This document shows positions 1 through 64,000 of a DNA stretch of 64,000 nucleotides, piece after piece. Origin of the DNA: Sulfurihydrogenibium azorense Az-Fu1 (lineage in GTDB: Bacteria; Aquificota; Aquificia; Aquificales; Hydrogenothermaceae); contig NC_012438.1 of assembly GCF_000021545.1 (NCBI RefSeq), forward strand, positions 1,176,003 to 1,240,002. The letters run 5' to 3'. The first letter of the stretch is position 1; every line of letters starts with the position of its first letter. Position numbers and translations under genes: made by a program. Below the pieces are notes generated by a model. That model saw only the letters and a program-made list of their open reading frames with translations, did no database searches and was not told the DNA's origin.

Positions 1-2
1 GA

Positions 3-383
3 AAAGGTTGTCTGGAGAGTTATGTATCTTCTTACGGACTTGAAAGACTTTACTGTCTTATCTCAGAAGATAGAAAAACCTCTTTTGATATAATAAACCT
101 TGCAAAGCAAAATGATGAGAAAGCTGTTCAAACTTTTGAAGTTTTTACAGACTACCTTGCAATAGGAATAATGAGTATTGCCCACATATTTAATCCGGAC
201 ACAGTTTTACTCGCAGGTGGAATTATTGAAAACTATCCAATGGTTTTAACTCTTACTAAAAGTAAAGTTGAAAAGCTTGTGTTTCCTCTTCCACTTAGAG
301 ATTTACATATTGATACTGCAAAACTTGGAAGTTGGAGTGGTGCTTACGGAGCTCTCGCACTGGCAGAAATTTACTCTTCATAG
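3..383 (+). CDS. ROK-family sugar kinase, C-terminal part (5' end outside window)
   Basis: The frame is open from the first bases of the window to a TAG at 381-383, so this is the last ~126 residues of a larger protein. It begins with a Gly-Cys-Leu-Glu-Ser segment followed by an aromatic stretch, the end of the cysteine-rich zinc motif of ROK kinases. It continues with the family's Ala-His-Ile-Phe-Asn-Pro-Asp and Leu-Ala-Gly-Gly block and a closing Gly-Ala-Tyr-Gly-Ala-Leu motif. ROK proteins are ATP-dependent glucokinases/hexokinases or repressors; with no N-terminus visible I cannot exclude a regulator, but the kinase reading is more likely. Its 3' end overlaps the convergent QueD-family gene by 13 bp. 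Confidence 0.8.
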   Translation, partial: KGCLESYVSSYGLERLYCLISEDRKTSFDIINLAKQNDEKAVQTFEVFTDYLAIGIMSIAHIFNPDTVLLAGGIIENYPMVLTLTKSKVEKLVFPLPLRDLHIDTAKLGSWSGAYGALALAEIYSS

Positions 384-718
384 TATTCAGCTCCTCCTTC
401 TTCCGTTTCCCACACTACAACTTTCACAAGTGTTGGGTACTTTTTCTTAACTTGGTCGTAGATGTACTTTGCTACGTTTTCAGCACTTGGAGAAAAGTCG
501 TATATATCATTCATACACTTGTAATCAGGTAATATTTCTTTTAGTAAATCCTTTATCTCTAAAAAGTCGTATCCCATTCCACCGTTATCTAACTTGTCTG
601 CCTTTATGTAAAGTTCTACCATCCAAGTATGACCGTGTAAAGGTTCTGGTTTTCCGTGGTAGTCTGTTAAAAAGTGAGCTGCGTTAAACTTTTGTTTTAC
701 TCTTACGATATATGGCAT
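371..718 (-). CDS. QueD / 6-pyruvoyltetrahydropterin synthase family, PTPS-III-like active site
   Basis: A 115-residue T-fold pterin enzyme. Zinc ligands are His15 (FNAAH) and His28/His30 (HGH). QueD makes 6-carboxytetrahydropterin for queuosine; it normally has a catalytic Cys four residues before the HGH. Here that Cys is absent and the segment reads Glu25-Pro-Leu-His-Gly-His. This ExxHGH layout is the hallmark described for PTPS-III proteins, which cleave dihydroneopterin triphosphate to 6-hydroxymethyldihydropterin and replace FolB in folate synthesis. The C-terminal Trp-Glu-Thr/Glu region is present. The start is supported by an upstream AAGAGG on the minus strand. It is divergent from thiC. 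Family membership is secure; the PTPS-III function is inferred from the motif. Confidence 0.85.
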   Translation of the reverse strand: MPYIVRVKQKFNAAHFLTDYHGKPEPLHGHTWMVELYIKADKLDNGGMGYDFLEIKDLLKEILPDYKCMNDIYDFSPSAENVAKYIYDQVKKKYPTLVKVVVWETEEGGAEYYEE

Positions 719-767
719 GATTTTTACCTCTTTAAATGTTTTTATGACAATTTACATAAAACTTAAC

Positions 768-796
768 TTGAAATATTTATAACATAGTTATATATT
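768..796 (+). promoter_or_regulatory. Likely sigma-70-type promoter of thiC
   Basis: TTGAAA at 768-773 and TATATT at 791-796 are separated by exactly 17 bp and lie just upstream of the TPP riboswitch aptamer, as expected for its promoter. Confidence 0.55.
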
Positions 797-805
797 TATT
801 TGCAA

Positions 806-903
806 TAAGCACCGCGGGGGGTGGTTATCCGTTTTTATGGATAGCCTGAGAGTATACCCCTTGAACCTGATGCAGGTAATCCTGCCGTAGGGAAGCGGGC
901 GTT
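806..903 (+). promoter_or_regulatory. TPP (thiamine pyrophosphate) riboswitch, THI element
   Basis: The conserved THI-box sequence is readable: a GGGGGTG strand near 816-823, the GCCTGAGA core at 844-851, ACCCCTTGAACCTGAT at 856-871, then the GGTAATCC...GTAGGGAAGC segment ending near 896. A variable P3 stem (TTATCC/GGATAG) separates the halves. It binds TPP in the nascent mRNA and reduces expression of the downstream thiamine gene. It sits immediately upstream of thiC, its most common target. Confidence 0.95.
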
Positions 904-907
904 GGAA

Positions 908-2328
<1,421 letters not shown>

Positions 2329-2336
2329 GAACTTAA

Positions 2337-2360
2337 CACCCCCTTTTTTAAAGGGGGGTG
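2337..2360. terminator. Bidirectional intrinsic terminator between thiC and the aldo-keto reductase
   Basis: CACCCCC (2337-2343) pairs with GGGGGGTG (2353-2360) around an AT-rich T6A3 loop. A-rich DNA lies on the left and T-rich DNA on the right, so it can end transcripts from both convergent genes. Confidence 0.7.
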
Positions 2361-2373
2361 ATTAAATATATTT

Positions 2374-3372
2374 TTAAGGTCTTTCAGGGGGAGACATGAA
2401 TTCTGGCCCTACTGGATGTTTTACATTTTCATTTATAATTTTATCCATATTTTTAAAATCTTCTTCTGATAAGTGCCATCCAAAAACTTCAGGTATATCG
2501 TTTAAATGTTCTTTTTTCCTTACTCCCCAAAGAGCTACTCCTAAAGGAGATTTATCTAACATCCATCTGACAGCAAGATGAATAACCCTTTTTCCAAATC
2601 TTTCCTGAGCATATTTATCTAATTCTTCAACAGCACTCAAATATTCTGAAAATCTAGGTTCCTGGAATTTTGGATCAACTTTTCTTAAATCATCTCCTTC
2701 AAATTTTGTGTTTTTGTTTATTTTACCGCTTAAAAGACCTCTGCATATCGCTCCATAGAAAAGTAATGCAATGTTATTTTTTTCACAATAAAGAATTACA
2801 TCTTTTTCGATTTGTCTCTCAAATAAATTATAAGGAGGTTGATTAGTGTAAATAGGAGCAACTTTTCTAAATTCTTCCATTTGCTCAGGGGAGTAGTTAC
2901 TCACTCCTATGGCTCTGATTTTTCCTTCTTTATAAAGTTTATACATTGCTTCTGCTGTTTCTTCAAAAGGTGTTTTAGTGTCAGGCCAGTGAACTTGATA
3001 TATGTCTATATAATCTGTTTGTAATCTTTTCAGTGAGTCTTCTACTTCTTTAAAAATTCTTTCTTTTGTAGAGTTCCTCCATACTTTTGAATGCTTATCT
3101 TCCCACTCTAAGCCTACTTTTGTAGCAATAACAACTTTGTCTCTACTTCCATATTCTTTTAATGCTTTCCCAACAATTTCTTCCGATAGCCCAAATCCGT
3201 AAACAGGAGCTGTATCAATAAGATTTAATCCCTTATCCAGTCCATTTAAAATTGCTTCTATTGCTTTTTGCTCATCTGTTCCACCCCACATCCATCCTCC
3301 AATTGCCCACGTTCCAATGGCAATTCTTGAAACCTCAATTTCTGTCCCAGGAATTTTAAGATACTCAACCAA
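2374..3372 (-). CDS. Aldo/keto reductase
   Basis: A 332-residue NADPH-type oxidoreductase with a TIM-barrel fold. Visible landmarks are Gly-Thr-Trp-Ala-Ile-Gly-Gly near the N-terminus, the catalytic region Asp-Thr-Ala-Pro-Val-Tyr-Gly around residue 54, the conserved Lys in ATKVG, and Gln-Val-His-Trp-Pro-Asp carrying the catalytic His. The start is TTG at 3372, preceded by GGAGG at a good distance; no ATG fits as well. It is the last gene of the OYE-IorA-IorB-AKR run, 15 nt after IorB, so a role in reducing aldehydes or related carbonyls in the same response is plausible. Substrate unknown. Confidence 0.9.
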   Translation of the reverse strand: MVEYLKIPGTEIEVSRIAIGTWAIGGWMWGGTDEQKAIEAILNGLDKGLNLIDTAPVYGFGLSEEIVGKALKEYGSRDKVVIATKVGLEWEDKHSKVWRNSTKERIFKEVEDSLKRLQTDYIDIYQVHWPDTKTPFEETAEAMYKLYKEGKIRAIGVSNYSPEQMEEFRKVAPIYTNQPPYNLFERQIEKDVILYCEKNNIALLFYGAICRGLLSGKINKNTKFEGDDLRKVDPKFQEPRFSEYLSAVEELDKYAQERFGKRVIHLAVRWMLDKSPLGVALWGVRKKEHLNDIPEVFGWHLSEEDFKNMDKIINENVKHPVGPEFMSPPERP

Positions 3373-3387
3373 TTTATCTTACCTCCT

Positions 3388-5517
3388 TTAAAGTATTAAA
3401 AATTTTATATAATCAGGAGTCATCGGAAGTCTGTTTACCTTTATGTCATAACCCCAGAATAATGCATTTGCAACTGCAGGTGCTATTGGTGGAAGACCAG
3501 GTTCACCTACACCTCCCATACTACCTTCTCCTTTTACTATATGAACTTCTATTTCATCAGGTGCCTCATCCATAGTTAAAATCGGATAAGTATCAAAATT
3601 TAAGTTTGATGGCCCTGATTTACCAAAATGAACAGCTTCTTTTAAAGCTGCACTTAAACCCATATTTACAGCACTTTCTACTTGAGCAATAACTAAATCT
3701 GGATTAATTACTGTAGGACCAAGATCGATAGCACAAACAACTCTGTGAACTTTAACTATACCTGTAGATTTGTCTAAAGATACTTCTGCGACTTGGGCAA
3801 CATGTGTTCCGAAAGAATAGTGATAAGCAATTCCCATTGCTGCTCCATATTTTGGAGTTTTTCCCCAACCTGCTTTTTCAGCCACAGTTTGAATAACATT
3901 TTGAGCTCTTTGATTTTTAGATAACAATTTCAATCTTAACTCAACAGGATCTTTATGTGATAATTTTGCTACTCTATCAATAAATGTCTCTAACGTGAAG
4001 GCGTTATGAGAACTACCAACAGATCTCCAAAACCAAACTGGTATAGGTAAGTCTACTTTAACAAATTCAACATGAACATTTGGAATATCATAAAACATAT
4101 TTTCTATTCCCTCAACTGCTGCTCTATCTATTTTTGAGGGTCTTCCTGCCCATTCAAAGACTGCTGGAACAGCTATTTTATGATATAGGGCAATTAAATT
4201 TCCGTTATTATCTAAACCTGCTTTCAAAATTGTTGCATTCATTGGTCTATACCATTGTGATTTTACATCATCTTCCCTTGTATATATAAGTTTTACCGGT
4301 CTTTTTAATTTTTTGGAAATTTCTACAGCTTCTTTAACAAAAAGAACATTAGACTTTCTACCAAAGCCCCCACCTAAATATGTTGTATAAACGTCTACTT
4401 TATTTTTATCAAATCCTGTAACTTCCATAGCTACTTTTTGAGCGAAGGTTTGTGCCTGTATTGGTGCATAAATTTCACATCTGTCATCAGTGATATTAGC
4501 AACACAGTTCATAGGTTCTATTGTTCCATGATACAAATACGGTAGAAGATATGTTTCCTCTATTTTTTTATTTACATTCTGTATTACCTTAATGACATTT
4601 CCATCGTTTCTGGCTATATTTCCATTTTCGTTTAATTTGTTTAAATAATACTCTTGAAGCTTGTTGTCATCATATCCTTCTATAGAACTTCTACTCCACT
4701 TAACTTTGACTTTGTTTCTAACTTTTAATAAACTTTCAAAGGTTTCTCCAACAATAGCAACTCCCGTCTGAATAGGAAAAGCATCTATAATACCCTTTTC
4801 TTTTAAGATGTCATCTTTATTAAAATCTTCTACCTTTGAATCAAAATAGTTAGGTCTTTCTACAACTGCATATACCATATTTTTTAGTTTAACATCAATA
4901 CCAAAGATAGCCCTACCGTTTACTTTTTCAGGTACATCTATACGTGGAACATTCTTTCCTATATAGATAAATTCTTCCGGATTTTTCAAATTTACTTCTT
5001 GTGGAATAGGAAGTTTTAAAGCGTAATCCCAAAAATGAGAGTAAGGATACCTTTTGTCTTTATACCATAAATAACCTTCTTTTACTTTAAGATTTGATTT
5101 AGAAATATTTAATTTTTCGGAAGCTGCATTTAAAATCATCTCTTTAGCAGTTGCTCCTAAATATCTATAAAATTCATGCATATGGCTTAAGCTTGTACTT
5201 CCTCCTGTAAGTTGAGATCCAAACTTTTCATCTTTGTATATATCTGAAGCAGGAGCGGCTTTAACTTTTACTTTTTCCCATGGAAAATCAAGCTCATCAG
5301 CTACAAGCATAGCAAGTCCCGTGTAAACTCCCTGTCCCATCTCAGATTTATTAGAAAGTATTATTAGTTCATTATTTTTTGTAATTTGTAGCCACAAAAC
5401 TGGTTTTAAATTGTTGTTCATAATCTCTTCCGCTTTTAGTATCTGAAATCCTGAAGGAGCGATAATTAATCCAATTGCAAGTCCTGAAATCTTTATAAAA
5501 TCTCTCCTTGTAATCAT
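3388..5517 (-). CDS. Molybdopterin-binding oxidoreductase large subunit, IorB-like (xanthine dehydrogenase family)
   Basis: A 709-residue large subunit of a molybdenum hydroxylase of the isoquinoline 1-oxidoreductase/aldehyde dehydrogenase type. It starts with a twin-arginine-like leader (TRRDFIKISG and a hydrophobic stretch to about residue 25), so Tat export or membrane-side location is likely. Family blocks include Gln-Gly-Val-Tyr-Thr-Gly near the N-terminus, Gly-Gly-Gly-Phe-Gly-Arg-Lys in the middle and the C-terminal Gly-Val-Gly-Glu-Pro-Gly-Leu-Pro-Pro, which carries the catalytic Glu. It lies 3 nt after its iron-sulfur partner and would receive electrons through that subunit. The real substrate (aldehyde, N-heterocycle) cannot be read from sequence. 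Confidence 0.88.
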   Translation of the reverse strand: MITRRDFIKISGLAIGLIIAPSGFQILKAEEIMNNNLKPVLWLQITKNNELIILSNKSEMGQGVYTGLAMLVADELDFPWEKVKVKAAPASDIYKDEKFGSQLTGGSTSLSHMHEFYRYLGATAKEMILNAASEKLNISKSNLKVKEGYLWYKDKRYPYSHFWDYALKLPIPQEVNLKNPEEFIYIGKNVPRIDVPEKVNGRAIFGIDVKLKNMVYAVVERPNYFDSKVEDFNKDDILKEKGIIDAFPIQTGVAIVGETFESLLKVRNKVKVKWSRSSIEGYDDNKLQEYYLNKLNENGNIARNDGNVIKVIQNVNKKIEETYLLPYLYHGTIEPMNCVANITDDRCEIYAPIQAQTFAQKVAMEVTGFDKNKVDVYTTYLGGGFGRKSNVLFVKEAVEISKKLKRPVKLIYTREDDVKSQWYRPMNATILKAGLDNNGNLIALYHKIAVPAVFEWAGRPSKIDRAAVEGIENMFYDIPNVHVEFVKVDLPIPVWFWRSVGSSHNAFTLETFIDRVAKLSHKDPVELRLKLLSKNQRAQNVIQTVAEKAGWGKTPKYGAAMGIAYHYSFGTHVAQVAEVSLDKSTGIVKVHRVVCAIDLGPTVINPDLVIAQVESAVNMGLSAALKEAVHFGKSGPSNLNFDTYPILTMDEAPDEIEVHIVKGEGSMGGVGEPGLPPIAPAVANALFWGYDIKVNRLPMTPDYIKFLIL

Positions 5518-5520
5518 TTT

Positions 5521-5979
5521 TTAACCCTCCTTCTTTAAAAGAGATTGAGCGCGTTTTATTGCTTTTTTAATTCTGTTGTACGTTCCGCATCTACAAAGAT
5601 GGGAAGACATTATAGATACAATCTCGTTATCACTTGCATTTAAATTATTTTTAAGTAAGGCATAGGCTTCTACTATCTGACCAGACTGGCAATATCCACA
5701 CTGAGGTACTTGTAACTCTATCCACGCTCTTTTTAATGGATGATCTTCTGGAATTCCTTCAATGGTTATGATTTCTTTGTTAATAGCAAGTTTAAGAGGT
5801 GTTATACAGGATCTAACAGGATTTCCATCTAATAAAATCGTACATGACCCACAAATTCCCTTCCCACATCCAAACTTTGTTCCAGTTAAACCTATATGAT
5901 CTCTTATTACCCATAAAAGTGGTGTATCGTCTGATAGATTTACATTAAAAAATTTTCCATTGATTTTTAACTTTTTCAT
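5521..5979 (-). CDS. (2Fe-2S) small subunit of molybdenum hydroxylase, IorA/CoxS-like
   Basis: A 152-residue two-domain ferredoxin-type protein. The N-terminal plant-type cluster is marked by Cys-Gly-Lys-Gly-Ile-Cys-Gly-Ser-Cys; the C-terminal four-helix domain carries Cys-Gly-Tyr-Cys-Gln and Cys-Arg-Cys-Gly. These bind two 2Fe-2S clusters that pass electrons between the molybdenum site and an acceptor. No FAD subunit is present nearby, as is usual for IorAB-type enzymes that use cytochrome acceptors. The gene sits between OYE and IorB with short gaps, consistent with one operon. Confidence 0.93.
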   Translation of the reverse strand: MKKLKINGKFFNVNLSDDTPLLWVIRDHIGLTGTKFGCGKGICGSCTILLDGNPVRSCITPLKLAINKEIITIEGIPEDHPLKRAWIELQVPQCGYCQSGQIVEAYALLKNNLNASDNEIVSIMSSHLCRCGTYNRIKKAIKRAQSLLKKEG

Positions 5980-5994
5980 GGTTGTAAAACCTCC

Positions 5995-7047
5995 TTAAAA
6001 CCATCCTCTTAAATATTGCTTTGGAATTTGAATTTTTATATTGTTTGATAAAGCCCATCTAATTGGCAAATAAGGATCTTTTAAAAATTCCCTTCCAATA
6101 GCAACTAAATCTGCCCTATTATTAGAAATTATCTCCTCAGCTTGGTAATAACTCTTAATAAGACCTACTGTCATTGTTTTTATTTTAGCTTCCCTTTTAA
6201 TTTTTTCAGAGTATGGAACTTGAAATCCTGGATATGCATTTACTACTTCTGATTCTAAAATTCCTCCAGATGAACAATCAATTACATCACAGCCCTCTTC
6301 TTTTAATCTTTTTGCAAGATGAATACTATCTTCAAGTGTCCATCCATCTTCTACATGATCTACACAAGAAAGTCTAACAAACAAAGGCATACTTTCAGGA
6401 ATTACATTTCTAACTTTTTTTACCACTTCCAGTAAAAATCTTTCTCTATTTTCAAGACTCCCTCCATACTCATCTGTTCTATGATTTGATATTAGTGATA
6501 AAAATTCGTGAATAAGATATCCATGTGCAGCGTGAATTTCTATAATATCAAAACCAGCTTCAACTGCCCGTTTAGCAGCATTTACAAATGAATTTTGAAC
6601 TTCTTCTATATCTTTTTTATTCATTTCTTTTGGAATATGCCAGTTATTTCCAAATTGTAAAGGTGATGGAGCAATTGCATCTTTAGAACCTTTTATTTTG
6701 ACACTTTCCCTTTCCCATGGATTGTAATCCTCTGCTTTTCTTCCTGCATGGGCAAGCTGTATTCCTACTTTTGCTCCAAAATTATGGCAAAAGTTAACTA
6801 TATTTCTTAAACCTTCAATATGCTCATCTTTCCATATACCAAGATCTGAAGGGGATATTCTACCTCGTGGTTCTACGGCAGTAGCTTCTAAAAATATTAA
6901 ACCTGCACCACCTACTGCCCTTGAACCTAAATGAACCATATGCCAATCACTAACAAAACCGTCATGTGATGAATACATACACATAGGAGACATTACTATC
7001 CGATTTTTCAATGTGACACCTCTAATCTTTTCATGAGAGTAAAGCAT
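5995..7047 (-). CDS. NADH:flavin oxidoreductase, YqjM-type old yellow enzyme
   Basis: A 350-residue FMN-dependent ene-reductase. N-terminal Pro-Met-Cys23-Met-Tyr25 is the YqjM/thermophilic-like signature, with a Cys that modulates flavin redox. His-Ala-Ala-His-Gly-Tyr-Leu near residue 175 supplies the substrate-binding His pair, and the closing Gly-Arg-Glu-Phe motif fits FMN phosphate binding. These enzymes reduce activated C=C bonds in electrophiles such as quinones and enals. It is the first gene of a four-gene redox operon and is divergent from an HxlR regulator, which probably controls it. Confidence 0.93.
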   Translation of the reverse strand: MLYSHEKIRGVTLKNRIVMSPMCMYSSHDGFVSDWHMVHLGSRAVGGAGLIFLEATAVEPRGRISPSDLGIWKDEHIEGLRNIVNFCHNFGAKVGIQLAHAGRKAEDYNPWERESVKIKGSKDAIAPSPLQFGNNWHIPKEMNKKDIEEVQNSFVNAAKRAVEAGFDIIEIHAAHGYLIHEFLSLISNHRTDEYGGSLENRERFLLEVVKKVRNVIPESMPLFVRLSCVDHVEDGWTLEDSIHLAKRLKEEGCDVIDCSSGGILESEVVNAYPGFQVPYSEKIKREAKIKTMTVGLIKSYYQAEEIISNNRADLVAIGREFLKDPYLPIRWALSNNIKIQIPKQYLRGWF

Positions 7048-7077
7048 TGATTCTACCTCTTAATATTATTTTACCTT

Positions 7078-7131
7078 AATTTTAGAAATTAAATAATTTT
7101 TTGTCAAGTACAGACTTATTTGTGATATACT
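7078..7131. promoter_or_regulatory. Divergent promoter region between OYE operon and hxlR-type gene
   Basis: On the plus strand TTGTCA (7101-7106) lies 17-19 bp from GATATA/TATACT (7124-7131). On the minus strand TTGACA (7107-7102) lies about 17 bp from a TAAAAA-like -10 near 7080. The two -35 boxes overlap. A short dyad, AAGT-ACAG-ACTT (7106-7117), abuts them and is a candidate operator for the HxlR protein. Confidence 0.45.
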
Positions 7132-7163
7132 AACATAAAAGTAACTATAATGAGGTAAAGGGA

Positions 7164-7526
7164 ATGAACGAATGTCCTATTGAGATAACTTTAAATATTA
7201 TTAGTGGTAAATGGAAATTCTTAATAATAAAAGAACTTATAGATGGTCCAAAAAGATTCTCTCAGTTGAACCGATCTATAAAAGGAATAAATCAAAGAAT
7301 GCTTACAAAACAACTTAGGGAGCTTGAAAGAGAAGGTATCATAGAGAGAAAAGTTTACCCACAAATTCCTCCAAAAGTGGAGTATTCATTAACCGACTTG
7401 GGAGAAAAACTACATCCTGTCTTACTTACTTTACACCAATGGGGAGTGGAATACATTAAAAGTAAGGGTGTAGATACATCCTACAAAGAGTGTGAAACAA
7501 AACTTCAGTTTACACAAAAAGTTTAA
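7164..7526 (+). CDS. HxlR-family winged-helix transcriptional regulator
   Basis: A 120-residue HxlR/DUF24 protein. The start Met-Asn-Glu-Cys-Pro-Ile carries the single N-terminal Cys (Cys4) used as a redox or electrophile sensor in YodB/HypR-like members. The Gly-Lys-Trp-Lys-Phe-Leu-Ile helix and the Arg-Met-Leu-Thr-Lys-Gln-Leu recognition helix are typical, followed by a Val-Glu-Tyr-Ser-Leu-Thr wing. It is transcribed away from the OYE operon across a compact shared promoter. In this family such pairs usually encode a repressor and its electrophile-detoxifying target; that is inference here. Confidence 0.92.
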   Translation: MNECPIEITLNIISGKWKFLIIKELIDGPKRFSQLNRSIKGINQRMLTKQLRELEREGIIERKVYPQIPPKVEYSLTDLGEKLHPVLLTLHQWGVEYIKSKGVDTSYKECETKLQFTQKV

Positions 7527-7547
7527 AAGTGAAACTGTCATAAACAT

Positions 7548-9998
7548 TTAAGAGTAAACTTTATAAAACTTTAACTTAACAAATTCAACAACCGCTATAT
7601 AAAGGAAAACTATAGATAAGATTATTATCAAGAGATTTAAAGGTAGTGGTTTTATTTCCAAAATTTCTCCAATTGGTGTGTAAGGAATGATAAATGTTAG
7701 GGAAACTATGGTAAGTATAGAAAAAGCTAAATAATTACTTGGTTTAGATCTGTAAAAACTGTTTTTTGTTCTTAAAACCAGTATAACTAAAAGTTGAGTA
7801 AGCATAGCTTCTATAAACCATCCACTTCTAAAATACTCAGGGGAAAGATGAAAGATAAAAAGTAAAACCCCAAAGGTTACATAATCAAAAAATGAACTAA
7901 TCAAACCAAAAACAACCATAAAACTTTTTATAAAGTTAAAATCCCACTTTTTTGGAGTGTTTATCCAATCTTCATCCACATTGTCGTTTGGTATGGTTAT
8001 AACTGCAAAGTCTGTCAAAAAGTTAGATGCTAAAACCTGTTTTGGTAAGAGTGGTAAAAACGGTATAATAAAGGAAGCTCCAGCCATACTAAAAATATTT
8101 CCAAAGTTTGAACTTGTTTGCATAAATATGTACTTTAAAGTGTTTACAAATGCCTTTCTACCTTCCAGCACACCATCTAAAAGAACTTTCAAACTTTTTT
8201 CTAACAAGACTATATCAGCTGATTCTTTGGCTATATCAACTGCATTGTCAACTGAGATTGATACGTCAGCTGACTTCATAGGCGGAACATCGTTAACACC
8301 ATCTCCTATATAACCAACAACGTTTCCACCTTTTCTTAAGGCTTGTATTATATCTTCCTTTTGAGAAGGAGTAAGCTCAGCAAATATATCATACTTTTCT
8401 ACAACTTTAACAAGGGCATCTGGATGAATATTATGTAAATCTTCAGAAGTCAAGACATTGTTTAAGTTTAACTTTTCTCCTATATGTTTTGCAACAAACC
8501 TGTTATCGCCAGTTAAAATTTTCAGCTTTATACCTTTTTCTTTTAGTATATTTATAGCATCTAAAACATCTTCTTTAAGTGGGTCTTCAAATATTAAAAA
8601 TCCTAAAAATATCATTTTTGATTCATCTGAAAATCCTATAATATCTTTATCATTAAACTTGTAAGCTACTGCTAAAACCCTATAACCCTTTTTAGAAAAA
8701 TCTTCTAAATTGTTTAAAATTTTTTCTTTATATTCATCTGTTAATGGGTTTACTTTGTTATTTATTTCAACAAACTCACAAACCTGTAGAATGTTTTTAA
8801 CAGCTCCTTTTGTTATTAAAAGGTTTTTACTGTCAGGAGTCTTTACAAATATTGAAAGTCTTTTTCTATTAAAGTCGTAAGGGATTTCATCTATCTTTTT
8901 ATAAGCATCAATATCTAAACTTTTATAAGAGATTAAGGCTTCATCTATCGGATTCTTAAATCCAGTTTGAAAGTAAGCGTTAAGATAAGCCAGTAAGAAT
9001 ACTTTCTCATTTTCTTTATTGTTTAAATCTTTGTACGATACTAGTTTCATAATTCCTTGGGTAATTGTACCTGTTTTATCACAGCACAAAACATTCATAC
9101 TTCCAAAGTTTTCTATAGAAATTAATCTTTTTACTACGACTTTTTTATCAGCCATTTTCTTTGCACCAACAGAAAGGGCAACAGTAACGATGGCAGGAAG
9201 AAGGGTAGGAGTTATTCCTATTGACAAAGATAAAGCAAATAAAAATGATTCAACAACAGGTCTATGAAAATAAACGTTTACAAAAAAAACAATCAGTATT
9301 AAAACAAAGGCTACTTCCGTTAGAAGATAACCAAATCTTCTCAGATTTCTTTCAAAATCAGTTTCATACTTAATCTCACTATACTTAGACGCAATTTTTC
9401 CAAACTCTGTATCTTTCCCAATAGCTATACATAAAGCTTTTGCAAAACCGCTTACTACATAACTTCCTTTAAAAACTTTCTCTGTTTCCATTTTTTCAAC
9501 AGGGTAGGACTCTCCTGTTAAAATAGACTCATTTACAAATAAATCTTTTGACTCTATAACTATACAATCAGCTGGGACAACATCCCCAGCTGTAAGTATT
9601 ACAATGTCTCCAACCACAATATCTTCGAGATGTATTTCTTTTTTTTGACCACTTCTTATTACTGTTGCTTTAACTTTTACTAAAGACCTGAGACTTTCAA
9701 TTGTTTTATGAGCTGACCTTTCTTGAAAAAAGTCAACTACTCCACCAAGAAATACTATAAGTATGATTATCAAAGATTCAAACTTGTCTCCTAAAAGGTA
9801 TGATAGGAAAGAAGCAAACAGAAGAAGTAGAATAAAAGGATTTTTAAACTGATTTATAAAAAGTTTTAAATCAGAAAAACGATCTTCTTCTTTTATAGTG
9901 TTATAACCGTATATCTTTAATCTTCTTTTAGCTTCTTCTTCTGTTAGACCTTTTTCAATATCAGTATTAAGTTTCTTTACAAGTTCTGCTATATTCAT
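7548..9998 (-). CDS. mgtA: Mg2+-transporting P-type ATPase, MgtA-like
   Basis: An 816-residue P-type ATPase. An N-terminal cation-ATPase domain is followed by the TGES actuator motif, a GITPTLLPAI membrane helix, the phosphorylation motif Asp-Lys-Thr-Gly-Thr-Ile-Thr, and Gly-Asp-Gly-Val-Asn-Asp near the hinge. The TM4 sequence and the C-terminal block with Asn-Phe-Leu-Thr-Asp-Phe and Pro-Lys-Lys-Trp-Asp resemble magnesium-translocating class IIIB pumps rather than Ca2+ or heavy-metal pumps. It is a little shorter than enterobacterial MgtA (about 900). It would import Mg2+ into the cytoplasm. The gene is convergent with hxlR; no upstream leader element was recognised. Confidence 0.85.
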   Translation of the reverse strand: MNIAELVKKLNTDIEKGLTEEEAKRRLKIYGYNTIKEEDRFSDLKLFINQFKNPFILLLLFASFLSYLLGDKFESLIIILIVFLGGVVDFFQERSAHKTIESLRSLVKVKATVIRSGQKKEIHLEDIVVGDIVILTAGDVVPADCIVIESKDLFVNESILTGESYPVEKMETEKVFKGSYVVSGFAKALCIAIGKDTEFGKIASKYSEIKYETDFERNLRRFGYLLTEVAFVLILIVFFVNVYFHRPVVESFLFALSLSIGITPTLLPAIVTVALSVGAKKMADKKVVVKRLISIENFGSMNVLCCDKTGTITQGIMKLVSYKDLNNKENEKVFLLAYLNAYFQTGFKNPIDEALISYKSLDIDAYKKIDEIPYDFNRKRLSIFVKTPDSKNLLITKGAVKNILQVCEFVEINNKVNPLTDEYKEKILNNLEDFSKKGYRVLAVAYKFNDKDIIGFSDESKMIFLGFLIFEDPLKEDVLDAINILKEKGIKLKILTGDNRFVAKHIGEKLNLNNVLTSEDLHNIHPDALVKVVEKYDIFAELTPSQKEDIIQALRKGGNVVGYIGDGVNDVPPMKSADVSISVDNAVDIAKESADIVLLEKSLKVLLDGVLEGRKAFVNTLKYIFMQTSSNFGNIFSMAGASFIIPFLPLLPKQVLASNFLTDFAVITIPNDNVDEDWINTPKKWDFNFIKSFMVVFGLISSFFDYVTFGVLLFIFHLSPEYFRSGWFIEAMLTQLLVILVLRTKNSFYRSKPSNYLAFSILTIVSLTFIIPYTPIGEILEIKPLPLNLLIIILSIVFLYIAVVEFVKLKFYKVYS

Positions 9999-10053
9999 AC
10001 TCTAATTTTAAAGAAAATAATTTAAAAAACAATTCAAATTACATTAAGGTTTT

Positions 10054-11451
10054 TTAACTTTTTCCTAAAATACTGTTTTTATAACCATAGAAAAAGTAAA
10101 TTAAAATACCAATTATTGTCCAGATAAAAAATCTCATCCAAGTATCAAATGGTAATCCTGCCATAATAAACATTAGGAAGATAAGGTTTAAAGGTAGTAG
10201 TAGGTTTGGATAAGGGACTTTAAAAATAGGTCTTATATCTGGTCTATTTTTTATAACAATTGCAGCAACTCCCACCATAAAGTAAGCAAAAAGGGTTCCT
10301 ATATTTACCATTTCAGCAAGTATTTTCAAAGGTAAAAAGCCAGCTAGAACAGATAAAAAAACACCCCCTAAAATGGAGGCTTTGTAAGGTGTGTTAAACT
10401 TTGGATGTATGTCTGCAAAGGTTTTAAAGAAAAGTCTATCTCTTGCCAGTGAGTATAAAACTCTCGTAAATCCAAGTCCCATAACTATCATAACACTTGT
10501 TATAGTTATTACAGCTCCTAAAGATATAAAGTCTGCAACCCATTTTTCATTTACTTGGTACATAGCGTAAGCAAGAGAGTCAGGTTTACCTTCGTAAGAG
10601 TAATAAGGAAGTATACCAACAAGAACAAAAGAAACGGTTATGTACAAGACAGTGCTTATACTTAAAGATAATATTAGCCCTTTTGGAAGTGTCTTCTGTG
10701 GATCCTTTGTCTCTTCTGCTAAGGTTGATACTGCATCAAAACCAAGGTATGCAAAAACAATTAAAGATGCAGCACTCCATACACCTTGCCATCCATAAGG
10801 AAGGAAATTTGAAGTTATATTTTCAAGTTTTACGTACTTTAATCCAATAAATATAAAGACTAATAATACAGCTAACTTTAGCAGTACTATGAAAAAGTTA
10901 ACCCTTGCACTTTCTTTTATACCTATGGTTAATAAAGCAAAAACACCAGCCATACCCAAGAAGGCAAACAGATCTATGACAGTCCCTTTGGAAGGATCAA
11001 AGGCACCACTTAACGCTACAGGAAGTGTAAAACCGAAGTTGTTTTCTAAAAAAGTTCTTAAATACCCTGACCATCCCGTTGCAACTGCCGCAGCTGCCAC
11101 ACCGTATTCAAGTAAGATATTCCAAGCAACAAGCCATGCTATCACCTCTCCTAAAGTAGCGTAGGTATAACTGTAAGCACTCCCAGATATAGGAAAAGCA
11201 GAACTAAACTCAGCATACACTAAAGCAGTTATACCTATTGCAATTGCAGAAAGTACAAAAGAGAGAATTATACCCGGACCTGCATATGCAGCTGCTGCCT
11301 GCCCGGTAATAACAAAAATACCAGCTCCTATAATCCCACCAACCCCTATAAAAACTAAATCCCATAAACCAAGACTTCTCTTTAATTTTGTATCTTTTAT
11401 CCCATCATAGTACCTTTTCCTAAAAAAGTCTTTCACAGACACCTCCTGCAT
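10054..11451 (-). CDS. APC-superfamily amino acid permease (cationic amino acid transporter-like)
   Basis: A 465-residue protein with about 12 hydrophobic segments. The first helix carries [11 protein letters not shown], the classic APC substrate-binding loop. A later Phe-Ala-Tyr-Leu-Gly-Phe-Asp segment followed by Glu-Glu-Thr-Lys-Asp-Pro matches the YfnA/CAT branch. It would import amino acids by proton or substrate gradient. The upstream region is shared with the divergent EAL/GGDEF gene. Substrate specificity cannot be deduced. Confidence 0.88.
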
Positions 11452-11592
11452 TTATAATTTGTGTATTGTAAATAAAATTTTAACATACCTAAAAGCCAGT
11501 ATAAATGTTAAAGGGAATTAATCATTTTTTAAAAAAAACTTAACATTACTGTATTATCTTTTAGATGATAAATTTTGAAAAAGGTACGATTT

Positions 11593-13329
11593 ATGACAGA
11601 AATAGATAGTATTATAGACAATTTATACTTTGTGTACCAACCGATTGCTAATATAAGAACCGGCGAAATTTTTGGTTATGAAGCATTAATAAGAGGTTTT
11701 GATAAATTAGGCTTTAAAAATCCTCATGAATTATTTGATTACTTAAGTAAAAACAACTTACTTTTTAAAGTTGATATAAAGTTGAGGGAAAAAGTAATTT
11801 TAGAATTTTTAGATAACTTTAGCTTAGGCCATAGACTTTTCTATAACTTAGACAGTAGAATAATATCTGATGTAAACTACAAAGAAGGAGAAACCATTAG
11901 AATACTACAAAATTATAATGTGCCTAAAAATTTACTTGTATTTGAGGTCTCTGAAAGATTCTCAGTAGATAAGGCATCATTATCAGCCATAATCAAAAAT
12001 TATAAACAACAGGGCTTTGAGCTTGCCCTGGATGATTTTGGAGTAGGGTCTGTATGTCTAGAAACTCTATATAGACTGTATCCTAACTATTTGAAGATAG
12101 ATGGATTTTTTATAAACGGTATAAACAAAGATTTTACAAAGCTTAGTATAATCAATTTTCTTAACAAGCTGTGTAGCAAACTAAACATAAAAGTTATAGC
12201 AGAAAAAGTTGAAGATAAAAAGATAGTTTACGTTTTAGAAGAAAACGAAATATACTTATCCCAAGGATACTTTATACAACCACCTTCTAAAATAGAACAA
12301 AAGAAGGACTACATAGAGTTAAATTTAGATTTCAAAAGAAAATCAGAAAGTGAAAACATACAAATAAAACTAGAACAATTTATAGATGACTGTTATACAG
12401 TAAGTGTTGATGATAATTCTATCATTTTATACGAATTTTTAAATAACAATCACCACGAGATAGAAAAGCCAATAGTAGTTTTAGACCAAAAGAAACATCC
12501 AATAGCTTCTATATCTGCCAAAAAACTTATGAAAACTTTCAATAATAGCGTGCTTAAAAGTTTATACTTTTTAAGAAGAGACAAAAAAATTTATGATTTA
12601 AACGATTTATTTGAACCTATAGTCTTTATAGATTTATCAAAAAATTTAGATTTTAATATGATTGAAAACTTATTAGAAAACAGTGATAAAAATTACTTTG
12701 TAATTTCAGAAAACTTAAAGTTTAAAGGAGTAATTCACTATAAAAATCTACTAAAATTAGTACTAAGAGAGAAACTTTTAGAAGCTATAGATAAAAATCC
12801 ATTAACTAAACTACCAGGAAACATATCTATCAAAAAGTACATAGATCAAAATTTAAATAATCAAGAAGAGTTCTTTGCTGTATACTTCGATTTTAACAAC
12901 TTTAAACCATTTAACGATTATTACGGCTTTAGAAGAGGAGATAGATCAATTTTAATGTTTTCAGAGATACTAAAATCAAACTTTCATAGTGATAACTTTT
13001 TCGTAGGGCATGTTGGAGGGGATGACTTTTTCCTTGGATCTAAAGATATAGATTATGAAAGTTTGTACAGTAAAGTAAAATTTGTTGTTGAAAAGTTTAA
13101 TCACGATGTAATTTCACTGTACGATAGAGATGATATAGAGAAAGGATACATAGTATCAAGAGATAGAAACGGTGTTGAGAGAAAGTTTGAATTCTTGACA
13201 GTTTCAGCTGCCATAGTTTATATACCAAAAGGAAAAAAATTAAATCAGAGTGTATTAGACGAGATAATAGCCCAAGCCAAAAAAGAGGCAAAAGAACAAA
13301 AAAATATATTCAGTCTGTGTGTCTACTAA
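11593..13329 (+). CDS. EAL - CBS pair - GGDEF cyclic di-GMP protein
   Basis: The N-terminal EAL phosphodiesterase-type domain (residues ~10-235) contains Glu30-Ala-Leu-Ile-Arg, a later Glu-Val-Ser-Glu-Arg and Leu-Asp-Asp-Phe-Gly-Val-Gly, so most metal ligands look present. A CBS-like middle region (~270-395) follows, then a C-terminal GGDEF domain with the signature changed to Gly-Gly-Asp-Asp-Phe, which may weaken cyclase activity. A frame-equivalent TTG lies 18 bp upstream at 11575, but ATG 11593 is preceded by AAAAAGG at good spacing, so it is preferred. There is no membrane segment. It heads an apparent operon with roadblock, MglA-like GTPase and zinc-ribbon/HEAT genes (gap 22 bp, then 2 bp, then overlap), pointing to c-di-GMP coupled to a polarity-type GTPase switch. 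Confidence 0.88.
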   Translation: MTEIDSIIDNLYFVYQPIANIRTGEIFGYEALIRGFDKLGFKNPHELFDYLSKNNLLFKVDIKLREKVILEFLDNFSLGHRLFYNLDSRIISDVNYKEGETIRILQNYNVPKNLLVFEVSERFSVDKASLSAIIKNYKQQGFELALDDFGVGSVCLETLYRLYPNYLKIDGFFINGINKDFTKLSIINFLNKLCSKLNIKVIAEKVEDKKIVYVLEENEIYLSQGYFIQPPSKIEQKKDYIELNLDFKRKSESENIQIKLEQFIDDCYTVSVDDNSIILYEFLNNNHHEIEKPIVVLDQKKHPIASISAKKLMKTFNNSVLKSLYFLRRDKKIYDLNDLFEPIVFIDLSKNLDFNMIENLLENSDKNYFVISENLKFKGVIHYKNLLKLVLREKLLEAIDKNPLTKLPGNISIKKYIDQNLNNQEEFFAVYFDFNNFKPFNDYYGFRRGDRSILMFSEILKSNFHSDNFFVGHVGGDDFFLGSKDIDYESLYSKVKFVVEKFNHDVISLYDRDDIEKGYIVSRDRNGVERKFEFLTVSAAIVYIPKGKKLNQSVLDEIIAQAKKEAKEQKNIFSLCVY

Positions 13330-13351
13330 AAACCACTATTAAGGAGTTTGA

Positions 13352-13804
13352 ATGGACATCGTAAGCTACACTATAGAGAAAAAAGATTTAGAGTACATAG
13401 AAAGTATATTAGAAAAGTTTATAATGGCTACTTATGTTGATTTAGTTTTGATAGGAGATGAAGGAGGAAGGGTTGTATCGTTTTTATCCTCTGATGTTAA
13501 AGACGAAAGGGAAGCTTCAAGGTTTGCTGTTGTTTGTGCAGGTGTTTTAGGGGCTTTAGATCAATTAAACCATATTATTCATGAAAAAAACACATTTTTT
13601 ACAGAAGGTATAAATAAGTCTATATACATAAGAATAAGTCAGTATAACTTCTTTATTGCTTCTATTTTTGATAAGAAAGTCCCTCTTGGATCTGTTAAGT
13701 TGTTTACAGAAAAAGCCTTAAAAGAACTTGACCCGATATTTAATCAAATAAGGAACCGTAAAAAGGACAATTTTAAAATAAGCTTTGATATGCTGGAGTT
13801 TTAA
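13352..13804 (+). CDS. Roadblock/LC7-domain protein (MglB-like GTPase regulator)
   Basis: A 150-residue protein with the alpha-beta pattern of roadblock/LC7: strand Val-Asp-Leu-Val-Leu-Ile-Gly-Asp-Glu-Gly-Gly-Arg-Val-Val, a long helix beginning near Ala-Ser-Arg-Phe, then Tyr-Asn-Phe-Phe-Ile-Ala-Ser-Ile-Phe-Asp. In MglA/MglB systems such proteins act as GTPase-activating dimers. It starts with ATG after AAGGAG and sits 2 bp before the small GTPase gene, so a cognate pair is likely. Confidence 0.8.
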   Translation: MDIVSYTIEKKDLEYIESILEKFIMATYVDLVLIGDEGGRVVSFLSSDVKDEREASRFAVVCAGVLGALDQLNHIIHEKNTFFTEGINKSIYIRISQYNFFIASIFDKKVPLGSVKLFTEKALKELDPIFNQIRNRKKDNFKISFDMLEF

Positions 13805-13806
13805 CT

Positions 13807-14313
13807 ATGAAAGAGGTTTTAATAGTTTATCACGGAATAGGAATGGCAGGGAAAACCACCAATTTAGACTCGTTAAAAGATATATTTTCAAATTACGTTA
13901 TAGACAGGTTTCATGCTAAAACAGTTGAAAACAGAACAATATTTTTAGATACACTTTTGTTAGGAATAAACATCAAAAACTTAGATTTTAAACTAAAGGT
14001 TAGATTAATGTCTACCCCGGGACAGGATAGGTTTGAGATACTAAGACCTTGGATACTTAACAACGCCAACGGATTTGTGTTTGTGTATGACCCTACAGTG
14101 AACCATAATGAAAATTTAAAAGCTTTTAAAGAGATATACGAATCAAAACTGCCTAAAGTGATACAAATAAACAAAGTAGACTTAACAGAACAAAAAAAAG
14201 TAGAGGAAATTAAAAGAATCTTTAAAGATTTTACTACAATAGAAGCTGTTGCAAAGGATAACAAAGGTGTAAAGGAAACTTTTCAAGCTATACTTAGGGA
14301 GATTTTAAGATGA
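13807..14313 (+). CDS. MglA-like small GTPase
   Basis: A 168-residue Ras-like GTPase. The P-loop is Gly-Ile-Gly-Met-Ala-Gly-Lys-Thr-Thr (residues ~10-18), followed by Ser-Thr-Pro-Gly-Gln-Asp-Arg as the switch II/G3 motif and Ile-Asn-Lys-Val-Asp as G4. Gly-Met-Ala-Gly-Lys-Thr-Thr and Thr-Pro-Gly-Gln are characteristic of the MglA family, which sets cell polarity for motility and polar proteins. The preceding roadblock protein is its probable regulator. It ends in an ATGA overlap with the next gene, suggesting translational coupling. Confidence 0.88.
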   Translation: MKEVLIVYHGIGMAGKTTNLDSLKDIFSNYVIDRFHAKTVENRTIFLDTLLLGINIKNLDFKLKVRLMSTPGQDRFEILRPWILNNANGFVFVYDPTVNHNENLKAFKEIYESKLPKVIQINKVDLTEQKKVEEIKRIFKDFTTIEAVAKDNKGVKETFQAILREILR

Positions 14314-15542
14314 AAGGTTGGAAAGATAAAAGTATTGCTGTGTACTACGAAGTTCACAAAGACCTTACCAACTTAGAGAAAGTGTTGGAGCTGTTAAAAT
14401 ACAAAAAATTTAACGGTGTGCTAGAGTTAAAATCTTTTGATGGTGTTGTTGAATATCCTATAATAGAAGGAGAGTTAAACAAAAAATACTTCAAAGACTT
14501 TGATGTTTTTAGTGTGTATAAAACAAACAAAAATTTCCTTATTCACTATTTTAGATTAAATGAGATTCCATCTATTCTTTACTATGAAAAGGAACCTGTG
14601 TGGGTTAACTTAGATTCAATAAATATGAATATTTACGAATTTTTTAAGAAACTTCAAAACTTACCTTTAACAGGTTTTGTAAAAGTTTATAACAGAATTC
14701 ATTTTAGCAAAAGTTTCATATTTTTTTATATGGGAGAGGCAGTAGCTGGTAAGAAAGATAGTATTTTAACCCCTTCTGTCCTTGAAGATATAATACATGA
14801 TATGAAAAATTATCCCTGCGAGGTAGGAACATTCACCGTTCCGGATGAAATTTTAATCTTTTATCTTGCTAAAGTTAGGTATATTATTACTTTAGAAAAA
14901 TATGAAGACTTATTTGAAGTTATTGATAAAAACAAAATGTACTTCATACAGAGCATAAATCCAAACGAAGTAGGTTTTGGAATATTTGATGGTGATTTTG
15001 TATTTCAGAGTGATAACTTCCAAAAATGTTTTTATTATGAGATATATGAAGTAATAAAACTTCCTGAGAAAATTCAAGGAGTTGATATATTTGATTTTAT
15101 GTCAAAATCAGATACTTTAAATATAAAATCATTGAAAGATTACCAAGGTGTTATTACATACTTTTGTCCTGCTTGCTGGTCTGTTATAAAAGAAGAAGAT
15201 AAAATTTGTCCTAACTGTGGCTTTGACCTTACTGAGTTTCATAATATGGATTACGAATACAAACTACTTTTGAGTCTTGAACATCCTGTAAAAGAATGGA
15301 GAAAAAACGTAGTCCACGTAATAGGAATAAAAAGATTAGAAGAGGCCATCCCCTACTTAGATATTATGATAGATAAAGAACAAGACCCATTCATACTTAT
15401 AGAAATTGTTGATACTTTAGTAAAAATATCAACGCCTTCTGTTATACCTCTTTTGAAGAAGCTATCAGAACATAAATACGCAATAGTAAGAAACAAAGCG
15501 AGGACAACTCTAGAAAAAATCTCAAAAATTCTTTTGTCTTAA
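14310..15542 (+). CDS. Zinc-ribbon and HEAT-repeat protein with DUF4388-like N-terminus
   Basis: A 410-residue soluble protein. The N-terminal segment has Asn-Gly-Val-Leu-Glu-Leu-Lys-Ser-Phe-Asp-Gly, resembling DUF4388/PATAN modules often found next to GTPase or response-regulator proteins. A zinc ribbon Cys-Pro-Ala-Cys ... Cys-Pro-Asn-Cys lies at about residues 284-304. The C-terminal ~100 residues form HEAT-like repeats (paired helices with Ala-Ile-Pro-Tyr-Leu and Val-Ile-Pro-Leu-Leu). Start ATG overlaps the GTPase stop (ATGA). A scaffold or effector role for the GTPase is inference; no enzyme motif is visible. Confidence 0.65.
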   Translation: MKGWKDKSIAVYYEVHKDLTNLEKVLELLKYKKFNGVLELKSFDGVVEYPIIEGELNKKYFKDFDVFSVYKTNKNFLIHYFRLNEIPSILYYEKEPVWVNLDSINMNIYEFFKKLQNLPLTGFVKVYNRIHFSKSFIFFYMGEAVAGKKDSILTPSVLEDIIHDMKNYPCEVGTFTVPDEILIFYLAKVRYIITLEKYEDLFEVIDKNKMYFIQSINPNEVGFGIFDGDFVFQSDNFQKCFYYEIYEVIKLPEKIQGVDIFDFMSKSDTLNIKSLKDYQGVITYFCPACWSVIKEEDKICPNCGFDLTEFHNMDYEYKLLLSLEHPVKEWRKNVVHVIGIKRLEEAIPYLDIMIDKEQDPFILIEIVDTLVKISTPSVIPLLKKLSEHKYAIVRNKARTTLEKISKILLS

Positions 15543-15586
15543 ATTCTGATATTATAATTTACTCTCAATTTTTTAGGAGGGTTTTA

Positions 15587-16756
15587 TTGAAGAGTAAGGA
15601 AAACTGGCTTATAGTACTTTTTGCAGCTGCTTATATATCAATATCTCTGTTTACGGCTCTTATTGTATTGTTTTTAGTTTACGAAATTTTTAAGATAGTA
15701 AAAAGGCAGTTAACAATAAATGGAGAGTTAAAACTTTCTCTATTTATGATAATTACTCCATCGTTAATATCTACTGCAGTGTATGGTAATCTAAAAGAGT
15801 TTACAGGGGTGTTAAGTCAAACATTTTTTAATATCTCATACTTTGCAAAAGACATGTTTAACCCTACAGAGAGACTTTTTTACAAGGTAAATCTTACCAT
15901 AGTTATCTTTTGTACAGTAGAAGCTGTAATAACTGTGTTTAACTACTACAGAGGTTTAGAACAGCCTATATGGGGTGGAGTTTTTGAGATAGGGATAGTT
16001 TTTTCCTTAGGCAGTTTGTCGGCTTTTGTTATGTTTTTATTAGAGAAAGATAAACTAAAAAAAGGAGTTTATCTAATTTTATTCTTAATATTTACTTTTC
16101 TTGTCTTTTACACAGGAAAGAGAAATCCAATATTAGGAATCTTTTTCTCTTATGTAGTTTTATTTGTTGTTTTACTTAGATTTTCACATGTAGGAAAGAA
16201 AGTTTTATATGCACTATCGGGATTGTTTTTTGTAGTAGTCTTAGCTGGAACTTACGTTGCTTTTGAAAAATTCCCCAAATATAAGATCTTACTTGAAGCT
16301 GTGTTTACAGGAAAAACACTCTCTGAAGGGGAACTAAACGAGTTTTCAAGTGCAAGGTGGGAAATAGGTAAGAAAGGTTTAGAAGTTATAAGAAAGGACT
16401 TTGAGAATAAAAATATTCTTCCTATCCTTATAGGACATGGTTATAACGCAGGAGCAAGGTTAGACCCTCCTTCTCCTGTAGGGAGGTCTTACGAGTCTAT
16501 CTTTTTAATATCAGAGTTTATAAATATTGGTTTAATTGGTCTTTTAGGACTTATATTTTTGATGTATAAGTATTTTAAATTTGTACTATTTACTAAACTT
16601 CAAAGTAAAGACCAGATAGTAGCTTTACCTTTTTTAGTTTTTCCTACTTACTTTTTAGTTGGCGGGATTTTCAGTGGAATATGGGATGCAATACTTCCCC
16701 TTTACTTTTTAATGTTTGGAATTGCTGAAAACTACTTTAAAGGGCAAAATCGATGA
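15587..16756 (+). CDS. O-antigen ligase/polymerase family membrane protein
   Basis: A 389-residue protein with about ten hydrophobic segments and one larger periplasmic-type loop with Gly-His-Gly-Tyr-Asn-Ala-Gly and Pro-Ser-Pro-Val-Gly-Arg-Ser-Tyr-Glu-Ser, followed by a Gly-Leu-Ile-Gly-Leu-Leu-Gly membrane helix. This is the Wzy/WaaL signature layout: transfer or polymerisation of undecaprenol-linked glycans. The start codon is TTG, preceded by GGAGGG with 6-8 nt spacing. Its end overlaps the convergent glycosyltransferase by 25 bp. Polymerase versus ligase cannot be told from sequence. Confidence 0.75.
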   Translation: MKSKENWLIVLFAAAYISISLFTALIVLFLVYEIFKIVKRQLTINGELKLSLFMIITPSLISTAVYGNLKEFTGVLSQTFFNISYFAKDMFNPTERLFYKVNLTIVIFCTVEAVITVFNYYRGLEQPIWGGVFEIGIVFSLGSLSAFVMFLLEKDKLKKGVYLILFLIFTFLVFYTGKRNPILGIFFSYVVLFVVLLRFSHVGKKVLYALSGLFFVVVLAGTYVAFEKFPKYKILLEAVFTGKTLSEGELNEFSSARWEIGKKGLEVIRKDFENKNILPILIGHGYNAGARLDPPSPVGRSYESIFLISEFINIGLIGLLGLIFLMYKYFKFVLFTKLQSKDQIVALPFLVFPTYFLVGGIFSGIWDAILPLYFLMFGIAENYFKGQNR

Positions 16757-17874
16757 TTTAAAAGCTTTTTATAAACATTAACAAGCTTTTCCATTGTTAT
16801 GTTTACGTCAAAATTTTTTTTAACAAACTGCTGGATCTTATCTTTCTCAACTCTTTCTAAACTTTCTGATAGATTCACTACTTTGTATATAAAATCAAGA
16901 CTGTCTGTACAGAGTAAATCTTTATAGTAACAAATTTCCGGAAAAGAGTTTTCCTTGTAGGCAACTACAGGAAGACCACAGGCTTGAGCTTCAATCAATG
17001 ATATTCCAAAAGTATCACTTTTAGAAGCTGTAACGAATATATCAGAGATTTTATACAGTTTGGCTATTTCTTCTCTGTCTTCAATATAATCTACAACGGT
17101 AAAATCGCTTTCAAGCTGGTCGTACACCTCTTCTTTGAGTGGTCCATCTCCTACAAGTAGAAAGTGAAACTTTTTAGGTTTTATAAAATTAAGTGTTTTA
17201 AATATCTTTAAAAGATGGGAAAAATTTTTATCTGGAGAGAATCTTCCTACGTATATTAAAACAACCTTATCTTTTTCTATTGCGTAATGTAGTCTCAAAG
17301 ATTTATCAACATGAGTATTGGTAAAGACATCTAAATCTATTCCGTGATAGACAACTTCAACATTTTGTATGTTAATACTTCTAAGATAGTTTTTTATATA
17401 GTTAGATGGTGCAATTACCAGGTCCATACTACTGTAAGTTTTATACACGTACTTTTTTATTATTGGTCTTATTATGTTTTTCCCTTTTAGTAGATTTGTT
17501 GAGACTTTTTCTAAATCTGAGTGAAAAAATCCTACTACTTTAAAACCACTTTTTTCTTTTAGATAGTTAACCACTGATGGTATTAAGAATGGTGATCCAA
17601 TCTCAACTACATCAGGATTTTCCTCTTCTATAACTTTAGCCAGTTTGATAGGATTTATGATTAGCCTGTAATTTTTTGAAAATAAAAGCTGGGGGGACTT
17701 TAGGGTTATAACCTTTGTTTTTTCTTTGTAGTAGCAGCTGTCTTCTTCTGCAGGGATTAGGAGAGTATGATGTATATCTTCACACTTTGAGAAGTAGTTC
17801 ATTTTGTTGTTTATGTATGTTTTTATTCCCCCTCCCCTACTACTGTAAAAATGGGTTATATCAAGAACTTTCAT
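16732..17874 (-). CDS. GT4-family glycosyltransferase
   Basis: A 380-residue GT-B glycosyltransferase. The N-terminus has Ser-Arg-Gly-Gly-Gly-Ile (nucleotide-sugar acceptor loop). The C-terminal half has Tyr-Val-Gly-Arg-Phe-Ser-Pro-Asp-Lys, Leu-Leu-Val-Gly-Asp-Gly-Pro and the EX7E motif region Phe-Gly-Ile-Ser-Leu-Ile-Glu-Ala-Gln-Ala-Cys-Gly-Leu-Pro-Val. No membrane anchor. It likely adds a sugar to an envelope glycan or glycolipid. Its ATG overlaps the stop of a small frameshifted upstream gene (ATGA), and it ends in the convergent O-antigen-type gene. Confidence 0.9.
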   Translation of the reverse strand: MKVLDITHFYSSRGGGIKTYINNKMNYFSKCEDIHHTLLIPAEEDSCYYKEKTKVITLKSPQLLFSKNYRLIINPIKLAKVIEEENPDVVEIGSPFLIPSVVNYLKEKSGFKVVGFFHSDLEKVSTNLLKGKNIIRPIIKKYVYKTYSSMDLVIAPSNYIKNYLRSINIQNVEVVYHGIDLDVFTNTHVDKSLRLHYAIEKDKVVLIYVGRFSPDKNFSHLLKIFKTLNFIKPKKFHFLLVGDGPLKEEVYDQLESDFTVVDYIEDREEIAKLYKISDIFVTASKSDTFGISLIEAQACGLPVVAYKENSFPEICYYKDLLCTDSLDFIYKVVNLSESLERVEKDKIQQFVKKNFDVNITMEKLVNVYKKLLNHRFCPLK

Positions 17875-18112
17875 TTAGTTAAATTCTTCACTATTATTTT
17901 TACAAGGTCTTTGTGGTAAAGTTTAAAACCGTAAGATGTTTTTTGGAAAAGGTTGTACTGTTTAGCAATTTTCCCTATCATTATGAGACTGATATACTTT
18001 TTGTTCTCTTTATAACTTCTTTTTGTATGTCAGTTGCAATCCACCACTCACTGTCCTTTGATTTTACTGTAGGTGTAGGGTCAACAGGGTAGTAACTTCT
18101 CTTTGTTTTCAT
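17871..18112 (-). pseudogene. Small hidden gene (about 80 residues) split by a -1 frame change
   Basis: The start ATG (18112-18110) overlaps the stop of the PHP-glycosyltransferase gene as ATGA and has GGAGG upstream. The first frame runs 43 residues (starting MKTKRSYYPV, ending SISVS) to a TAA at 17983-17981. From about position 18029 the -1 frame is open and continues to a TGA at 17873-17871, which overlaps the ATG of the GT4 gene as ATGA. The total of 242 bp is one base short of 81 codons. The switch must lie in 17984-18029, which contains two runs of five A. ATGA junctions at both ends strongly suggest one ancestral gene in a coupled operon. No family recognised; a Trp-Trp and a Tyr/Lys-rich C-terminal half are the only features. 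Confidence 0.7.
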
Positions 18113-20415
18113 ACAACCACCTCCTGATTTACTTTAGAAAGTCTTTCTAACGACAGAAGTTTTAACATTTCTATTAGTAAATCTCTCTCATCAAAGTTTT
18201 GAATGTACTGAAGTATATTTTTCTTGATGCTGCTTCGAAGGGTATCATTGTCTATCAGTCTTTCTATTAAAATTTTGTACTCCTCCGGGTTGTTGTCTTT
18301 TACAATAAAACCTGTTACTTCGTCTACAATGTTTTCTTTTGCACCACCTTTGTCTGATAAAAGAGGTATAAGTCCACTTGCCATTGCTTCTAAAACTACG
18401 TTTCCAAATGTATCAGTTGTACTTGGAAATAAGAAAAAGTCTGCACTTGCGTAAGCTCTGGCTAAACTTTCACCCTCTAAAAAGCCAGTAAATGCAATCT
18501 TACTTGAGTAGGTTTGTAAAAGTTCTTTTTTGTATGGTCCATCTCCCACTATCGCAAACCTAACTTTTGGGTTATTTTTCATCCTTTCGTAAACTTCTAT
18601 AAACACATCTAAATCTTTCTCTTTAGACACCCTTCCAGCGTACATTACTACAAACTGGTTGTTGTAATCCTTTATGTAATTTTTCCAAAAGTTCTTGTCT
18701 CTGTATGATGGGTTAAACTTTTGGGTATTTACTCCCCTTCTAAAGACAACCATCTTGTCTTTGTTTATACCTAACTCTTTAAGTTTGTTGTAATACTCCT
18801 TTGAAGGAACTAACACTCTGTCCGCAGAGTTGTAAAAGAGTTTAATTAAAGATGTAACTATATTAGTTATGGTATGGTCCTGGGTGTATCTGTAAACGTA
18901 CTGAGGAAAATCTGTGTGGTAAGCCGTCACAAAAGGAATATTTAAAATCTTAGATATTACAAGTCCGTAAATACCCATTACTCCAGGTGTTGCACTATAT
19001 ATAACATCAAAGTTTTCTGATTCTATATAGTCTAAAACTTCAAGTAGGTTAGGAATATTTATAGGAATATCCTCGTACTCTGGTAAGTCAAAGGTTAGCA
19101 CAGGCTCAAAGTTTTTTATGTAATCACTTTCTACCTTCTTCTTGTGAGATATTAAAAACTTAACGTTATAACCTTCTTCTTGAACTAGTTTAAAGAGTTT
19201 TTGTGTTGTCCTTGACACACCGTTAATCTCAAAAAACGTATCACTCAGGTAAGCTACTTTACCTTCCACGTGACCGTTTCCAAAAAACTCTTTATGTAGA
19301 TTTAAAGATGTGTTTTTTTCTTCAGCTCTCTGTTTGTAAACAGAAAGGTAAACTAAGTACACAGTTGAAAAGATTAAAGCTTTACCTAAGTACATACTTA
19401 CTTTGTCAAAATCAAAACTTTTTTGATTCTTTATCTGGTTTAATGTGTAAGGTAGTAGATTTGAGAAAAAGTTAAATATGTTTTCGTGGTTGTCTTTAAT
19501 GACTTTTCCTTTAAACTTTATAACATTTTCTATAAAAATAGATGCAGAGTTTCTCCCTAAAATCTGGTCTATGATTGAGTGGGACTGAGGTTTTGGGTCA
19601 AAAAGTTGGTCAAGTAAATAACCTATATCACCTAAGTTGTATCTTCTCTTAACACCTTCTTTCCCTATATTCATCACCATATGGGTAAGTTTTTTGGGGT
19701 TGCCGTAATCTCCTTCGTAGTATGTTTTTCCTGTTAGTATAGCTTGTTTTAGATCTTCTAAAGTGTTTCCTTCTGCTACTGTGTATCCTGTTCCTAAGTC
19801 TATACCTCCGTGGTCGTCTGACCCTCCTGTGAAGCTGATATGATCCCTTGTTCTTTTGTAGATGTTGTATCTGTTTGCTAACTCTTCTAATTTTTCCTTT
19901 GTAAAGGACTTTGCTATCTTTTCTGTTATATGGGCTGAGGTTTTAGACCTTGTTCCGTTGAGTATCTCCCAGTTGTCAAATAAAAGTGCAAACTTCTCTA
20001 TATGTTCTTTTTTTAGTTTTCCATCCATATTGTATAAAGGGTGGGCTAAAATATGGACTATGTTGTTTTTTTGAAGATAATCAACAAGCTCGTATATATT
20101 CCCCCTCAGATGTTGTATGTCTTGATGTTGTTTTTCGTTTATATCTATTGCTATAACGTGGACCTTACATCTGTCTTCCGGAAAGTAGGTGGTTATCTCT
20201 TCTGAGATAAACGTGTCAGGAAGGTGTGCTATCTCAAGACAACCATCTATCGTATCGTGGTCTGTTATAGTTATAAGTGTCATTCCTCTATCCTTTAAAG
20301 TGTTGTAGAGTTTTATAGGTTTAACATAACTTTCGCTTATTTTAAGCTTTTGAGAAAAGTACCCTCCCGGTTTGTTTGAAGCTTCAGAGTGTAAATGTAG
20401 GTCAACCTTTATCAT
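18109..20415 (-). CDS. PHP-domain and GT4 glycosyltransferase fusion
   Basis: A 768-residue two-part protein. Residues ~1-240 are a PHP metal-dependent phosphoesterase domain: Asp-Leu-His-Leu-His-Ser near the start, Thr-Asp-His-Asp-Thr, Ala-His-Pro and Gly-Gly-Ser-Asp-Asp-His-Gly. A helical linker (~250-380) follows. Residues ~385-768 form a GT-B glycosyltransferase with Gly-Val-Ser-Arg-Thr, Met-Tyr-Ala-Gly-Arg-Val-Ser-Lys-Glu-Lys, Val-Gly-Asp-Gly-Pro-Tyr and the Phe-Gly-Asn-Val-Val-Leu-Glu-Ala-Met-Ala-Ser-Gly motif. A glycolipid or glycan role is likely; the PHP part may remove a phosphate from the substrate. Translation is coupled to the next small gene by an ATGA overlap. Confidence 0.9.
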   Translation of the reverse strand: MIKVDLHLHSEASNKPGGYFSQKLKISESYVKPIKLYNTLKDRGMTLITITDHDTIDGCLEIAHLPDTFISEEITTYFPEDRCKVHVIAIDINEKQHQDIQHLRGNIYELVDYLQKNNIVHILAHPLYNMDGKLKKEHIEKFALLFDNWEILNGTRSKTSAHITEKIAKSFTKEKLEELANRYNIYKRTRDHISFTGGSDDHGGIDLGTGYTVAEGNTLEDLKQAILTGKTYYEGDYGNPKKLTHMVMNIGKEGVKRRYNLGDIGYLLDQLFDPKPQSHSIIDQILGRNSASIFIENVIKFKGKVIKDNHENIFNFFSNLLPYTLNQIKNQKSFDFDKVSMYLGKALIFSTVYLVYLSVYKQRAEEKNTSLNLHKEFFGNGHVEGKVAYLSDTFFEINGVSRTTQKLFKLVQEEGYNVKFLISHKKKVESDYIKNFEPVLTFDLPEYEDIPINIPNLLEVLDYIESENFDVIYSATPGVMGIYGLVISKILNIPFVTAYHTDFPQYVYRYTQDHTITNIVTSLIKLFYNSADRVLVPSKEYYNKLKELGINKDKMVVFRRGVNTQKFNPSYRDKNFWKNYIKDYNNQFVVMYAGRVSKEKDLDVFIEVYERMKNNPKVRFAIVGDGPYKKELLQTYSSKIAFTGFLEGESLARAYASADFFLFPSTTDTFGNVVLEAMASGLIPLLSDKGGAKENIVDEVTGFIVKDNNPEEYKILIERLIDNDTLRSSIKKNILQYIQNFDERDLLIEMLKLLSLERLSKVNQEVVV

Positions 20416-20482
20416 CTTAATCCTCCTAACTTACTCCTTAAAGATTTTAAAGTTATATTTTTAAGTTATTATGAAAAAAGAG

Positions 20483-21184
20483 TTAACTTTTATTAAAGTT
20501 TAGGGCTTCTTTTAAGAAGATAAATTCAAAATCTTGATTATCTAAAATCTCTTTTACATACTGTAGCTTCTTTTTGTTTAGTACATCTACCGGGTGTAAT
20601 GCTATCCTGATGACTACGGGGTTTAAAAGTTTTAGGATATAAAACTGTTTTTTAAAGGTAATAACTGATAAAGCTTCTATAAAACCCCTTGAACCAAAGG
20701 ATATAACTGGTGAGAGTATCTTCCTATTATTTTGAATATCGTATATGTACCTTCTATCTGTTGTAAATTTAAAGCCATACTTTTTTAGTAAAGGAAAATC
20801 TGATTTTCTCATAAGCCAAGCAGGTGGTATAAAGCCTTCTGGATCGTACCCTAAAGTTTTTAAAACTTCTAAACCTTTTTTAATCCTTTCTTCAATGTCT
20901 TGGTAGTAGGCAAACTCTCCTTCTTGGTTTGTAAGTAGGTCTCTAAAGTCGTAGAACCTTCCTGATTTATGGGTGTATCCATGAAGGACTACTTCATTAT
21001 CTTTTACATTTTTATCTATCCACTGTTTTATCTCAAGTAAACTCTCTTTTTCGTGATAAAAGGGTATAAGCAGTAAGGTTAACTTTTCTACAGACAGGTT
21101 ATCTAAAAACTCTAACATCTCTTCAACCATCTCAAGGTTTGACTTTGTAATATCGTGTACAGATACGTTTAACCTGTATAGCAT
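20483..21184 (-). CDS. DUF2334 / polysaccharide deacetylase-like protein
   Basis: A 233-residue NodB-fold-like protein: Ser-Val-His-Asp-Ile at the N-terminus (catalytic Asp and metal-His region), Val-Val-Leu-His-Gly-Tyr-Thr-His in the middle (HxxxH-type metal site), Gly-Phe-Ile-Pro-Pro-Ala-Trp and a late Ala-Leu-His-Pro. This matches DUF2334, a carbohydrate-deacetylase-like family. It lacks a signal peptide. It overlaps the upstream acyltransferase gene by 16 bp and lies in the envelope cluster. Confidence 0.8.
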   Translation of the reverse strand: MLYRLNVSVHDITKSNLEMVEEMLEFLDNLSVEKLTLLLIPFYHEKESLLEIKQWIDKNVKDNEVVLHGYTHKSGRFYDFRDLLTNQEGEFAYYQDIEERIKKGLEVLKTLGYDPEGFIPPAWLMRKSDFPLLKKYGFKFTTDRRYIYDIQNNRKILSPVISFGSRGFIEALSVITFKKQFYILKLLNPVVIRIALHPVDVLNKKKLQYVKEILDNQDFEFIFLKEALNFNKS

Positions 21185-22764
21185 TTTAGTATCTCTGAGT
21201 GTAGATACTTTGACAACTCTTTTCTGTCTTTAAAATCCGATGGGTTGATAGGGTTTAAAAAAATAACTTCTACTTCTACACTGTTTACATTTAGAAGGAA
21301 GTTAAATACGTGTTTAAATAGGTTCATATCTCCGTAGTAAAAAATTAAGTCTCTGTTTTTCTCATTTATTTCTTCTCCGTTTACAGTCCTGTACCTTATA
21401 CAGGTAGGAACTATCTTTACCCCCAGCTCAAAAGCTATCTCTACAAAAGAAGATTTAAAAGGTAAAACTGTTTCACCGTTTGAGGTAGTTCCCTCTAAGA
21501 ATATGACTATGCTAAAGCCTTCTTTTAAAACCTCTTTTAGAGTTTCAATCTCTTGTTTTATACCGTTTTTAGACTGTCTGTTTATAAAAACACTACCTCC
21601 AAACTCTGCCACCTTTCCAAACAAAAACGTTTCCTTTACTTCATGAGTTGATACAAAAAGGTTTTTATCGTTATTTTTTAAAACAATAATATCTAAGTAA
21701 GAAAGATGGTTCGGTGTTATGATATAGTTTTCTTCCGTGTTTAGATTAAAGTTGTTTATATAGACTTTAACATTGAAAAGTTTTAAAGCTAAATCTCTGT
21801 AAAAATTACTGTTTTTAACCAGTTTCTTTAACCTCTTTTTTTTATCTACAGTAAAAAAGTAGATAAAAGTAGAAGAGGTAATAAATAAAAGGGTTAAAAC
21901 TAAAAAAACTCCAAGTTTGTGTAAAAACTTAATGTACTTCACTTTTTTGTATTTTCTTTCAAAAGTTTTTGCTAGATTGTCAGTGTTTAAAACAGTTATA
22001 AAATCAATACAGTTAAACTCTCTGTCTAAAGCAGGATAACTACACACGAAAGCTCCTGCGTTTAAGTAAGCTTTTAATAGAGGTGGAATAAACTCTTCTG
22101 CTTTTTTAAAATCCGGGTTTAGATTCTCTAAGAGGTTTAAGTACTTTTGGAAGTTTGGCATAACGTAGTTTGGTTTTACTTCGCACAGTAAACTTTCTTT
22201 AAAATAGTTTTTCTTAAGGTAAAGGTACAGGTAGGCAGCTTCTACCGGGTCTGTCGTGTAAACACTGGAACATCCAAACAAAAATTTAGAGTTTGTCTGT
22301 TTTACATACTGGGCTATTCCTTTCCATAAAAGTGCTATTGTAATGCCGTTTCTGTAGTCTTTTTTTATTGCAGCTCTTCCCATCTCTAAAATATTTCCAT
22401 TCAATTTTTTAATCTTGTCTATGTAAAACTCTGTTTCTGAGTAGAATTTGTTAGAAAATATAGATGATATTAGTCTATAAGTTCCTACAGGTTTACCTGA
22501 CTTTTTATCTAAAATCATTATATGGTCTGCTACAAGGTCATACTCGTCAAAGTCTAACGGAATCATCTTCCTTTTTCCCTCTAAAAACACTTCAAATCTA
22601 AGTTTTAGCAAGTCTAAAAGTTCATTCATAGTCTTGGCTGTTTTTACAACATAAGAGTTTGTCTCTATGTGTATATTTACTTTACTTTTAAAATTTTTTA
22701 TTTTGTATTTGTAAAAGCTTACCGGAATGTTTTTAACATTTTTTATTTTATTTATAGCTATCAT
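21169..22764 (-). CDS. Fused OlsB-type GNAT acyltransferase and PlsC-type acyltransferase
   Basis: A 531-residue protein. Residues ~40-265 form a hemolysin-like GNAT domain related to OlsB (Asp-Leu-Val-Ala-Asp-His-Ile, Gly-Thr-Tyr-Arg-Leu-Ile, Glu-Met-Gly-Arg-Ala-Ala-Ile at ~127-133). A hydrophobic segment at ~284-304 follows, then a PlsC lysophospholipid acyltransferase domain with His353-Leu-Ser-Tyr-Leu-Asp358 and Phe-Leu-Glu-Gly-Thr-Thr-Ser. Such pairs make ornithine or related aminolipids by successive N- and O-acylation. The domain order is GNAT first. It follows DUF2934 with an ATGA overlap. Confidence 0.82.
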   Translation of the reverse strand: MIAINKIKNVKNIPVSFYKYKIKNFKSKVNIHIETNSYVVKTAKTMNELLDLLKLRFEVFLEGKRKMIPLDFDEYDLVADHIMILDKKSGKPVGTYRLISSIFSNKFYSETEFYIDKIKKLNGNILEMGRAAIKKDYRNGITIALLWKGIAQYVKQTNSKFLFGCSSVYTTDPVEAAYLYLYLKKNYFKESLLCEVKPNYVMPNFQKYLNLLENLNPDFKKAEEFIPPLLKAYLNAGAFVCSYPALDREFNCIDFITVLNTDNLAKTFERKYKKVKYIKFLHKLGVFLVLTLLFITSSTFIYFFTVDKKKRLKKLVKNSNFYRDLALKLFNVKVYINNFNLNTEENYIITPNHLSYLDIIVLKNNDKNLFVSTHEVKETFLFGKVAEFGGSVFINRQSKNGIKQEIETLKEVLKEGFSIVIFLEGTTSNGETVLPFKSSFVEIAFELGVKIVPTCIRYRTVNGEEINEKNRDLIFYYGDMNLFKHVFNFLLNVNSVEVEVIFLNPINPSDFKDRKELSKYLHSEILKCYTG

Positions 22765-22952
22765 GTTAACCTCCTTCTATACTTTCTTTTTAGCGGGTCT
22801 TTTTTCAGTAAATCTTTATCTTTTAAGTGTTGGATAACCATATTAACTATCTCTTCAGCATCTTTCCAGTTTTGGTCTGTTCTGTCGTCTGTTTTTCCTG
22901 TTATTTCCCATATTTTTAAGGCAACTTTTTCAACTATCTCCCTATTTTCCAT
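22761..22952 (-). CDS. DUF2934-like small protein
   Basis: A 63-residue charged protein with Ala-Leu-Lys-Ile-Trp-Glu-Ile and Asp-Gln-Asn-Trp-Lys-Asp-Ala-Glu-Glu-Ile, the core of DUF2934, followed by a basic C-terminus. GGAG precedes the ATG. It is the first gene of the acyltransferase run and is coupled to it by an ATGA overlap. Function unknown. Confidence 0.65.
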   Translation of the reverse strand: MENREIVEKVALKIWEITGKTDDRTDQNWKDAEEIVNMVIQHLKDKDLLKKDPLKRKYRRRLT

Positions 22953-23103
22953 GTTGTTATCTCCTTCTTAGTTTTTTATGATTATAGATAAAAAAGATTA
23001 ATTTTTATTTAAGTTAATGTTAAAGATTTTTAGCTTAAAGTTAATGAAATTTAAAAATTTTTTACTTATAATTATCTTTAAAAGAAAAGAGAAGGAGTTT
23101 AGA

Positions 23104-23307
23104 ATGGAAAAGTTAGATGAGATTGCGTTAGAGATAAAATCTCTTGAAAAAAGATATTCAAGGTACCTAAAAGAAAAAGAGAGAGTAAGAAAAAGACAGC
23201 AGGATGTCCACTTTACTCCTAAAGATAAAGAAATTTTAATAGAAACTTTTGTTATAGCTAACATTGTAGAAAATTTAGTAAGTAAGGCTATCTCAAGATT
23301 AATATGA
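23104..23307 (+). CDS. Small coiled-coil protein of unknown function
   Basis: 67 residues, rich in Lys, Glu and Leu with heptad-like spacing (start MEKLDEIALEIKSLEKRY). The frame is open further upstream, but ATG 23104 has AGAAGGAG at the right distance and is the likely start. It ends in an ATGA overlap with the YkuK-like gene, so the two are co-translated. No family recognised. Confidence 0.6.
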   Translation: MEKLDEIALEIKSLEKRYSRYLKEKERVRKRQQDVHFTPKDKEILIETFVIANIVENLVSKAISRLI

Positions 23308-23741
23308 AAAAGTTTAATTTTGATGAAGTAAAGCGGTACATAAGAAACACCTCACAGGAAACTTCTATCTATGTAGGATGTGATTCTAAACAGTTTCAAA
23401 CTTACACTCTTTTTGTTACAGTGATAGTCGTTCATATAGATTCTTGTCGAGGAGCTAAAATATTTTCAGAAGTTCAAAAGACAAGGAGAATAGAGTCTTT
23501 AAGGGAGAGGCTTTTAAAGGAAGTAGACCTTTCTGTTTATGCAGCTTTGAATATTTTAGATGTTATAGAGAATAGAAGGTTAGAGATACACCTTGATATA
23601 AATCCAAGTGAAAAGCATAAGTCTAATATGGTTGTAAAAGAGGCTATAAGCTATGTAATGGCTCAAGGGTTAAAACCTGTTTTAAAACCTAACTCAATTG
23701 CAGCTTTTTCTGTTGCAAACTATATGGTTAACCACTGTTAA
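23304..23741 (+). CDS. YkuK/DUF458 family RNase H-like protein
   Basis: A 145-residue protein with Ile-Tyr-Val-Gly-Cys-Asp-Ser-Lys-Gln as the first strand of an RNase H-like fold and a later Glu-Ile-His-Leu-Asp-Ile-Asn-Pro segment, characteristic of the YkuK family. These acidic positions suggest a nuclease-like or nucleic-acid-binding role, not demonstrated in most members. It is translationally coupled to the small coiled-coil gene and convergent with the broken gene at 23738. Confidence 0.8.
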   Translation: MKKFNFDEVKRYIRNTSQETSIYVGCDSKQFQTYTLFVTVIVVHIDSCRGAKIFSEVQKTRRIESLRERLLKEVDLSVYAALNILDVIENRRLEIHLDINPSEKHKSNMVVKEAISYVMAQGLKPVLKPNSIAAFSVANYMVNHC

Positions 23742-24057
23742 ATCTTTTCAAGAACCTTAAGTATCTCTTTAATATTTCCTTTTATATTTACTCTACCATT
23801 TAAAACAAACCTTAAAATGTTAGATGGATTGTCTATTAATTTTTTTAAATCTTTAAAAGACAGTATTATTTGATTTTTAATCTTTATTTTTCCAAGTTTT
23901 ATTTCCTTTATTTTATAAGGAATACCTTGTAGATTTTTTATATTGTCATTAAACTGTTTTTTTTAAGTATGTTTTCAAACTCTCCATCACTGTTTGGAAA
24001 TGTTGCAAGTAGTATACTAACAGTTTCAAAACTTAAAAATTCTACATTTTTCTCCAT
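23738..24057 (-). pseudogene. Frameshifted small gene, SCP2-like C-terminus
   Basis: ATG at 24057 is preceded by an AGGTG site. The first frame gives 39 residues (MEKNVEFLSF...) and stops at TAA shortly after a run of eight A on the coding strand (plus-strand T8 at 23957-23964). Adding one base at the run restores a single frame to a TAA at 23740-23738. It would encode about 106 residues; the C-terminal half (Leu-Asn-Gly-Arg-Val-Asn-Ile-Lys-Gly-Asn) resembles SCP2 sterol/lipid-carrier domains. This could be true decay, slippage expression or a sequence error. Function unknown. It overlaps the convergent YkuK stop. Confidence 0.6.
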
Positions 24058-24153
24058 ATTTAACACCTAAATTTTTAATTGACGATTATAATTAAGTATA
24101 CATTAGACTTTTTAAATTTGTGTTAAAGTTTTGTTAAGATTTTGTTAAAAAGA

Positions 24154-25152
24154 TTAAGTATTTGGTATTTTAATGAAAAATTTTGAACCTTCACCTAGTT
24201 TACTCTCTACCCATACCTTTCCTTTGTGGGCTTCTGTGATATGTTTGACAATTGATAGTCCAAGTCCGGTTCCACCTATATTTCTACTTCTTGACTTATC
24301 GACTCTATAAAATCTCTCAAATATAAGTGGTATTGACTCTTCAGGGATACCTATTCCTGTGTCTTCTACGGTAATTGTTGTATATTTACTGTCTTTTACG
24401 GCTTTTACTATAACTTTACCGTTTTGTTTGTTATACTTTATTGCATTTTCTATCAAGTTTTTTAAAGCTATACTTAACTTCTGTTCATCTGCATAAACAT
24501 CAAATTTATTAGGTACTTGATTGATAAGTTGAATCTCTTTTTCTTCTGTTAGATGTTTTAAGTCTTCAAATATTTCTTCTATCTGTTTGTGTAAATCATA
24601 TCTTTCTTTTTTAACTTGGTCTTCTTGGGATTCTAACCTTGCAAGAATTAAAAGGTCGTTTATAAGATGGTCCATCTGTTCTATTCTCTTTTTTGCAATG
24701 TTTACAAACTTTTTTATCATTACCGGGTCTTTTTCTTCTTCTATTGTCTCTACAGCTGACTTTAGCACTGATATAGGTGTTTTTAGTTCGTGAGATACGT
24801 TTGATACAAAGTCTTTTTTTGCTTGCTTATATACTTCAAATGGTGTAATATCTTGAATATGTATTATCTTTTTACCTTCTATCCTGTAAACGTTGATTAG
24901 ATACTTTTGGTTGTCTATGTTTACCTCTGCTTTTACGTCTTTTTCTTGGTTGTAAGATATGAGGGAGTAGATGTAATCGTTATCTATAACTTCCTTAAAG
25001 TTTTTTCCTTCGTAGTTTTCATCTTTTAAAAACTTTTTTGCAAATCTATTGACAAACTCTATTACTTTTGTTTCATCGTCAACTATTATTATCCCTTCTT
25101 TTAAAAAGTCTAAAAAAGTTATTAAAATGCCGTCGTTAATATTACTCTTCAT
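24154..25152 (-). CDS. phoR: Phosphate-type sensor histidine kinase (PhoR-like), cytoplasmic
   Basis: 332 residues: a PAS-like sensing domain (~15-110), a HisKA dimerisation domain with Ser-His-Glu-Leu-Lys-Thr-Pro (~122), and an HATPase domain with N, G1 (Asp-Thr-Gly-Ile-Gly) and G2 (Gly-Thr-Gly-Leu-Gly-Leu) boxes. Unlike E. coli PhoR it shows no membrane segment. It overlaps phoU by 11 bp and is the last gene of the pst run. The PhoR role is inferred from its place; its partner phoB lies 7 kb away on the other strand. Confidence 0.88.
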   Translation of the reverse strand: MKSNINDGILITFLDFLKEGIIIVDDETKVIEFVNRFAKKFLKDENYEGKNFKEVIDNDYIYSLISYNQEKDVKAEVNIDNQKYLINVYRIEGKKIIHIQDITPFEVYKQAKKDFVSNVSHELKTPISVLKSAVETIEEEKDPVMIKKFVNIAKKRIEQMDHLINDLLILARLESQEDQVKKERYDLHKQIEEIFEDLKHLTEEKEIQLINQVPNKFDVYADEQKLSIALKNLIENAIKYNKQNGKVIVKAVKDSKYTTITVEDTGIGIPEESIPLIFERFYRVDKSRSRNIGGTGLGLSIVKHITEAHKGKVWVESKLGEGSKFFIKIPNT

Positions 25153-25801
25153 CTATCTCCTGATGTCTTAGCATTTTTCCTTCTTTCATATAGATTACTT
25201 CTTCTGCAAGATTTGTAGCTATGTCAGCTACTCTTTCTATGTTCTTTACTACATCAATTAATCTAAGACCTACTTTTATAGTTGTAGGGTCTTCTACCAT
25301 GTAGGTGTATAACTCTCTAATGATTTGGTCTTCTAAAGCATCTATTTTGTCATCTCTTTTTATAACATCTCTTGCAAGTTCTGTGTCCATTTCTGCAAAG
25401 GATTTGATAGCATCTTTTAACATCTGAATTGCCAATTGGGTCATAATTGGTAGGTCTACGTACTCTTTTAGTTTTGGTTTTTGTAGGATTGATTGGGCAT
25501 GCTCTTTTATGTTTTCTGCGTGGTCTCCTATCCTTTCTAAGTCTCTGTTAACGAATAGATCCATCACTAAGAATCTTAAATACTTTGCTTCTGGCTGGTA
25601 TCTTGCCATTGTGGTTATTATTAGGCTTTCATTTTCTACTTCCATTTTATCTACTACATCTTCATTTTCTTCAACATACTTAAGATACTGTGGATCATGT
25701 TCAATTATGGCTTTTATTGCGTTATCTATCATATTCTCTGCTATTTCTGCCATTTTTAAAAGTCTTTCTCTTATTTCTGTAAGTCTTGGTTCTATTAGCA
25801 T
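25142..25801 (-). CDS. phoU: Phosphate signalling protein PhoU
   Basis: 219 residues, almost all helical, in two PhoU repeats with the family's Glu-x-x-Asp-style metal-binding helices. It starts Leu-Ile-Glu-Pro-Arg-Leu and has Glu-Arg-Ile-Gly-Asp-His-Ala-Glu-Asn and Glu-Arg-Val-Ala-Asp-Ile-Ala-Thr-Asn in matching positions of the two halves. PhoU links the Pst transporter to PhoR and represses the pho regulon when phosphate is plentiful. It overlaps HepT by 7 bp and phoR by 11 bp. Confidence 0.95.
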   Translation of the reverse strand: MLIEPRLTEIRERLLKMAEIAENMIDNAIKAIIEHDPQYLKYVEENEDVVDKMEVENESLIITTMARYQPEAKYLRFLVMDLFVNRDLERIGDHAENIKEHAQSILQKPKLKEYVDLPIMTQLAIQMLKDAIKSFAEMDTELARDVIKRDDKIDALEDQIIRELYTYMVEDPTTIKVGLRLIDVVKNIERVADIATNLAEEVIYMKEGKMLRHQEIDEE

Positions 25802-26235
25802 TTTATTTCCTCCTGAATGTATTTTTCTATTTTATCAAAATCTTGTAAAAGAATTTTACTTAATTTTTCAACAGTTGAGTAAATCTCTTCTAACTTTTCT
25901 GGTAAATATGCATGAACAACCTTGTTTCTAAGAAGCTTTGCTTCCATGTAATCTTCTAAGTTATTAATTATTCCTATTTTTTCCATTTTTTGAAGTCTCT
26001 GTCTTATGGTTTGTGATAACTCTCCGTAAAGGTAAAGCTCAAGGGTTTTAAAAAAACTGAAAAACATCTCTACTGCTTTTTCAAATCTAAAAGATAGTGA
26101 GTCGTAATACTCTAAATCTTCGTAAGAGTAAACTACTGTAGGGTCAAAGGGTTTGTACTTGGATAGGGAGTATTCTAAAAGCTTTACACTGCTTTCCAAA
26201 TCTTTATAAGCTTGACAGATCAAGTCTTTCTGCAT
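25795..26235 (-). CDS. HepT-like HEPN RNase toxin
   Basis: A 146-residue helical HEPN protein of the HI0074/HepT type. The RX4HXY catalytic motif is intact: Arg-Asn-Lys-Val-Val-His-Ala-Tyr near residue 107. A long helix with Tyr-Asp-Ser-Leu-Ser-Phe-Arg-Phe-Glu-Lys-Ala-Val-Glu precedes it. In HepT/MntA systems this protein cleaves RNA until its tyrosine is AMPylated by the partner. It overlaps the MntA gene by 32 bp and phoU by 7 bp. The role in this operon is unknown. Confidence 0.85.
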   Translation of the reverse strand: MQKDLICQAYKDLESSVKLLEYSLSKYKPFDPTVVYSYEDLEYYDSLSFRFEKAVEMFFSFFKTLELYLYGELSQTIRQRLQKMEKIGIINNLEDYMEAKLLRNKVVHAYLPEKLEEIYSTVEKLSKILLQDFDKIEKYIQEEIKC

Positions 26236-26491
26236 CGTTCATTACTTCCTTTATAAACGGGTCGTTTTCTCTGTACTTTACTATATCTATGTTTGTGTCT
26301 GTAAGGAGAAAGTACTTAGATTGATACTTTAAAATATCTTCTAATGTTAGGTTTTTGTCTGTTTTTAAGATTATATCTATATCTCCTCCTTTTGAATCTT
26401 CTTTTACTCTTGATCCAAATATGTAAATCTCCCCTTCAAAGTCTTTAAAAACTTCCTTTAGAGCTTCTTTTTCAAACTCATACAGTCTCAT
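26204..26491 (-). CDS. MntA-like minimal nucleotidyltransferase antitoxin
   Basis: About 95 residues from ATG 26491, one base past the pstB stop. A longer frame reaches into pstB but begins within pstB coding DNA, so it is not used. The nucleotidyltransferase motif GS-x9-DxD is present (Gly-Ser-Arg-Val ... Gly-Gly-Asp-Ile-Asp), with a Lys-rich middle. MntA proteins transfer AMP to their HepT partner and neutralise it. It is followed by HepT with a 32 bp overlap, the usual order. Confidence 0.85.
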   Translation of the reverse strand: MRLYEFEKEALKEVFKDFEGEIYIFGSRVKEDSKGGDIDIILKTDKNLTLEDILKYQSKYFLLTDTNIDIVKYRENDPFIKEVMNDAERLDLSSL

Positions 26492-26492
26492 A

Positions 26493-27257
26493 TTATCCAA
26501 ATCTTCCTGAAATGTAATCTTCTGTAAGTTTTTTGTTTGGTTTTGTAAATATAATGTCTGTAGAATCAAATTCAATAAGCTCTCCTAAGTACATAAACGC
26601 TGTGTAGTCTGATACCCTTGCAGCTTGTTGCATGTTGTGAGTAACTATTATTATAGTGTGGTTTTTCTTAAGTTCTACTATTAGTTCTTCTATTTTAGCT
26701 GTTGATATTGGGTCAAGGGCGGAAGTAGGCTCGTCAAATAGTATAACTTCTGGTTTAACTGCTATTGTCCTTGCTATACATAACCTTTGTTGTTGTCCAC
26801 CAGAAAGTCCAAATGCAGAAGTATCTAATCTATCTTTTACTTCTTCCCAAAGTGCAGCTTCCTTTAAAGCTTGCTCCACTCTGTCTTTTAACTCTGTTTT
26901 GTTTTTTATACCTTGAAGTTTAAGACCGTAAGCTATATTTTCAAAAATTGACATAGGAAACGGTGTAGGTTTTTGGAAAACCATTCCTACTTTCGTTCTT
27001 AGTTCCATTAAGTCTACATCTTTATCTAATATGTTTTTCCCATCTAAAAGTATCTCTCCTTCGTACCTGTTTCCTGGGTATAGGTCGTGCATTCTGTTGA
27101 AACATCTTAAAAGTGTTGTTTTACCACAACCTGAAGGACCTATAAGAGCTGTAATCTTCTTTTCGTAAATAGGCATGTTAATATTTTTTAAAGCAAGTTT
27201 ATTGCCTGAGTAGTAAAAGTTAAGATTCTTTACTTCCATTTTCAAGTTTTCTGCCAT
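26493..27257 (-). CDS. pstB: Phosphate ABC transporter ATPase PstB
   Basis: 254 residues with Walker A (Gly-Pro-Ser-Gly-Cys-Gly-Lys-Thr-Thr), the LSGGQ signature (Leu-Ser-Gly-Gly-Gln-Gln-Gln), Walker B (Ile-Leu-Phe-Asp-Glu-Pro-Thr) and the H-loop (Thr-His-Asn-Met-Gln). The [10 protein letters not shown] and Phe-Gln-Lys-Pro-Thr-Pro-Phe-Pro blocks are PstB-specific. It energises high-affinity phosphate uptake. pstA lies 18 bp upstream in the run. Confidence 0.97.
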
Positions 27258-27275
27258 TTTATAAAATTCCTCCTG

Positions 27276-28118
27276 TTAATGCTTTTTCCTTTGGATTAAG
27301 TATCTTGCTGTAATAGAAGCAATTAAAACACCAAAAGTAAGTATAAAAGATGCAGCCCAAGCCTGTCTGTGCCACTCGTCGTAAGGACCCATAGCGTACT
27401 GGAATACTGTAACTGTTAAAGAAGCCATCGGTTTTGTAGGGTCTAAAGTTGTGAAGCTGTTGTTGAAAGCTGTAAACAACAGTGGTGCAGTCTCTCCTGA
27501 TATTCTTGCAACTCCCAGTATAACTCCAGTTAAAACACCTACTTTTGCAGCTCTTAAAACAACTTGAAAACTAACCTGCCACGGTTGAGCTCCAAGTGCA
27601 TAAGCAGCTTCTCTTGTTTCTTTTGGAACCAACTTCATCATTTCATCGGTTGTGATAACTATAACTGGTATCATTAAAAGTGCTAAGGCAACACCACCTG
27701 CTATTCCCATAAAGTGTCCAACAGGTTTAACAAGGATAGCATACACAACAGCTCCGATAACTATAGAAGGATTACTAACCATAATGTCAACTATGTTTCT
27801 TCCTATTCTTGCTATCTTTGAATTTCTTCCATACTCTGCAAAGTATATACCTGCAAGTATTCCTATCGGAGTTCCTATTACAGTCCCTAAAAATGTAATT
27901 ATTATGTGCCCTATAAATGCGTGTTTCAAACCTCCTCCTTCCATACCTGGTGGGACTGGGTCTTTTGTAAACAGGTCTATGTTTATGTATTTAAACCCGT
28001 TTATAAACAAGTCTCCCAGTATCCAGAATAAGAAAAACAGTCCAAAAACGGCTGAAAATAGAGAAAGGGTTAAAAATACGTAGTTTTCAACTTTCCTTTT
28101 TAACTTGTTAGTAGCCAT
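27276..28118 (-). CDS. pstA: Phosphate ABC transporter permease PstA
   Basis: 280 residues with six hydrophobic segments and the permease EAA-like loop (Arg-Glu-Ala-Ala-Tyr-Ala-Leu-Gly-Ala). Central blocks Gly-Thr-Pro-Ile-Gly-Ile-Leu-Ala-Gly and Ser-Asn-Pro-Ser-Ile-Val-Ile-Gly match PstA. It is one base after pstC and pairs with it in the inner membrane to form the phosphate channel. Confidence 0.95.
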   Translation of the reverse strand: MATNKLKRKVENYVFLTLSLFSAVFGLFFLFWILGDLFINGFKYINIDLFTKDPVPPGMEGGGLKHAFIGHIIITFLGTVIGTPIGILAGIYFAEYGRNSKIARIGRNIVDIMVSNPSIVIGAVVYAILVKPVGHFMGIAGGVALALLMIPVIVITTDEMMKLVPKETREAAYALGAQPWQVSFQVVLRAAKVGVLTGVILGVARISGETAPLLFTAFNNSFTTLDPTKPMASLTVTVFQYAMGPYDEWHRQAWAASFILTFGVLIASITARYLIQRKKH

Positions 28119-28119
28119 T

Positions 28120-29076
28120 TTAAACCTTCCACTTTTTTTCTAATTGTAATAACATCAATTTAGATAAATATAAAATCACAAAAGACATGATAAACAGGAT
28201 TAACGCTAAAAAGTATAGAGAAGATAAGTAAATATCTGTATCAGCTTCTGTAAATTGGTTAGCTAAAGCTACGGTAATAGTTGTAAAAGGGTCTAAAAGT
28301 GATTTAGGTATTTGGTTTACGTTTCCTGCTAAAAATGTAACTGCCATTGTCTCTCCAAGAGCTCTACCTACACTTAAGATAAGTCCTCCGGCTATACCTG
28401 AAGCTGTAATAGGTATCATAACTTGCTTTATAACTTCCCACTTAGTTGCACCAAGAGCGTAAGCCGACTCTTTCATAATTGGAGGAACCATATTAAAAGC
28501 GTCTTTTACTACAGAGCTCATAAATGGAATTATCATTATAGCTAAAACTAGAGAAGTTGTTAAAACGTCAATCCCTGTAGGAGAACCTTCAAAAAGTTTA
28601 CCTATTACTGGAACATTTCCCAATTTATCTTGAAGCCATGGTTCTACTTTTTCACCGAATAAAGGTGCAACAACGAAAAGTCCCCACATACCGTAGATAA
28701 TACTTGGTATTGCAGCCAAAAGCTCAATAGCTGTTGAAAATATAGGTTTTAGTTTATTTGGAGATAACTCTGTAAGGAATATAGCGATACCCATAGATAT
28801 AGGAGCTGCTATCAAAGTTGCCAATAATGTTGCTATTAAGGTACCTACTAAAGGAGCTAAACCTCCAAACTTTCCAGCAACAGGGTCCCAATCTGTAGAA
28901 GTTATAAAGTTTATTACTCCAAACTTATCTATGGCTAACGAAGCTTCCTTGTACAGGATTATTAAAATTATAATTGGAAGTATTATTCCTATAAATAAGG
29001 CTGAAAAACCAAGTACTGCTCTAAATATGTATTCTAATAATTTAGCTCTCTTTAATGCAGAGTTTACATTACTCAT
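28120..29076 (-). CDS. pstC: Phosphate ABC transporter permease PstC
   Basis: 318 residues, about six membrane segments, with the PstC-type loop Lys-Glu-Ser-Ala-Tyr-Ala-Leu-Gly-Ala-Thr and the Ile-Pro-Ser-Ile-Ile-Tyr-Gly segment. It follows pstS after a hairpin in the ~97 bp spacer, and is one base before pstA. Confidence 0.95.
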   Translation of the reverse strand: MSNVNSALKRAKLLEYIFRAVLGFSALFIGIILPIIILIILYKEASLAIDKFGVINFITSTDWDPVAGKFGGLAPLVGTLIATLLATLIAAPISMGIAIFLTELSPNKLKPIFSTAIELLAAIPSIIYGMWGLFVVAPLFGEKVEPWLQDKLGNVPVIGKLFEGSPTGIDVLTTSLVLAIMIIPFMSSVVKDAFNMVPPIMKESAYALGATKWEVIKQVMIPITASGIAGGLILSVGRALGETMAVTFLAGNVNQIPKSLLDPFTTITVALANQFTEADTDIYLSSLYFLALILFIMSFVILYLSKLMLLQLEKKWKV

Positions 29077-29112
29077 AATCCCACCTTAAATTCTATTTTA
29101 CGTTACTATTAT

Positions 29113-29143
29113 AAAACAAAAATCCCCCACTTTACTGTGGGGG
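29113..29143 (-). terminator. Attenuating terminator between pstS and pstC
   Basis: On the coding (minus) strand CCCCCAC-AGTAAA-GTGGGGG forms a 7-bp stem (29143-29124) followed by ATTTTTGTTTT (29123-29113). A partial stop after pstS gives more binding protein than membrane components, the usual pst arrangement. Confidence 0.75.
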
Positions 29144-29173
29144 TAAAAGTAATGGAGGTTAAACATGAGAAGC

Positions 29174-30178
29174 TTACATTAAACCGTTTTCTTTCCAGTA
29201 TTCCCTTATAAGATTTTTTACGTTTTGTGGTAAAGGTATATAGTTTAATCTTATAACTTCTTGGTCTCCGTTTTTAAATGCCCAGTCAAAGAATTGAACT
29301 GCCTTTTTAGAAGATTCAGGTTTGTCTTTTGCCAGTAATATAAACGTAGCTCCAGCTATAGGATAACTGTCTTTACCCGGCTGGTCTGTTAAAACATAGT
29401 AAAAGTGTTGTTTTTTATCCCATTTAGCGTTTGCAGCTGCAGCTTGGAAGGATTCAACAGAAGGAGCTACAAAGTTTCCTTCTTTGTTTTTAACTTTACC
29501 TGCAGGCATGTTGTTTTGTTTCGCGTATATGTATTCTACATATCCTATTGCACCTCTGAATCTTTTAACGTAGTTAGCAACGCCTTCGTTTCCTTTTCCA
29601 CCTACCCCAACAGGCCAGTTAACAGACGTTCCAAATCCAACTTGTTTTTCCCAATCAGGACATACTTTTGATAAGTAGTTTGTCCATATCCAAGTTGTAC
29701 CAGAACCGTCAGACCTTCTAACTACTGTGATATCTCTATCAGGTAAGTTTACACCAGGGTTTAGCTGTTGTAAATATGGGTCATTCCACTTTTTGATTTT
29801 ACCCATATAAATATCACAGAGAGCTTTACCATCAAAGTTTAACTGTTTTCCTTGGACTTCTGGAAGGTTATAAACTGGTACAACTCCACCTATAACAGTA
29901 GGAAATTGTAAAAGTTTCTTTTGGTTTAACTCTTGTGGAGTTAAAGGTGCGTCAGAAGCTCCAAAGTCAACAGTTCTGTTTTCAATCTGTCTTATACCAC
30001 CACCGGAACCTATTGACTGATAGTTTACCTTTATACCAGTTGCCTTTTCATACATAAAAGCCCAAGCTGAGTATATTGGGTATGGAAATGTAGCTCCAGC
30101 ACCTGTTAACTCAGCTGCAAATACTGCAGTGGATACTGCTAACAATCCACCTATAGCTAACTTTCCTATTGTTTTCAC
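29174..30178 (-). CDS. pstS: Phosphate-binding periplasmic protein PstS
   Basis: 334 residues with a signal peptide (Met-Lys-Thr-Ile-Gly-Lys, hydrophobic core, cleavage after Val-Phe-Ala near residue 21). Mature sequence opens Leu-Thr-Gly-Ala-Gly-Ala-Thr-Phe-Pro, the PstS phosphate site, followed by Gly-Ser-Gly-Gly-Gly-Ile-Arg and Arg-Arg-Ser-Asp-Gly-Ser-Gly-Thr-Thr. It captures phosphate for PstCAB. The start is GTG at 30178 with AAGGAGG 5-10 nt upstream; direct repeats that look like PhoB boxes lie farther up. Confidence 0.97.
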   Translation of the reverse strand: MKTIGKLAIGGLLAVSTAVFAAELTGAGATFPYPIYSAWAFMYEKATGIKVNYQSIGSGGGIRQIENRTVDFGASDAPLTPQELNQKKLLQFPTVIGGVVPVYNLPEVQGKQLNFDGKALCDIYMGKIKKWNDPYLQQLNPGVNLPDRDITVVRRSDGSGTTWIWTNYLSKVCPDWEKQVGFGTSVNWPVGVGGKGNEGVANYVKRFRGAIGYVEYIYAKQNNMPAGKVKNKEGNFVAPSVESFQAAAANAKWDKKQHFYYVLTDQPGKDSYPIAGATFILLAKDKPESSKKAVQFFDWAFKNGDQEVIRLNYIPLPQNVKNLIREYWKENGLM

Positions 30179-30221
30179 TTTCCTTACCTCCTTAAAATTC
30201 AGTTATAATAAATTTAAATCA

Positions 30222-30265
30222 AAATTTTTAAAATTTTATTAATTTTTTGTTAAGAATTTTTAACA
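30222..30265 (-). promoter_or_regulatory. Candidate PhoB box array upstream of pstS
   Basis: On the minus strand, units TGTTAAAAATT, CTTAACAAAAA, ATTAATAAAAT and TTTAAAAATTT follow each other at 11-bp steps, the spacing of PhoB/PhoP half-sites. A TTATAAC-type -10 follows about 20 bp downstream. The repeats are imperfect and the DNA is very AT-rich, so this is weaker than the array at 31967. Confidence 0.5.
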
Positions 30266-30290
30266 AATCCCCCTCCCCCCTTTTATCCTA

Positions 30291-31583
30291 TTACCAACTT
30301 AACTCAGCTGTAAGTTTGTATTGTGATTTATCAAAATAGCTTGAAGATTTAGCTGTGTTAGCCAAATCATCTTTTCCAGAGTAGTCAAAGTTTTCATAGT
30401 TTATAATCCACTTTACGTACTTGTTCATAGTGTAAGCAACGCCAACGTAATAAGCTCTTCTCTTATCCCAGTAAGCAGTTGTTGTACCTTGTTTATTTTT
30501 TGGTTTCCAGTAGTCGTATCTTCCAAAGATTGACCAGTCTTTAACAGGTCTTACTTCAAAGTTCACAGAATATCCATCACCAGCGTTGGCAGATTGTGTA
30601 TTGTAGTCAACTTTTCCATACTGAGCTGCTATGAGGAACATTGGGTGGTTATAAACTGCGTGTATGTGGTAAAGATTTAGATTTTTGTGTGTTAAATATG
30701 CATCGTTATAACCTATGTTTGATGCTAAGTGTAGAGATACGTTTGCATACTGGTCTTTTGTTGGGCTTAACTTCTTGTCTCCGTTTCCAAGTATGTGGTA
30801 TGTAATTCTACCTTCAAATGAGTTGTGTATTCCGGAAGAGTTTTTAGAAGATGTATTTATTTTATCATAACCTTCTCCGTTAAACATTCCTATTTCAGAA
30901 GATACGTAAGGAGTTTTTGTTTTGAAGTTAATTCCAAGGTCAGCAGAAGGCCAAAGTCCCATACCATTTGAAGATTCAATAAATGTTTTGTCTATACTTC
31001 TATACCACCAGCCTGTATGCTCTTCAAAGTCTATCCAAGGGGTGTGAGCCACACCAAACTCAAACCCAGTATGTGGTATTAAACCTGAGATGTCTTTGTA
31101 GAGATATCCGTATTTAATTTTTAACTTATAGTCTGTACCAGCTGATAAATCAGTAGTAAATCTTATGTGGTCTTTGTCATTTAAATATGCTTTTGTATCA
31201 AAATAGAACCTTCTTACTTCAAAGTCTCCCCTGTCGTTATTTCCTGTGTATTGTTTTTTGTCAACTGTATAAGTATAACCTATGTAAGCCTTTCCACCGA
31301 TTTCAAATTTCTTAAACTTTCCTGCTAAAGCTGGCATGTCTCCCCATTTTTTCTCTAACTTGCTTAACTTCTCTTTGGCTTCCATAGCTGTTTTGTCAAT
31401 TTCGGCCTGATACTTGGCTTTTTCAGCTTCTTCCTGTGCAAGTTGTTCGTCAATCGCTGCCGCTTCCTGCTCTGTTAAGATTCCTTTCTCAACTAATTTT
31501 TTGAGAATAGGGTTCTCAACTACAGCTGCCTGTGAAAAACCTACTGCCCCCATAAGAGCAAGCACTGCTAAACTCTTCTTCAT
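30291..31583 (-). CDS. Phosphate-selective porin (OprO/OprP-like)
   Basis: About 430 residues from ATG 31583. An earlier ATG at 31589 is only 2 nt from GGAGG, while 31583 is 8 nt away and starts a clean signal peptide (Lys-Lys-Ser-Leu, hydrophobic core, Ser-Gln-Ala). The early mature part is a Glu/Lys-rich coiled segment, then a beta-rich region with alternating aromatic residues and a final Thr-Ala-Glu-Leu-Ser-Trp, typical of outer-membrane barrels. It resembles the O/P porin family. It lies upstream of pstS in the same direction, so a phosphate channel is likely. The exact anion is not proven. Confidence 0.82.
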   Translation of the reverse strand: MKKSLAVLALMGAVGFSQAAVVENPILKKLVEKGILTEQEAAAIDEQLAQEEAEKAKYQAEIDKTAMEAKEKLSKLEKKWGDMPALAGKFKKFEIGGKAYIGYTYTVDKKQYTGNNDRGDFEVRRFYFDTKAYLNDKDHIRFTTDLSAGTDYKLKIKYGYLYKDISGLIPHTGFEFGVAHTPWIDFEEHTGWWYRSIDKTFIESSNGMGLWPSADLGINFKTKTPYVSSEIGMFNGEGYDKINTSSKNSSGIHNSFEGRITYHILGNGDKKLSPTKDQYANVSLHLASNIGYNDAYLTHKNLNLYHIHAVYNHPMFLIAAQYGKVDYNTQSANAGDGYSVNFEVRPVKDWSIFGRYDYWKPKNKQGTTTAYWDKRRAYYVGVAYTMNKYVKWIINYENFDYSGKDDLANTAKSSSYFDKSQYKLTAELSW

Positions 31584-31642
31584 AAACATAACCTCCTACA
31601 AAAATTATTTACGCAAGTAGAATACAAAAGAATTGTTAAAAT

Positions 31643-31673
31643 TTAACGAAAGAAAAATTAACGAAAGTTAACA
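31643..31673 (-). promoter_or_regulatory. TTAACGAAAG direct repeats in the porin promoter region
   Basis: Plus-strand TTAACGAAAG occurs at 31643-31652 and 31658-31667, directly followed by TTAACA at 31668-31673. They lie 60-90 bp upstream of the porin start. Given the phosphate genes on both sides they may be PhoB sites, but the spacing (15 and 10 bp) is irregular. Confidence 0.35.
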
Positions 31674-31704
31674 ATAAGAGATAAATTGTTAAGAAAAATT
31701 AAAA

Positions 31705-31731
31705 TTGAAAAAAACTGTAGTGTGGTATAAT
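31705..31731 (+). promoter_or_regulatory. Extended -10 promoter for tRNA-Ser and SRP RNA
   Basis: TGGTATAAT at 31723-31731 is a perfect extended -10 (TGn-TATAAT). TTGAAA at 31705-31710 is a -35-like match with short 15-bp spacing. It is 23 bp upstream of the tRNA. Confidence 0.65.
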
Positions 31732-31753
31732 ATTTAATATTTATTCTTCTAAT

Positions 31754-31843
31754 GGATGGGTGTCCGAGTGGCCGAAGGAGCAGCACTGGAAATGCTGTGT
31801 ACGGGTAATCCCCGTACCGCGGGTTCGAATCCCGCCCCATCCG
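31754..31843 (+). tRNA. tRNA-Ser (anticodon GGA)
   Basis: A 90-nt class II tRNA. Acceptor GGATGGG (31754-31760) pairs with CCCATCC (31836-31842), discriminator G. The anticodon arm CAGCA-CTGGAAA-TGCTG reads GGA (Ser, UCC/UCU codons). A long variable arm (TACGGG/CCCGTA) and the T-loop GTTCGAATC follow. CCA is not encoded. Confidence 0.95.
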
Positions 31844-31857
31844 CTTGGCCGTGATAA

Positions 31858-31955
31858 ACAGTCGGGACCCTCCGGGTAGGAGACGGTGAACCTCCCCAGG
31901 TCCGGAAGGAAGCAAGGATAAGCCGAACCTCCTATGCCGGAGTAAGTCCCGTTAA
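31858..31955 (+). ncRNA. ffs: Signal recognition particle RNA (small bacterial 4.5S type)
   Basis: The highly conserved apical loop AGGTCCGGAAGGAAGCA lies at 31898-31914, with flanking strands that fold back (GTCGGGACC near 31861 against GTCCCG at 31946-31951). Length is about 95-100 nt, the size of the 4.5S type without an Alu domain. It is 15 nt downstream of tRNA-Ser and probably in the same transcript. Exact ends are estimated. Confidence 0.9.
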
Positions 31956-31966
31956 TATAAAAATTT

Positions 31967-32016
31967 CTTAACAAAATCTTCATAAAATCTTAACTTAATC
32001 TTACTAAAATCTTAAC
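31967..32016 (+). promoter_or_regulatory. Five-unit PhoB box array upstream of psiE-phoB
   Basis: CTT starts at 31967, 31978, 31989, 32000 and 32011: five units at exactly 11 bp (CTTAACAAAAT, CTTCATAAAAT, CTTAACTTAAT, CTTACTAAAAT, CTTAAC). Eleven-base direct repeats are the binding pattern of PhoB/PhoP response regulators. TAAAAT hexamers inside the array (31983-31988, 32005-32010) could be -10 boxes. The array ends 2 nt before the psiE ATG. Confidence 0.75.
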
Positions 32017-32017
32017 T

Positions 32018-32449
32018 ATGGTAACCGTAGAAAAAATTTTAAAGTTTAAAGTGCTGGATAACGCAATCCTACTATCTCTCTTTGTATTAGAGATAATAAT
32101 ATCTCTTGGACTTGGATTGAGTATAATAAACATACTTCTAACTCTATACCAGAACTATCCAAATATAAAGCAAATGGTAGAAGGTCTTATAAACAATACC
32201 CTATCTATCTTTATAATGATAGAGATAATAAAAAGCATAAACGATTACATAACTTTAAAAAGAGTTAGACTATCTATAATAATAGACATATCCATAATAA
32301 TATTAATTCGTGAGCTTGTAGTAGGACTATATCAACATAATATTTCTACAGAGTTTGCTATACTGCTAACAGGCATAGCTTTTATATTAGTTATAATGAG
32401 AGTAATAACATTAAAGTACTCACCGAATAAATATAAACTGGAGGTATGA
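32018..32449 (+). CDS. PsiE-like phosphate-starvation-inducible membrane protein
   Basis: 143 residues with four hydrophobic helices and a short loop (Asn-Asp-Tyr-Ile-Thr-Leu-Lys-Arg-Val-Arg) like PsiE family members. Function unknown, but the family is induced by phosphate starvation and this copy is preceded by PhoB boxes. No ribosome site is seen in the 2-nt space before ATG 32018, so it may be a leaderless message; an in-frame GTG at 32051 is a poorer alternative. It overlaps the region before phoB and shares its transcript. Confidence 0.75.
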   Translation: MVTVEKILKFKVLDNAILLSLFVLEIIISLGLGLSIINILLTLYQNYPNIKQMVEGLINNTLSIFIMIEIIKSINDYITLKRVRLSIIIDISIIILIRELVVGLYQHNISTEFAILLTGIAFILVIMRVITLKYSPNKYKLEV

Positions 32450-32451
32450 AG

Positions 32452-33138
32452 ATGGCACTTATTTATGTAATTGAAGACGATGAAGACATTAACGAACTTT
32501 TAACCTACAACTTTAAAAAAGAAGGATTTGAAGTAAAATCCTTTCCAAATGGAAAGGTAGCCTTTGAGCATATAAAAGAAGATAAACCGGACGCTGTAGT
32601 TTTAGACTTGATGATGCCAGAGATAGATGGACTTGAGTTTTGTAAGTTAGTAAGGTCTGATAAAGAGATAAGCCATACACCATTAATTATGCTAACTGCA
32701 AAAAGCACAGAAATAGATAAAATAGTAGGTTTAGAATTAGGAGCTGATGATTACGTAACGAAACCTTTCTCTTTTAGAGAACTTCTAGCAAGAGTTAAGG
32801 CTGTAATTAGGAGGTCTAAGTCTTACCACTTTCCAACATCTAAACCTAAGTATAAATTTAAAGATTTAGAGATTATTCCAGAAAAATTTGAAGTAACTAT
32901 AAAAGGACAACACATTAACCTTACTATAACACAGTTTAAACTACTTTTAGCCCTTGTTAACGCAGAAGGTAGAGTTTTATCAAGAGATTACATATTAGAA
33001 AATATATGGAAATGGGATAAAGACATATACGATAGAACAATAGACGTTCATATCAAAAAATTAAGAGAAGTTTTAGGAGATTATGGAAACTGTATTAAAA
33101 CTGTTAGAGGTGTGGGATACAAATGGGAGTGCGAGTAA
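32452..33138 (+). CDS. phoB: Phosphate response regulator PhoB
   Basis: About 228 residues: receiver domain with Glu-Asp-Asp-Glu-Asp, phospho-acceptor in Val-Leu-Asp-Leu-Met-Met-Pro and Lys in Thr-Lys-Pro-Phe-Ser, then an OmpR-type winged helix (Arg-Thr-Ile-Asp-Val-His-Ile-Lys-Lys-Leu-Arg). Start ATG 32452 is 7 nt from GGAGG; ATG 32446 is too close to it. It follows psiE under five 11-bp boxes, so autoregulation is likely. Its partner kinase is the PhoR-like gene at 24154. Confidence 0.9.
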   Translation: MALIYVIEDDEDINELLTYNFKKEGFEVKSFPNGKVAFEHIKEDKPDAVVLDLMMPEIDGLEFCKLVRSDKEISHTPLIMLTAKSTEIDKIVGLELGADDYVTKPFSFRELLARVKAVIRRSKSYHFPTSKPKYKFKDLEIIPEKFEVTIKGQHINLTITQFKLLLALVNAEGRVLSRDYILENIWKWDKDIYDRTIDVHIKKLREVLGDYGNCIKTVRGVGYKWECE

Positions 33139-33152
33139 ACACTCCCGTATTT
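33125..33152 (+). terminator. Intrinsic terminator after phoB
   Basis: GGGAGTG (33125-33131) pairs with CACTCCC (33140-33146), followed by GTATTTTTT. The stem overlaps the phoB stop codon. Confidence 0.75.
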
Positions 33153-33153
33153 T

Positions 33154-33652
33154 TTACATTGAAGGGTTATTTTGTCTTTTTTCAAAATGGTCAGCTGTTT
33201 TTTGAAGAATACTTTTCATCTCTTCACTAACTTGTTTTAAAAATGCTTTAAATCTTTTATCTTCTACACCAAAGTTAGACGAAGATGCTTCTACATCTTC
33301 AACTAAAATTTTAATATTGTTTTTATCCTGATAAATGGATATTCTACAAGGAATTAAAACACTTATTACATCTTTATTGAATTTCAATCCTTCTGTAAGG
33401 TAATCAGCTCTACATAGTAGGTAAGTTTTATGAGGAGTGTTTGATTTTACGGTTTTATCTACGTTCATTGTATGGATTACTCCCCATTTGTGATTTTCTA
33501 TCTCTGTCTTAAGTACATCATTTACTTTGTCAAAGTTCCCATTTTTAATGACAACGTAGTAATAGCCTTTTTTCAAATTGAACTTCGGCAGCTAACACTG
33601 AGTATACTGATAATAGTAAAGACAATGAAAGGACTGTTAAAAATTTTCTCAT
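33154..33652 (-). pseudogene. DUF302 protein, signal peptide and body out of frame
   Basis: An upstream ATG (33652) with GGAGG opens a clear signal peptide (Met-Arg-Lys-Phe-Leu, hydrophobic core, Val-Leu-Ala-Ala-Glu). A +1 frame change at a run of six A (plus-strand T6, 33568-33573) breaks it from the 140-residue DUF302 domain (residues begin Gly-Tyr-Tyr-Tyr-Val-Val). Removing one A joins them into about 165 residues ending at 33154. DUF302 proteins are small beta-barrels of unknown role in periplasm or cytoplasm. The body alone could start at a TTG (33576), but would lose export. Confidence 0.65.
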
Positions 33653-33699
33653 GATACTAACCTCCAGATTTTAATATAATAAAATTATACTTAATTATA

Positions 33700-33740
33700 A
33701 TGAATATATATTCATATATACTATGATTATTATCATTTTA
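33700..33740. promoter_or_regulatory. Palindrome and Fur-like site upstream of the DUF302 gene
   Basis: ATGAATATATATTCAT (33700-33715) is a perfect 16-bp palindrome. Just beyond it TGATTATTATCA (33724-33735) resembles a Fur/PerR-type AT-rich dyad and overlaps the end of yjbQ. They lie in the short space upstream of the DUF302 gene. Confidence 0.35.
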
Positions 33741-34131
33741 ATATTTTTACAAAAACGTTTCTACTTCTTGGTCCATCAAACTCGGCAAAGAATATTCCCT
33801 GCCAAGTTCCTAAAACTAAATCCCCTTTGTCAATGATTACTGAGATGGAATTTCCGGTTAAGATTGATTTTATATGAGCAGCTGCGTTTCCTTCTAAGTG
33901 TTTGTAGTTGTTTATCCACGGTACTAATTTTTCAAGATGGTTTTTTACATCGTAAACTACATCCGGATCTGCATTTTCGTTTATAAACACTCCAGCAGTT
34001 GTGTGAGGAACATATATAACACATATCCCTTCTTCTACTTTCGACTGTTTTACAACTTCTCTTACTTTTGGTGTAATATCTATAAAATCTGTATGGGAAG
34101 AGGTTTTTATTGAGATTTTATAAAACATCAT
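33733..34131 (-). CDS. YjbQ (UPF0047) family protein
   Basis: A 132-residue compact beta-sandwich protein. Conserved Tyr-Val-Pro-His-Thr-Thr-Ala-Gly, Glu-Gly-Asn-Ala-Ala-Ala-His and Gly-Thr-Trp-Gln-Gly-Ile-Phe-Phe-Ala-Glu-Phe-Asp motifs define the family; weak thiamine-phosphate-synthase-like activity has been described for members. It follows nuoF directly and has GGAGT upstream of the start. Confidence 0.9.
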   Translation of the reverse strand: MMFYKISIKTSSHTDFIDITPKVREVVKQSKVEEGICVIYVPHTTAGVFINENADPDVVYDVKNHLEKLVPWINNYKHLEGNAAAHIKSILTGNSISVIIDKGDLVLGTWQGIFFAEFDGPRSRNVFVKILK

Positions 34132-35421
34132 TTACTCCTTAAAACAGACTCCGGCAGGACATTTTTTCTCAATGTGTAAATAAAACTCATCTCTAAACTT
34201 TTTTAAAGCATCTCTTACAGCGTTAGGAGCTGAGTACCCAAGTCCACATATTGACCCAACAGGGATGTTTTCACATAGATGTTCTAAGTATTTTATATCT
34301 TTTTCGGTTGCTGTTCCTTCTTGGAATTTTTTAAGTATATTTAAAAGTTCGTAAGTTCCAACTCTACAAGGTGTACATTTTCCACAGCTCTCATGATGGA
34401 AAAACTCACCTATAACAATTAAAGCATCTATTATACAGTCATCTTCCGCTAGGACTATGGTTGTACCTGTTCCCCCAAAACCTTTTGGTGAGTAGTCCAT
34501 AGGTGTGTCTAAATCTCTTTCTGAGTAAACACCTAATGCTCCTGCAAAAACTGCTTTAAACTTCTTTCCGTCTTTCATACCTCCAGCCATATCTATAAGC
34601 TCACGGAGTGTAATATCCATAGTGGACTCATACACACCCGGATTTTTCACTTTTCCACTAATAGGGAAAAGCTTTGGTCCGTAATATCCAGCAGGTCCTA
34701 TGCTCATATAATAACTTTCATAAGTCACTATTATAGGGATATTAGATAGAGTTTCTACGTTGTTTACGACTGTAGGTCTTCCAAATAGTCCTTCGTTTGC
34801 AGGGTAAGGAGGTCTTAATCTTGGATGTCCTCTTTTACCTTCAAGACTTTCTATTAAAGCTGTCTCTTCTCCACATATGTAAGCTCCCGCTCCCCGGTAA
34901 ACCAGTATATCAAAAGAAAAGTCTGTTCCTAAAATGTTTTTCCCTAAGTAGCCTTTTTTCCTTGCCTCTTCTATTGCATCTTCAAGTATCATATAACCAG
35001 CTGGGTACTCTCCTCTTATGTATATAAATCCAAGTTCTGCACCTAAGGCATAGGCTGATATAATCATTCCTTCTATAAGTAGGTGAGGGTCCCTCTCTAT
35101 AATAATTCTATCTTTAAAGGTTCCGGGTTCGCTTTCGTCTGCGTTACATATAAGGTATCTTGGCTTAGGGTTTGCAAGGGCAAATCTCCACTTTCTTCCA
35201 GTAGGAAATCCAGCTCCTCCTCTTCCTCTAAGAGTACTTTCTTCTACCATTATGACTATATCTTCTGGAGTTAATTTTGTCAAAGCTTTTTTTAAAGCAG
35301 AGTATCCTCCCGTTGTTTCATACTCTTCTATCCATACTGTTCTATTTTCTTTAGCCCTCTTTAAAAGAAGGTTTATAGAGCTGTTTGCGTTTAAATCAGG
35401 TATATTTGGATAGTATCTCAT
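34132..35421 (-). CDS. nuoF: NADH-quinone oxidoreductase subunit F
   Basis: A 429-residue flavoprotein. The NADH/FMN motif Gly-Arg-Gly-Gly-Ala-Gly-Phe-Pro-Thr-Gly-Arg-Lys-Trp is near residue 67, an acidic Glu-Ser-Glu-Pro-Gly-Thr segment follows, and the 4Fe-4S motif Ser-Cys-Gly-Lys-Cys-Thr-Pro-Cys-Arg is near residue 350. It accepts electrons from NADH. It overlaps nuoE by 26 bp. No nuoG or other complex I genes are in this window, so its complex is unknown. Confidence 0.95.
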   Translation of the reverse strand: MRYYPNIPDLNANSSINLLLKRAKENRTVWIEEYETTGGYSALKKALTKLTPEDIVIMVEESTLRGRGGAGFPTGRKWRFALANPKPRYLICNADESEPGTFKDRIIIERDPHLLIEGMIISAYALGAELGFIYIRGEYPAGYMILEDAIEEARKKGYLGKNILGTDFSFDILVYRGAGAYICGEETALIESLEGKRGHPRLRPPYPANEGLFGRPTVVNNVETLSNIPIIVTYESYYMSIGPAGYYGPKLFPISGKVKNPGVYESTMDITLRELIDMAGGMKDGKKFKAVFAGALGVYSERDLDTPMDYSPKGFGGTGTTIVLAEDDCIIDALIVIGEFFHHESCGKCTPCRVGTYELLNILKKFQEGTATEKDIKYLEHLCENIPVGSICGLGYSAPNAVRDALKKFRDEFYLHIEKKCPAGVCFKE

Positions 35422-35878
35422 TTAACTTACCTTCATTTATTTTTGTTCCATCGTATAAATCATCATCTATCATAAAAGCAGGTGCTACACTACAAGACCC
35501 TATACACTCTACCGTCTCTATATAAAACCTTCCATTTTTACTTTCTTCATTTGCTTTTTCTCCAGTTAGCTTTTCAAACAGTTCAAGTAGTTTCTTACAT
35601 CCCATTATATGACAAGGAAGATTTTTACATACCCTTATATGATGTCTTGCGTTTCTCTTTACTCTAAACATATCATAAAAACTTACAATACCTTCTATAT
35701 GGGCAAGTGGCACTTGAAGGTAGTCTGACAGTTCCTGCATATGTTCTAACGTTATATCCCTATACTTAGAGTATATCAGATGTAAAGACTGTATTACGGC
35801 CTGTTCTTTTACAGGAAAACGTTCTAAGTATTTATCAATCCTTTCTTTAATGTCTTGAGTTAGGTATACATACTCCAA
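35396..35878 (-). CDS. nuoE: NADH-quinone oxidoreductase subunit E
   Basis: A 160-residue thioredoxin-like 2Fe-2S subunit. Cluster ligands appear as Cys-Lys-Asn-Leu-Pro-Cys and Cys-Ile-Gly-Ser-Cys. It pairs with NuoF to form the NADH-oxidising module. The gene precedes nuoF with a 26-bp overlap. Confidence 0.95.
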   Translation of the reverse strand: MEYVYLTQDIKERIDKYLERFPVKEQAVIQSLHLIYSKYRDITLEHMQELSDYLQVPLAHIEGIVSFYDMFRVKRNARHHIRVCKNLPCHIMGCKKLLELFEKLTGEKANEESKNGRFYIETVECIGSCSVAPAFMIDDDLYDGTKINEGKLNEILSKYT

Positions 35879-35937
35879 TTTCTATAAACTCCATCTTCAC
35901 ATTGTTAGAGTATATTTTATAACATTGTTTTATTTTT

Positions 35938-36882
35938 TTAAAGTAATAAAAGAGATTTTTCTACAACTTCTTGAGGAGATATTGAGGTTAAGCATCTAAA
36001 ATCACCAAATTTACAACTATCTTTACCGTGTAAGGTACAAGGCTGACATTTTAATCCTTTGAATATGTAATCCCCTTCGTCTTTTGATGGTGCAAATCCA
36101 AAGTATGGATGGGTTGAACCATATACCATTAAAACCTTTACACCTACAGCCCTTGCCATATGAGATACAGCTGAGTCATTACTTATAACAAGTTTTGATT
36201 TTGAGATAACTGCAAGACTTTGTCTTATAGATAACTTTCCCCTAAGGTCTATTACTTGATTTGGATAAGTAGCTTTATCTTTTTCTTTATCTTCCTTACT
36301 CCCAACCAAGACAACGTTATACCCTTTGTTTATAAAAATATTTGCCACTTGGTTGTAGTGTGGATACATCTTACTTAAGTACCTTGCCCCTGCACCTATT
36401 ACGATGTAGTTTTGTCGGATAAGGTTCTTGACAGAGTTTATATCTTCTTCATCTAAGATAACTCTAGGTTTATAATCTCCTGATATTCCCAAGGGTTTTA
36501 ATGTATCTAAGTAAGCTTTTACAACATTAAAATTTGGGTCTAATATTTTTAGTCTTCTTTTTAAACCTTGTTTTTTGTATCTTAAAACTTTTCCTTTAGT
36601 AAATGTAGACAACAAGAAAGACCGTAAATTACTGTGAAGGTCAACTATATAATCATACCTTCCAAGATTTTTGGAAAATTTTAGTATATCTCTAAAGGTT
36701 TTCAGCTGCCTTTTGTCAGCTGCTATAAAGTTGTTAATCCTGTTATCTTTTATAAAGATTTCAGAAAAAGGTTTAAAGGTTAAAAAGTCTATTTGGTAGC
36801 CTTGTTGATATAAAGGGTCTATTGCAGCTGTAGAAAGTATAACATCTCCTAAAGATGAAAATCTTATAACAAGGACTTTAAT
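35938..36882 (-). CDS. GT9 heptosyltransferase-type glycosyltransferase, AUU start
   Basis: About 314 residues. The usual GT9 N-terminus, Lys-Val-Leu-Val-Ile-Arg-Phe-Ser-Ser-Leu-Gly-Asp-Val, begins right after an ATT codon (36882-36880), where homologues have ATG. AGGAG lies 8 nt upstream and a TAG precedes it, so AUU is the only sensible start; the first ATG/TTG/GTG start would lose about 90 residues. Downstream are Asp-Leu-His-Ser-Asn, Val-Ile-Gly-Ala-Gly-Ala, Asn-Asp-Ser-Ala-Val-Ser-His and Val-Leu-Met-Val-Tyr-Gly-Ser-Thr-His-Pro, the ADP-heptose transferase pattern. It likely acts on the LPS core. It overlaps the TPR gene by 19 bp. Confidence 0.85.
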   Translation of the reverse strand: MKVLVIRFSSLGDVILSTAAIDPLYQQGYQIDFLTFKPFSEIFIKDNRINNFIAADKRQLKTFRDILKFSKNLGRYDYIVDLHSNLRSFLLSTFTKGKVLRYKKQGLKRRLKILDPNFNVVKAYLDTLKPLGISGDYKPRVILDEEDINSVKNLIRQNYIVIGAGARYLSKMYPHYNQVANIFINKGYNVVLVGSKEDKEKDKATYPNQVIDLRGKLSIRQSLAVISKSKLVISNDSAVSHMARAVGVKVLMVYGSTHPYFGFAPSKDEGDYIFKGLKCQPCTLHGKDSCKFGDFRCLTSISPQEVVEKSLLLL

Positions 36883-37184
36883 CTTTCTATCTCCTGTCTA
36901 AACTCTTCTACCATTGTTGGATGGTTGTATTTCCTTGCCTGTTCTATTCCTCTTTCGTATGTTTCTATAGCTTGCTCTATATCTCCTATGTTTATATAAG
37001 CTTGGGCTAAAGTTCTGTAGGCGGCTCCTTGGTCGTCGTAAACACTTAGATACTTCTTTAAGTATACTATCGCATCTTCGTACCTACCTTCTTTATAAAA
37101 CTCTAAGGCAAGTCCATAAAGTCCAAGTGGGTTGTTAGGGTCTTTCTCTAATGCCTTCATTAATGCTTCTATTCTACTACTCAT
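36864..37184 (-). CDS. Tetratricopeptide repeat protein
   Basis: 106 residues with about three TPR units (Asn-Pro-Leu-Gly-Leu-Tyr-Gly-Leu-Ala, Arg-Tyr-Glu-Asp-Ala-Ile-Val-Tyr-Leu-Lys, Ala-Tyr-Ile-Asn-Ile-Gly-Asp). A protein-protein scaffold; partner unknown. It is 2 bp after the ComEA-like gene and overlaps the GT9 gene by 19 bp. Confidence 0.85.
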   Translation of the reverse strand: MSSRIEALMKALEKDPNNPLGLYGLALEFYKEGRYEDAIVYLKKYLSVYDDQGAAYRTLAQAYINIGDIEQAIETYERGIEQARKYNHPTMVEEFRQEIERLKSLL

Positions 37185-37186
37185 CT

Positions 37187-37498
37187 TTACCTCTCCTGCA
37201 CTTTTAAGTATTCTTTTACTTTTTCAAAATTTCTTATCCATTTTAACTCTTCAATACTTTTATAATATCCTCTTATCTGACGGTCTTGTATGATTAAACT
37301 CGCAGTATTTTCTCCTATGTAAGGCACTTTTTCAAGGGTTGTTTGGTCTGCTTTATTTACATCTATTTTAAGATCGTCAGCTGAGTATTTAGATTTTTCT
37401 TTAAATAGTAAAGGAGTATATGAAAAAATAAGTGTTAAAGTTATCAAAACAATTATACCAATTGATTGAATCTCTATTAATACTTCGTATACCTTCAA
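37187..37498 (-). CDS. ComEA-like membrane-anchored helix-hairpin-helix protein
   Basis: 103 residues: one N-terminal membrane helix (~12-32), then a helix-hairpin-helix domain with Asp-Val-Asn-Lys-Ala-Asp and Val-Pro-Tyr-Ile-Gly-Glu-Asn-Thr-Ala, as in the DNA-binding part of ComEA. Such proteins bind DNA during uptake. It overlaps the NurA gene by 4 bp. Confidence 0.8.
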   Translation of the reverse strand: MKVYEVLIEIQSIGIIVLITLTLIFSYTPLLFKEKSKYSADDLKIDVNKADQTTLEKVPYIGENTASLIIQDRQIRGYYKSIEELKWIRNFEKVKEYLKVQER

Positions 37499-38628
37499 AG
37501 TGCCTCTCTTCCTGTTATAGAGAAGTTTAACCCTATCTCCTTCTCTATTTTTTCAAAGTCTGCAGCTGTTATCCTTACCTGATTGTCTACCATTCTTAGT
37601 CTTAAGGGGTAGTTGTAAACGGAAGTGGTATTTTTTAAATAGTCTAAAATCTCTTTTTCTTCTACGGTAGGTCTATCCGGATGTTGAAAGTACTCTATAA
37701 GGTTGATGGACCTAATATCACTGTACTTTGCATAAAAAGACTCTATCGTTAAATCGTATAACCGATTGTTTAAATCAGGGTCTATATCTTTTAATAACCC
37801 AAACTCTGATTTTAAATTTTGTAAGTTTTGATAAACGGGTTGTGAGTAGCCTAAATCTTTGCAGTAATCAAGAAACAACTTTATATCTGGGATAGATGAG
37901 TTTAAAAGGTCTGTACCTGTACTTGTTTTTGCAAGGCCTATTATTATAGGTTTATATTCAAGATTTAAAAAGTGGTAAAGTGTTATAAGGTGTTCGTAGT
38001 AAGTAAGTTGTGATATAACTACTTCTAATAAATCTCTTCTCTTTTCTGAAAGAAGATTTAAAACATCTTCTTCAATCTCTTTAGATAAAGAGTATATAGA
38101 AGGGTAAGAAAGACAGTTTTCTTTTACCTTTGGGTAAAGTTGTTTTACTATGCTTAGCAAGTCATAAGGCTCTTCTTTTGTAAACCAGTAAGGAAGGGGA
38201 AAGGGTATTATAAACTTACTGGTTATTGTTCCATCTAATATTAGAAATTCTGGCTTTTCTTTTTTTGCAAGGTTGTAAAGTGCCTTTACTTCTGATAGAA
38301 ACATAAACAAGGTTAGTAAAGTTTTAAAGTTATCAGACTGTTTTATTATCGATAAGTAAATATCTCCTACAAAATCACTGTCAATTTTTTGTGTTTTTGG
38401 GTCAAAACTTTCTGCATAACCACTAAACACACCCAAGAAAAATCCAAGATACTGTTTACTATAAAAAGACCCATCAGAAGCTGCTATGTGTACGTCTTTA
38501 CCCTCTGGTGTATAACTATTCCACTTACTTGGAATCTCTTGTAAAGATATATCTGATTCCTTGTTTTCTAAATACTTTAATATGTATGATTTTTTCTGAC
38601 GGATAACTTCTAAAAGTTTATAAACCAT
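37495..38628 (-). CDS. NurA-domain nuclease
   Basis: A 377-residue protein with the NurA core: Ala-Ala-Ser-Asp-Gly-Ser-Phe near residue 50 and Leu-Ile-Leu-Asp-Gly-Thr-Ile in the middle provide the acidic metal ligands of this RNase H-like 5'-3' nuclease. In archaea and some thermophilic bacteria NurA pairs with the HerA translocase for end resection; herA is not in this window. ATG 38628 starts the run to comEA-like, TPR and GT9 genes. Confidence 0.8.
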   Translation of the reverse strand: MVYKLLEVIRQKKSYILKYLENKESDISLQEIPSKWNSYTPEGKDVHIAASDGSFYSKQYLGFFLGVFSGYAESFDPKTQKIDSDFVGDIYLSIIKQSDNFKTLLTLFMFLSEVKALYNLAKKEKPEFLILDGTITSKFIIPFPLPYWFTKEEPYDLLSIVKQLYPKVKENCLSYPSIYSLSKEIEEDVLNLLSEKRRDLLEVVISQLTYYEHLITLYHFLNLEYKPIIIGLAKTSTGTDLLNSSIPDIKLFLDYCKDLGYSQPVYQNLQNLKSEFGLLKDIDPDLNNRLYDLTIESFYAKYSDIRSINLIEYFQHPDRPTVEEKEILDYLKNTTSVYNYPLRLRMVDNQVRITAADFEKIEKEIGLNFSITGREAL

Positions 38629-38689
38629 TTTTCGAACACCTAACTTGCTTTTTTCTACTATTTTAGTACATTTTTATGTGAATAATCAA

Positions 38690-38743
38690 CAAATTTTATG
38701 TATTATAATTATGGGGATATAATATTTTTTAAAATTTTTAAAA
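38690..38743 (+). promoter_or_regulatory. Probable displaced promoter of the diguanylate cyclase gene
   Basis: TATAAT occurs at 38704-38709 and 38718-38723 with weak -35 elements, pointing toward the transposon. The next plus-strand host gene is the cyclase gene at 49709, beyond the 10.9 kb insertion. The remaining ~60 bp upstream to NurA holds nothing else I can identify. Confidence 0.4.
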
Positions 38744-38752
38744 TTTAACTTA
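38744..38752. repeat. Target-site duplication, left copy
   Basis: TTTAACTTA here and at 49691-49699 are identical and flank the entire 10.9 kb block. Aligning the element tips as AC(C/T)C gives an 8-bp version (TTAACTTA). Confidence 0.75.
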
Positions 38753-39192
38753 ACCCTAATTTCCAATTCGAAAAAAAGATGAAATAAAAAACCTCCAGTG
38801 GTATCATAAAGTAAAACTACCACTGGAGGTAAAATCATGACTTTTAGAGATTATATCATAAACGTTTATATTCTGACAGATGAAATCCTAAAACTCATAA
38901 AACATAAACATAAAACAAATAAGCCTAAATTCTCTGATGTAGAGCTTATAACTCTCATCATATTTTCTATGAGCTATAGAAAAGGTGATTACAAAATAAC
39001 ACTTAAGGAATTTAAAGAGAGTAAGGAAGAGAATAGAGACAGTATTTAGCAAGTTATACTATATGGGAATAGAGGATATCAGGGCAGTATCTTTAGAAGG
39101 ATTTAAAGCTAAGATAAACTTCTTCATTTTAGCTTTAAGTTTTGCTACTTGTCTTGGTTTGTTTTAAAATTATTTAAATTGGAAATTAGAGC
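38753..39192 (+). mobile_element. Internally deleted IS copy 1 (IS982-like, tentative)
   Basis: Ends carry a terminal inverted repeat (ACCCTAATTTCCAATT at the left; AATTGGAAATTAGAG at the right, with one or two mismatches). A 70-residue frame starting at 38837 (Met-Thr-Phe-Arg-Asp-Tyr) is a transposase N-terminus, and a separate frame near 39042-39167 (Gly-Ile-Glu-Asp-Ile-Arg-Ala-Val-Ser-Leu-Glu-Gly-Phe) ends like a transposase C-terminus; the middle is gone. CCTCCAGTGGTA (38792-38803) pairs with TACCACTGGAGG (38818-38829), hiding the ribosome site. Family assignment rests on the N-terminal Phe-Ser-Asp-Val-Glu-Leu-Ile-Thr and the ACCC tips. Confidence 0.75.
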
Positions 39193-39336
39193 TTTATCTA
39201 AATCTTTTTTGGTCTTTAAAAATGTAATATCATCTTCTGTTGCAGTTTCAACGCTTTTTAGGTTTTTAATCTCTTTATCTTGTGTAAAGTTTTCAAGCTT
39301 TCCATTTAAAAGCCTTGCTATTTCTGAGATTTTCAT
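39145..39336 (-). pseudogene. lpxD fragment, cut by IS copy 1
   Basis: The first ~52 residues (Met-Lys-Ile-Ser-Glu-Ile-Ala, Lys-Leu-Glu-Asn, Asp-Asp-Ile-Thr-Phe-Leu) match the N-terminal domain of LpxD, the acyltransferase of lipid A synthesis. The frame then runs into IS copy 1 and stops, so the acyltransferase domain is missing. It lies just past the res2 stop, so it came in with the cargo rather than being part of the host lpxD. Confidence 0.75.
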
Positions 39337-39339
39337 ACT

Positions 39340-42337
39340 TTATCTTGCTCCTAAAATTTTCTTAAATAACTTTTCAGCCCAATCATCATTCAAGAAAAGA
39401 ATATTAGCTTTTTCAAATTCTTCTTTTGGCGTTGGTGGAACTTCCCCTTTTATTAAATCTTCGTATTTTGTAATTGAAAGGATGAAACTATTAAGATTTA
39501 CTCCGTTATTAAGATTCTTTTCAATCTCTTTTAAATATTCTTTAAATTGCACCTTTTCATCTTTTAATTTTTGTGTGTGGAGTAGTCCCTTAGGATCGAT
39601 AAATACAATATGGGTCTTGTCTGTGTTTTTGTCTTTTATCCACATTATAAAGTCTGGATAAAACTCTGACCAGTCAAGCTGAAATCCTAAGCCAGACCTT
39701 GATTCATTTCTTAACAAAACAATACCATACTGAGATAAAGATTTTGAATTTCCTTTTAAATACTTTTCTAAACCTTCTACAAATTTTTTCTCACTTTCGT
39801 TAAGCCCCGGAGGTGATATTTTTATTTTTTCACTTTCTAAAAGAATAGGTATAAAGACTGAGTTTTCTATTGTAATTCTTGGTAAAACGTCTAAATCATC
39901 TTTTAACAATTTATCCATATTCTCAGCAAGAGATTTTATATTTTCTATAAGATTATGTTCTTTTTTACTAACTTTTACTGTATAGTATTCTACTTTTTGA
40001 TTTAAGAAAAGTTTAAGCTGTTCTCCTGCCTTTTTATAATGCATATTTTCTGTTTCATACTTTCCTTTACGGTTCTTGTAAAATTTATCTATATAGCCTT
40101 TAATCAGTAAGATTGTTATATCTTCAAGTTTTTTAATGTTTTGAATGTTAAAGAATTCTGGTTTTTCTCTGATTTTGCAGTTATGTAAAACATCTTTCAA
40201 ATCTTCAATATCAAAGTACAGGTTCCAATACCCTTTTAAAGTTTTGTAATTGATAATATCTACGAAAATTTTGCCCCAATTCAATAGCTCTATACTGTCT
40301 ATTATATCGTAAATTGTTTTTTCTTTTACTTGCAAGGTTGCCTGATCTTTTTTTGTTCCATCATAAATTGTTATTTTTGGTAAAAGGTCTAATTTGTAGT
40401 GGATTTTATCGTCTTTTGTTAATTTGAGTGGAATATCTTCTTCAAAAATTTTAGAATCATTCTTTGATAAGTAAGGTAAGTTTTGCCATTTTTCTTTATC
40501 TAAAGTTTTTACAGGTATTTTTATTTCTTCAGGATCATAATCTACATCTTCTTTGGCAATAACAGAGAGGAATTTATCTATGTAGTCTGCTTTTATTCCG
40601 TATATATTTAGAGTTTCAAGATGTTTAATTTCTGGTCTATTAGACCTTTTTAGAGATATATCTTTACCTTTTAGTCTTACACCTCTACCAAAAAGCTGTA
40701 TTATTTGAGGTCCCTTACCACTTCCAATATGCAAGAGTCCCATTGAAGATACACGCCAAGTGTCCCACCCTTCTATGAATTTTTTTGCTCCAATCAAGGT
40801 ATTTATTGTAGAATCTGGTTTTTTGATGTTGTCAAAAAGTGAAGAAGAGATTGCATCCTGTTCTACAATAAAACCTTCTTTCGCAAGAAGCTTTTTAAAC
40901 TCTGAAAGATCGCCCACATTTACAACGCCAAAATAGTTATTATCTCCTACTCTTAGCCCAAGCTCTCCGTCCGCATCTTTTATTTCATATATCCTAAATG
41001 CTCCTTTTCCGTGAAATACCGATTTATATAAATCTTCTAAATCTAAATTATTTCTGATTAGGTCAAATTTATTTTTGAATATATCTTCACCGTTTTCCTT
41101 TTTATACCCACCTGTTAGTATCTTTTCAATTTTAGATTTTAACCATCTTTCATCAAAAGCTTTGCTTAAGAATTTAATAATCTGTAAAATATCAGATTGA
41201 ACATGAACATTTTTCCCTGCTACTGTTGTACCCACAAATACCCATAGCGGCTTTTCTATGTTATACTCTCTAACTAAATCTGGTTTTGTTTTGTATAAAA
41301 ACATCTGCTGGTAAAAGTCAAGAAGATTGGCAACTAATACAGCTTCTTGAAATTCTTCATCTTTCATTTCATTCTTTTTTACGTTTAAGACTTGAAAGTC
41401 TTTGCCGTATCCGTCATTATAAAAGTATTTATAAGAGTAATCAAAAATAATAGCCTTTGCATAATCTTTTAATATCTCTTTGTCGGAGTCTAAAATCTGT
41501 CCAAATGTAGCACTGTATTCAAATGCAAATCCATTTTTTGTTAACTCTTTTCTTTTTTTAATCCAACTTTTTTCTTCTGATTTTTGTCCCTTATGTCCTT
41601 CATCAACAAAAATTAGATTTTTACCTTCAAAAGTATCAATTGTTAAGCTTAATCCACTGCCTTTTTTTTCTTCTGCAAGTTTTGTTATCTCAATTATTAG
41701 TATCTCATAATCTCCTTCCGAGCCTGTTGTTTTATTTTCACTGTAAAGCTTAGCCGGTATTCCACTTTTTTCTAACTCTTGGAAATGTTGATAAGACAAG
41801 CTTAGGTTTGGTGTTATCAATAAAATATTATCTGGCTCAAATGGTTTGTATTTTAAAAATTGTAAGTAGTTCATATGCATAATTAAAGTTTTTCCTGACC
41901 CAGTAGCCATCCAGTAGGCAAGTTTTTTAAAGTCTTCTTCTATAAATGGCTCTATTTCTATTTTTTCCTTTTGTTTGTATTCTTCCAAAAATTCATTTAA
42001 TTTATGTATAAATTCCGTTTTTCTGTTTGTGATGTTATCTAAAAAAATCTCTGTAAATAAAACTGCTAAATATTGAAAATATTTTAGTTTGATGTTTCCT
42101 CTTTTTTCGTTTATCTTTCTTACGTATTCTTGAATGTTTTCATCGTATTTGATTAAATCGTCTTCTGAGATTTTTAAGTTTCCTGAGCCTAAAAGTGTGT
42201 TTAAATAATAACTTCTCCCGTTGCTGTCTGTACCTTCTTTTTCGTCTTTAAATTTTTTTTTGAAGCTTTTCAAATTCATCTACACCAAATAAGTCAAGCA
42301 TGTATTTATTTAAAACTAAATACTTTTCACTTTTCAC
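39340..42337 (-). CDS. Type III restriction enzyme subunit Res (res2), frameshifted at A9
   Basis: From residue ~22 the frame is intact for 979 codons: helicase motif I (Ala-Thr-Gly-Ser-Gly-Lys-Thr-Leu), Asp-Glu-Gly-His as motif II, and a C-terminal nuclease with Pro-Asp-Phe-Ile-Met-Trp ... Phe-Ile-Asp-Pro-Lys-Gly, a PD-(D/E)xK site. The natural start is GTG 42337 (GAGAGG upstream; Lys-Ser-Glu-Lys-Tyr-Leu-Val-Leu, similar to res1), but a run of nine A (plus-strand T9, 42253-42261) shifts it out of frame; eight A would join it. A shorter product could start at an internal ATG (42279). It cleaves DNA with Mod2 when both are made. Confidence 0.85.
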
Positions 42338-42348
42338 TTTCTAACCTC

Positions 42349-45300
42349 TCACGATTCCATAAGTGCTTTAAATTCTGGCTCAATGTATCTTATTTCTGCT
42401 TTATAGTCATCAAAATTTGGTGTTAGTATGCTACTACAGTTTACGTAGACTACCTGTGGTTTGTATGGTTTAAGTTGCTGCTTTATAAACTCTTTATCTT
42501 TTTTGTAGTCTTCTTCATTCCAATTGTCTGTGTGTTCTCTCCATACTATGGCATAGTCTTTACTGTCTTTTTCTCCGATTATGAATTGGTATGTTTTGCC
42601 TTCGTTTTGTTCTTTTTTGATTTTTTTTATTTTTATTCCAAGAAGGTAGTTAAATGTTTCTGGTATATCAATATTTGTTTCTTGTGGTTCTCCGACTTCT
42701 GATAGATTTATTTTTAGTTTGTAGTTGAATGGATTTTTTAGATGTTGGAAGTTTAGAAGGTATGGACTTTCTCTTGTTTCGTAATCAAGAAAGTATTTTA
42801 TAAGATAATCGTCTTTAAATACTTTTTGTGCTGATTGGTTTTCTTGTAGTTCTATATTGTCAAGTGCGTCTTCGTATTGTTCTAAGGTGTGGTATTTGAA
42901 GAAAACACCAATTCCATCTGTGTCTTGCGGTTTTCCTTCTTTCCAGTTGAAGGAATATGCTACCTTCTTAATTCTTGGAATAATAACTGTATCAAAGTAA
43001 TCTGCCATCTCCACTAAGATAAATTTTCTTTTTCCTCCATCTTCTTTATTTAGTTTCATAACTGCATGTGCGGTTGTGCCAGAGCCTGCGAAGAAGTCAA
43101 GGATAATAGTATTCATCTGTTCAAGATTATTTAAAGAAATAAGATAACTTACCAAAGATACTGGCTTCGGATAAGTATAAATATCTTTGTTAAATAATTT
43201 TTTTATCTCTTTAGAAGCTTCCTCGTTTGTTCCAACTTTGGAAACATATTTATTTTTGGCATATAAAGGATTATTAATATTTGTAAAAATAATCTGTTTT
43301 GGAGAAGTTTTAGAAACAGAATTATTCCCATAAATAGCTCTTATAGCAAAATTTTTACTCTTAATCCAAAATCTTGTCCCTTTTGGTATTTCTTCATTTA
43401 TCTTATCTTGAGACCATCTCGACCTAAATCTTAATCTCAATTCATTTACATTTTTTCCATTTTTAACAATAACCTTTCCTTCTAATTTATATTTAACATC
43501 GTCAGTCTGTGTATATTCTCCATCGGGTATACTAAACTTCACACTGTCAGGAGGAAATATTAAACTTTTTTCAGGGTTAGATGCATTATATAAAGGAGCA
43601 TCTTCTAGCTCTTTTTTTATATCTTCAATAAGTAATTCTTTAATTTGATCAGATTTGTTCAAAAGATTTTTGGCAAAACAGATTATAAAATCTCTATTAA
43701 AATAATAATTAAGTTTTTGCCTCCCAAAATGCTGAGTTTTTTCCCAACAAAAAGTGGTTATTTTATTATATGTGCCATATTCTAATTCCATTAACTTATT
43801 TAAATTATCTACTTCATTATCATCACACTGCACAAAAATAACTCCATCTTCTTTCATTAATTCTTTTGCCAACTTTAATCTATTCTCCATCATTGTAAGC
43901 CAAGATGAATGCTGATAATTGTCCCTATAAAGAAAATCATCGCTTCCAGTATTGTAAGGTGGGTCTATATAAACAGTTTTTACTTTCTCTCTATACTTAT
44001 TCAAAAGCAAATTCAAAGCCTGAAAGTTTTCACTCTTTATCAAAACTCCATCTAAAATCTCATCTAAATCGCTCTCTTCACTCAAAGCAACCAGCAACTT
44101 CCACTTAAACTCCTCATCAAAGTATTTTGTATCAATTGGTAGCTTCTTCCATTCCCTTTCATTAATCATTAAATCCTTTTTATCTTTAACCTCTATCCCA
44201 AACAATTCTTTCCACTCTTCTAATTGCTTTTTATTGTTTAAAATCCCATCTAAGATGCTTTCTAAAAACTCTTCTCCTGCATACTCTTTAATCTTGTCCA
44301 GAGTTATTACATAATGTGTGTCAATAACAAACTTCTTCTTCTCCCAGAGTTTCTTCTGGAAGTTTTCAATCTGTGCCAGGAATTCAATTATCTTTAAAGC
44401 AATGTTTCTGAAAGCCCTGACACCAACTAAATAAAGCCTTAACTTATCAAAATAACCGCTTTGCTCTAAAACCTGCAAATCTTCTAACTGTAAAAACTCG
44501 TTTTTAATGTAAAAATCCAGCTCTCTTTCTAAAAATCCTTTTAAGTCTTTATGTATGAAATAATCCGTTGTGTTTCGCCTTGTGTATCTGTAAAGATGTT
44601 TTTCAATTAAGGTCTTGTCTCCTTCTTTTTCAAATATAAGCCTTGCCAGACTGTTCTGTGGTATTTTTTCTTCTAAAATTCTCACTGTTTCTTCATTAAT
44701 CTTATCCTGCGATGCTGACTGCCCATGTTTGTATTTTTCTTCCTCTTCTTGGGTTAATCCTCTGTATTCAAAGTAAATGTTAAGCTCTTTTTTATCCTCG
44801 TCAAAATCAAATACCTTTTCATCTAAGACGAAAAACTTCTTTTCGGGAGATTTAATGTTTCCTTTTTCTTCTTCTGCTTCAACAACCCTGAAATTAACAG
44901 TTAGCCCTTCTTTACTCTTGAAGGTGTATCTCCTGAAATACTCCGTTGTTTTTATGTAATACTGGTCTTTGTTTGCCCAGTAAAGTAAAACTTCCTCTCC
45001 ATTGTAAGGAACAACATACTTCTCATTCTTTCCATACCTTCTTTTGCTTATGAAATCTCCTTTATCGTAATATCTTGAGAAGAAATTGATTAAGTGATTG
45101 TAAATCTCTCTTTCTAAATCTTCGGATATTTTTATCTCCTGTAGCTGTTTCTTTTTCTCGTAATATTTCTTTCCCAAAGGTGTGTCTTTGAATCCTTCTT
45201 TTAATTCTCCATTCTCAAAAGCATCTTCCCCAAGATTATCTTTTGCCTTTTGCTTTATCTTCTCAAATTCTTCTTTTACCTTCTTTATTTCCTCTTCTCC

Positions 45301-45483
45301 AGCTAATTTCAGTTGTTTTCTGATTTCACCGATTAACTCTTTCTCAATAAACTCTTCAATTTCTTTTCTTTTGTAATTCATTATTCTGTAAATTCCAAAA
45401 TCAAGGTCTTCGCTTTCAAATTGGAAAATCTCTCTCAGTTTTTCTTTCAGTTTTTCCTGTAGACCATTTGCTTTGTTTTGCAT
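42349..45483 (-). CDS. Type III restriction-modification DNA methyltransferase Mod (mod2)
   Basis: About 1,044 residues from ATG 45483 (AAGGAGG 8 nt upstream); a GTG at 45522 is in frame but has no ribosome site. Motif IV is Asp-Pro-Pro-Tyr-Asn-Thr-Gly and motif I is Leu-Asp-Phe-Phe-Ala-Gly-Ser-Gly-Thr-Thr, the N6-adenine beta-class order. N- and C-terminal regions closely resemble mod1, but the region between motifs IV and I (target recognition) differs. No stop or frameshift is seen. It should methylate its own site and guide Res2. Confidence 0.9.
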   Translation of the reverse strand: MQNKANGLQEKLKEKLREIFQFESEDLDFGIYRIMNYKRKEIEEFIEKELIGEIRKQLKLAGEEEIKKVKEEFEKIKQKAKDNLGEDAFENGELKEGFKDTPLGKKYYEKKKQLQEIKISEDLEREIYNHLINFFSRYYDKGDFISKRRYGKNEKYVVPYNGEEVLLYWANKDQYYIKTTEYFRRYTFKSKEGLTVNFRVVEAEEEKGNIKSPEKKFFVLDEKVFDFDEDKKELNIYFEYRGLTQEEEEKYKHGQSASQDKINEETVRILEEKIPQNSLARLIFEKEGDKTLIEKHLYRYTRRNTTDYFIHKDLKGFLERELDFYIKNEFLQLEDLQVLEQSGYFDKLRLYLVGVRAFRNIALKIIEFLAQIENFQKKLWEKKKFVIDTHYVITLDKIKEYAGEEFLESILDGILNNKKQLEEWKELFGIEVKDKKDLMINEREWKKLPIDTKYFDEEFKWKLLVALSEESDLDEILDGVLIKSENFQALNLLLNKYREKVKTVYIDPPYNTGSDDFLYRDNYQHSSWLTMMENRLKLAKELMKEDGVIFVQCDDNEVDNLNKLMELEYGTYNKITTFCWEKTQHFGRQKLNYYFNRDFIICFAKNLLNKSDQIKELLIEDIKKELEDAPLYNASNPEKSLIFPPDSVKFSIPDGEYTQTDDVKYKLEGKVIVKNGKNVNELRLRFRSRWSQDKINEEIPKGTRFWIKSKNFAIRAIYGNNSVSKTSPKQIIFTNINNPLYAKNKYVSKVGTNEEASKEIKKLFNKDIYTYPKPVSLVSYLISLNNLEQMNTIILDFFAGSGTTAHAVMKLNKEDGGKRKFILVEMADYFDTVIIPRIKKVAYSFNWKEGKPQDTDGIGVFFKYHTLEQYEDALDNIELQENQSAQKVFKDDYLIKYFLDYETRESPYLLNFQHLKNPFNYKLKINLSEVGEPQETNIDIPETFNYLLGIKIKKIKKEQNEGKTYQFIIGEKDSKDYAIVWREHTDNWNEEDYKKDKEFIKQQLKPYKPQVVYVNCSSILTPNFDDYKAEIRYIEPEFKALMES

Positions 45484-45507
45484 GTTTGCATCCTCCTTAA
45501 CATGTGC

Positions 45508-45544
45508 GTGAGTATCCCTCACCTACGGTGAGGGGGTAGCTCAC
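45508..45544. repeat. GC-rich nested inverted repeat between res1 remnant and mod2
   Basis: CCCTCACC (45516-45523) pairs with GGTGAGGG (45527-45534) across a 3-nt loop, and outer GTGAG (45508-45512) pairs with CTCAC (45540-45544). It stands out from the AT-rich surroundings and lies where res1 is cut. It may be the end of a small mobile element or a recombination scar. Confidence 0.6.
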
Positions 45545-45549
45545 CCCTA

Positions 45550-45987
45550 TCAGAAATTTAGTTTAACTTTTCTACATAGGAAAGTCAAGTGTTTTGATGC
45601 AAGCTTTTTAAGGTCTTCTTCAGTGAAAGGATTTATTTTTGTTCTGTTTTCGCTGTTAAACTTCTCCACATTGTAATATCTATCAAGGAAAATCTCGGAA
45701 AATAAGACGGCTAAGTATTGGAAGTATTTAAGGTTAAAGTTTGGCTGTCTCCTGTTTCGCCTTAGCTTTTCAACATATTCTCTAATTGCTTCGTCATATC
45801 CCAAAAGCGCATCTTCCCATTCCGATTTCAAACCAATTAACACATCAACAAAATAGCTTCTTCCTGTGGAATCATAACCTTCCTGAGTATCTTTCAGTTT
45901 TTCCCTCAACTTATTAAAATCATCAAAGCCAAATAGATTGAGAAAGAATCTGCTGAGCACTAAATGCTTCTCAGGTTTCATATCCAT
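45550..45987 (-). pseudogene. Truncated type III Res (res1) remnant
   Basis: ATG 45987 is one base after the mod1 stop. About 130 residues align with the N-terminus of res2 (Tyr-Asp-Ser-Thr-Gly-Arg-Ser-Tyr-Phe, Leu-Lys-Tyr-Phe-Gln-Tyr-Leu-Ala-Val-Leu), up to Asp-Leu-Lys-Lys-Leu-Ala, exactly before the helicase Walker A. The tail then becomes unrelated sequence and stops at 45550. The helicase and nuclease are lost. Confidence 0.85.
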
Positions 45988-45988
45988 C

Positions 45989-48965
45989 TTAGCCCACCCT
46001 CTCAAACATTAATGATTTAAACAGAGGCTCTATCGCTCTAAAGCCTTCAGCTACTGCATCTCCGTTAATGTAAATCTCGCCCGGCTCAAACTCTTTTATC
46101 TCTTTTTCAATAAATTCTCTGTCCTTCTCAAAGTCTATGTCTTTAATACTTCTCCAAACAATAGCAACCCTCTTTCCTTCCTTCTCCCCAAAAACAAAAA
46201 CATACTTTCTGCCATTCTCTTCCAAAATCTTATAACTCTTAACCTGTAAGCCCAGCAAATAATTAAATGTCTCAATCAAATCTACATTAACTATTCTCTG
46301 CTGGTAGTTTTCTATGATTTTAAGTTTGTAGTTAAACGGGTCTTTTAACTCATCAATGTTTAGGAAGGTTTTGCTGTTTTTTGTTTCCCATTCAAGCATG
46401 TATTTGACAAAGTAATCAGGAAATTCCAGTAAAAGTTTTTGCTGTTCTTCATCCTGTTGTTCAAACTCAATGTTTTCTAATGTGTCTTCGTATTGTTCTA
46501 AGGTGTGGTATTTGAAGAAGCCTCCCGCTGTTTTTTCGTTATATTTTTCCTTAACATCTTCTTCTTTTGAAATGCCTGATTTATCATAAGCTAAAACCTT
46601 CTTCATTCTCGGTAAAACCACTGTCCAGAAATGTTCACCCATCTCAACTCCAATCCATTTTCTTTTAAGTTTGTGTGCTACTGCTATTGTTGTGCCAGAG
46701 CCGAGGAAGAAGTCTAAGATTAAATCTCCTTCGTTGGATGTGGATTCTATAACACGCTTCAGGAGGATTTCGGAGTTTTCGGTTTGAAAATCCCAACCAA
46801 AAGAATAACCCGGAATATCTGTCCAGTCATTATCAATAGGCTCTCTTCCATCGGTAATTACCAGATAATCTACTCTTTCTTTTTCTTCTCCGCATTTAGG
46901 ACACTTCTTCCATATTCCTTTATAATGAGTATAACCACATACACTACATCTAATTCTTATTCTCCCTTCCTTTTCCATCTCTTCTATTCTTTCCTGACTA
47001 AAAGTCCATGCTCTTCCAGGAGGCGGGTATAATTTTTTGCCAAAGATAATTCTCGGTTCCCCTCCTTTTCTACCAGCTGTCATAGAAGTCATATCATGCC
47101 ACCAAGGCTCTTTAGGTTTGTCTAGCAATTTTCTGTATCCTTTAAATACAAAATTTTCAGATTTTACAAAATAAAATAATGAATCAATAGCGGTAGGAAA
47201 TCTATCAGCACCAAAACCTTTTTTGACAATTCTATTTACTATTATCTCATTCCTAAAATTCTCCCATCCAAAAATCTCATTCAAAAGCATTCTTACATAC
47301 ATATTCCCGTTATAATCGCATCTTACGAAAATACTTCCCTTTTCATTTAACAACTCTCTTGCCAAACTCAACCTATTTTCAAGCATACTAATCCAAGTAG
47401 CATCCTTATACTTCACATTATACAAATAATCAGCATCCTGTTCCTTATTAAACGGCGGATCAATATAAATAGTCTGAACTCGGTTGCCATACTTATTTAA
47501 AATCGTATTCAAACCCTGCCAGTTTTCACTCTTTATAAGCAAACCATCTAAAGCATCTTCCAAATCCACACTCTCACTAATCTTCTCTAAAAGCCTAAAC
47601 TTAAACTCCTCATCAAAATATCTTGTATCAATAGGAAGCCTTTTATCTTTTAAATCATCTTTACTCCTTATGCTACCAAATCCAAGCTCTTCCCATTCCT
47701 CTAACTGTTTAGAATTATCTAATACCCTATCCAAAACCCACTCATAAAACCCCTCATCAGTCCATTCCTTAATCCTATCTAATGTAATTACATAATCAGT
47801 CCTGACAACAAACTTTTTCTTTTCCCATAGCCTCTTTTGAAAATCCTAAATCTGAGATAAAAACTCAATTATCTTTTCCCCAATATCCTTAACAGTTTTT
47901 GCCCTTGTAATATGCTTATCTAAATACTTCTCCTGCGATAAAGTCTCATAATTTAAAACTTCAGCTTTAATAAAATAATCCAACTGCTCAGACAAAAATC
48001 TTTTTAAATTTTTATGAATAAAATAATCTTTTGTATTCTTAGCGGTAAACCTATTTATATGATATAAAAGTAAAGGTTTATCATTTTTAAACTTAAGAAT
48101 CAAAGATTTGACAAGATTTAGTTTTTTTTTCTTCTTTCCCAAAATCTGCTTTTAGAGTTTCGAAAATCTTATTATTGATTTTCTCCTGCTTTGCAGTATT
48201 ACTGCCACCTTCGACATCATAATCTTTAACTTCCTTATCTGAAAGCTCCCTATACTGAAATCTTACGATTATCTCATTGTCTTTAATCTCTAAATAATTT
48301 TCATCATCTAAAACAAAAAACCTTTCCTTTGTAGCCTTGTTAGATGCGATTTCATCCTTTGCCTCTACAACTCTAAAAATAACCTTAAGATTATCAGATT
48401 TAAAAGTATAATCTCTAAATAAAAGTCCAGTTTTTATATAATACTGCTCAGCGGTTGCCCAGTAAAGTTTCACTTCCTCACCATCGTAAGGTATAGCATA
48501 CTTATGACCTTTTATAGAGTATCTGTATTTTGGTATAAAATCCCCATCTTCATAATATCTTGAAAAGAAAGTATAAAGGTCATTATAAACCTGACCTTTT
48601 ATCTCATCAATCTTTTCAATCATCTCTTTTTGCTCTTTTACTTCTAAATACTCCTGGCCAAGAGGTGTTTCTTCAAAACTTTTATTTAGATCTCCGGTAG
48701 GTAAAATTGCATTTTTCCCAAGAGCTTTTTCTACATTTTCTTTTGCTCTATTAAACCTTTCATCTATATTCTCAGCTAAAGCACCTTTATGCTTTTCAAA
48801 AGAAGACTCAACAATATCTTTTAACCTATTTTCAATAAAATCTCTTATCTGCTCTCTTTTATAGTTTAAAATTCTATAAATTCCAAAATCTAAATCGGAT
48901 GCCTCAAACTGAAATAGGTCTTTCATTAAATTTTGAAATTTTTCAAGTTCATTTTTAAAGCCCAT
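45989..48965 (-). pseudogene. Decayed type III Mod (mod1): one frameshift, one nonsense codon
   Basis: The ATG at 48965 (GGAGG upstream) begins a Mod homologue of mod2. A run of nine A on the coding strand (plus-strand T9, 48122-48130) shifts the frame; the rest continues in the next frame (Leu-Asn-Leu-Val-Lys). At 47848-47846 an in-frame TAG replaces the Glu of homologues in Ile-Glu-(Asn/Asp)-Phe-Gln. Beyond it the frame is open to 45989 with Asp-Pro-Pro-Phe-Asn (motif IV), a zinc-ribbon insert (Cys-Ser-Val-Cys ... Cys-Pro-Lys-Cys) not seen in mod2, and Leu-Asp-Phe-Phe-Leu-Gly-Ser-Gly-Thr-Thr. Probably not functional unless suppressed. Confidence 0.85.
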
Positions 48966-49251
48966 TTATCCCTCCATCTCTCAACAACTCTTCTAAACTA
49001 TTAGCCAAAAAGACTTTTGTAAATAGTTTATCTAATTCTTCTAAGTCGTTAATGCCTGAAATTAATTTTTCCAATTCCTCAGGAACTCTTTCAAATTTAA
49101 GATTGATAAGTTTAAGAATATCTTCTTTCTTAGCTCCAATTATTCCTTCCATTTTCCATTTTTCTGTTAATGTCATCATCTCTTTTTCACCTCCCAAGAT
49201 TTCCTTTAAAACATTTTCAACTTCTTGCGGGTTATTTACAACTGAAATATA
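48955..49251 (-). pseudogene. DUF4351-type C-terminal fragment, cut by IS copy 2
   Basis: The frame is open from the edge of IS copy 2 to 48955 and ends Leu-Glu-Glu-Leu-Leu-Arg-Asp-Gly-Gly. Leu-Lys-Phe-Glu-Arg-Val-Pro-Glu-Glu-Leu-Glu-Lys and the Asp-Leu-Glu-Glu-Leu pattern resemble DUF4351, the tail of Rpn-type recombination-promoting nucleases. The upstream nuclease domain is missing. It overlaps the mod1 start. An internal ATG could make about 73 residues, probably without function. Confidence 0.55.
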
Positions 49252-49691
49252 ACCCTAATTTCCAATTCAAAAAAAAGATGAAATAAAAAACCTCCGGTGG
49301 TATCATAAAGTAAAACTACCACTGGAGGTTAAACCATGACATTTAGAAATTATATCATAAACGTTTATATTTTGACAGATGAAATTCTAAAACTCATAAA
49401 ACATAAACATAAAACAAATAAGCCTAAATTCTCTGATGTAGAGCTTATAACTCTCATCATATTTTCTATGAGCTATAGAAAAGGTGATTACAAAATAACA
49501 CTTAAGGAATTTAAAGAGAGTAAGGAAGAGAATAGAGACAGTATTTAGCAAGTTATACTATATGGGAATAGAGGATATCAGGGCAGTATCTTTAGAAGGA
49601 TTTAAAGCTAAGATAAACTTCTTCATTTTAGCTTTAAGTTTTGCTACTTGTCTTGGTTTGTTTTAAAATTATTTAAATTGGAAATTAGAGT
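49252..49691 (+). mobile_element. Internally deleted IS copy 2
   Basis: Nearly identical to the copy at 38753, with a few substitutions (for example CCGGTGG in place of CCAGTGG in the hairpin). The 70-residue N-terminal frame starts at 49336. The right tip is followed by TTTAACTTA. CCTCCGGTGGTA (49291-49302) pairs with TACCACTGGAGG (49317-49328). Confidence 0.75.
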
Positions 49692-49699
49692 TTAACTTA
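49691..49699. repeat. Target-site duplication, right copy
   Basis: TTTAACTTA, identical to 38744-38752. It lies 9 bp before the ATG of the cyclase gene and touches its ribosome-binding region (TTAGGTGA). Confidence 0.75.
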
Positions 49700-49708
49700 G
49701 GTGATAAG

Positions 49709-52189
49709 ATGATAAACGTACCCATAGAAAGTTTATTAGAAGAAAATAATCCTATCGTTAATTCAAATGATACGTTAGAAGATACAATAAAAAAGATGAG
49801 GGAGTATAATCAAGGTTTCGTGGTTATCTTAAAAGATAAATCAGCTGTCGGTATTCTTAGTGAAAGGGACGTAATAAGGTTGTTTAAACAAAAAGTAGAC
49901 TTAAGTGAAAATGTAATGAAGTTTGCAACTAAAAGTCTAATAACAGTTAGAAAAGATAGAAGTGTATTTTTTGCTGTAAATCTCTTAGTAGAAAACAATA
50001 TCAGAAGGTTGATAGTAGTTGATGAGAAAGGGGACTTTGTAGGCACAGTAACTATGAAAAAATTACTTTTAAAGTTAGAGGAAGATATATACAGGAAGAA
50101 TTTAACTTTAAAAGATCTTCAAGGAAGAAAGAACATAATTTCTGTCAGTAGAAAAACTCCAGTAAAAGAAGCGATAGAAATAATGTTTGAAAATAATATT
50201 GGTTCTATATTGGTTGTTGATGATGAGCACCCTGTAGGAATATTTACAGAAAGAGATGTTTTAAACAAGTTTGATGAACTTGACTCTAATCAGCCAATAG
50301 AGATGTATATGTCTTCTCCAGTGGAAACAATAGATATAGAAACATCTGTTTACGATGCTTTAAAAGTTATGGATTCAAAAAAGATAAGTAGATTGGTCTT
50401 AACACAAGAAGGTAAATTTGTAAGTTTTATTACACAAAGGGATATTATAAAAGCAATAAGTGGAAATTTTGAAACCTTTTTGGAAAGAAAGTTAAAGAGT
50501 ACAAAAGACATACTTGATATTTTCCCTGAATTAATCGTTGAAGTTATAGACATGGTAGAAAGTCAATATATACAGTGGATGAACAAAAAGGCGAAAGATT
50601 TTTTTGGAAACTTAATTGGTAATGATATTGTTACCATAATTCCAGAGAAAGATTGGGGATACCTTTACTCAAAACTATTAAAAGATAAGAAGGTTGAAAA
50701 ATTAAAAGTAACTGATGGTGAAAGGGTTTTTGAAGTTTCGGGGTCATACATAATATCGGACATTAAAGAATTCAGAGGTAAAATAAAATTACTTCTTAGA
50801 GATATCTCTAAAGAAAAAGAAGATCAAAATATCATTTTAAAAGAACTTCAAACCTATAAGTCTATTTTAGATTCAATAGAAGATATGATAATTATTTATC
50901 AAGCAGATAATGGAAGAATTAAAATGTTTAACAGGTCTGTTATGAAAAAGTTGGGATATACTCAGGAAGAACTTAAAAATATGACAATCTTTGACATTGT
51001 AGAGGAAGATAAAGACTTTCTAAAACAAAATATAGAAAAAATAGTTAGGAAGGGAGAGGTTGTAAGTGGAAAACGCACCTATAAAGAAGTACACGGAGGA
51101 AAGATACCTGTTGAAGTTAACGCTACAAGTGTTACGTTCAACGGAAATCCTCATATTTTGATAGTTGCACGAGATATAAGTCTTAGAATTAAGCTTGAGG
51201 AAGAGATAAATTATAGGAATAGTCAAATGCAAATTTTACACAACTTTGTTTTAGCTTTAAACAAAGCTACCTCTATAAAAGAATCTTATAATATCTTAGC
51301 AAAAATTTTGTTAAACATTGTTAAAATTGATAAATTAATTATTTATAGAATAAACCCTTCTTTAAATGCAGTGGTTGAAAAGCTGTATTACGGTTTTGAT
51401 AAAGAGCCAGCAGATTTATGTTTAAATGGAGAACTTCTGGAGTGTAAAGTTATGATATCAGGTGATACTATAGTAGAGAATGATAAATTTGCATTTCAAT
51501 GTGGAAAATTAAAGTTAAACCACGGTTCGTTTTTATGTAGTAATGTGGTTTCCAGTGGTAAAACAATAGCTATAATTAATATGATTAGCATGGAAGAAAA
51601 CTTTTTTACAAAAGAAAAAGTCGAATTTATAGAAAGCCTAATAAATGCATTTTCTCCATTTGCTTCAACATTAAATTTAATAGAGATAAACAAAGAATTA
51701 TCATTGAAGGATTCGTTAACAAATCTTTACAATAGAAGATATATAATAGAATTCTTTACAAAGGAGATAGGTAAAGCAAAAAGATTAGATTACAATATTG
51801 GGGTATTAGTAATAGATGTTGATAACTTTAAAAAGTTAAATGACACGTATGGACATTTAGTTGGGGATTTGTGTTTAAAAAAGGTAAGTAATGTATTTTT
51901 AAATTCCGTAAGAGAGATGGATATTGTTGGAAGATGGGGTGGTGAAGAGTTTATAGTAATTTTGCCAGGTTCAGACGAAGAGAGTACGTATCAAATTGCA
52001 GAGAGGATAAGAAAGAAGGTTAGTTCGGAGGTTATATTTACACCAGATAATAAAATCTTAAATATAACTGTAAGTATAGGTATGGCAGTATATCCAAAGG
52101 ACGGAGATAACTTAGACGATCTCATAAAGGTAGCTGATGAAAAACTATACCAAGCAAAGAAAAGTGGCAAAAATTTAACAATTAGATAA
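49709..52189 (+). CDS. CBS-PAS-GAF diguanylate cyclase
   Basis: 826 residues: two pairs of CBS repeats (~1-265), PAS-like regions (~270-490), a GAF-like region (~500-650) and a C-terminal GGDEF domain with Gly-Gly-Glu-Glu-Phe and the expected Asp-Ser-Leu-Thr-Asn-Leu-Tyr-Asn-Arg-Arg start. The active-site signature is intact, so c-di-GMP synthesis is likely, gated by nucleotide (CBS) and other inputs. No membrane segment. Start ATG has TTAGGTGA upstream. The composite transposon ends 17 bp before it, so its original promoter is likely cut away. Confidence 0.9.
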   Translation: MINVPIESLLEENNPIVNSNDTLEDTIKKMREYNQGFVVILKDKSAVGILSERDVIRLFKQKVDLSENVMKFATKSLITVRKDRSVFFAVNLLVENNIRRLIVVDEKGDFVGTVTMKKLLLKLEEDIYRKNLTLKDLQGRKNIISVSRKTPVKEAIEIMFENNIGSILVVDDEHPVGIFTERDVLNKFDELDSNQPIEMYMSSPVETIDIETSVYDALKVMDSKKISRLVLTQEGKFVSFITQRDIIKAISGNFETFLERKLKSTKDILDIFPELIVEVIDMVESQYIQWMNKKAKDFFGNLIGNDIVTIIPEKDWGYLYSKLLKDKKVEKLKVTDGERVFEVSGSYIISDIKEFRGKIKLLLRDISKEKEDQNIILKELQTYKSILDSIEDMIIIYQADNGRIKMFNRSVMKKLGYTQEELKNMTIFDIVEEDKDFLKQNIEKIVRKGEVVSGKRTYKEVHGGKIPVEVNATSVTFNGNPHILIVARDISLRIKLEEEINYRNSQMQILHNFVLALNKATSIKESYNILAKILLNIVKIDKLIIYRINPSLNAVVEKLYYGFDKEPADLCLNGELLECKVMISGDTIVENDKFAFQCGKLKLNHGSFLCSNVVSSGKTIAIINMISMEENFFTKEKVEFIESLINAFSPFASTLNLIEINKELSLKDSLTNLYNRRYIIEFFTKEIGKAKRLDYNIGVLVIDVDNFKKLNDTYGHLVGDLCLKKVSNVFLNSVREMDIVGRWGGEEFIVILPGSDEESTYQIAERIRKKVSSEVIFTPDNKILNITVSIGMAVYPKDGDNLDDLIKVADEKLYQAKKSGKNLTIR

Positions 52190-52213
52190 AAAATTAACCC
52201 CATAGGAGGTTAA

Positions 52214-53809
52214 ATGTTCATGAAAACGATTAAAGGAAAAATTGTATGGAGTTTAATAGTTGGCTCAATTATTGCCTGTATTATCATTACTTTAACAGTA
52301 TATATTGACTTTAAAAAATTACAAAAAGAGTCTTCTTACGATGAGATTTCTTTATTGGCGGAAACAGCATTTAGGTCTCTAAGAATAGCAATGAATACCG
52401 GAAATCCAGAACTTGTTGAATCAGCAGCTGACGAGATAAAAAGAATTGAGGGTATGCATAGTTTTAACGTTCACAAATCTAAGCAAGTTATAGAACTATT
52501 TAGACCAGATGCAAAGTATACAGACGATAAAGATGTTTTAGAAGTTTTTGAAAGTAAAAAAGAAAAGATATTTGAGTTTACACAAAATGGAGTTAGACAT
52601 TTAAGAATCTTAAAACCTGCCATTGCAGAACAGATGTGTTTAAAATGTCATGTTAATGCAAAAGAAGGAGATGTCTTAGGTGTTATAGATATTACCAAAA
52701 GTATGAAGAAAACAGATGAGACTATATCTAACAATTTAAAGACACTTGTTGGTTTGTTTATTATTTTAATTTTAGTTATTATTGTATCTTCTCTAATCTT
52801 TTTAGAATTTTTCTTGTTTAAACCTCTAAATTTATTAACTGAAACAGCAAAAAATATATCTGAAGGAGAAGGAGATTTAACAAAGAGACTAAATATAAAA
52901 AGTAAAGACGAAATAGGAATTGCAGCGTCATACATAGATAAGTTTATAGAAAAAGTTCAAAGTGTACTAATAAACATTAGAAAGAAAGTAGATGATTTAG
53001 TATCGTCTGAAAAAGAAGTTTCAGAAAGTGTAGAAAATATTTCAGAAAAAGTTATAAAACAAAATGAATCTATAGAAGAAGTTAAAAATATGAGTGATTT
53101 TATTAAAGATAAAGCTCTCCAGTCTAAAAATGTTGCACAGGAGACAGAAAAGTTAGCTAATGAAAGTAAAGATAATCTTGAAAAGGTTGAAAAAGAGATA
53201 GATAATCTAATTAAAGATATAAACATTATAAGTGATGAAGAGCAAAACATATCTCAGGAAATTTTAAAATTACAAAATCAAGCTGAAAATATAAAATCAG
53301 TTATGTCATTAATATTAGATATAGCTGAACAAACAAACTTACTTGCACTGAACGCAGCAATAGAAGCAGCAAGGGCAGGAGAGATGGGAAGAGGTTTTGC
53401 AGTCGTTGCAGACGAAGTTAGAAAACTCGCAGAGAAAACCCAAAGTAGTATATCTCAGATAGAAAATGTAATAGGAGATGTTATATCTAAGATATACCAA
53501 ACCAGCGATAGTATGCTTAAAAATTCCAGAGAAATTCAAAATTTAAGTGATGATATATTAAAACTTAAAGAAAACTCTATATTAACAAAAGAGAAAGTAC
53601 TACAAATACTTGAAAGTTCAAAGCAGTCTTTAAACTCTGCTATAGAAATAACAAAAGCAGTAGAAGATATAAGTAAAAAGATTGAAGATATTTCCGAAAA
53701 ATCTTTAGAAACAAAAGAAATAAGTGAAAAGTTACGATACACAACCGAAAAGTTAAACAAAGTCAAAAACGAGATAACTCAGTTGATTATGAAATTTAAA
53801 CTATCATAG
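52214..53809 (+). CDS. Chemoreceptor with periplasmic CxxCH (heme c-type) sensor domain
   Basis: 531 residues. A membrane helix at ~11-30, a periplasmic domain to ~176 containing Cys142-Leu-Lys-Cys145-His146 (a c-type heme attachment motif), a second helix at ~177-201, a HAMP domain, then a long helical signalling domain with the conserved tip [13 protein letters not shown]. The sensor resembles Tll0287-like/heme PAS periplasmic sensors, so redox or ligand sensing is inferred. The start is ATG 52214 or 52220; GGAGG is just upstream. Confidence 0.88.
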
Positions 53810-53823
53810 ATGGAGGTAAAAAA

Positions 53824-54348
53824 ATGGAAAGACCAACACCAAAACCGGTGGAAATTCAGGTACCACCAGATAGGTTTCTTGTATCGAAAACAGACCTAAA
53901 GGGTATTATTACCTATGCCAACCCTATCTTTTGTGAAATTGCTGGATACTCAGAAGAGGAACTTATCGGAAAACCACACAACATTGTAAGACATCCTGAT
54001 ATGCCAAGAACCGTATTTAAACTTCTGTGGGACACAATTCAAAAAGGGAGTGAAATATTTGCGTATGTAAAGAATATGGCAAAGGATGGCAGTTATTACT
54101 GGGTTTTTGCTCATGTAACGCCAACATTTGACAGTAGTGGGAAAATAGTTGGTTATACTTCTGATAGAAGACCTGTTTTAAATAGGGATATTCTTACAAA
54201 TGTTATAGAACCTCTCTATAGAGAACTAAAAGAGGCTGAAAGTAGAGGGGGATTGGAAGCAGGATTAAGACTTTTAGACGAAAAGTTAAAGCAAATGGGT
54301 AAATCTTATGAAGAGTTCATATTTACAATAACATTTAAGGAGGATTGA
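53824..54348 (+). CDS. Aer-like PAS-domain protein
   Basis: 174 residues. One PAS domain (~20-135) with Ile-Val-Arg-His-Pro-Asp-Met-Pro and Gly-Tyr-Tyr/Tyr-Tyr-Trp-Val type residues as in the FAD-binding PAS of Aer aerotaxis sensors. There is no receptor tip, so it probably signals through the adjacent cytoplasmic receptors. GGAGG precedes it and the following gene. Confidence 0.85.
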
Positions 54349-54350
54349 GG

Positions 54351-55805
54351 ATGAAAGAGTATAACAAACCATCTTCACTGACAATAGTACAGTATGCTAA
54401 CATGGTATCCATAGGTATATTTTCTTTTGCACTTGTTATAGAGGTTTATAAACACGGCTTTGATTTGATAAGAGTATTAAACATTATTAACTTTATAACA
54501 GCTTGGATAATCTTTGTAAACATTAGAAAAGTTCAAGGTTTTATAAAGAGGATATCTTACGTTCTAACAGAGGCAGAAAAAGGTAATCTTGAACCAAGGT
54601 TAATAAAAGAAAAAGAAAAAGGAGAGCTTTTAAAACTTGCCCATGATATAAACTACCTCTTAGACCAAGTTGATGTGTTTATAAGAGAGTTAAAAACACC
54701 AATAGAGTATGCTTCCCATAAAAAATATTGGAGAAAACCTGTAGATTTTGGGTTTACTGGAACGTTTAAGGCTGTTATGATTTCTTTGAAAAAACCTTTA
54801 AAAGCTATAGAGGAAAATGACAGATTTATAGAGAAGACACTTATGATTGAAGAGATGAGCAAATTAGGTGGTGGAATATCTGCAAATCCACAGATGATAC
54901 ATAGAGATTTAGACAGGATTGTGCAAGAAATACAAACTATAAAAAATGAAAGCATTAAAACCAAAGAAGTATCCGAAGAAGGTTTAAAAAAGATAGAAGA
55001 GATAGTACAGCATTTAAACCAAATTATAGACTCAATAAAACAGTCTTCTGAAGTTGTACTTAACCTTACAGGAAAAATATCTGATATTTCAGAAGTGGTT
55101 AACCTTATTAGAGAGATTGCGGACCAGACAAACTTACTTGCTTTAAATGCAGCGATAGAAGCAGCAAGGGCAGGAGAGATGGGAAGAGGGTTTGCAGTTG
55201 TTGCAGATGAGGTTAGAAAACTTGCAGAAAAAACACAAAAAGCAACTGAAGAGATAACAATGTCTATTACTCAGCTTCAAGCACAGAGTAAAGATGTGGC
55301 ACAAGAAACAGAGAAGATGGTAGATATGGCTAAGAATTCTATTGAAGAGATTAAATCGTTTAAAGAAGTAGCAAAAGCATTCCAAAGACAAGCAGACACA
55401 GTAAACAGATTAGCTATTTACATCTCAGATATAGCATACCTTTCTGCAAGAAAGTTAGACCACATAATATTTAAAAACAACACATACTTATCAGTATCTC
55501 AGGAAAAAATGGTCTTTAAGTTTACAGACCATCACAGCTGCAGATTCGGAAAGTGGTATTATTCACAAGAATCAGAAGAGTTTAAAAACTTCCCTACTTT
55601 CAAACAGATAGAACAGTATCACGCAGACTTCCATCAAACACTTTACCCTCTTATACAGCTTATAGAGAGAGGAGAAGACATTGTAAAACATAAACAGTTT
55701 ATATTTGACCACCTTCAAAGAGCTGAAGATGAATCTATAGAACTATTTAACTTGATAGATAAACTGGTAGAAGAAAGAAAACAACATCTATTTAAGGAGG
55801 TTTAG
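54351..55805 (+). CDS. Chemoreceptor with C-terminal zinc-binding (CZB) domain
   Basis: About 484 residues from ATG 54351 (GGAGG 7 nt upstream; a TTG at 54345 is too close). Two weak membrane helices (~20-60), a short linker, a signalling tip with the canonical Asn-Ala-Ala-Ile-Glu-Ala-Ala-Arg motif, and a CZB domain near the end with [10 protein letters not shown] plus later His residues that bind zinc. It is likely the partner of the PAS protein upstream. Confidence 0.9.
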
Positions 55806-55807
55806 AC

Positions 55808-57313
55808 ATGGGTTTATTTGGTGGAAGCAACAGAGAAGAAGTTGAAAGGCTCAAGCAGGAAATCGCAAGACTTGAAAGTCAGCTTCAAGAAAAGGAAAGG
55901 TCATTACAGCAGTTAACCAAACTCAAAGAAGAGTTAGATGTTTACAAAAAAGCACTTGACAATCTTACAGAAGAAGCGGTTATCCTTGCTACAACAGACT
56001 TTAAAGAAGGTAAAGCAGGAAACGATATTGTTTATCTAAACAGGAGAGCAAAAGAGATAGTAGATGCTTTATCACCTGATTTGAGAAGTATAGCAGGTAT
56101 GGAGATAAACTCTTCAAACATACTTGGAAAATCTATACATATTTTCCACAAAAATCCAGACAGGATAAAACAGCTCCTTAAAGATTTAAAACCGGGTGAG
56201 ATAAAGAAAAATGCAGATATACAAGTAGGAAACACAATTTTAGAATCTAATAGGACAACTATAACCGACGAGAAAGGAAACATCATTTACTACCAAACCA
56301 TTATGAAAGACGTAACTTACAGTAGATTTGTAGAAAGCGAGGTTTTAACATCTCTTGCTGAAACTGTAGCTATGAGTGCGTATAATGCATCAGTAGGAAC
56401 GGCATATCAGATTTTATTAGACGTTTATATAGACGACAACTTAAAGTCTGTTTTAGGGCAAACTATAGAGATATCAAAACAGGTAGAAAAAGTTAAAGAT
56501 AAAGCCGATTTTACCCAAAACAAAATAAAGGAGTCTGAGAGTGTTTTAGGTTTGATACTTGAAATATCAGAACAAACAAACCTTCTTTCTCTAAACGCAG
56601 CGATAGAAGCTGCAAGAGCAGGAGAGATGGGAAGAGGGTTTGCAGTAGTTGCAGATGAGGTTAGAAAACTTGCAGAAAGAACAGGAAAAAGCACAGAGGA
56701 AGTAAGAAAGATTATATCTTCTGTTATAAACGAAGTAGGATCAATGACAAGGGATGTAGATAACTCAGTTAAAGCCATAATATCAAACGCCAAAGACTTT
56801 GAATCTTCATTTGAAGAGATAAACAGTCTTACAGAAAAATCGGAAAAAGCATCCTTTGAAACATTTGAAAGGTTAGTAAACAACTTTGACATTTTAAGAC
56901 AACTTGCTCAAAAAACTACCTCTGAAAACTTAAAACTTTACATAAATCTTCTTGATAGAATATTAGACGACGCAAAATTTATGATTAACATAATAAAAGC
57001 TATAAAAAACAGAACTTATGTAGAAACTCAATCCCACAGAGAGTGTGCTTTGGGTAAGTGGTATTACTCTGTAGGTGTTAGCGATGTTAAAATGTGTGGA
57101 TTGGATGGGGAAAGATACTTTAGGGATTTAGAAACACCTCACGAAAAATATCATAATATAGCAAGGGAAGCAATGGAGTTTTTAAGACAAGGCAAGTATA
57201 AAGAGATGGTAGAGAAAGGTTTTGAAATGGTAGAATTTTCTAAACATATAATACAGGATATATTAAAGTTAGCCAAATCTTGTATTCAAGTAAACGGAGG
57301 TAGAGAGTTATGA
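55808..57313 (+). CDS. Cytoplasmic chemoreceptor with PAS-like and CZB domains
   Basis: 501 residues without a membrane segment. An N-terminal coiled coil (~8-45), a PAS-like region (~45-170), a signalling domain with [11 protein letters not shown], and a C-terminal CZB with [10 protein letters not shown]. It ends in an ATGA overlap with the mini-receptor. Confidence 0.88.
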
Positions 57314-57582
57314 AACATATAGAAAAGATAAATGAAATAAAAAAGATGGTAGAAAATATAAAAAAGATTGCAAAACAGAGTAATCTCTTGGCTTTAAACG
57401 CTGCTATTGAAGCTGCAAGGGTAGGAGAGATGGGGAAAGGTTTCTCGGTAGTTGCAGGAGAGTTTAGGAAGTTAGCTGATGACACTAACAAGATAGCAGC
57501 TGAAATAGGCATAATCGTAAACGAACTTCAACAAGAGTTAGAGAAGTTAGAGGAAAAGTGTAAGGAAAAGGATAACATTTAA
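57310..57582 (+). CDS. 90-residue mini-chemoreceptor (signalling tip only)
   Basis: Starts with ATG overlapping the previous stop (ATGA). It is nothing but the hairpin tip of a chemoreceptor: [14 protein letters not shown], Gly-Glu-Met-Gly-Lys-Gly-Phe and a coiled-coil tail. It has no sensor or membrane part. It may dimerise with or modulate neighbouring receptors, or be a relic kept by coupling. No stop or frameshift is seen inside it. Confidence 0.8.
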
Positions 57583-57597
57583 TTGGAGGGATTTAAT

Positions 57598-58545
57598 ATG
57601 AGTGATAACTACGGACTTCCGGATATACTAAAAACCGGACAGAATGAACTTGAGATAATAGACTTTAGAATATACGAAGATAGAGAAGAAGGACTATACG
57701 AGTGGATATTAGGAGTTAATGTAGCCAAAGTAAGAGAAGTTTTGAGGACTCCAACATTAACAAAGATTCCAAATATGCCATCTCAGGTAGAAGGTATGGC
57801 AGAGATAAGGGGAGAACTTATACCTGTTATCAGCCTTGCAAAATGGATGAACATTCACGAACCACCAGAAAGAAAAAGGTACCTACTTTTTATGGAATTC
57901 CTAAGGGAGAAAGTAGGAGTTATCATACACAGAGCCAACAGAATAAGAAGAATATCTTGGAAGGACATAAAAAAAGCACCTGAAGTCGTTAATCAAAGAT
58001 TAAATGGAAGGATTACAGGTGTAGTAGAAGTAGAAGATGGACTTTTGCTTATCCTTGACTTTGAAGGAATACTAAACGATATGAACTTACTTTACGTATT
58101 TAATGTACCTACTGAGTCAGAAAAAAAAGAAGCAAAAAAAAAGTTAAGAATACTTGTAGCAGAAGACTCTGCAGTAGCAAGAAAGATAATAAAAGACATT
58201 TTAGAGTCTGCAGGACACGAAGTTATACTTACAGAAAGTGGAAAGCAGGCGTGGGAAAAACTACAAGAGATTTACAACGAAGCTTCTGCGTACGGTAAAA
58301 GCGTTAGAGATTACATAGATTTAGTACTGACAGACATTGAGATGCCAGAGATGGATGGTCTTACATTGACAAATTTAATAAAAAACACTCCCGGATTTTT
58401 AAACCTACCTGTAATAGTAAACACAACACTTTCTGATGAAGCGAACCAACAAAAAGCAAAAAGCGTAGGAGCGGATGATTACTTAGTAAAGTTTGATGTA
58501 AAACATTTAATTGAACTGATAGAAAAGTATGGAGGTGGGCAATGA
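57598..58545 (+). CDS. cheV: Chemotaxis coupling protein CheV
   Basis: About 315 residues from ATG 57598 (GGAGG 8 nt upstream; a frame-equivalent TTG at 57583 overlaps that site). An N-terminal CheW-like domain (~15-170, Gly-Met-Ala-Glu-Ile-Arg-Gly-Glu-Leu-Ile-Pro-Val-Ile) and a C-terminal receiver domain (~180-315) with Asp in Val-Leu-Thr-Asp-Ile-Glu-Met-Pro. It contains runs of eight and nine A near 58121-58142 and is intact. It overlaps cheA by 4 bp. Confidence 0.93.
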   Translation: MSDNYGLPDILKTGQNELEIIDFRIYEDREEGLYEWILGVNVAKVREVLRTPTLTKIPNMPSQVEGMAEIRGELIPVISLAKWMNIHEPPERKRYLLFMEFLREKVGVIIHRANRIRRISWKDIKKAPEVVNQRLNGRITGVVEVEDGLLLILDFEGILNDMNLLYVFNVPTESEKKEAKKKLRILVAEDSAVARKIIKDILESAGHEVILTESGKQAWEKLQEIYNEASAYGKSVRDYIDLVLTDIEMPEMDGLTLTNLIKNTPGFLNLPVIVNTTLSDEANQQKAKSVGADDYLVKFDVKHLIELIEKYGGGQ

Positions 58546-59345
58546 TTCCTGATGAACTCAGAGAAATTTTTGAAGAGTTTGTAGTTGAAGCATCAGACCA
58601 CTTAGAAAATTTAGAAGCAGCACTACTAAGCCTTGAGAAAGATGCCGAGAATCAAGATTTAATAAACTCAGCCTTTAGAAGTATGCATACTCTTAAAGGT
58701 GGAGCTGGTTTTTTAGGGTTAACAAAAATAGTAGAAGTTGCCCACAAAGCAGAAGATATACTTGGAAAAGTAAAAGAGGGGAAATTAAAGATTAACTCAG
58801 AAATTCTTGACGTTTTACTTAAAGCCGTTGATTACATTAAAAACGCTATAAAAGACTATCAATCTGGAGAAGAACCGGAAGAACCTACAGATATTATAGA
58901 AAATCTTACTGAAATACTAGAAGGTAAACCAAAACACTCTCCATCTCAAGACAAAGAAGAGATAACCTTAGATAGACTGTTAGATAAGTATGGACTATCA
59001 CACTTAAAAGGACTTACTATAGAAGAAATACTTGAAGAGTTAGTTTTAATGCCACCAAACAAAAGACCTAAAGAGATAGTAGATTACATAGAAAATATAA
59101 TAAACGGTAAAACTGAAGCAAAACCTGTACCTACAGATATAATCCAAAAAGTAGAAGAAGAAACAGCTCAGAAGATGTTAGAAGCTATAGAAGAAGATAT
59201 AATTAAGAAAGATTTAGAAACACCAACAGTAGAAGAAAATAACGTAGAAGAGACAAAGATAGAAGAAACTAAAAAGGAAGATAAAAAACCACAGAAACAG
59301 CAGAAAAAAGATGAAGAAGAGAGAGTTTTAAGAATAGACGTTTAA
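58542..59345 (+). CDS. cheA: CheA N-terminal part (P1 phosphotransfer domain)
   Basis: 267 residues: the HPt domain with His49 in Arg-Ser-Met-His-Thr-Leu-Lys-Gly-Gly-Ala-Gly, a linker with a short repeat region, and a Glu/Lys-rich tail. It ends at an in-frame TAA (59343-59345) where homologues continue with a Glu before Lys-Ile-Glu-Asn-Leu-Met-Asn-Leu. Read together with the next entry it is one CheA. On its own it is a phosphotransfer domain without kinase. Confidence 0.85.
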   Translation: MIPDELREIFEEFVVEASDHLENLEAALLSLEKDAENQDLINSAFRSMHTLKGGAGFLGLTKIVEVAHKAEDILGKVKEGKLKINSEILDVLLKAVDYIKNAIKDYQSGEEPEEPTDIIENLTEILEGKPKHSPSQDKEEITLDRLLDKYGLSHLKGLTIEEILEELVLMPPNKRPKEIVDYIENIINGKTEAKPVPTDIIQKVEEETAQKMLEAIEEDIIKKDLETPTVEENNVEETKIEETKKEDKKPQKQQKKDEEERVLRIDV

Positions 59346-59360
59346 AAGATAGAAAACCTT

Positions 59361-60503
59361 ATGAACCTTGTAGGAGAGTTAGTTTTAGACAGAAACAGAC
59401 TTTTAAGAAGTGTGCAGGAACTGACACAAAACATGACTTCAAACAAGTACATAGAAGAGATAGAATCAGTTGCATCATCTATAGACAAGATAGTAGGAGA
59501 TTTACAACTTGCAGTTATGAAAACCCGTATGCAACCAGTTAAAAGACTTTTCCAAAAGTTTACCAGAGTAGTAAGAGACCTTTCAAAGTTAGTTGGAAAA
59601 GAGGTAAACCTTATAATAGAAGGTGAAGACACAGAAATGGATAAATCTATCCTTGAAAGATTAGAAGAACCTTTAGTTCATCTTATAAGAAACGCTTTAG
59701 ACCATGGATTAGAAACTCCTGAAGAAAGAAAGAGACTTGGAAAACCACCTATCGGTAAATTGGTACTAAGAGCATACTATCAAGGAGATAGGGTTTATCT
59801 TGAAGTAGAAGATAATGGAAGAGGAATAGATCCAGCCAAAGTAGCTCAAAAAGCCATAGAAAAAGGAATAATAACAAAAGAACAACTGGAAAAGATGACA
59901 GAAAAAGAGATATTGCAACTTGTTTTCTTACCGGGCTTTTCAACTAAAGACAAAGTATCAGAGATATCCGGACGTGGTGTAGGAATGGATGCTGTAATGA
60001 ATACAGTTATAAACTTTAGAGGAACCATAGATATATGGAGTGAGAAAGGTAAGGGAACTAAGATATCTATGGCATTCCCATTAACAGTTGGAATAATAAG
60101 GTCTCTGCTTGTGTCTGTAAGTGGAAGAAGGTTTGCTATACCTATATTCTTAGTGACAGAAATTATTTCTGTGGAAAATGCAACAATAAAAACATTATCA
60201 GGAAAGCAGGTTTTACTCTTAAGAGAAAAAGCTTTACCACTTATAAACATATACGATATGTTAAAAGTCCCTCCATGTAAAACAGGATATATAATAGTAT
60301 GTCTAATTGGTAATCAAAGGGTGGCATTTACAGTAGAAGACCTTTTTGGAGATGAAGAGATAGTTGTAAAACCACTTGGGAAAATATTTGGAGATTTACA
60401 CGGCATATCAGGAGCTACTATAACAGGAGATGGTAAAATCGTTTTAATACTTGATTTGGTAGAACTTCTCAAGAATATAAATAGTAACGCTTTAAAAGTT
60501 TAG
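59361..60503 (+). CDS. cheA: CheA C-terminal part (dimerisation, kinase and CheW-like domains)
   Basis: Same frame as the N-terminal part, 15 nt beyond its TAA. It begins Met-Asn-Leu-Val-Gly-Glu-Leu-Val (P3 dimerisation helix), followed by the ATPase (N-box Leu-Ile-Arg-Asn-Ala-Leu-Asp-His-Gly; G1 Asp-Asn-Gly-Arg-Gly-Ile; G2 Gly-Arg-Gly-Val-Gly-Met) and a CheW-like P5 domain. No strong ribosome site precedes ATG 59361, so production would need readthrough or reinitiation. It could phosphorylate the separate HPt in trans if made. Confidence 0.85.
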   Translation: MNLVGELVLDRNRLLRSVQELTQNMTSNKYIEEIESVASSIDKIVGDLQLAVMKTRMQPVKRLFQKFTRVVRDLSKLVGKEVNLIIEGEDTEMDKSILERLEEPLVHLIRNALDHGLETPEERKRLGKPPIGKLVLRAYYQGDRVYLEVEDNGRGIDPAKVAQKAIEKGIITKEQLEKMTEKEILQLVFLPGFSTKDKVSEISGRGVGMDAVMNTVINFRGTIDIWSEKGKGTKISMAFPLTVGIIRSLLVSVSGRRFAIPIFLVTEIISVENATIKTLSGKQVLLLREKALPLINIYDMLKVPPCKTGYIIVCLIGNQRVAFTVEDLFGDEEIVVKPLGKIFGDLHGISGATITGDGKIVLILDLVELLKNINSNALKV

Positions 60504-60514
60504 GGGGGTAAGCT

Positions 60515-60988
60515 ATGAGTTTAGTTTTGTCATCTCAAAAAAAGCCAATAATATACGGACAAGATACATCTAAAATTTTAGAGTTCTTGGGGGTATACTT
60601 AGAAGATGAGTTTATAGGCATATCCCTCAAAAACGTTTTGGAGATATCCAAAATCTTAGAAATATTTCCCGTCCCACTAACTCAACACTATATAAAAGGT
60701 GTGATAAATCTTAGAGGTGAGATACTTCCTGTTGTGTCAGTGAAAGAGATGGTAGGGGTAAAAGAGACTAAAGAACCAACACGGCTTATAGTGTTAGAAA
60801 CAAACTTAGGTAAGTTGGCAATCCTTGTAGACTCTGTTTACGGTGTAATAAAAATCCCAGAAGATAACTTAGAGCCAAACCCAATGACAAGTATATACAG
60901 TGATTACCTTTCAAATGTAGCTTTAACACCAAAAGGATTTATAAGTATAATAGATTTAGACAAACTTTTTCCTGCAAGGGAAGAGTAA
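60515..60988 (+). CDS. cheW: Chemotaxis coupling protein CheW
   Basis: 157 residues of CheW fold; Tyr-Ile-Lys-Gly-Val-Ile-Asn-Leu-Arg-Gly-Glu-Ile-Leu-Pro-Val-Val matches the conserved receptor-contact region. The GGGGGT ribosome site is 8 nt from the ATG. It links receptors to CheA. Confidence 0.93.
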   Translation: MSLVLSSQKKPIIYGQDTSKILEFLGVYLEDEFIGISLKNVLEISKILEIFPVPLTQHYIKGVINLRGEILPVVSVKEMVGVKETKEPTRLIVLETNLGKLAILVDSVYGVIKIPEDNLEPNPMTSIYSDYLSNVALTPKGFISIIDLDKLFPAREE

Positions 60989-60995
60989 AGGGTAA

Positions 60996-61469
60996 ATGTT
61001 TATAGTGAAAATTATGGAATTTATAAACAGTAAAAGAATGGATTTATTTCAAAGTTTGTTTTTTAACCTTTATGAGAAGTATAACGGAGACGCAGACCAC
61101 TTTGTAGAAGAATGGTTTAGAAGGTATACTTATGCAACACTAAAAACATACTTTAAAGAGGATTTGTTTAGAAACGATTTAGACGAGTTTTTTAATAAAA
61201 ATAAAAATGTTATAAAGGCTTACGTAAAGGCTTACTGGAGTTTTTGCAATGACCCAAACGCAAGGCCACACCATATAAAAGTTGCGATGGATTTCTTTGG
61301 AATAAAAGAACTTTCAGAAAAAGAGCTTAAGGAAAAGTTCAGAGAAATGGTGAAGTTGTACCATCCTGACATCCATCCGAACAAAAAAGAAGCAACGTTA
61401 AAAATGATGGAAATAAACCATCACTACCAGATTTTAAAAGCATTTTTAGAAAAGTACGGAGGAGAGTAA
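60996..61469 (+). CDS. J-domain protein in the chemotaxis cluster
   Basis: 157 residues. The C-terminal ~60 residues are a J-domain with Tyr-His-Pro-Asp-Ile-His-Pro (HPD motif) after a basic helix. The N-terminal ~95 residues are helical and unknown. It lies between cheW and cheZ, overlapping the cheZ start by 1 bp, so a DnaK-linked role in the chemotaxis or flagellar apparatus is possible but unproven. Confidence 0.8.
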   Translation: MFIVKIMEFINSKRMDLFQSLFFNLYEKYNGDADHFVEEWFRRYTYATLKTYFKEDLFRNDLDEFFNKNKNVIKAYVKAYWSFCNDPNARPHHIKVAMDFFGIKELSEKELKEKFREMVKLYHPDIHPNKKEATLKMMEINHHYQILKAFLEKYGGE

Positions 61470-62026
61470 TGGAAGACCTAAAGACTGTTATAAAGAGCAT
61501 ACTTGAGGAGGTAAAGATACTTGAAGAGAAGATAGAAGAAACTGCAAAAGTTGCCACACACACAACAAAAGTCATAACACCTACAGCTACAGAAAGTCTT
61601 AGAGAAGTGATAAAATTCAGTGAAGAGAGTGCAAACAACATTATACAGCAGATAGACAAAGTAGAAGAAAACTGTAAAGTAATAGACAAAACAGTAGATG
61701 AATTGTTAAATCTAAATCCTGTAAGTACAATCAAAGAAAAGTTAAGTTTAATAAAAGAAAAAAATAAAGATAACATGAATATACTAATAAAAGTTTATGA
61801 ATTGTTTTCTTTTCAAGACCTTATGGCACAACAGATAAAAGAAGTTATAAATATACTTGAAGAAACAAAGAAAAATCTATTAAAATTTGCAGCTACATCT
61901 ATAGAAATGTCTTCTTTATCAGAAGAAGATAAGAAAAAAGCAGTTGGAAAAGTTCACGAGTTTATCACTGGAGATAGAATTAACCAACAAGACGTAGACA
62001 AACTTTTAGAAGAATTAGGATTATAA
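61469..62026 (+). CDS. CheZ-like CheY phosphatase
   Basis: 185 residues, a long helical hairpin. Ser-Phe-Gln-Asp-Leu-Met-Ala-Gln-Gln-Ile is the CheZ active-site region, and the last residues Asn-Gln-Gln-Asp-Val-Asp-Lys-Leu-Leu-Glu-Glu-Leu-Gly-Leu match the C-terminal CheY-binding peptide of CheZ. It would speed loss of phosphate from CheY. cheY follows 14 bp later. Confidence 0.85.
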   Translation: MEDLKTVIKSILEEVKILEEKIEETAKVATHTTKVITPTATESLREVIKFSEESANNIIQQIDKVEENCKVIDKTVDELLNLNPVSTIKEKLSLIKEKNKDNMNILIKVYELFSFQDLMAQQIKEVINILEETKKNLLKFAATSIEMSSLSEEDKKKAVGKVHEFITGDRINQQDVDKLLEELGL

Positions 62027-62040
62027 AGGAGGTTAACGAA

Positions 62041-62433
62041 ATGGGATTTCCTTCAGATGCTAAAATTTTAACAGTAGACGATATGGCTACAATGAGAAAG
62101 ATAATAAAAAGTCTTTTAACACAACTGGGATATACAAACGTTGATGAAGCTGAAAACGGAAAAGAGGCTTTAGCAAAGTTAAAACAACAAAAATACGACT
62201 TAGTTTTATTAGACTGGAATATGCCAGAGATGGATGGAATCACATTACTACAAGAAATAAAAAAAGACCCAGATTTGAAAAATATACCGGTTATAATGGT
62301 TACAGCTGAGGCAAAAAAAGAAAATGTATTACAAGCTATACAAACTGGAGCCAATAATTACATTGTTAAGCCTTTCACAGCTGAAACTTTAAAAGAAAAA
62401 ATGGATAAAGTTTGGGCACAACTACAGGGTTAA
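62041..62433 (+). CDS. cheY: Chemotaxis response regulator CheY
   Basis: 130 residues, single receiver domain. Acid pair Asp-Asp at ~13-14, phospho-acceptor Asp58 in Val-Leu-Leu-Asp-Trp-Asn-Met-Pro, Thr in Val-Thr-Ala-Glu and Lys in Val-Lys-Pro-Phe. Phosphorylated by CheA it binds the motor switch. GGAGG precedes the ATG. Confidence 0.96.
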   Translation: MGFPSDAKILTVDDMATMRKIIKSLLTQLGYTNVDEAENGKEALAKLKQQKYDLVLLDWNMPEMDGITLLQEIKKDPDLKNIPVIMVTAEAKKENVLQAIQTGANNYIVKPFTAETLKEKMDKVWAQLQG

Positions 62434-62437
62434 TAAA

Positions 62438-63454
62438 ATGGATAAAGAAAAGCTTTCAGGATTAGATAAAGCAGCAATACTTTTATCAATACTGCCAGAA
62501 GATAAAAACGTAAAGATTTTTAAACACTTAAAACAGACAGACTTAGAAAAAATTATTAAAAGACTCCTTACACTTGAATCTCCAGATAAAGAGACTTTGA
62601 AAAAGGTTATAGAAGATGCCTATAAGGAAATATCTGAGGCAGCTCCTTTAAGACTTCTTCCAGAAAACCTTAGAAAGATACTGGAAAAAGCTCTTCCCCC
62701 TGAGAAAGTTAAAGAGCTTTTTGACGGATTACTTTTAGCAGAGCAAGGAAAAGCCATATTCAATGAACTTGAAAAACTCCCCTCTAAAGTGGTGGCTAAC
62801 CTCATAAAAAATGAGCATCCTCAAGTTATAGCACTTATACTAAGTCAACTAAAACCAAATAAAGCAGCTGAGATAATCCAATTTTTACCAAGAAGACAAG
62901 GAATATCAAACATTCAAGAAGAAGTAATAAAAAGACTTGCCTCTTTAGAGAAAGTGTCATCTAACATGATTAAGATGGTTGCTGATAACCTTGAAGCTGA
63001 GCTGTACACTATAGGAGCTGGAAAAGAAGAGATGTTAAGCGGTTTAGATATAGCAGCTGAGATTGTAAACAACCTTCCAAAAGACTTTGCACAGGAAATA
63101 CTAGACGAAATTAGAAAAGAAGCTCCTTCTCTGGCAGACAATATTGAAGAAAGAATGTTTAAATTTGAAGATATTATCAAACTCGACAACAGAGCTATTA
63201 TGGAAATACTTAAACAGGTTGACAAAAACGACCTTCTTATTGCACTTAAAGGCGCTCCTCAAGAGATTATTGACAAATTCCTTGCCAACATGTCAAAGAG
63301 AGCTGCCCAAATGTTTATGGAAGATATGGAAGTACTTGGACCTGTTAAAAAATCAGATGTTGAAAATGCCCGTAAGAAAATTATACAAGTTATTAAAAAT
63401 CTTATTCAGGCTGGTGTTATTGAGTATGGTGGTGGTGGAGAAGAGATGCTATAA
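62438..63454 (+). CDS. fliG: Flagellar motor switch protein FliG
   Basis: 338 residues with FliG N-, middle- and C-terminal domains: Asp-Lys-Ala-Ala-Ile-Leu-Leu at the start, Glu-His-Pro-Gln-Val-Ile-Ala-Leu-Ile-Leu near residue 125 (EHPQ), and charged C-terminal torque residues (Asp-Asp/Arg patterns). It is 4 bp after cheY and starts the fliG-fliM run. Confidence 0.95.
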   Translation: MDKEKLSGLDKAAILLSILPEDKNVKIFKHLKQTDLEKIIKRLLTLESPDKETLKKVIEDAYKEISEAAPLRLLPENLRKILEKALPPEKVKELFDGLLLAEQGKAIFNELEKLPSKVVANLIKNEHPQVIALILSQLKPNKAAEIIQFLPRRQGISNIQEEVIKRLASLEKVSSNMIKMVADNLEAELYTIGAGKEEMLSGLDIAAEIVNNLPKDFAQEILDEIRKEAPSLADNIEERMFKFEDIIKLDNRAIMEILKQVDKNDLLIALKGAPQEIIDKFLANMSKRAAQMFMEDMEVLGPVKKSDVENARKKIIQVIKNLIQAGVIEYGGGGEEML

Positions 63455-63478
63455 TTATAAGTAAGTGGGGTGATTTAA

Positions 63479-64000
63479 ATGTCTGAATTTTTATCTCAAG
63501 AAGAGATTGATGCACTACTTGGAGGTGGGAAAAAAGAAACTGTTGTTGAAACAAAAAGGGAAAAACCTTTTGATTTTTCTAAAGTTGAAAAGATAAAAAA
63601 AGGCGGATTCCCCGGATTAGAGGTAATCTTTGAGAGATGGGCTAAAATCTTCCGTGAAGAGATAAGATCCTTATTTCCAGTTATAAACATGGTCTCTAAA
63701 AACAGTATAACTGTAATGAAGTTTGGAGATTTTATTAACAAAATTCCACTGCCTGCATCTTACACAATATTTACTATGAAACCACTTAATGAGTCTGCTC
63801 TTTTGGTAATAGACTCAAGAGTAGTTTTTAATTTGATAAGTGCTTTGTTTGGAGGAGGAGCAAGACCATTTAAGATAGAGGGAAGAGATTTTACAAAGTT
63901 AGAGCTTAATATAATCCATGATTTTGTAGATACAGTTTTAACCAGTTTTGAGAAAATATGGCAAACTGTTTATCCCGTTGAAGTAGAAAGAAAATCTGTA
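63479..64000 (+). CDS. fliM: Flagellar motor switch protein FliM, N-terminal part
   Basis: ATG 63479 with GTGGGG upstream. The first residues Met-Ser-Glu-Phe-Leu-Ser-Gln-Glu-Glu-Ile-Asp-Ala-Leu-Leu-Gly-Gly are the conserved FliM N-terminal CheY-binding segment; a Gly-Gly-Gly-Ala-Arg-Pro-Phe segment of the middle domain follows. The frame is open to the window end (174 codons). Confidence 0.95.
   Translation, partial: MSEFLSQEEIDALLGGGKKETVVETKREKPFDFSKVEKIKKGGFPGLEVIFERWAKIFREEIRSLFPVINMVSKNSITVMKFGDFINKIPLPASYTIFTMKPLNESALLVIDSRVVFNLISALFGGGARPFKIEGRDFTKLELNIIHDFVDTVLTSFEKIWQTVYPVEVERKSV

What the first reader, a model, noticed from the sequence alone, without database searches (positions are those of the whole stretch)
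59320..59380. cheA split by an in-frame TAA between the phosphotransfer and kinase domains
The TAA at 59343-59345 stands where other CheA proteins have a Glu codon (GAA to TAA is one change), and the same frame resumes and continues for 380 residues. The rest of the chemotaxis cluster looks intact. A separate HPt domain can in principle be phosphorylated in trans, so this may be a natural split rather than simple loss.
Basis: partly seen in the sequence, partly recalled or inferred. Interest (0 to 1): 0.65.

Follow-up and report, generated by a model that had tools for sequence, protein, structure and literature searches.

The report
Chemotaxis kinase gene broken by stop
In this heat-loving bacterium the only gene for the central chemotaxis kinase CheA carries one stop codon that none of its relatives has, most likely a recent mutation that cripples chemotaxis rather than a purposeful two-part kinase.

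Summary
The stop is real: TAA at 59343-59345 lies in frame in the genome's only cheA. It separates the HPt (P1) domain and linker (267 aa) from the P3-P4-P5 kinase core (385 codons, first ATG at 59361). None of 29 aligned Aquificota CheA genes has a stop at this codon, and a pattern scan of about 85,000 bacterial and archaeal genomes found no other. Among 148 ORFs aligned with the nearest relative, it is the only mid-gene stop on this side. Both halves show very low dN/dS and keep their catalytic motifs, so the stop is young. The restart ATG has almost no Shine-Dalgarno pairing (-1.8 kcal/mol; most neighbours -10 to -14), and the DNA around it is otherwise unchanged from the nearest relative. 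No stop-suppressor tRNA was found. Chemotaxis genes are decaying or gone in several relatives. Best reading: a recent nonsense mutation that abolishes or strongly lowers CheA function. HPt phosphorylation in trans could leave residual activity, but nothing indicates an evolved split. A sequencing error cannot be excluded.

The parts
58542..59345 (+). cheA 5' part: HPt (P1) domain with phospho-acceptor motif HTLKGG (His at residue 49), then linker/P2-like region; 267 aa ending at the TAA
   Evidence: strong Shine-Dalgarno -14.1 kcal/mol
58563..58844 (+). HPt domain (PF01627)
   Evidence: E 7.5e-20
59343..59345 (+). in-frame TAA at codon 268; CAA (Gln) in the nearest relatives
59346..60503 (+). 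cheA 3' part: P3-P4-P5 kinase core, 385 codons after the stop, frame unbroken
   Evidence: PDB match 1b3q/3ja6 E about 1e-99
59361..59363 (+). first possible ATG restart, 15 nt after the TAA, almost no Shine-Dalgarno pairing
   Evidence: -1.8 kcal/mol
59346..59525 (+). P3 dimerisation domain (PF02895), missing its first residues because of the stop
   Evidence: profile positions 10-68 of 68
59664..60086 (+). P4 ATPase domain (PF02518); motifs HLIRNALDHG, DNGRGI and GRGVGMD present
60105..60476 (+). P5 CheW-like domain (PF01584)
57598..58545 (+). intact CheW + receiver (CheV-like) gene directly upstream
60515..60988 (+). intact cheW directly downstream
61469..62026 (+). intact cheZ-like phosphatase gene
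62041..62433 (+). intact cheY, single receiver domain

Best explanation
The site is a recent, lineage- or strain-specific nonsense mutation (CAA Gln268 to TAA) in the genome's only cheA. The HPt/linker fragment has a strong start signal and ends at the stop, before P3 (shown by the sequence). The P3-P4-P5 core can be made only by rare reinitiation at ATG 59361 or by rare readthrough of UAA (inferred). CheY phosphorylation should therefore be absent or strongly reduced, leaving cells flagellated but non-chemotactic or weakly chemotactic (inferred). Any residual function would come from the free HPt fragment being phosphorylated in trans by a small amount of restarted core (inferred; precedent known in E. 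coli and Rhodobacter).
For: One cheA in the genome. The nearest relative, G006 (94% aa identity), and G012, G004 and G005 all have CAA; all 29 other aligned genes have a sense codon. A survey of 136 Aquificota genomes found cheA in 85 and no other with this stop. A degenerate-codon scan of about 85,000 genomes found one match, and it reads TGG, while the same pattern finds the window site. It is the only mid-gene stop in this genome among 148 ORFs aligned with G006. The restart ATG has Shine-Dalgarno -1.8 kcal/mol, against -10 to -14 for most neighbours. From 59334 to 59378 the DNA matches G006 except for the stop-making base. No suppressor anticodon was found among about 39 tRNAs. Chemotaxis genes decay repeatedly nearby: G002 keeps fliG and flagellin but lacks cheA and cheW and has broken cheY and cheZ remnants; G019 has cheA, CheV-like and receptor genes broken in frame; G001 and G003 lack cheA and fliG.
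Against: No second lesion has accumulated. All catalytic motifs survive and dN/dS stays very low in both halves, so relaxed selection is not visible. That fits a very young mutation, but also a still-functional gene or a base-calling error. The flagellar and other che genes examined look intact.
Confidence: 0.68

Rival explanations
1. Functional bipartite CheA: the two ORFs are translated separately by termination-reinitiation, and the free HPt protein is phosphorylated in trans by the P3-P5 kinase core.
For: P3-P5 matches a construct crystallised on its own (T. maritima CheA, 1b3q). Liberated HPt is described as functional, and CheA with its HPt encoded in a separate gene of the same operon has been found in a genome survey (PMC10782961). 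Post-termination ribosomes can move over 40 nt to a new start (PMC5972666). Both halves are conserved.
Against: There is no Shine-Dalgarno at the restart ATG, and the cited work finds reinitiation depends on SD-like sequences. There is no adaptation around the site and the stop is absent from all relatives. The restart would also remove the first residues of the P3 helix.
Confidence: 0.13
2. Sequencing or assembly error: the true codon is CAA.
For: Everything else about the gene looks functional, and a single base call is at stake.
Against: The genome is one contig, 99.99% complete, and no other mid-gene stop occurs among 148 compared ORFs, so the sequence is not generally poor. Raw reads were not available.
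Confidence: 0.14
3. Programmed or suppressor-driven readthrough of TAA gives some full-length CheA.
For: The stop differs by one first-position base from a Gln codon, so near-cognate misreading by tRNA-Gln is conceivable (general knowledge).
Against: No tRNA with a stop anticodon was found. The bases after the stop (AAGATA) are not a readthrough context known to me. No other mid-gene stop in 148 compared ORFs suggests genome-wide suppression. A single frameshift could not restore the frame, because the downstream frame is the same as the upstream one.
Confidence: 0.05

Closest known systems
Canonical CheA (P1-P3-P4-P5) of Thermotoga maritima, E. coli and other Aquificota
   Same: Same domains, order, catalytic motifs and operon context
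   Different: A stop codon separates P1/linker from P3-P5; Pfam finds no P2 domain at the threshold used
[quoted passage not shown]
   Same: HPt and kinase core on separate ORFs of one operon
   Different: Those are separate genes, and the CheA3/CheA4 pair occurs in some 20 other genomes; here there is no ribosome-binding site and no relative shares the split
Liberated P1 fragments of E. coli CheA (Garzon and Parkinson 1996, cited in PMC10782961 and PMC10653900)
   Same: A free P1 piece plus a P3-P5 core, in principle able to phosphorylate in trans
   Different: An engineered, well-expressed situation; here expression of the core is doubtful
Decaying che clusters of related genomes (G019, G002)
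   Same: Loss-of-function lesions in chemotaxis genes
   Different: There the decay is advanced, with several frameshifts or missing genes; here there is one lesion

Membership tests
CheA histidine kinase | HPt domain with phospho-acceptor His | tested here: met
   PF01627 7.5e-20; HTLKGG at residue 49
CheA histidine kinase | P3 dimerisation, P4 ATPase and P5 CheW-like domains with N and G boxes | tested here: met
   PF02895, PF02518, PF01584; motifs present
CheA histidine kinase | One continuous reading frame (canonical form) | tested here: not met
   TAA at 59343-59345
Evolved bipartite (split) CheA | Kinase core has its own translation start signal | tested here: not met
   -1.8 kcal/mol at ATG 59361, most neighbours -10 to -14
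Evolved bipartite (split) CheA | Split conserved in related genomes | tested here: not met
Evolved bipartite (split) CheA | Both proteins made and act together | not testable with these tools
   needs protein and motility data
Stop-codon readthrough gene | Suppressor tRNA or known stimulatory context | tested here: not met
   no stop anticodon among about 39 tRNAs; context judged from the sequence only
Nonsense-mutation pseudogene | Intact sense codon in orthologues, lesion private to this lineage | tested here: met
Nonsense-mutation pseudogene | Relaxed selection after the lesion | tested here: inconclusive
   4 against 1 polarised nonsynonymous changes in P3-P5 (this lineage against G006), Fisher p = 0.15

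The most novel reading that the evidence does not exclude
A nascent two-protein CheA caught at birth: one C-to-T change split the kinase at the P1/P3 boundary, and leaky reinitiation at a start without a Shine-Dalgarno gives enough core kinase for trans phosphorylation of free HPt, with chemotaxis still working, perhaps at a different gain.
Probability: 0.08. Interest if true: 0.55.

Novelty: new member of a known kind. Interest (0 to 1): 0.22.

Why it matters
If confirmed, the sequenced strain is probably non-chemotactic or nearly so, which matters to anyone using it as a model for thermophile behaviour. It also places one more member of the family on a path of repeated chemotaxis loss. If the two pieces still worked together, it would be a one-mutation natural example of how bipartite CheA systems can arise.

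Tried and rejected
GAA as the ancestral codon: rejected, CAA in the four closest genomes. A second cheA that could compensate: none. A suppressor tRNA: none found. Frameshift rescue around GTTTAAAAG: a single slip cannot restore the frame. Recurrence in other phyla: the degenerate pattern scan gave only a TGG case; the pattern covers CheA genes with this motif only. Possible stops in the second cheA type of more distant genera: these were ordinary C-terminal stops where checked. G068 seemed to start at residue 271, but its contig simply ends there. D425N in the G1 box looked like a damaging change, since all 29 aligned sequences have Asp, but an intact Clostridium CheA also has DNGRG, so it is weak evidence. 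Generally poor sequence quality: not supported. I did not fold the fragments, because a close solved structure exists. Literature searches for motility or genome notes on this species gave nothing usable.

Full report
What is there. The TAA at 59343-59345 is real and in frame. Upstream, 58542-59345 encodes 267 aa with an HPt domain and the phospho-acceptor motif HTLKGG. Downstream, the frame stays open for 385 codons and carries the P3, P4 and P5 domains. The core aligns from its first residue after the stop with the crystallised P3-P5 construct of T. maritima CheA. This is the only cheA in the single-contig, 1,640,877-base genome. The contig size, compared with my recollection, suggests Sulfurihydrogenibium azorense Az-Fu1, but no tool named the organism.

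What the codon was. In the nearest genome (G006, 94% identical protein) and in G012, G004 and G005 the codon is CAA, Gln. More distant genera have Gln, Glu, Asp, Asn or Lys. All 29 other aligned genes have a sense codon. Among 136 Aquificota genomes, 85 have cheA and none shares this stop; G019 and G085 are broken by frameshifts elsewhere in the gene, G085 next to unresolved bases. A degenerate DNA pattern for the motif with a stop (or TGG) at this codon, run over about 85,000 genomes, returned only an intact Clostridium gene with TGG, while it does find the window site.

How old, and is selection relaxed. Against G006, dS is about 0.55 and dN/dS is 0.037 for P1, 0.15 for the linker and 0.020 for P3-P5. 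Polarised changes give a weak, non-significant excess of nonsynonymous changes in P3-P5 on this lineage (4 against 1, p = 0.15). The stop is thus young compared with the split from G006. I compared 224 kb around the gene with G006 (148 ORFs at 70% identity or more). Every other stop difference on this genome's side lies within a few codons of an end or before the true start. Apart from one insertion/deletion difference (539 against 187 codons, not pursued), the cheA stop is the only mid-gene lesion.

Could it be a working split? In principle yes. A genome survey of CheA describes HPt domains encoded as separate genes in the same operon and calls liberated HPt functional; Rhodobacter sphaeroides CheA3/CheA4 divide the tasks (PMC10782961). 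But the only nearby start, ATG 59361, has -1.8 kcal/mol of Shine-Dalgarno pairing, while most neighbouring genes have -10 to -14 (fliG and the DnaJ-domain gene are exceptions). Bacterial reinitiation after termination depends on SD-like sequences (PMC5972666). From 59334 to 59378 the DNA equals that of G006 except for the stop-making base, so nothing has evolved to support a second start. An in-frame ATG at 59637 has a better SD (-9.2) but would omit P3 dimerisation.

Readthrough. About 39 tRNA genes were found and no stop anticodon was seen; one tRNA-Gln (anticodon ttg) was found. One of the 39, at window 31754-31843, was not typed individually. Basal misreading of UAA is possible but expected to be small (general knowledge).

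Context. The surrounding chemotaxis genes (CheV-like, cheW, cheZ, cheY) and fliG are intact and close to those of G006, and flagellin is present. Relatives show repeated loss. G002 has fliG and flagellin but no cheA or cheW, and broken cheY and cheZ remnants near a contig start. G019 has broken cheA, CheV-like and receptor genes, and its flagellin match has a stop. G001 and G003 lack cheA and fliG. Some of these are draft assemblies, so individual frameshifts there may be errors.

Conclusion. The simplest account is a recent nonsense mutation, natural or arisen in culture, that abolishes or strongly reduces CheA activity (0.68). A sequencing error (0.14) and a functional bipartite kinase (0.13) remain possible. 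From memory, the species was described as motile; a cheA loss does not stop swimming, so this does not decide between them.

Noticed in passing
window 57310-57582: A 90-aa stand-alone receptor tip (only the MCP signalling hairpin) with a strong ribosome-binding site, 95.5% conserved in G006; possibly a soluble mini-receptor that modulates CheA/CheW.
   Followed up: partly
window 53824-55805: A PAS protein (174 aa) and a receptor without PAS (486 aa) overlap by 4 bases, as if an Aer-type receptor were encoded in two genes; the same arrangement is in G006.
   Followed up: partly
window 60996-61469: A small protein with a C-terminal DnaJ domain sits between cheW and cheZ, and is kept in G006 and G019.
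   Followed up: no
window 55808-57313: A 501-aa receptor present here but with no close counterpart at the matching place in G006.
   Followed up: no
L102 (G002:C59) 1-800 and L103: A genus member with fliG and flagellin but without cheA or cheW, with frameshifted cheY and cheZ remnants: swimming without chemotaxis, or decay in progress.
   Followed up: partly
L104 (G019:C26): Most chemotaxis genes of this relative are broken in frame, and its flagellin match has a stop; decay or a poor assembly.
   Followed up: partly
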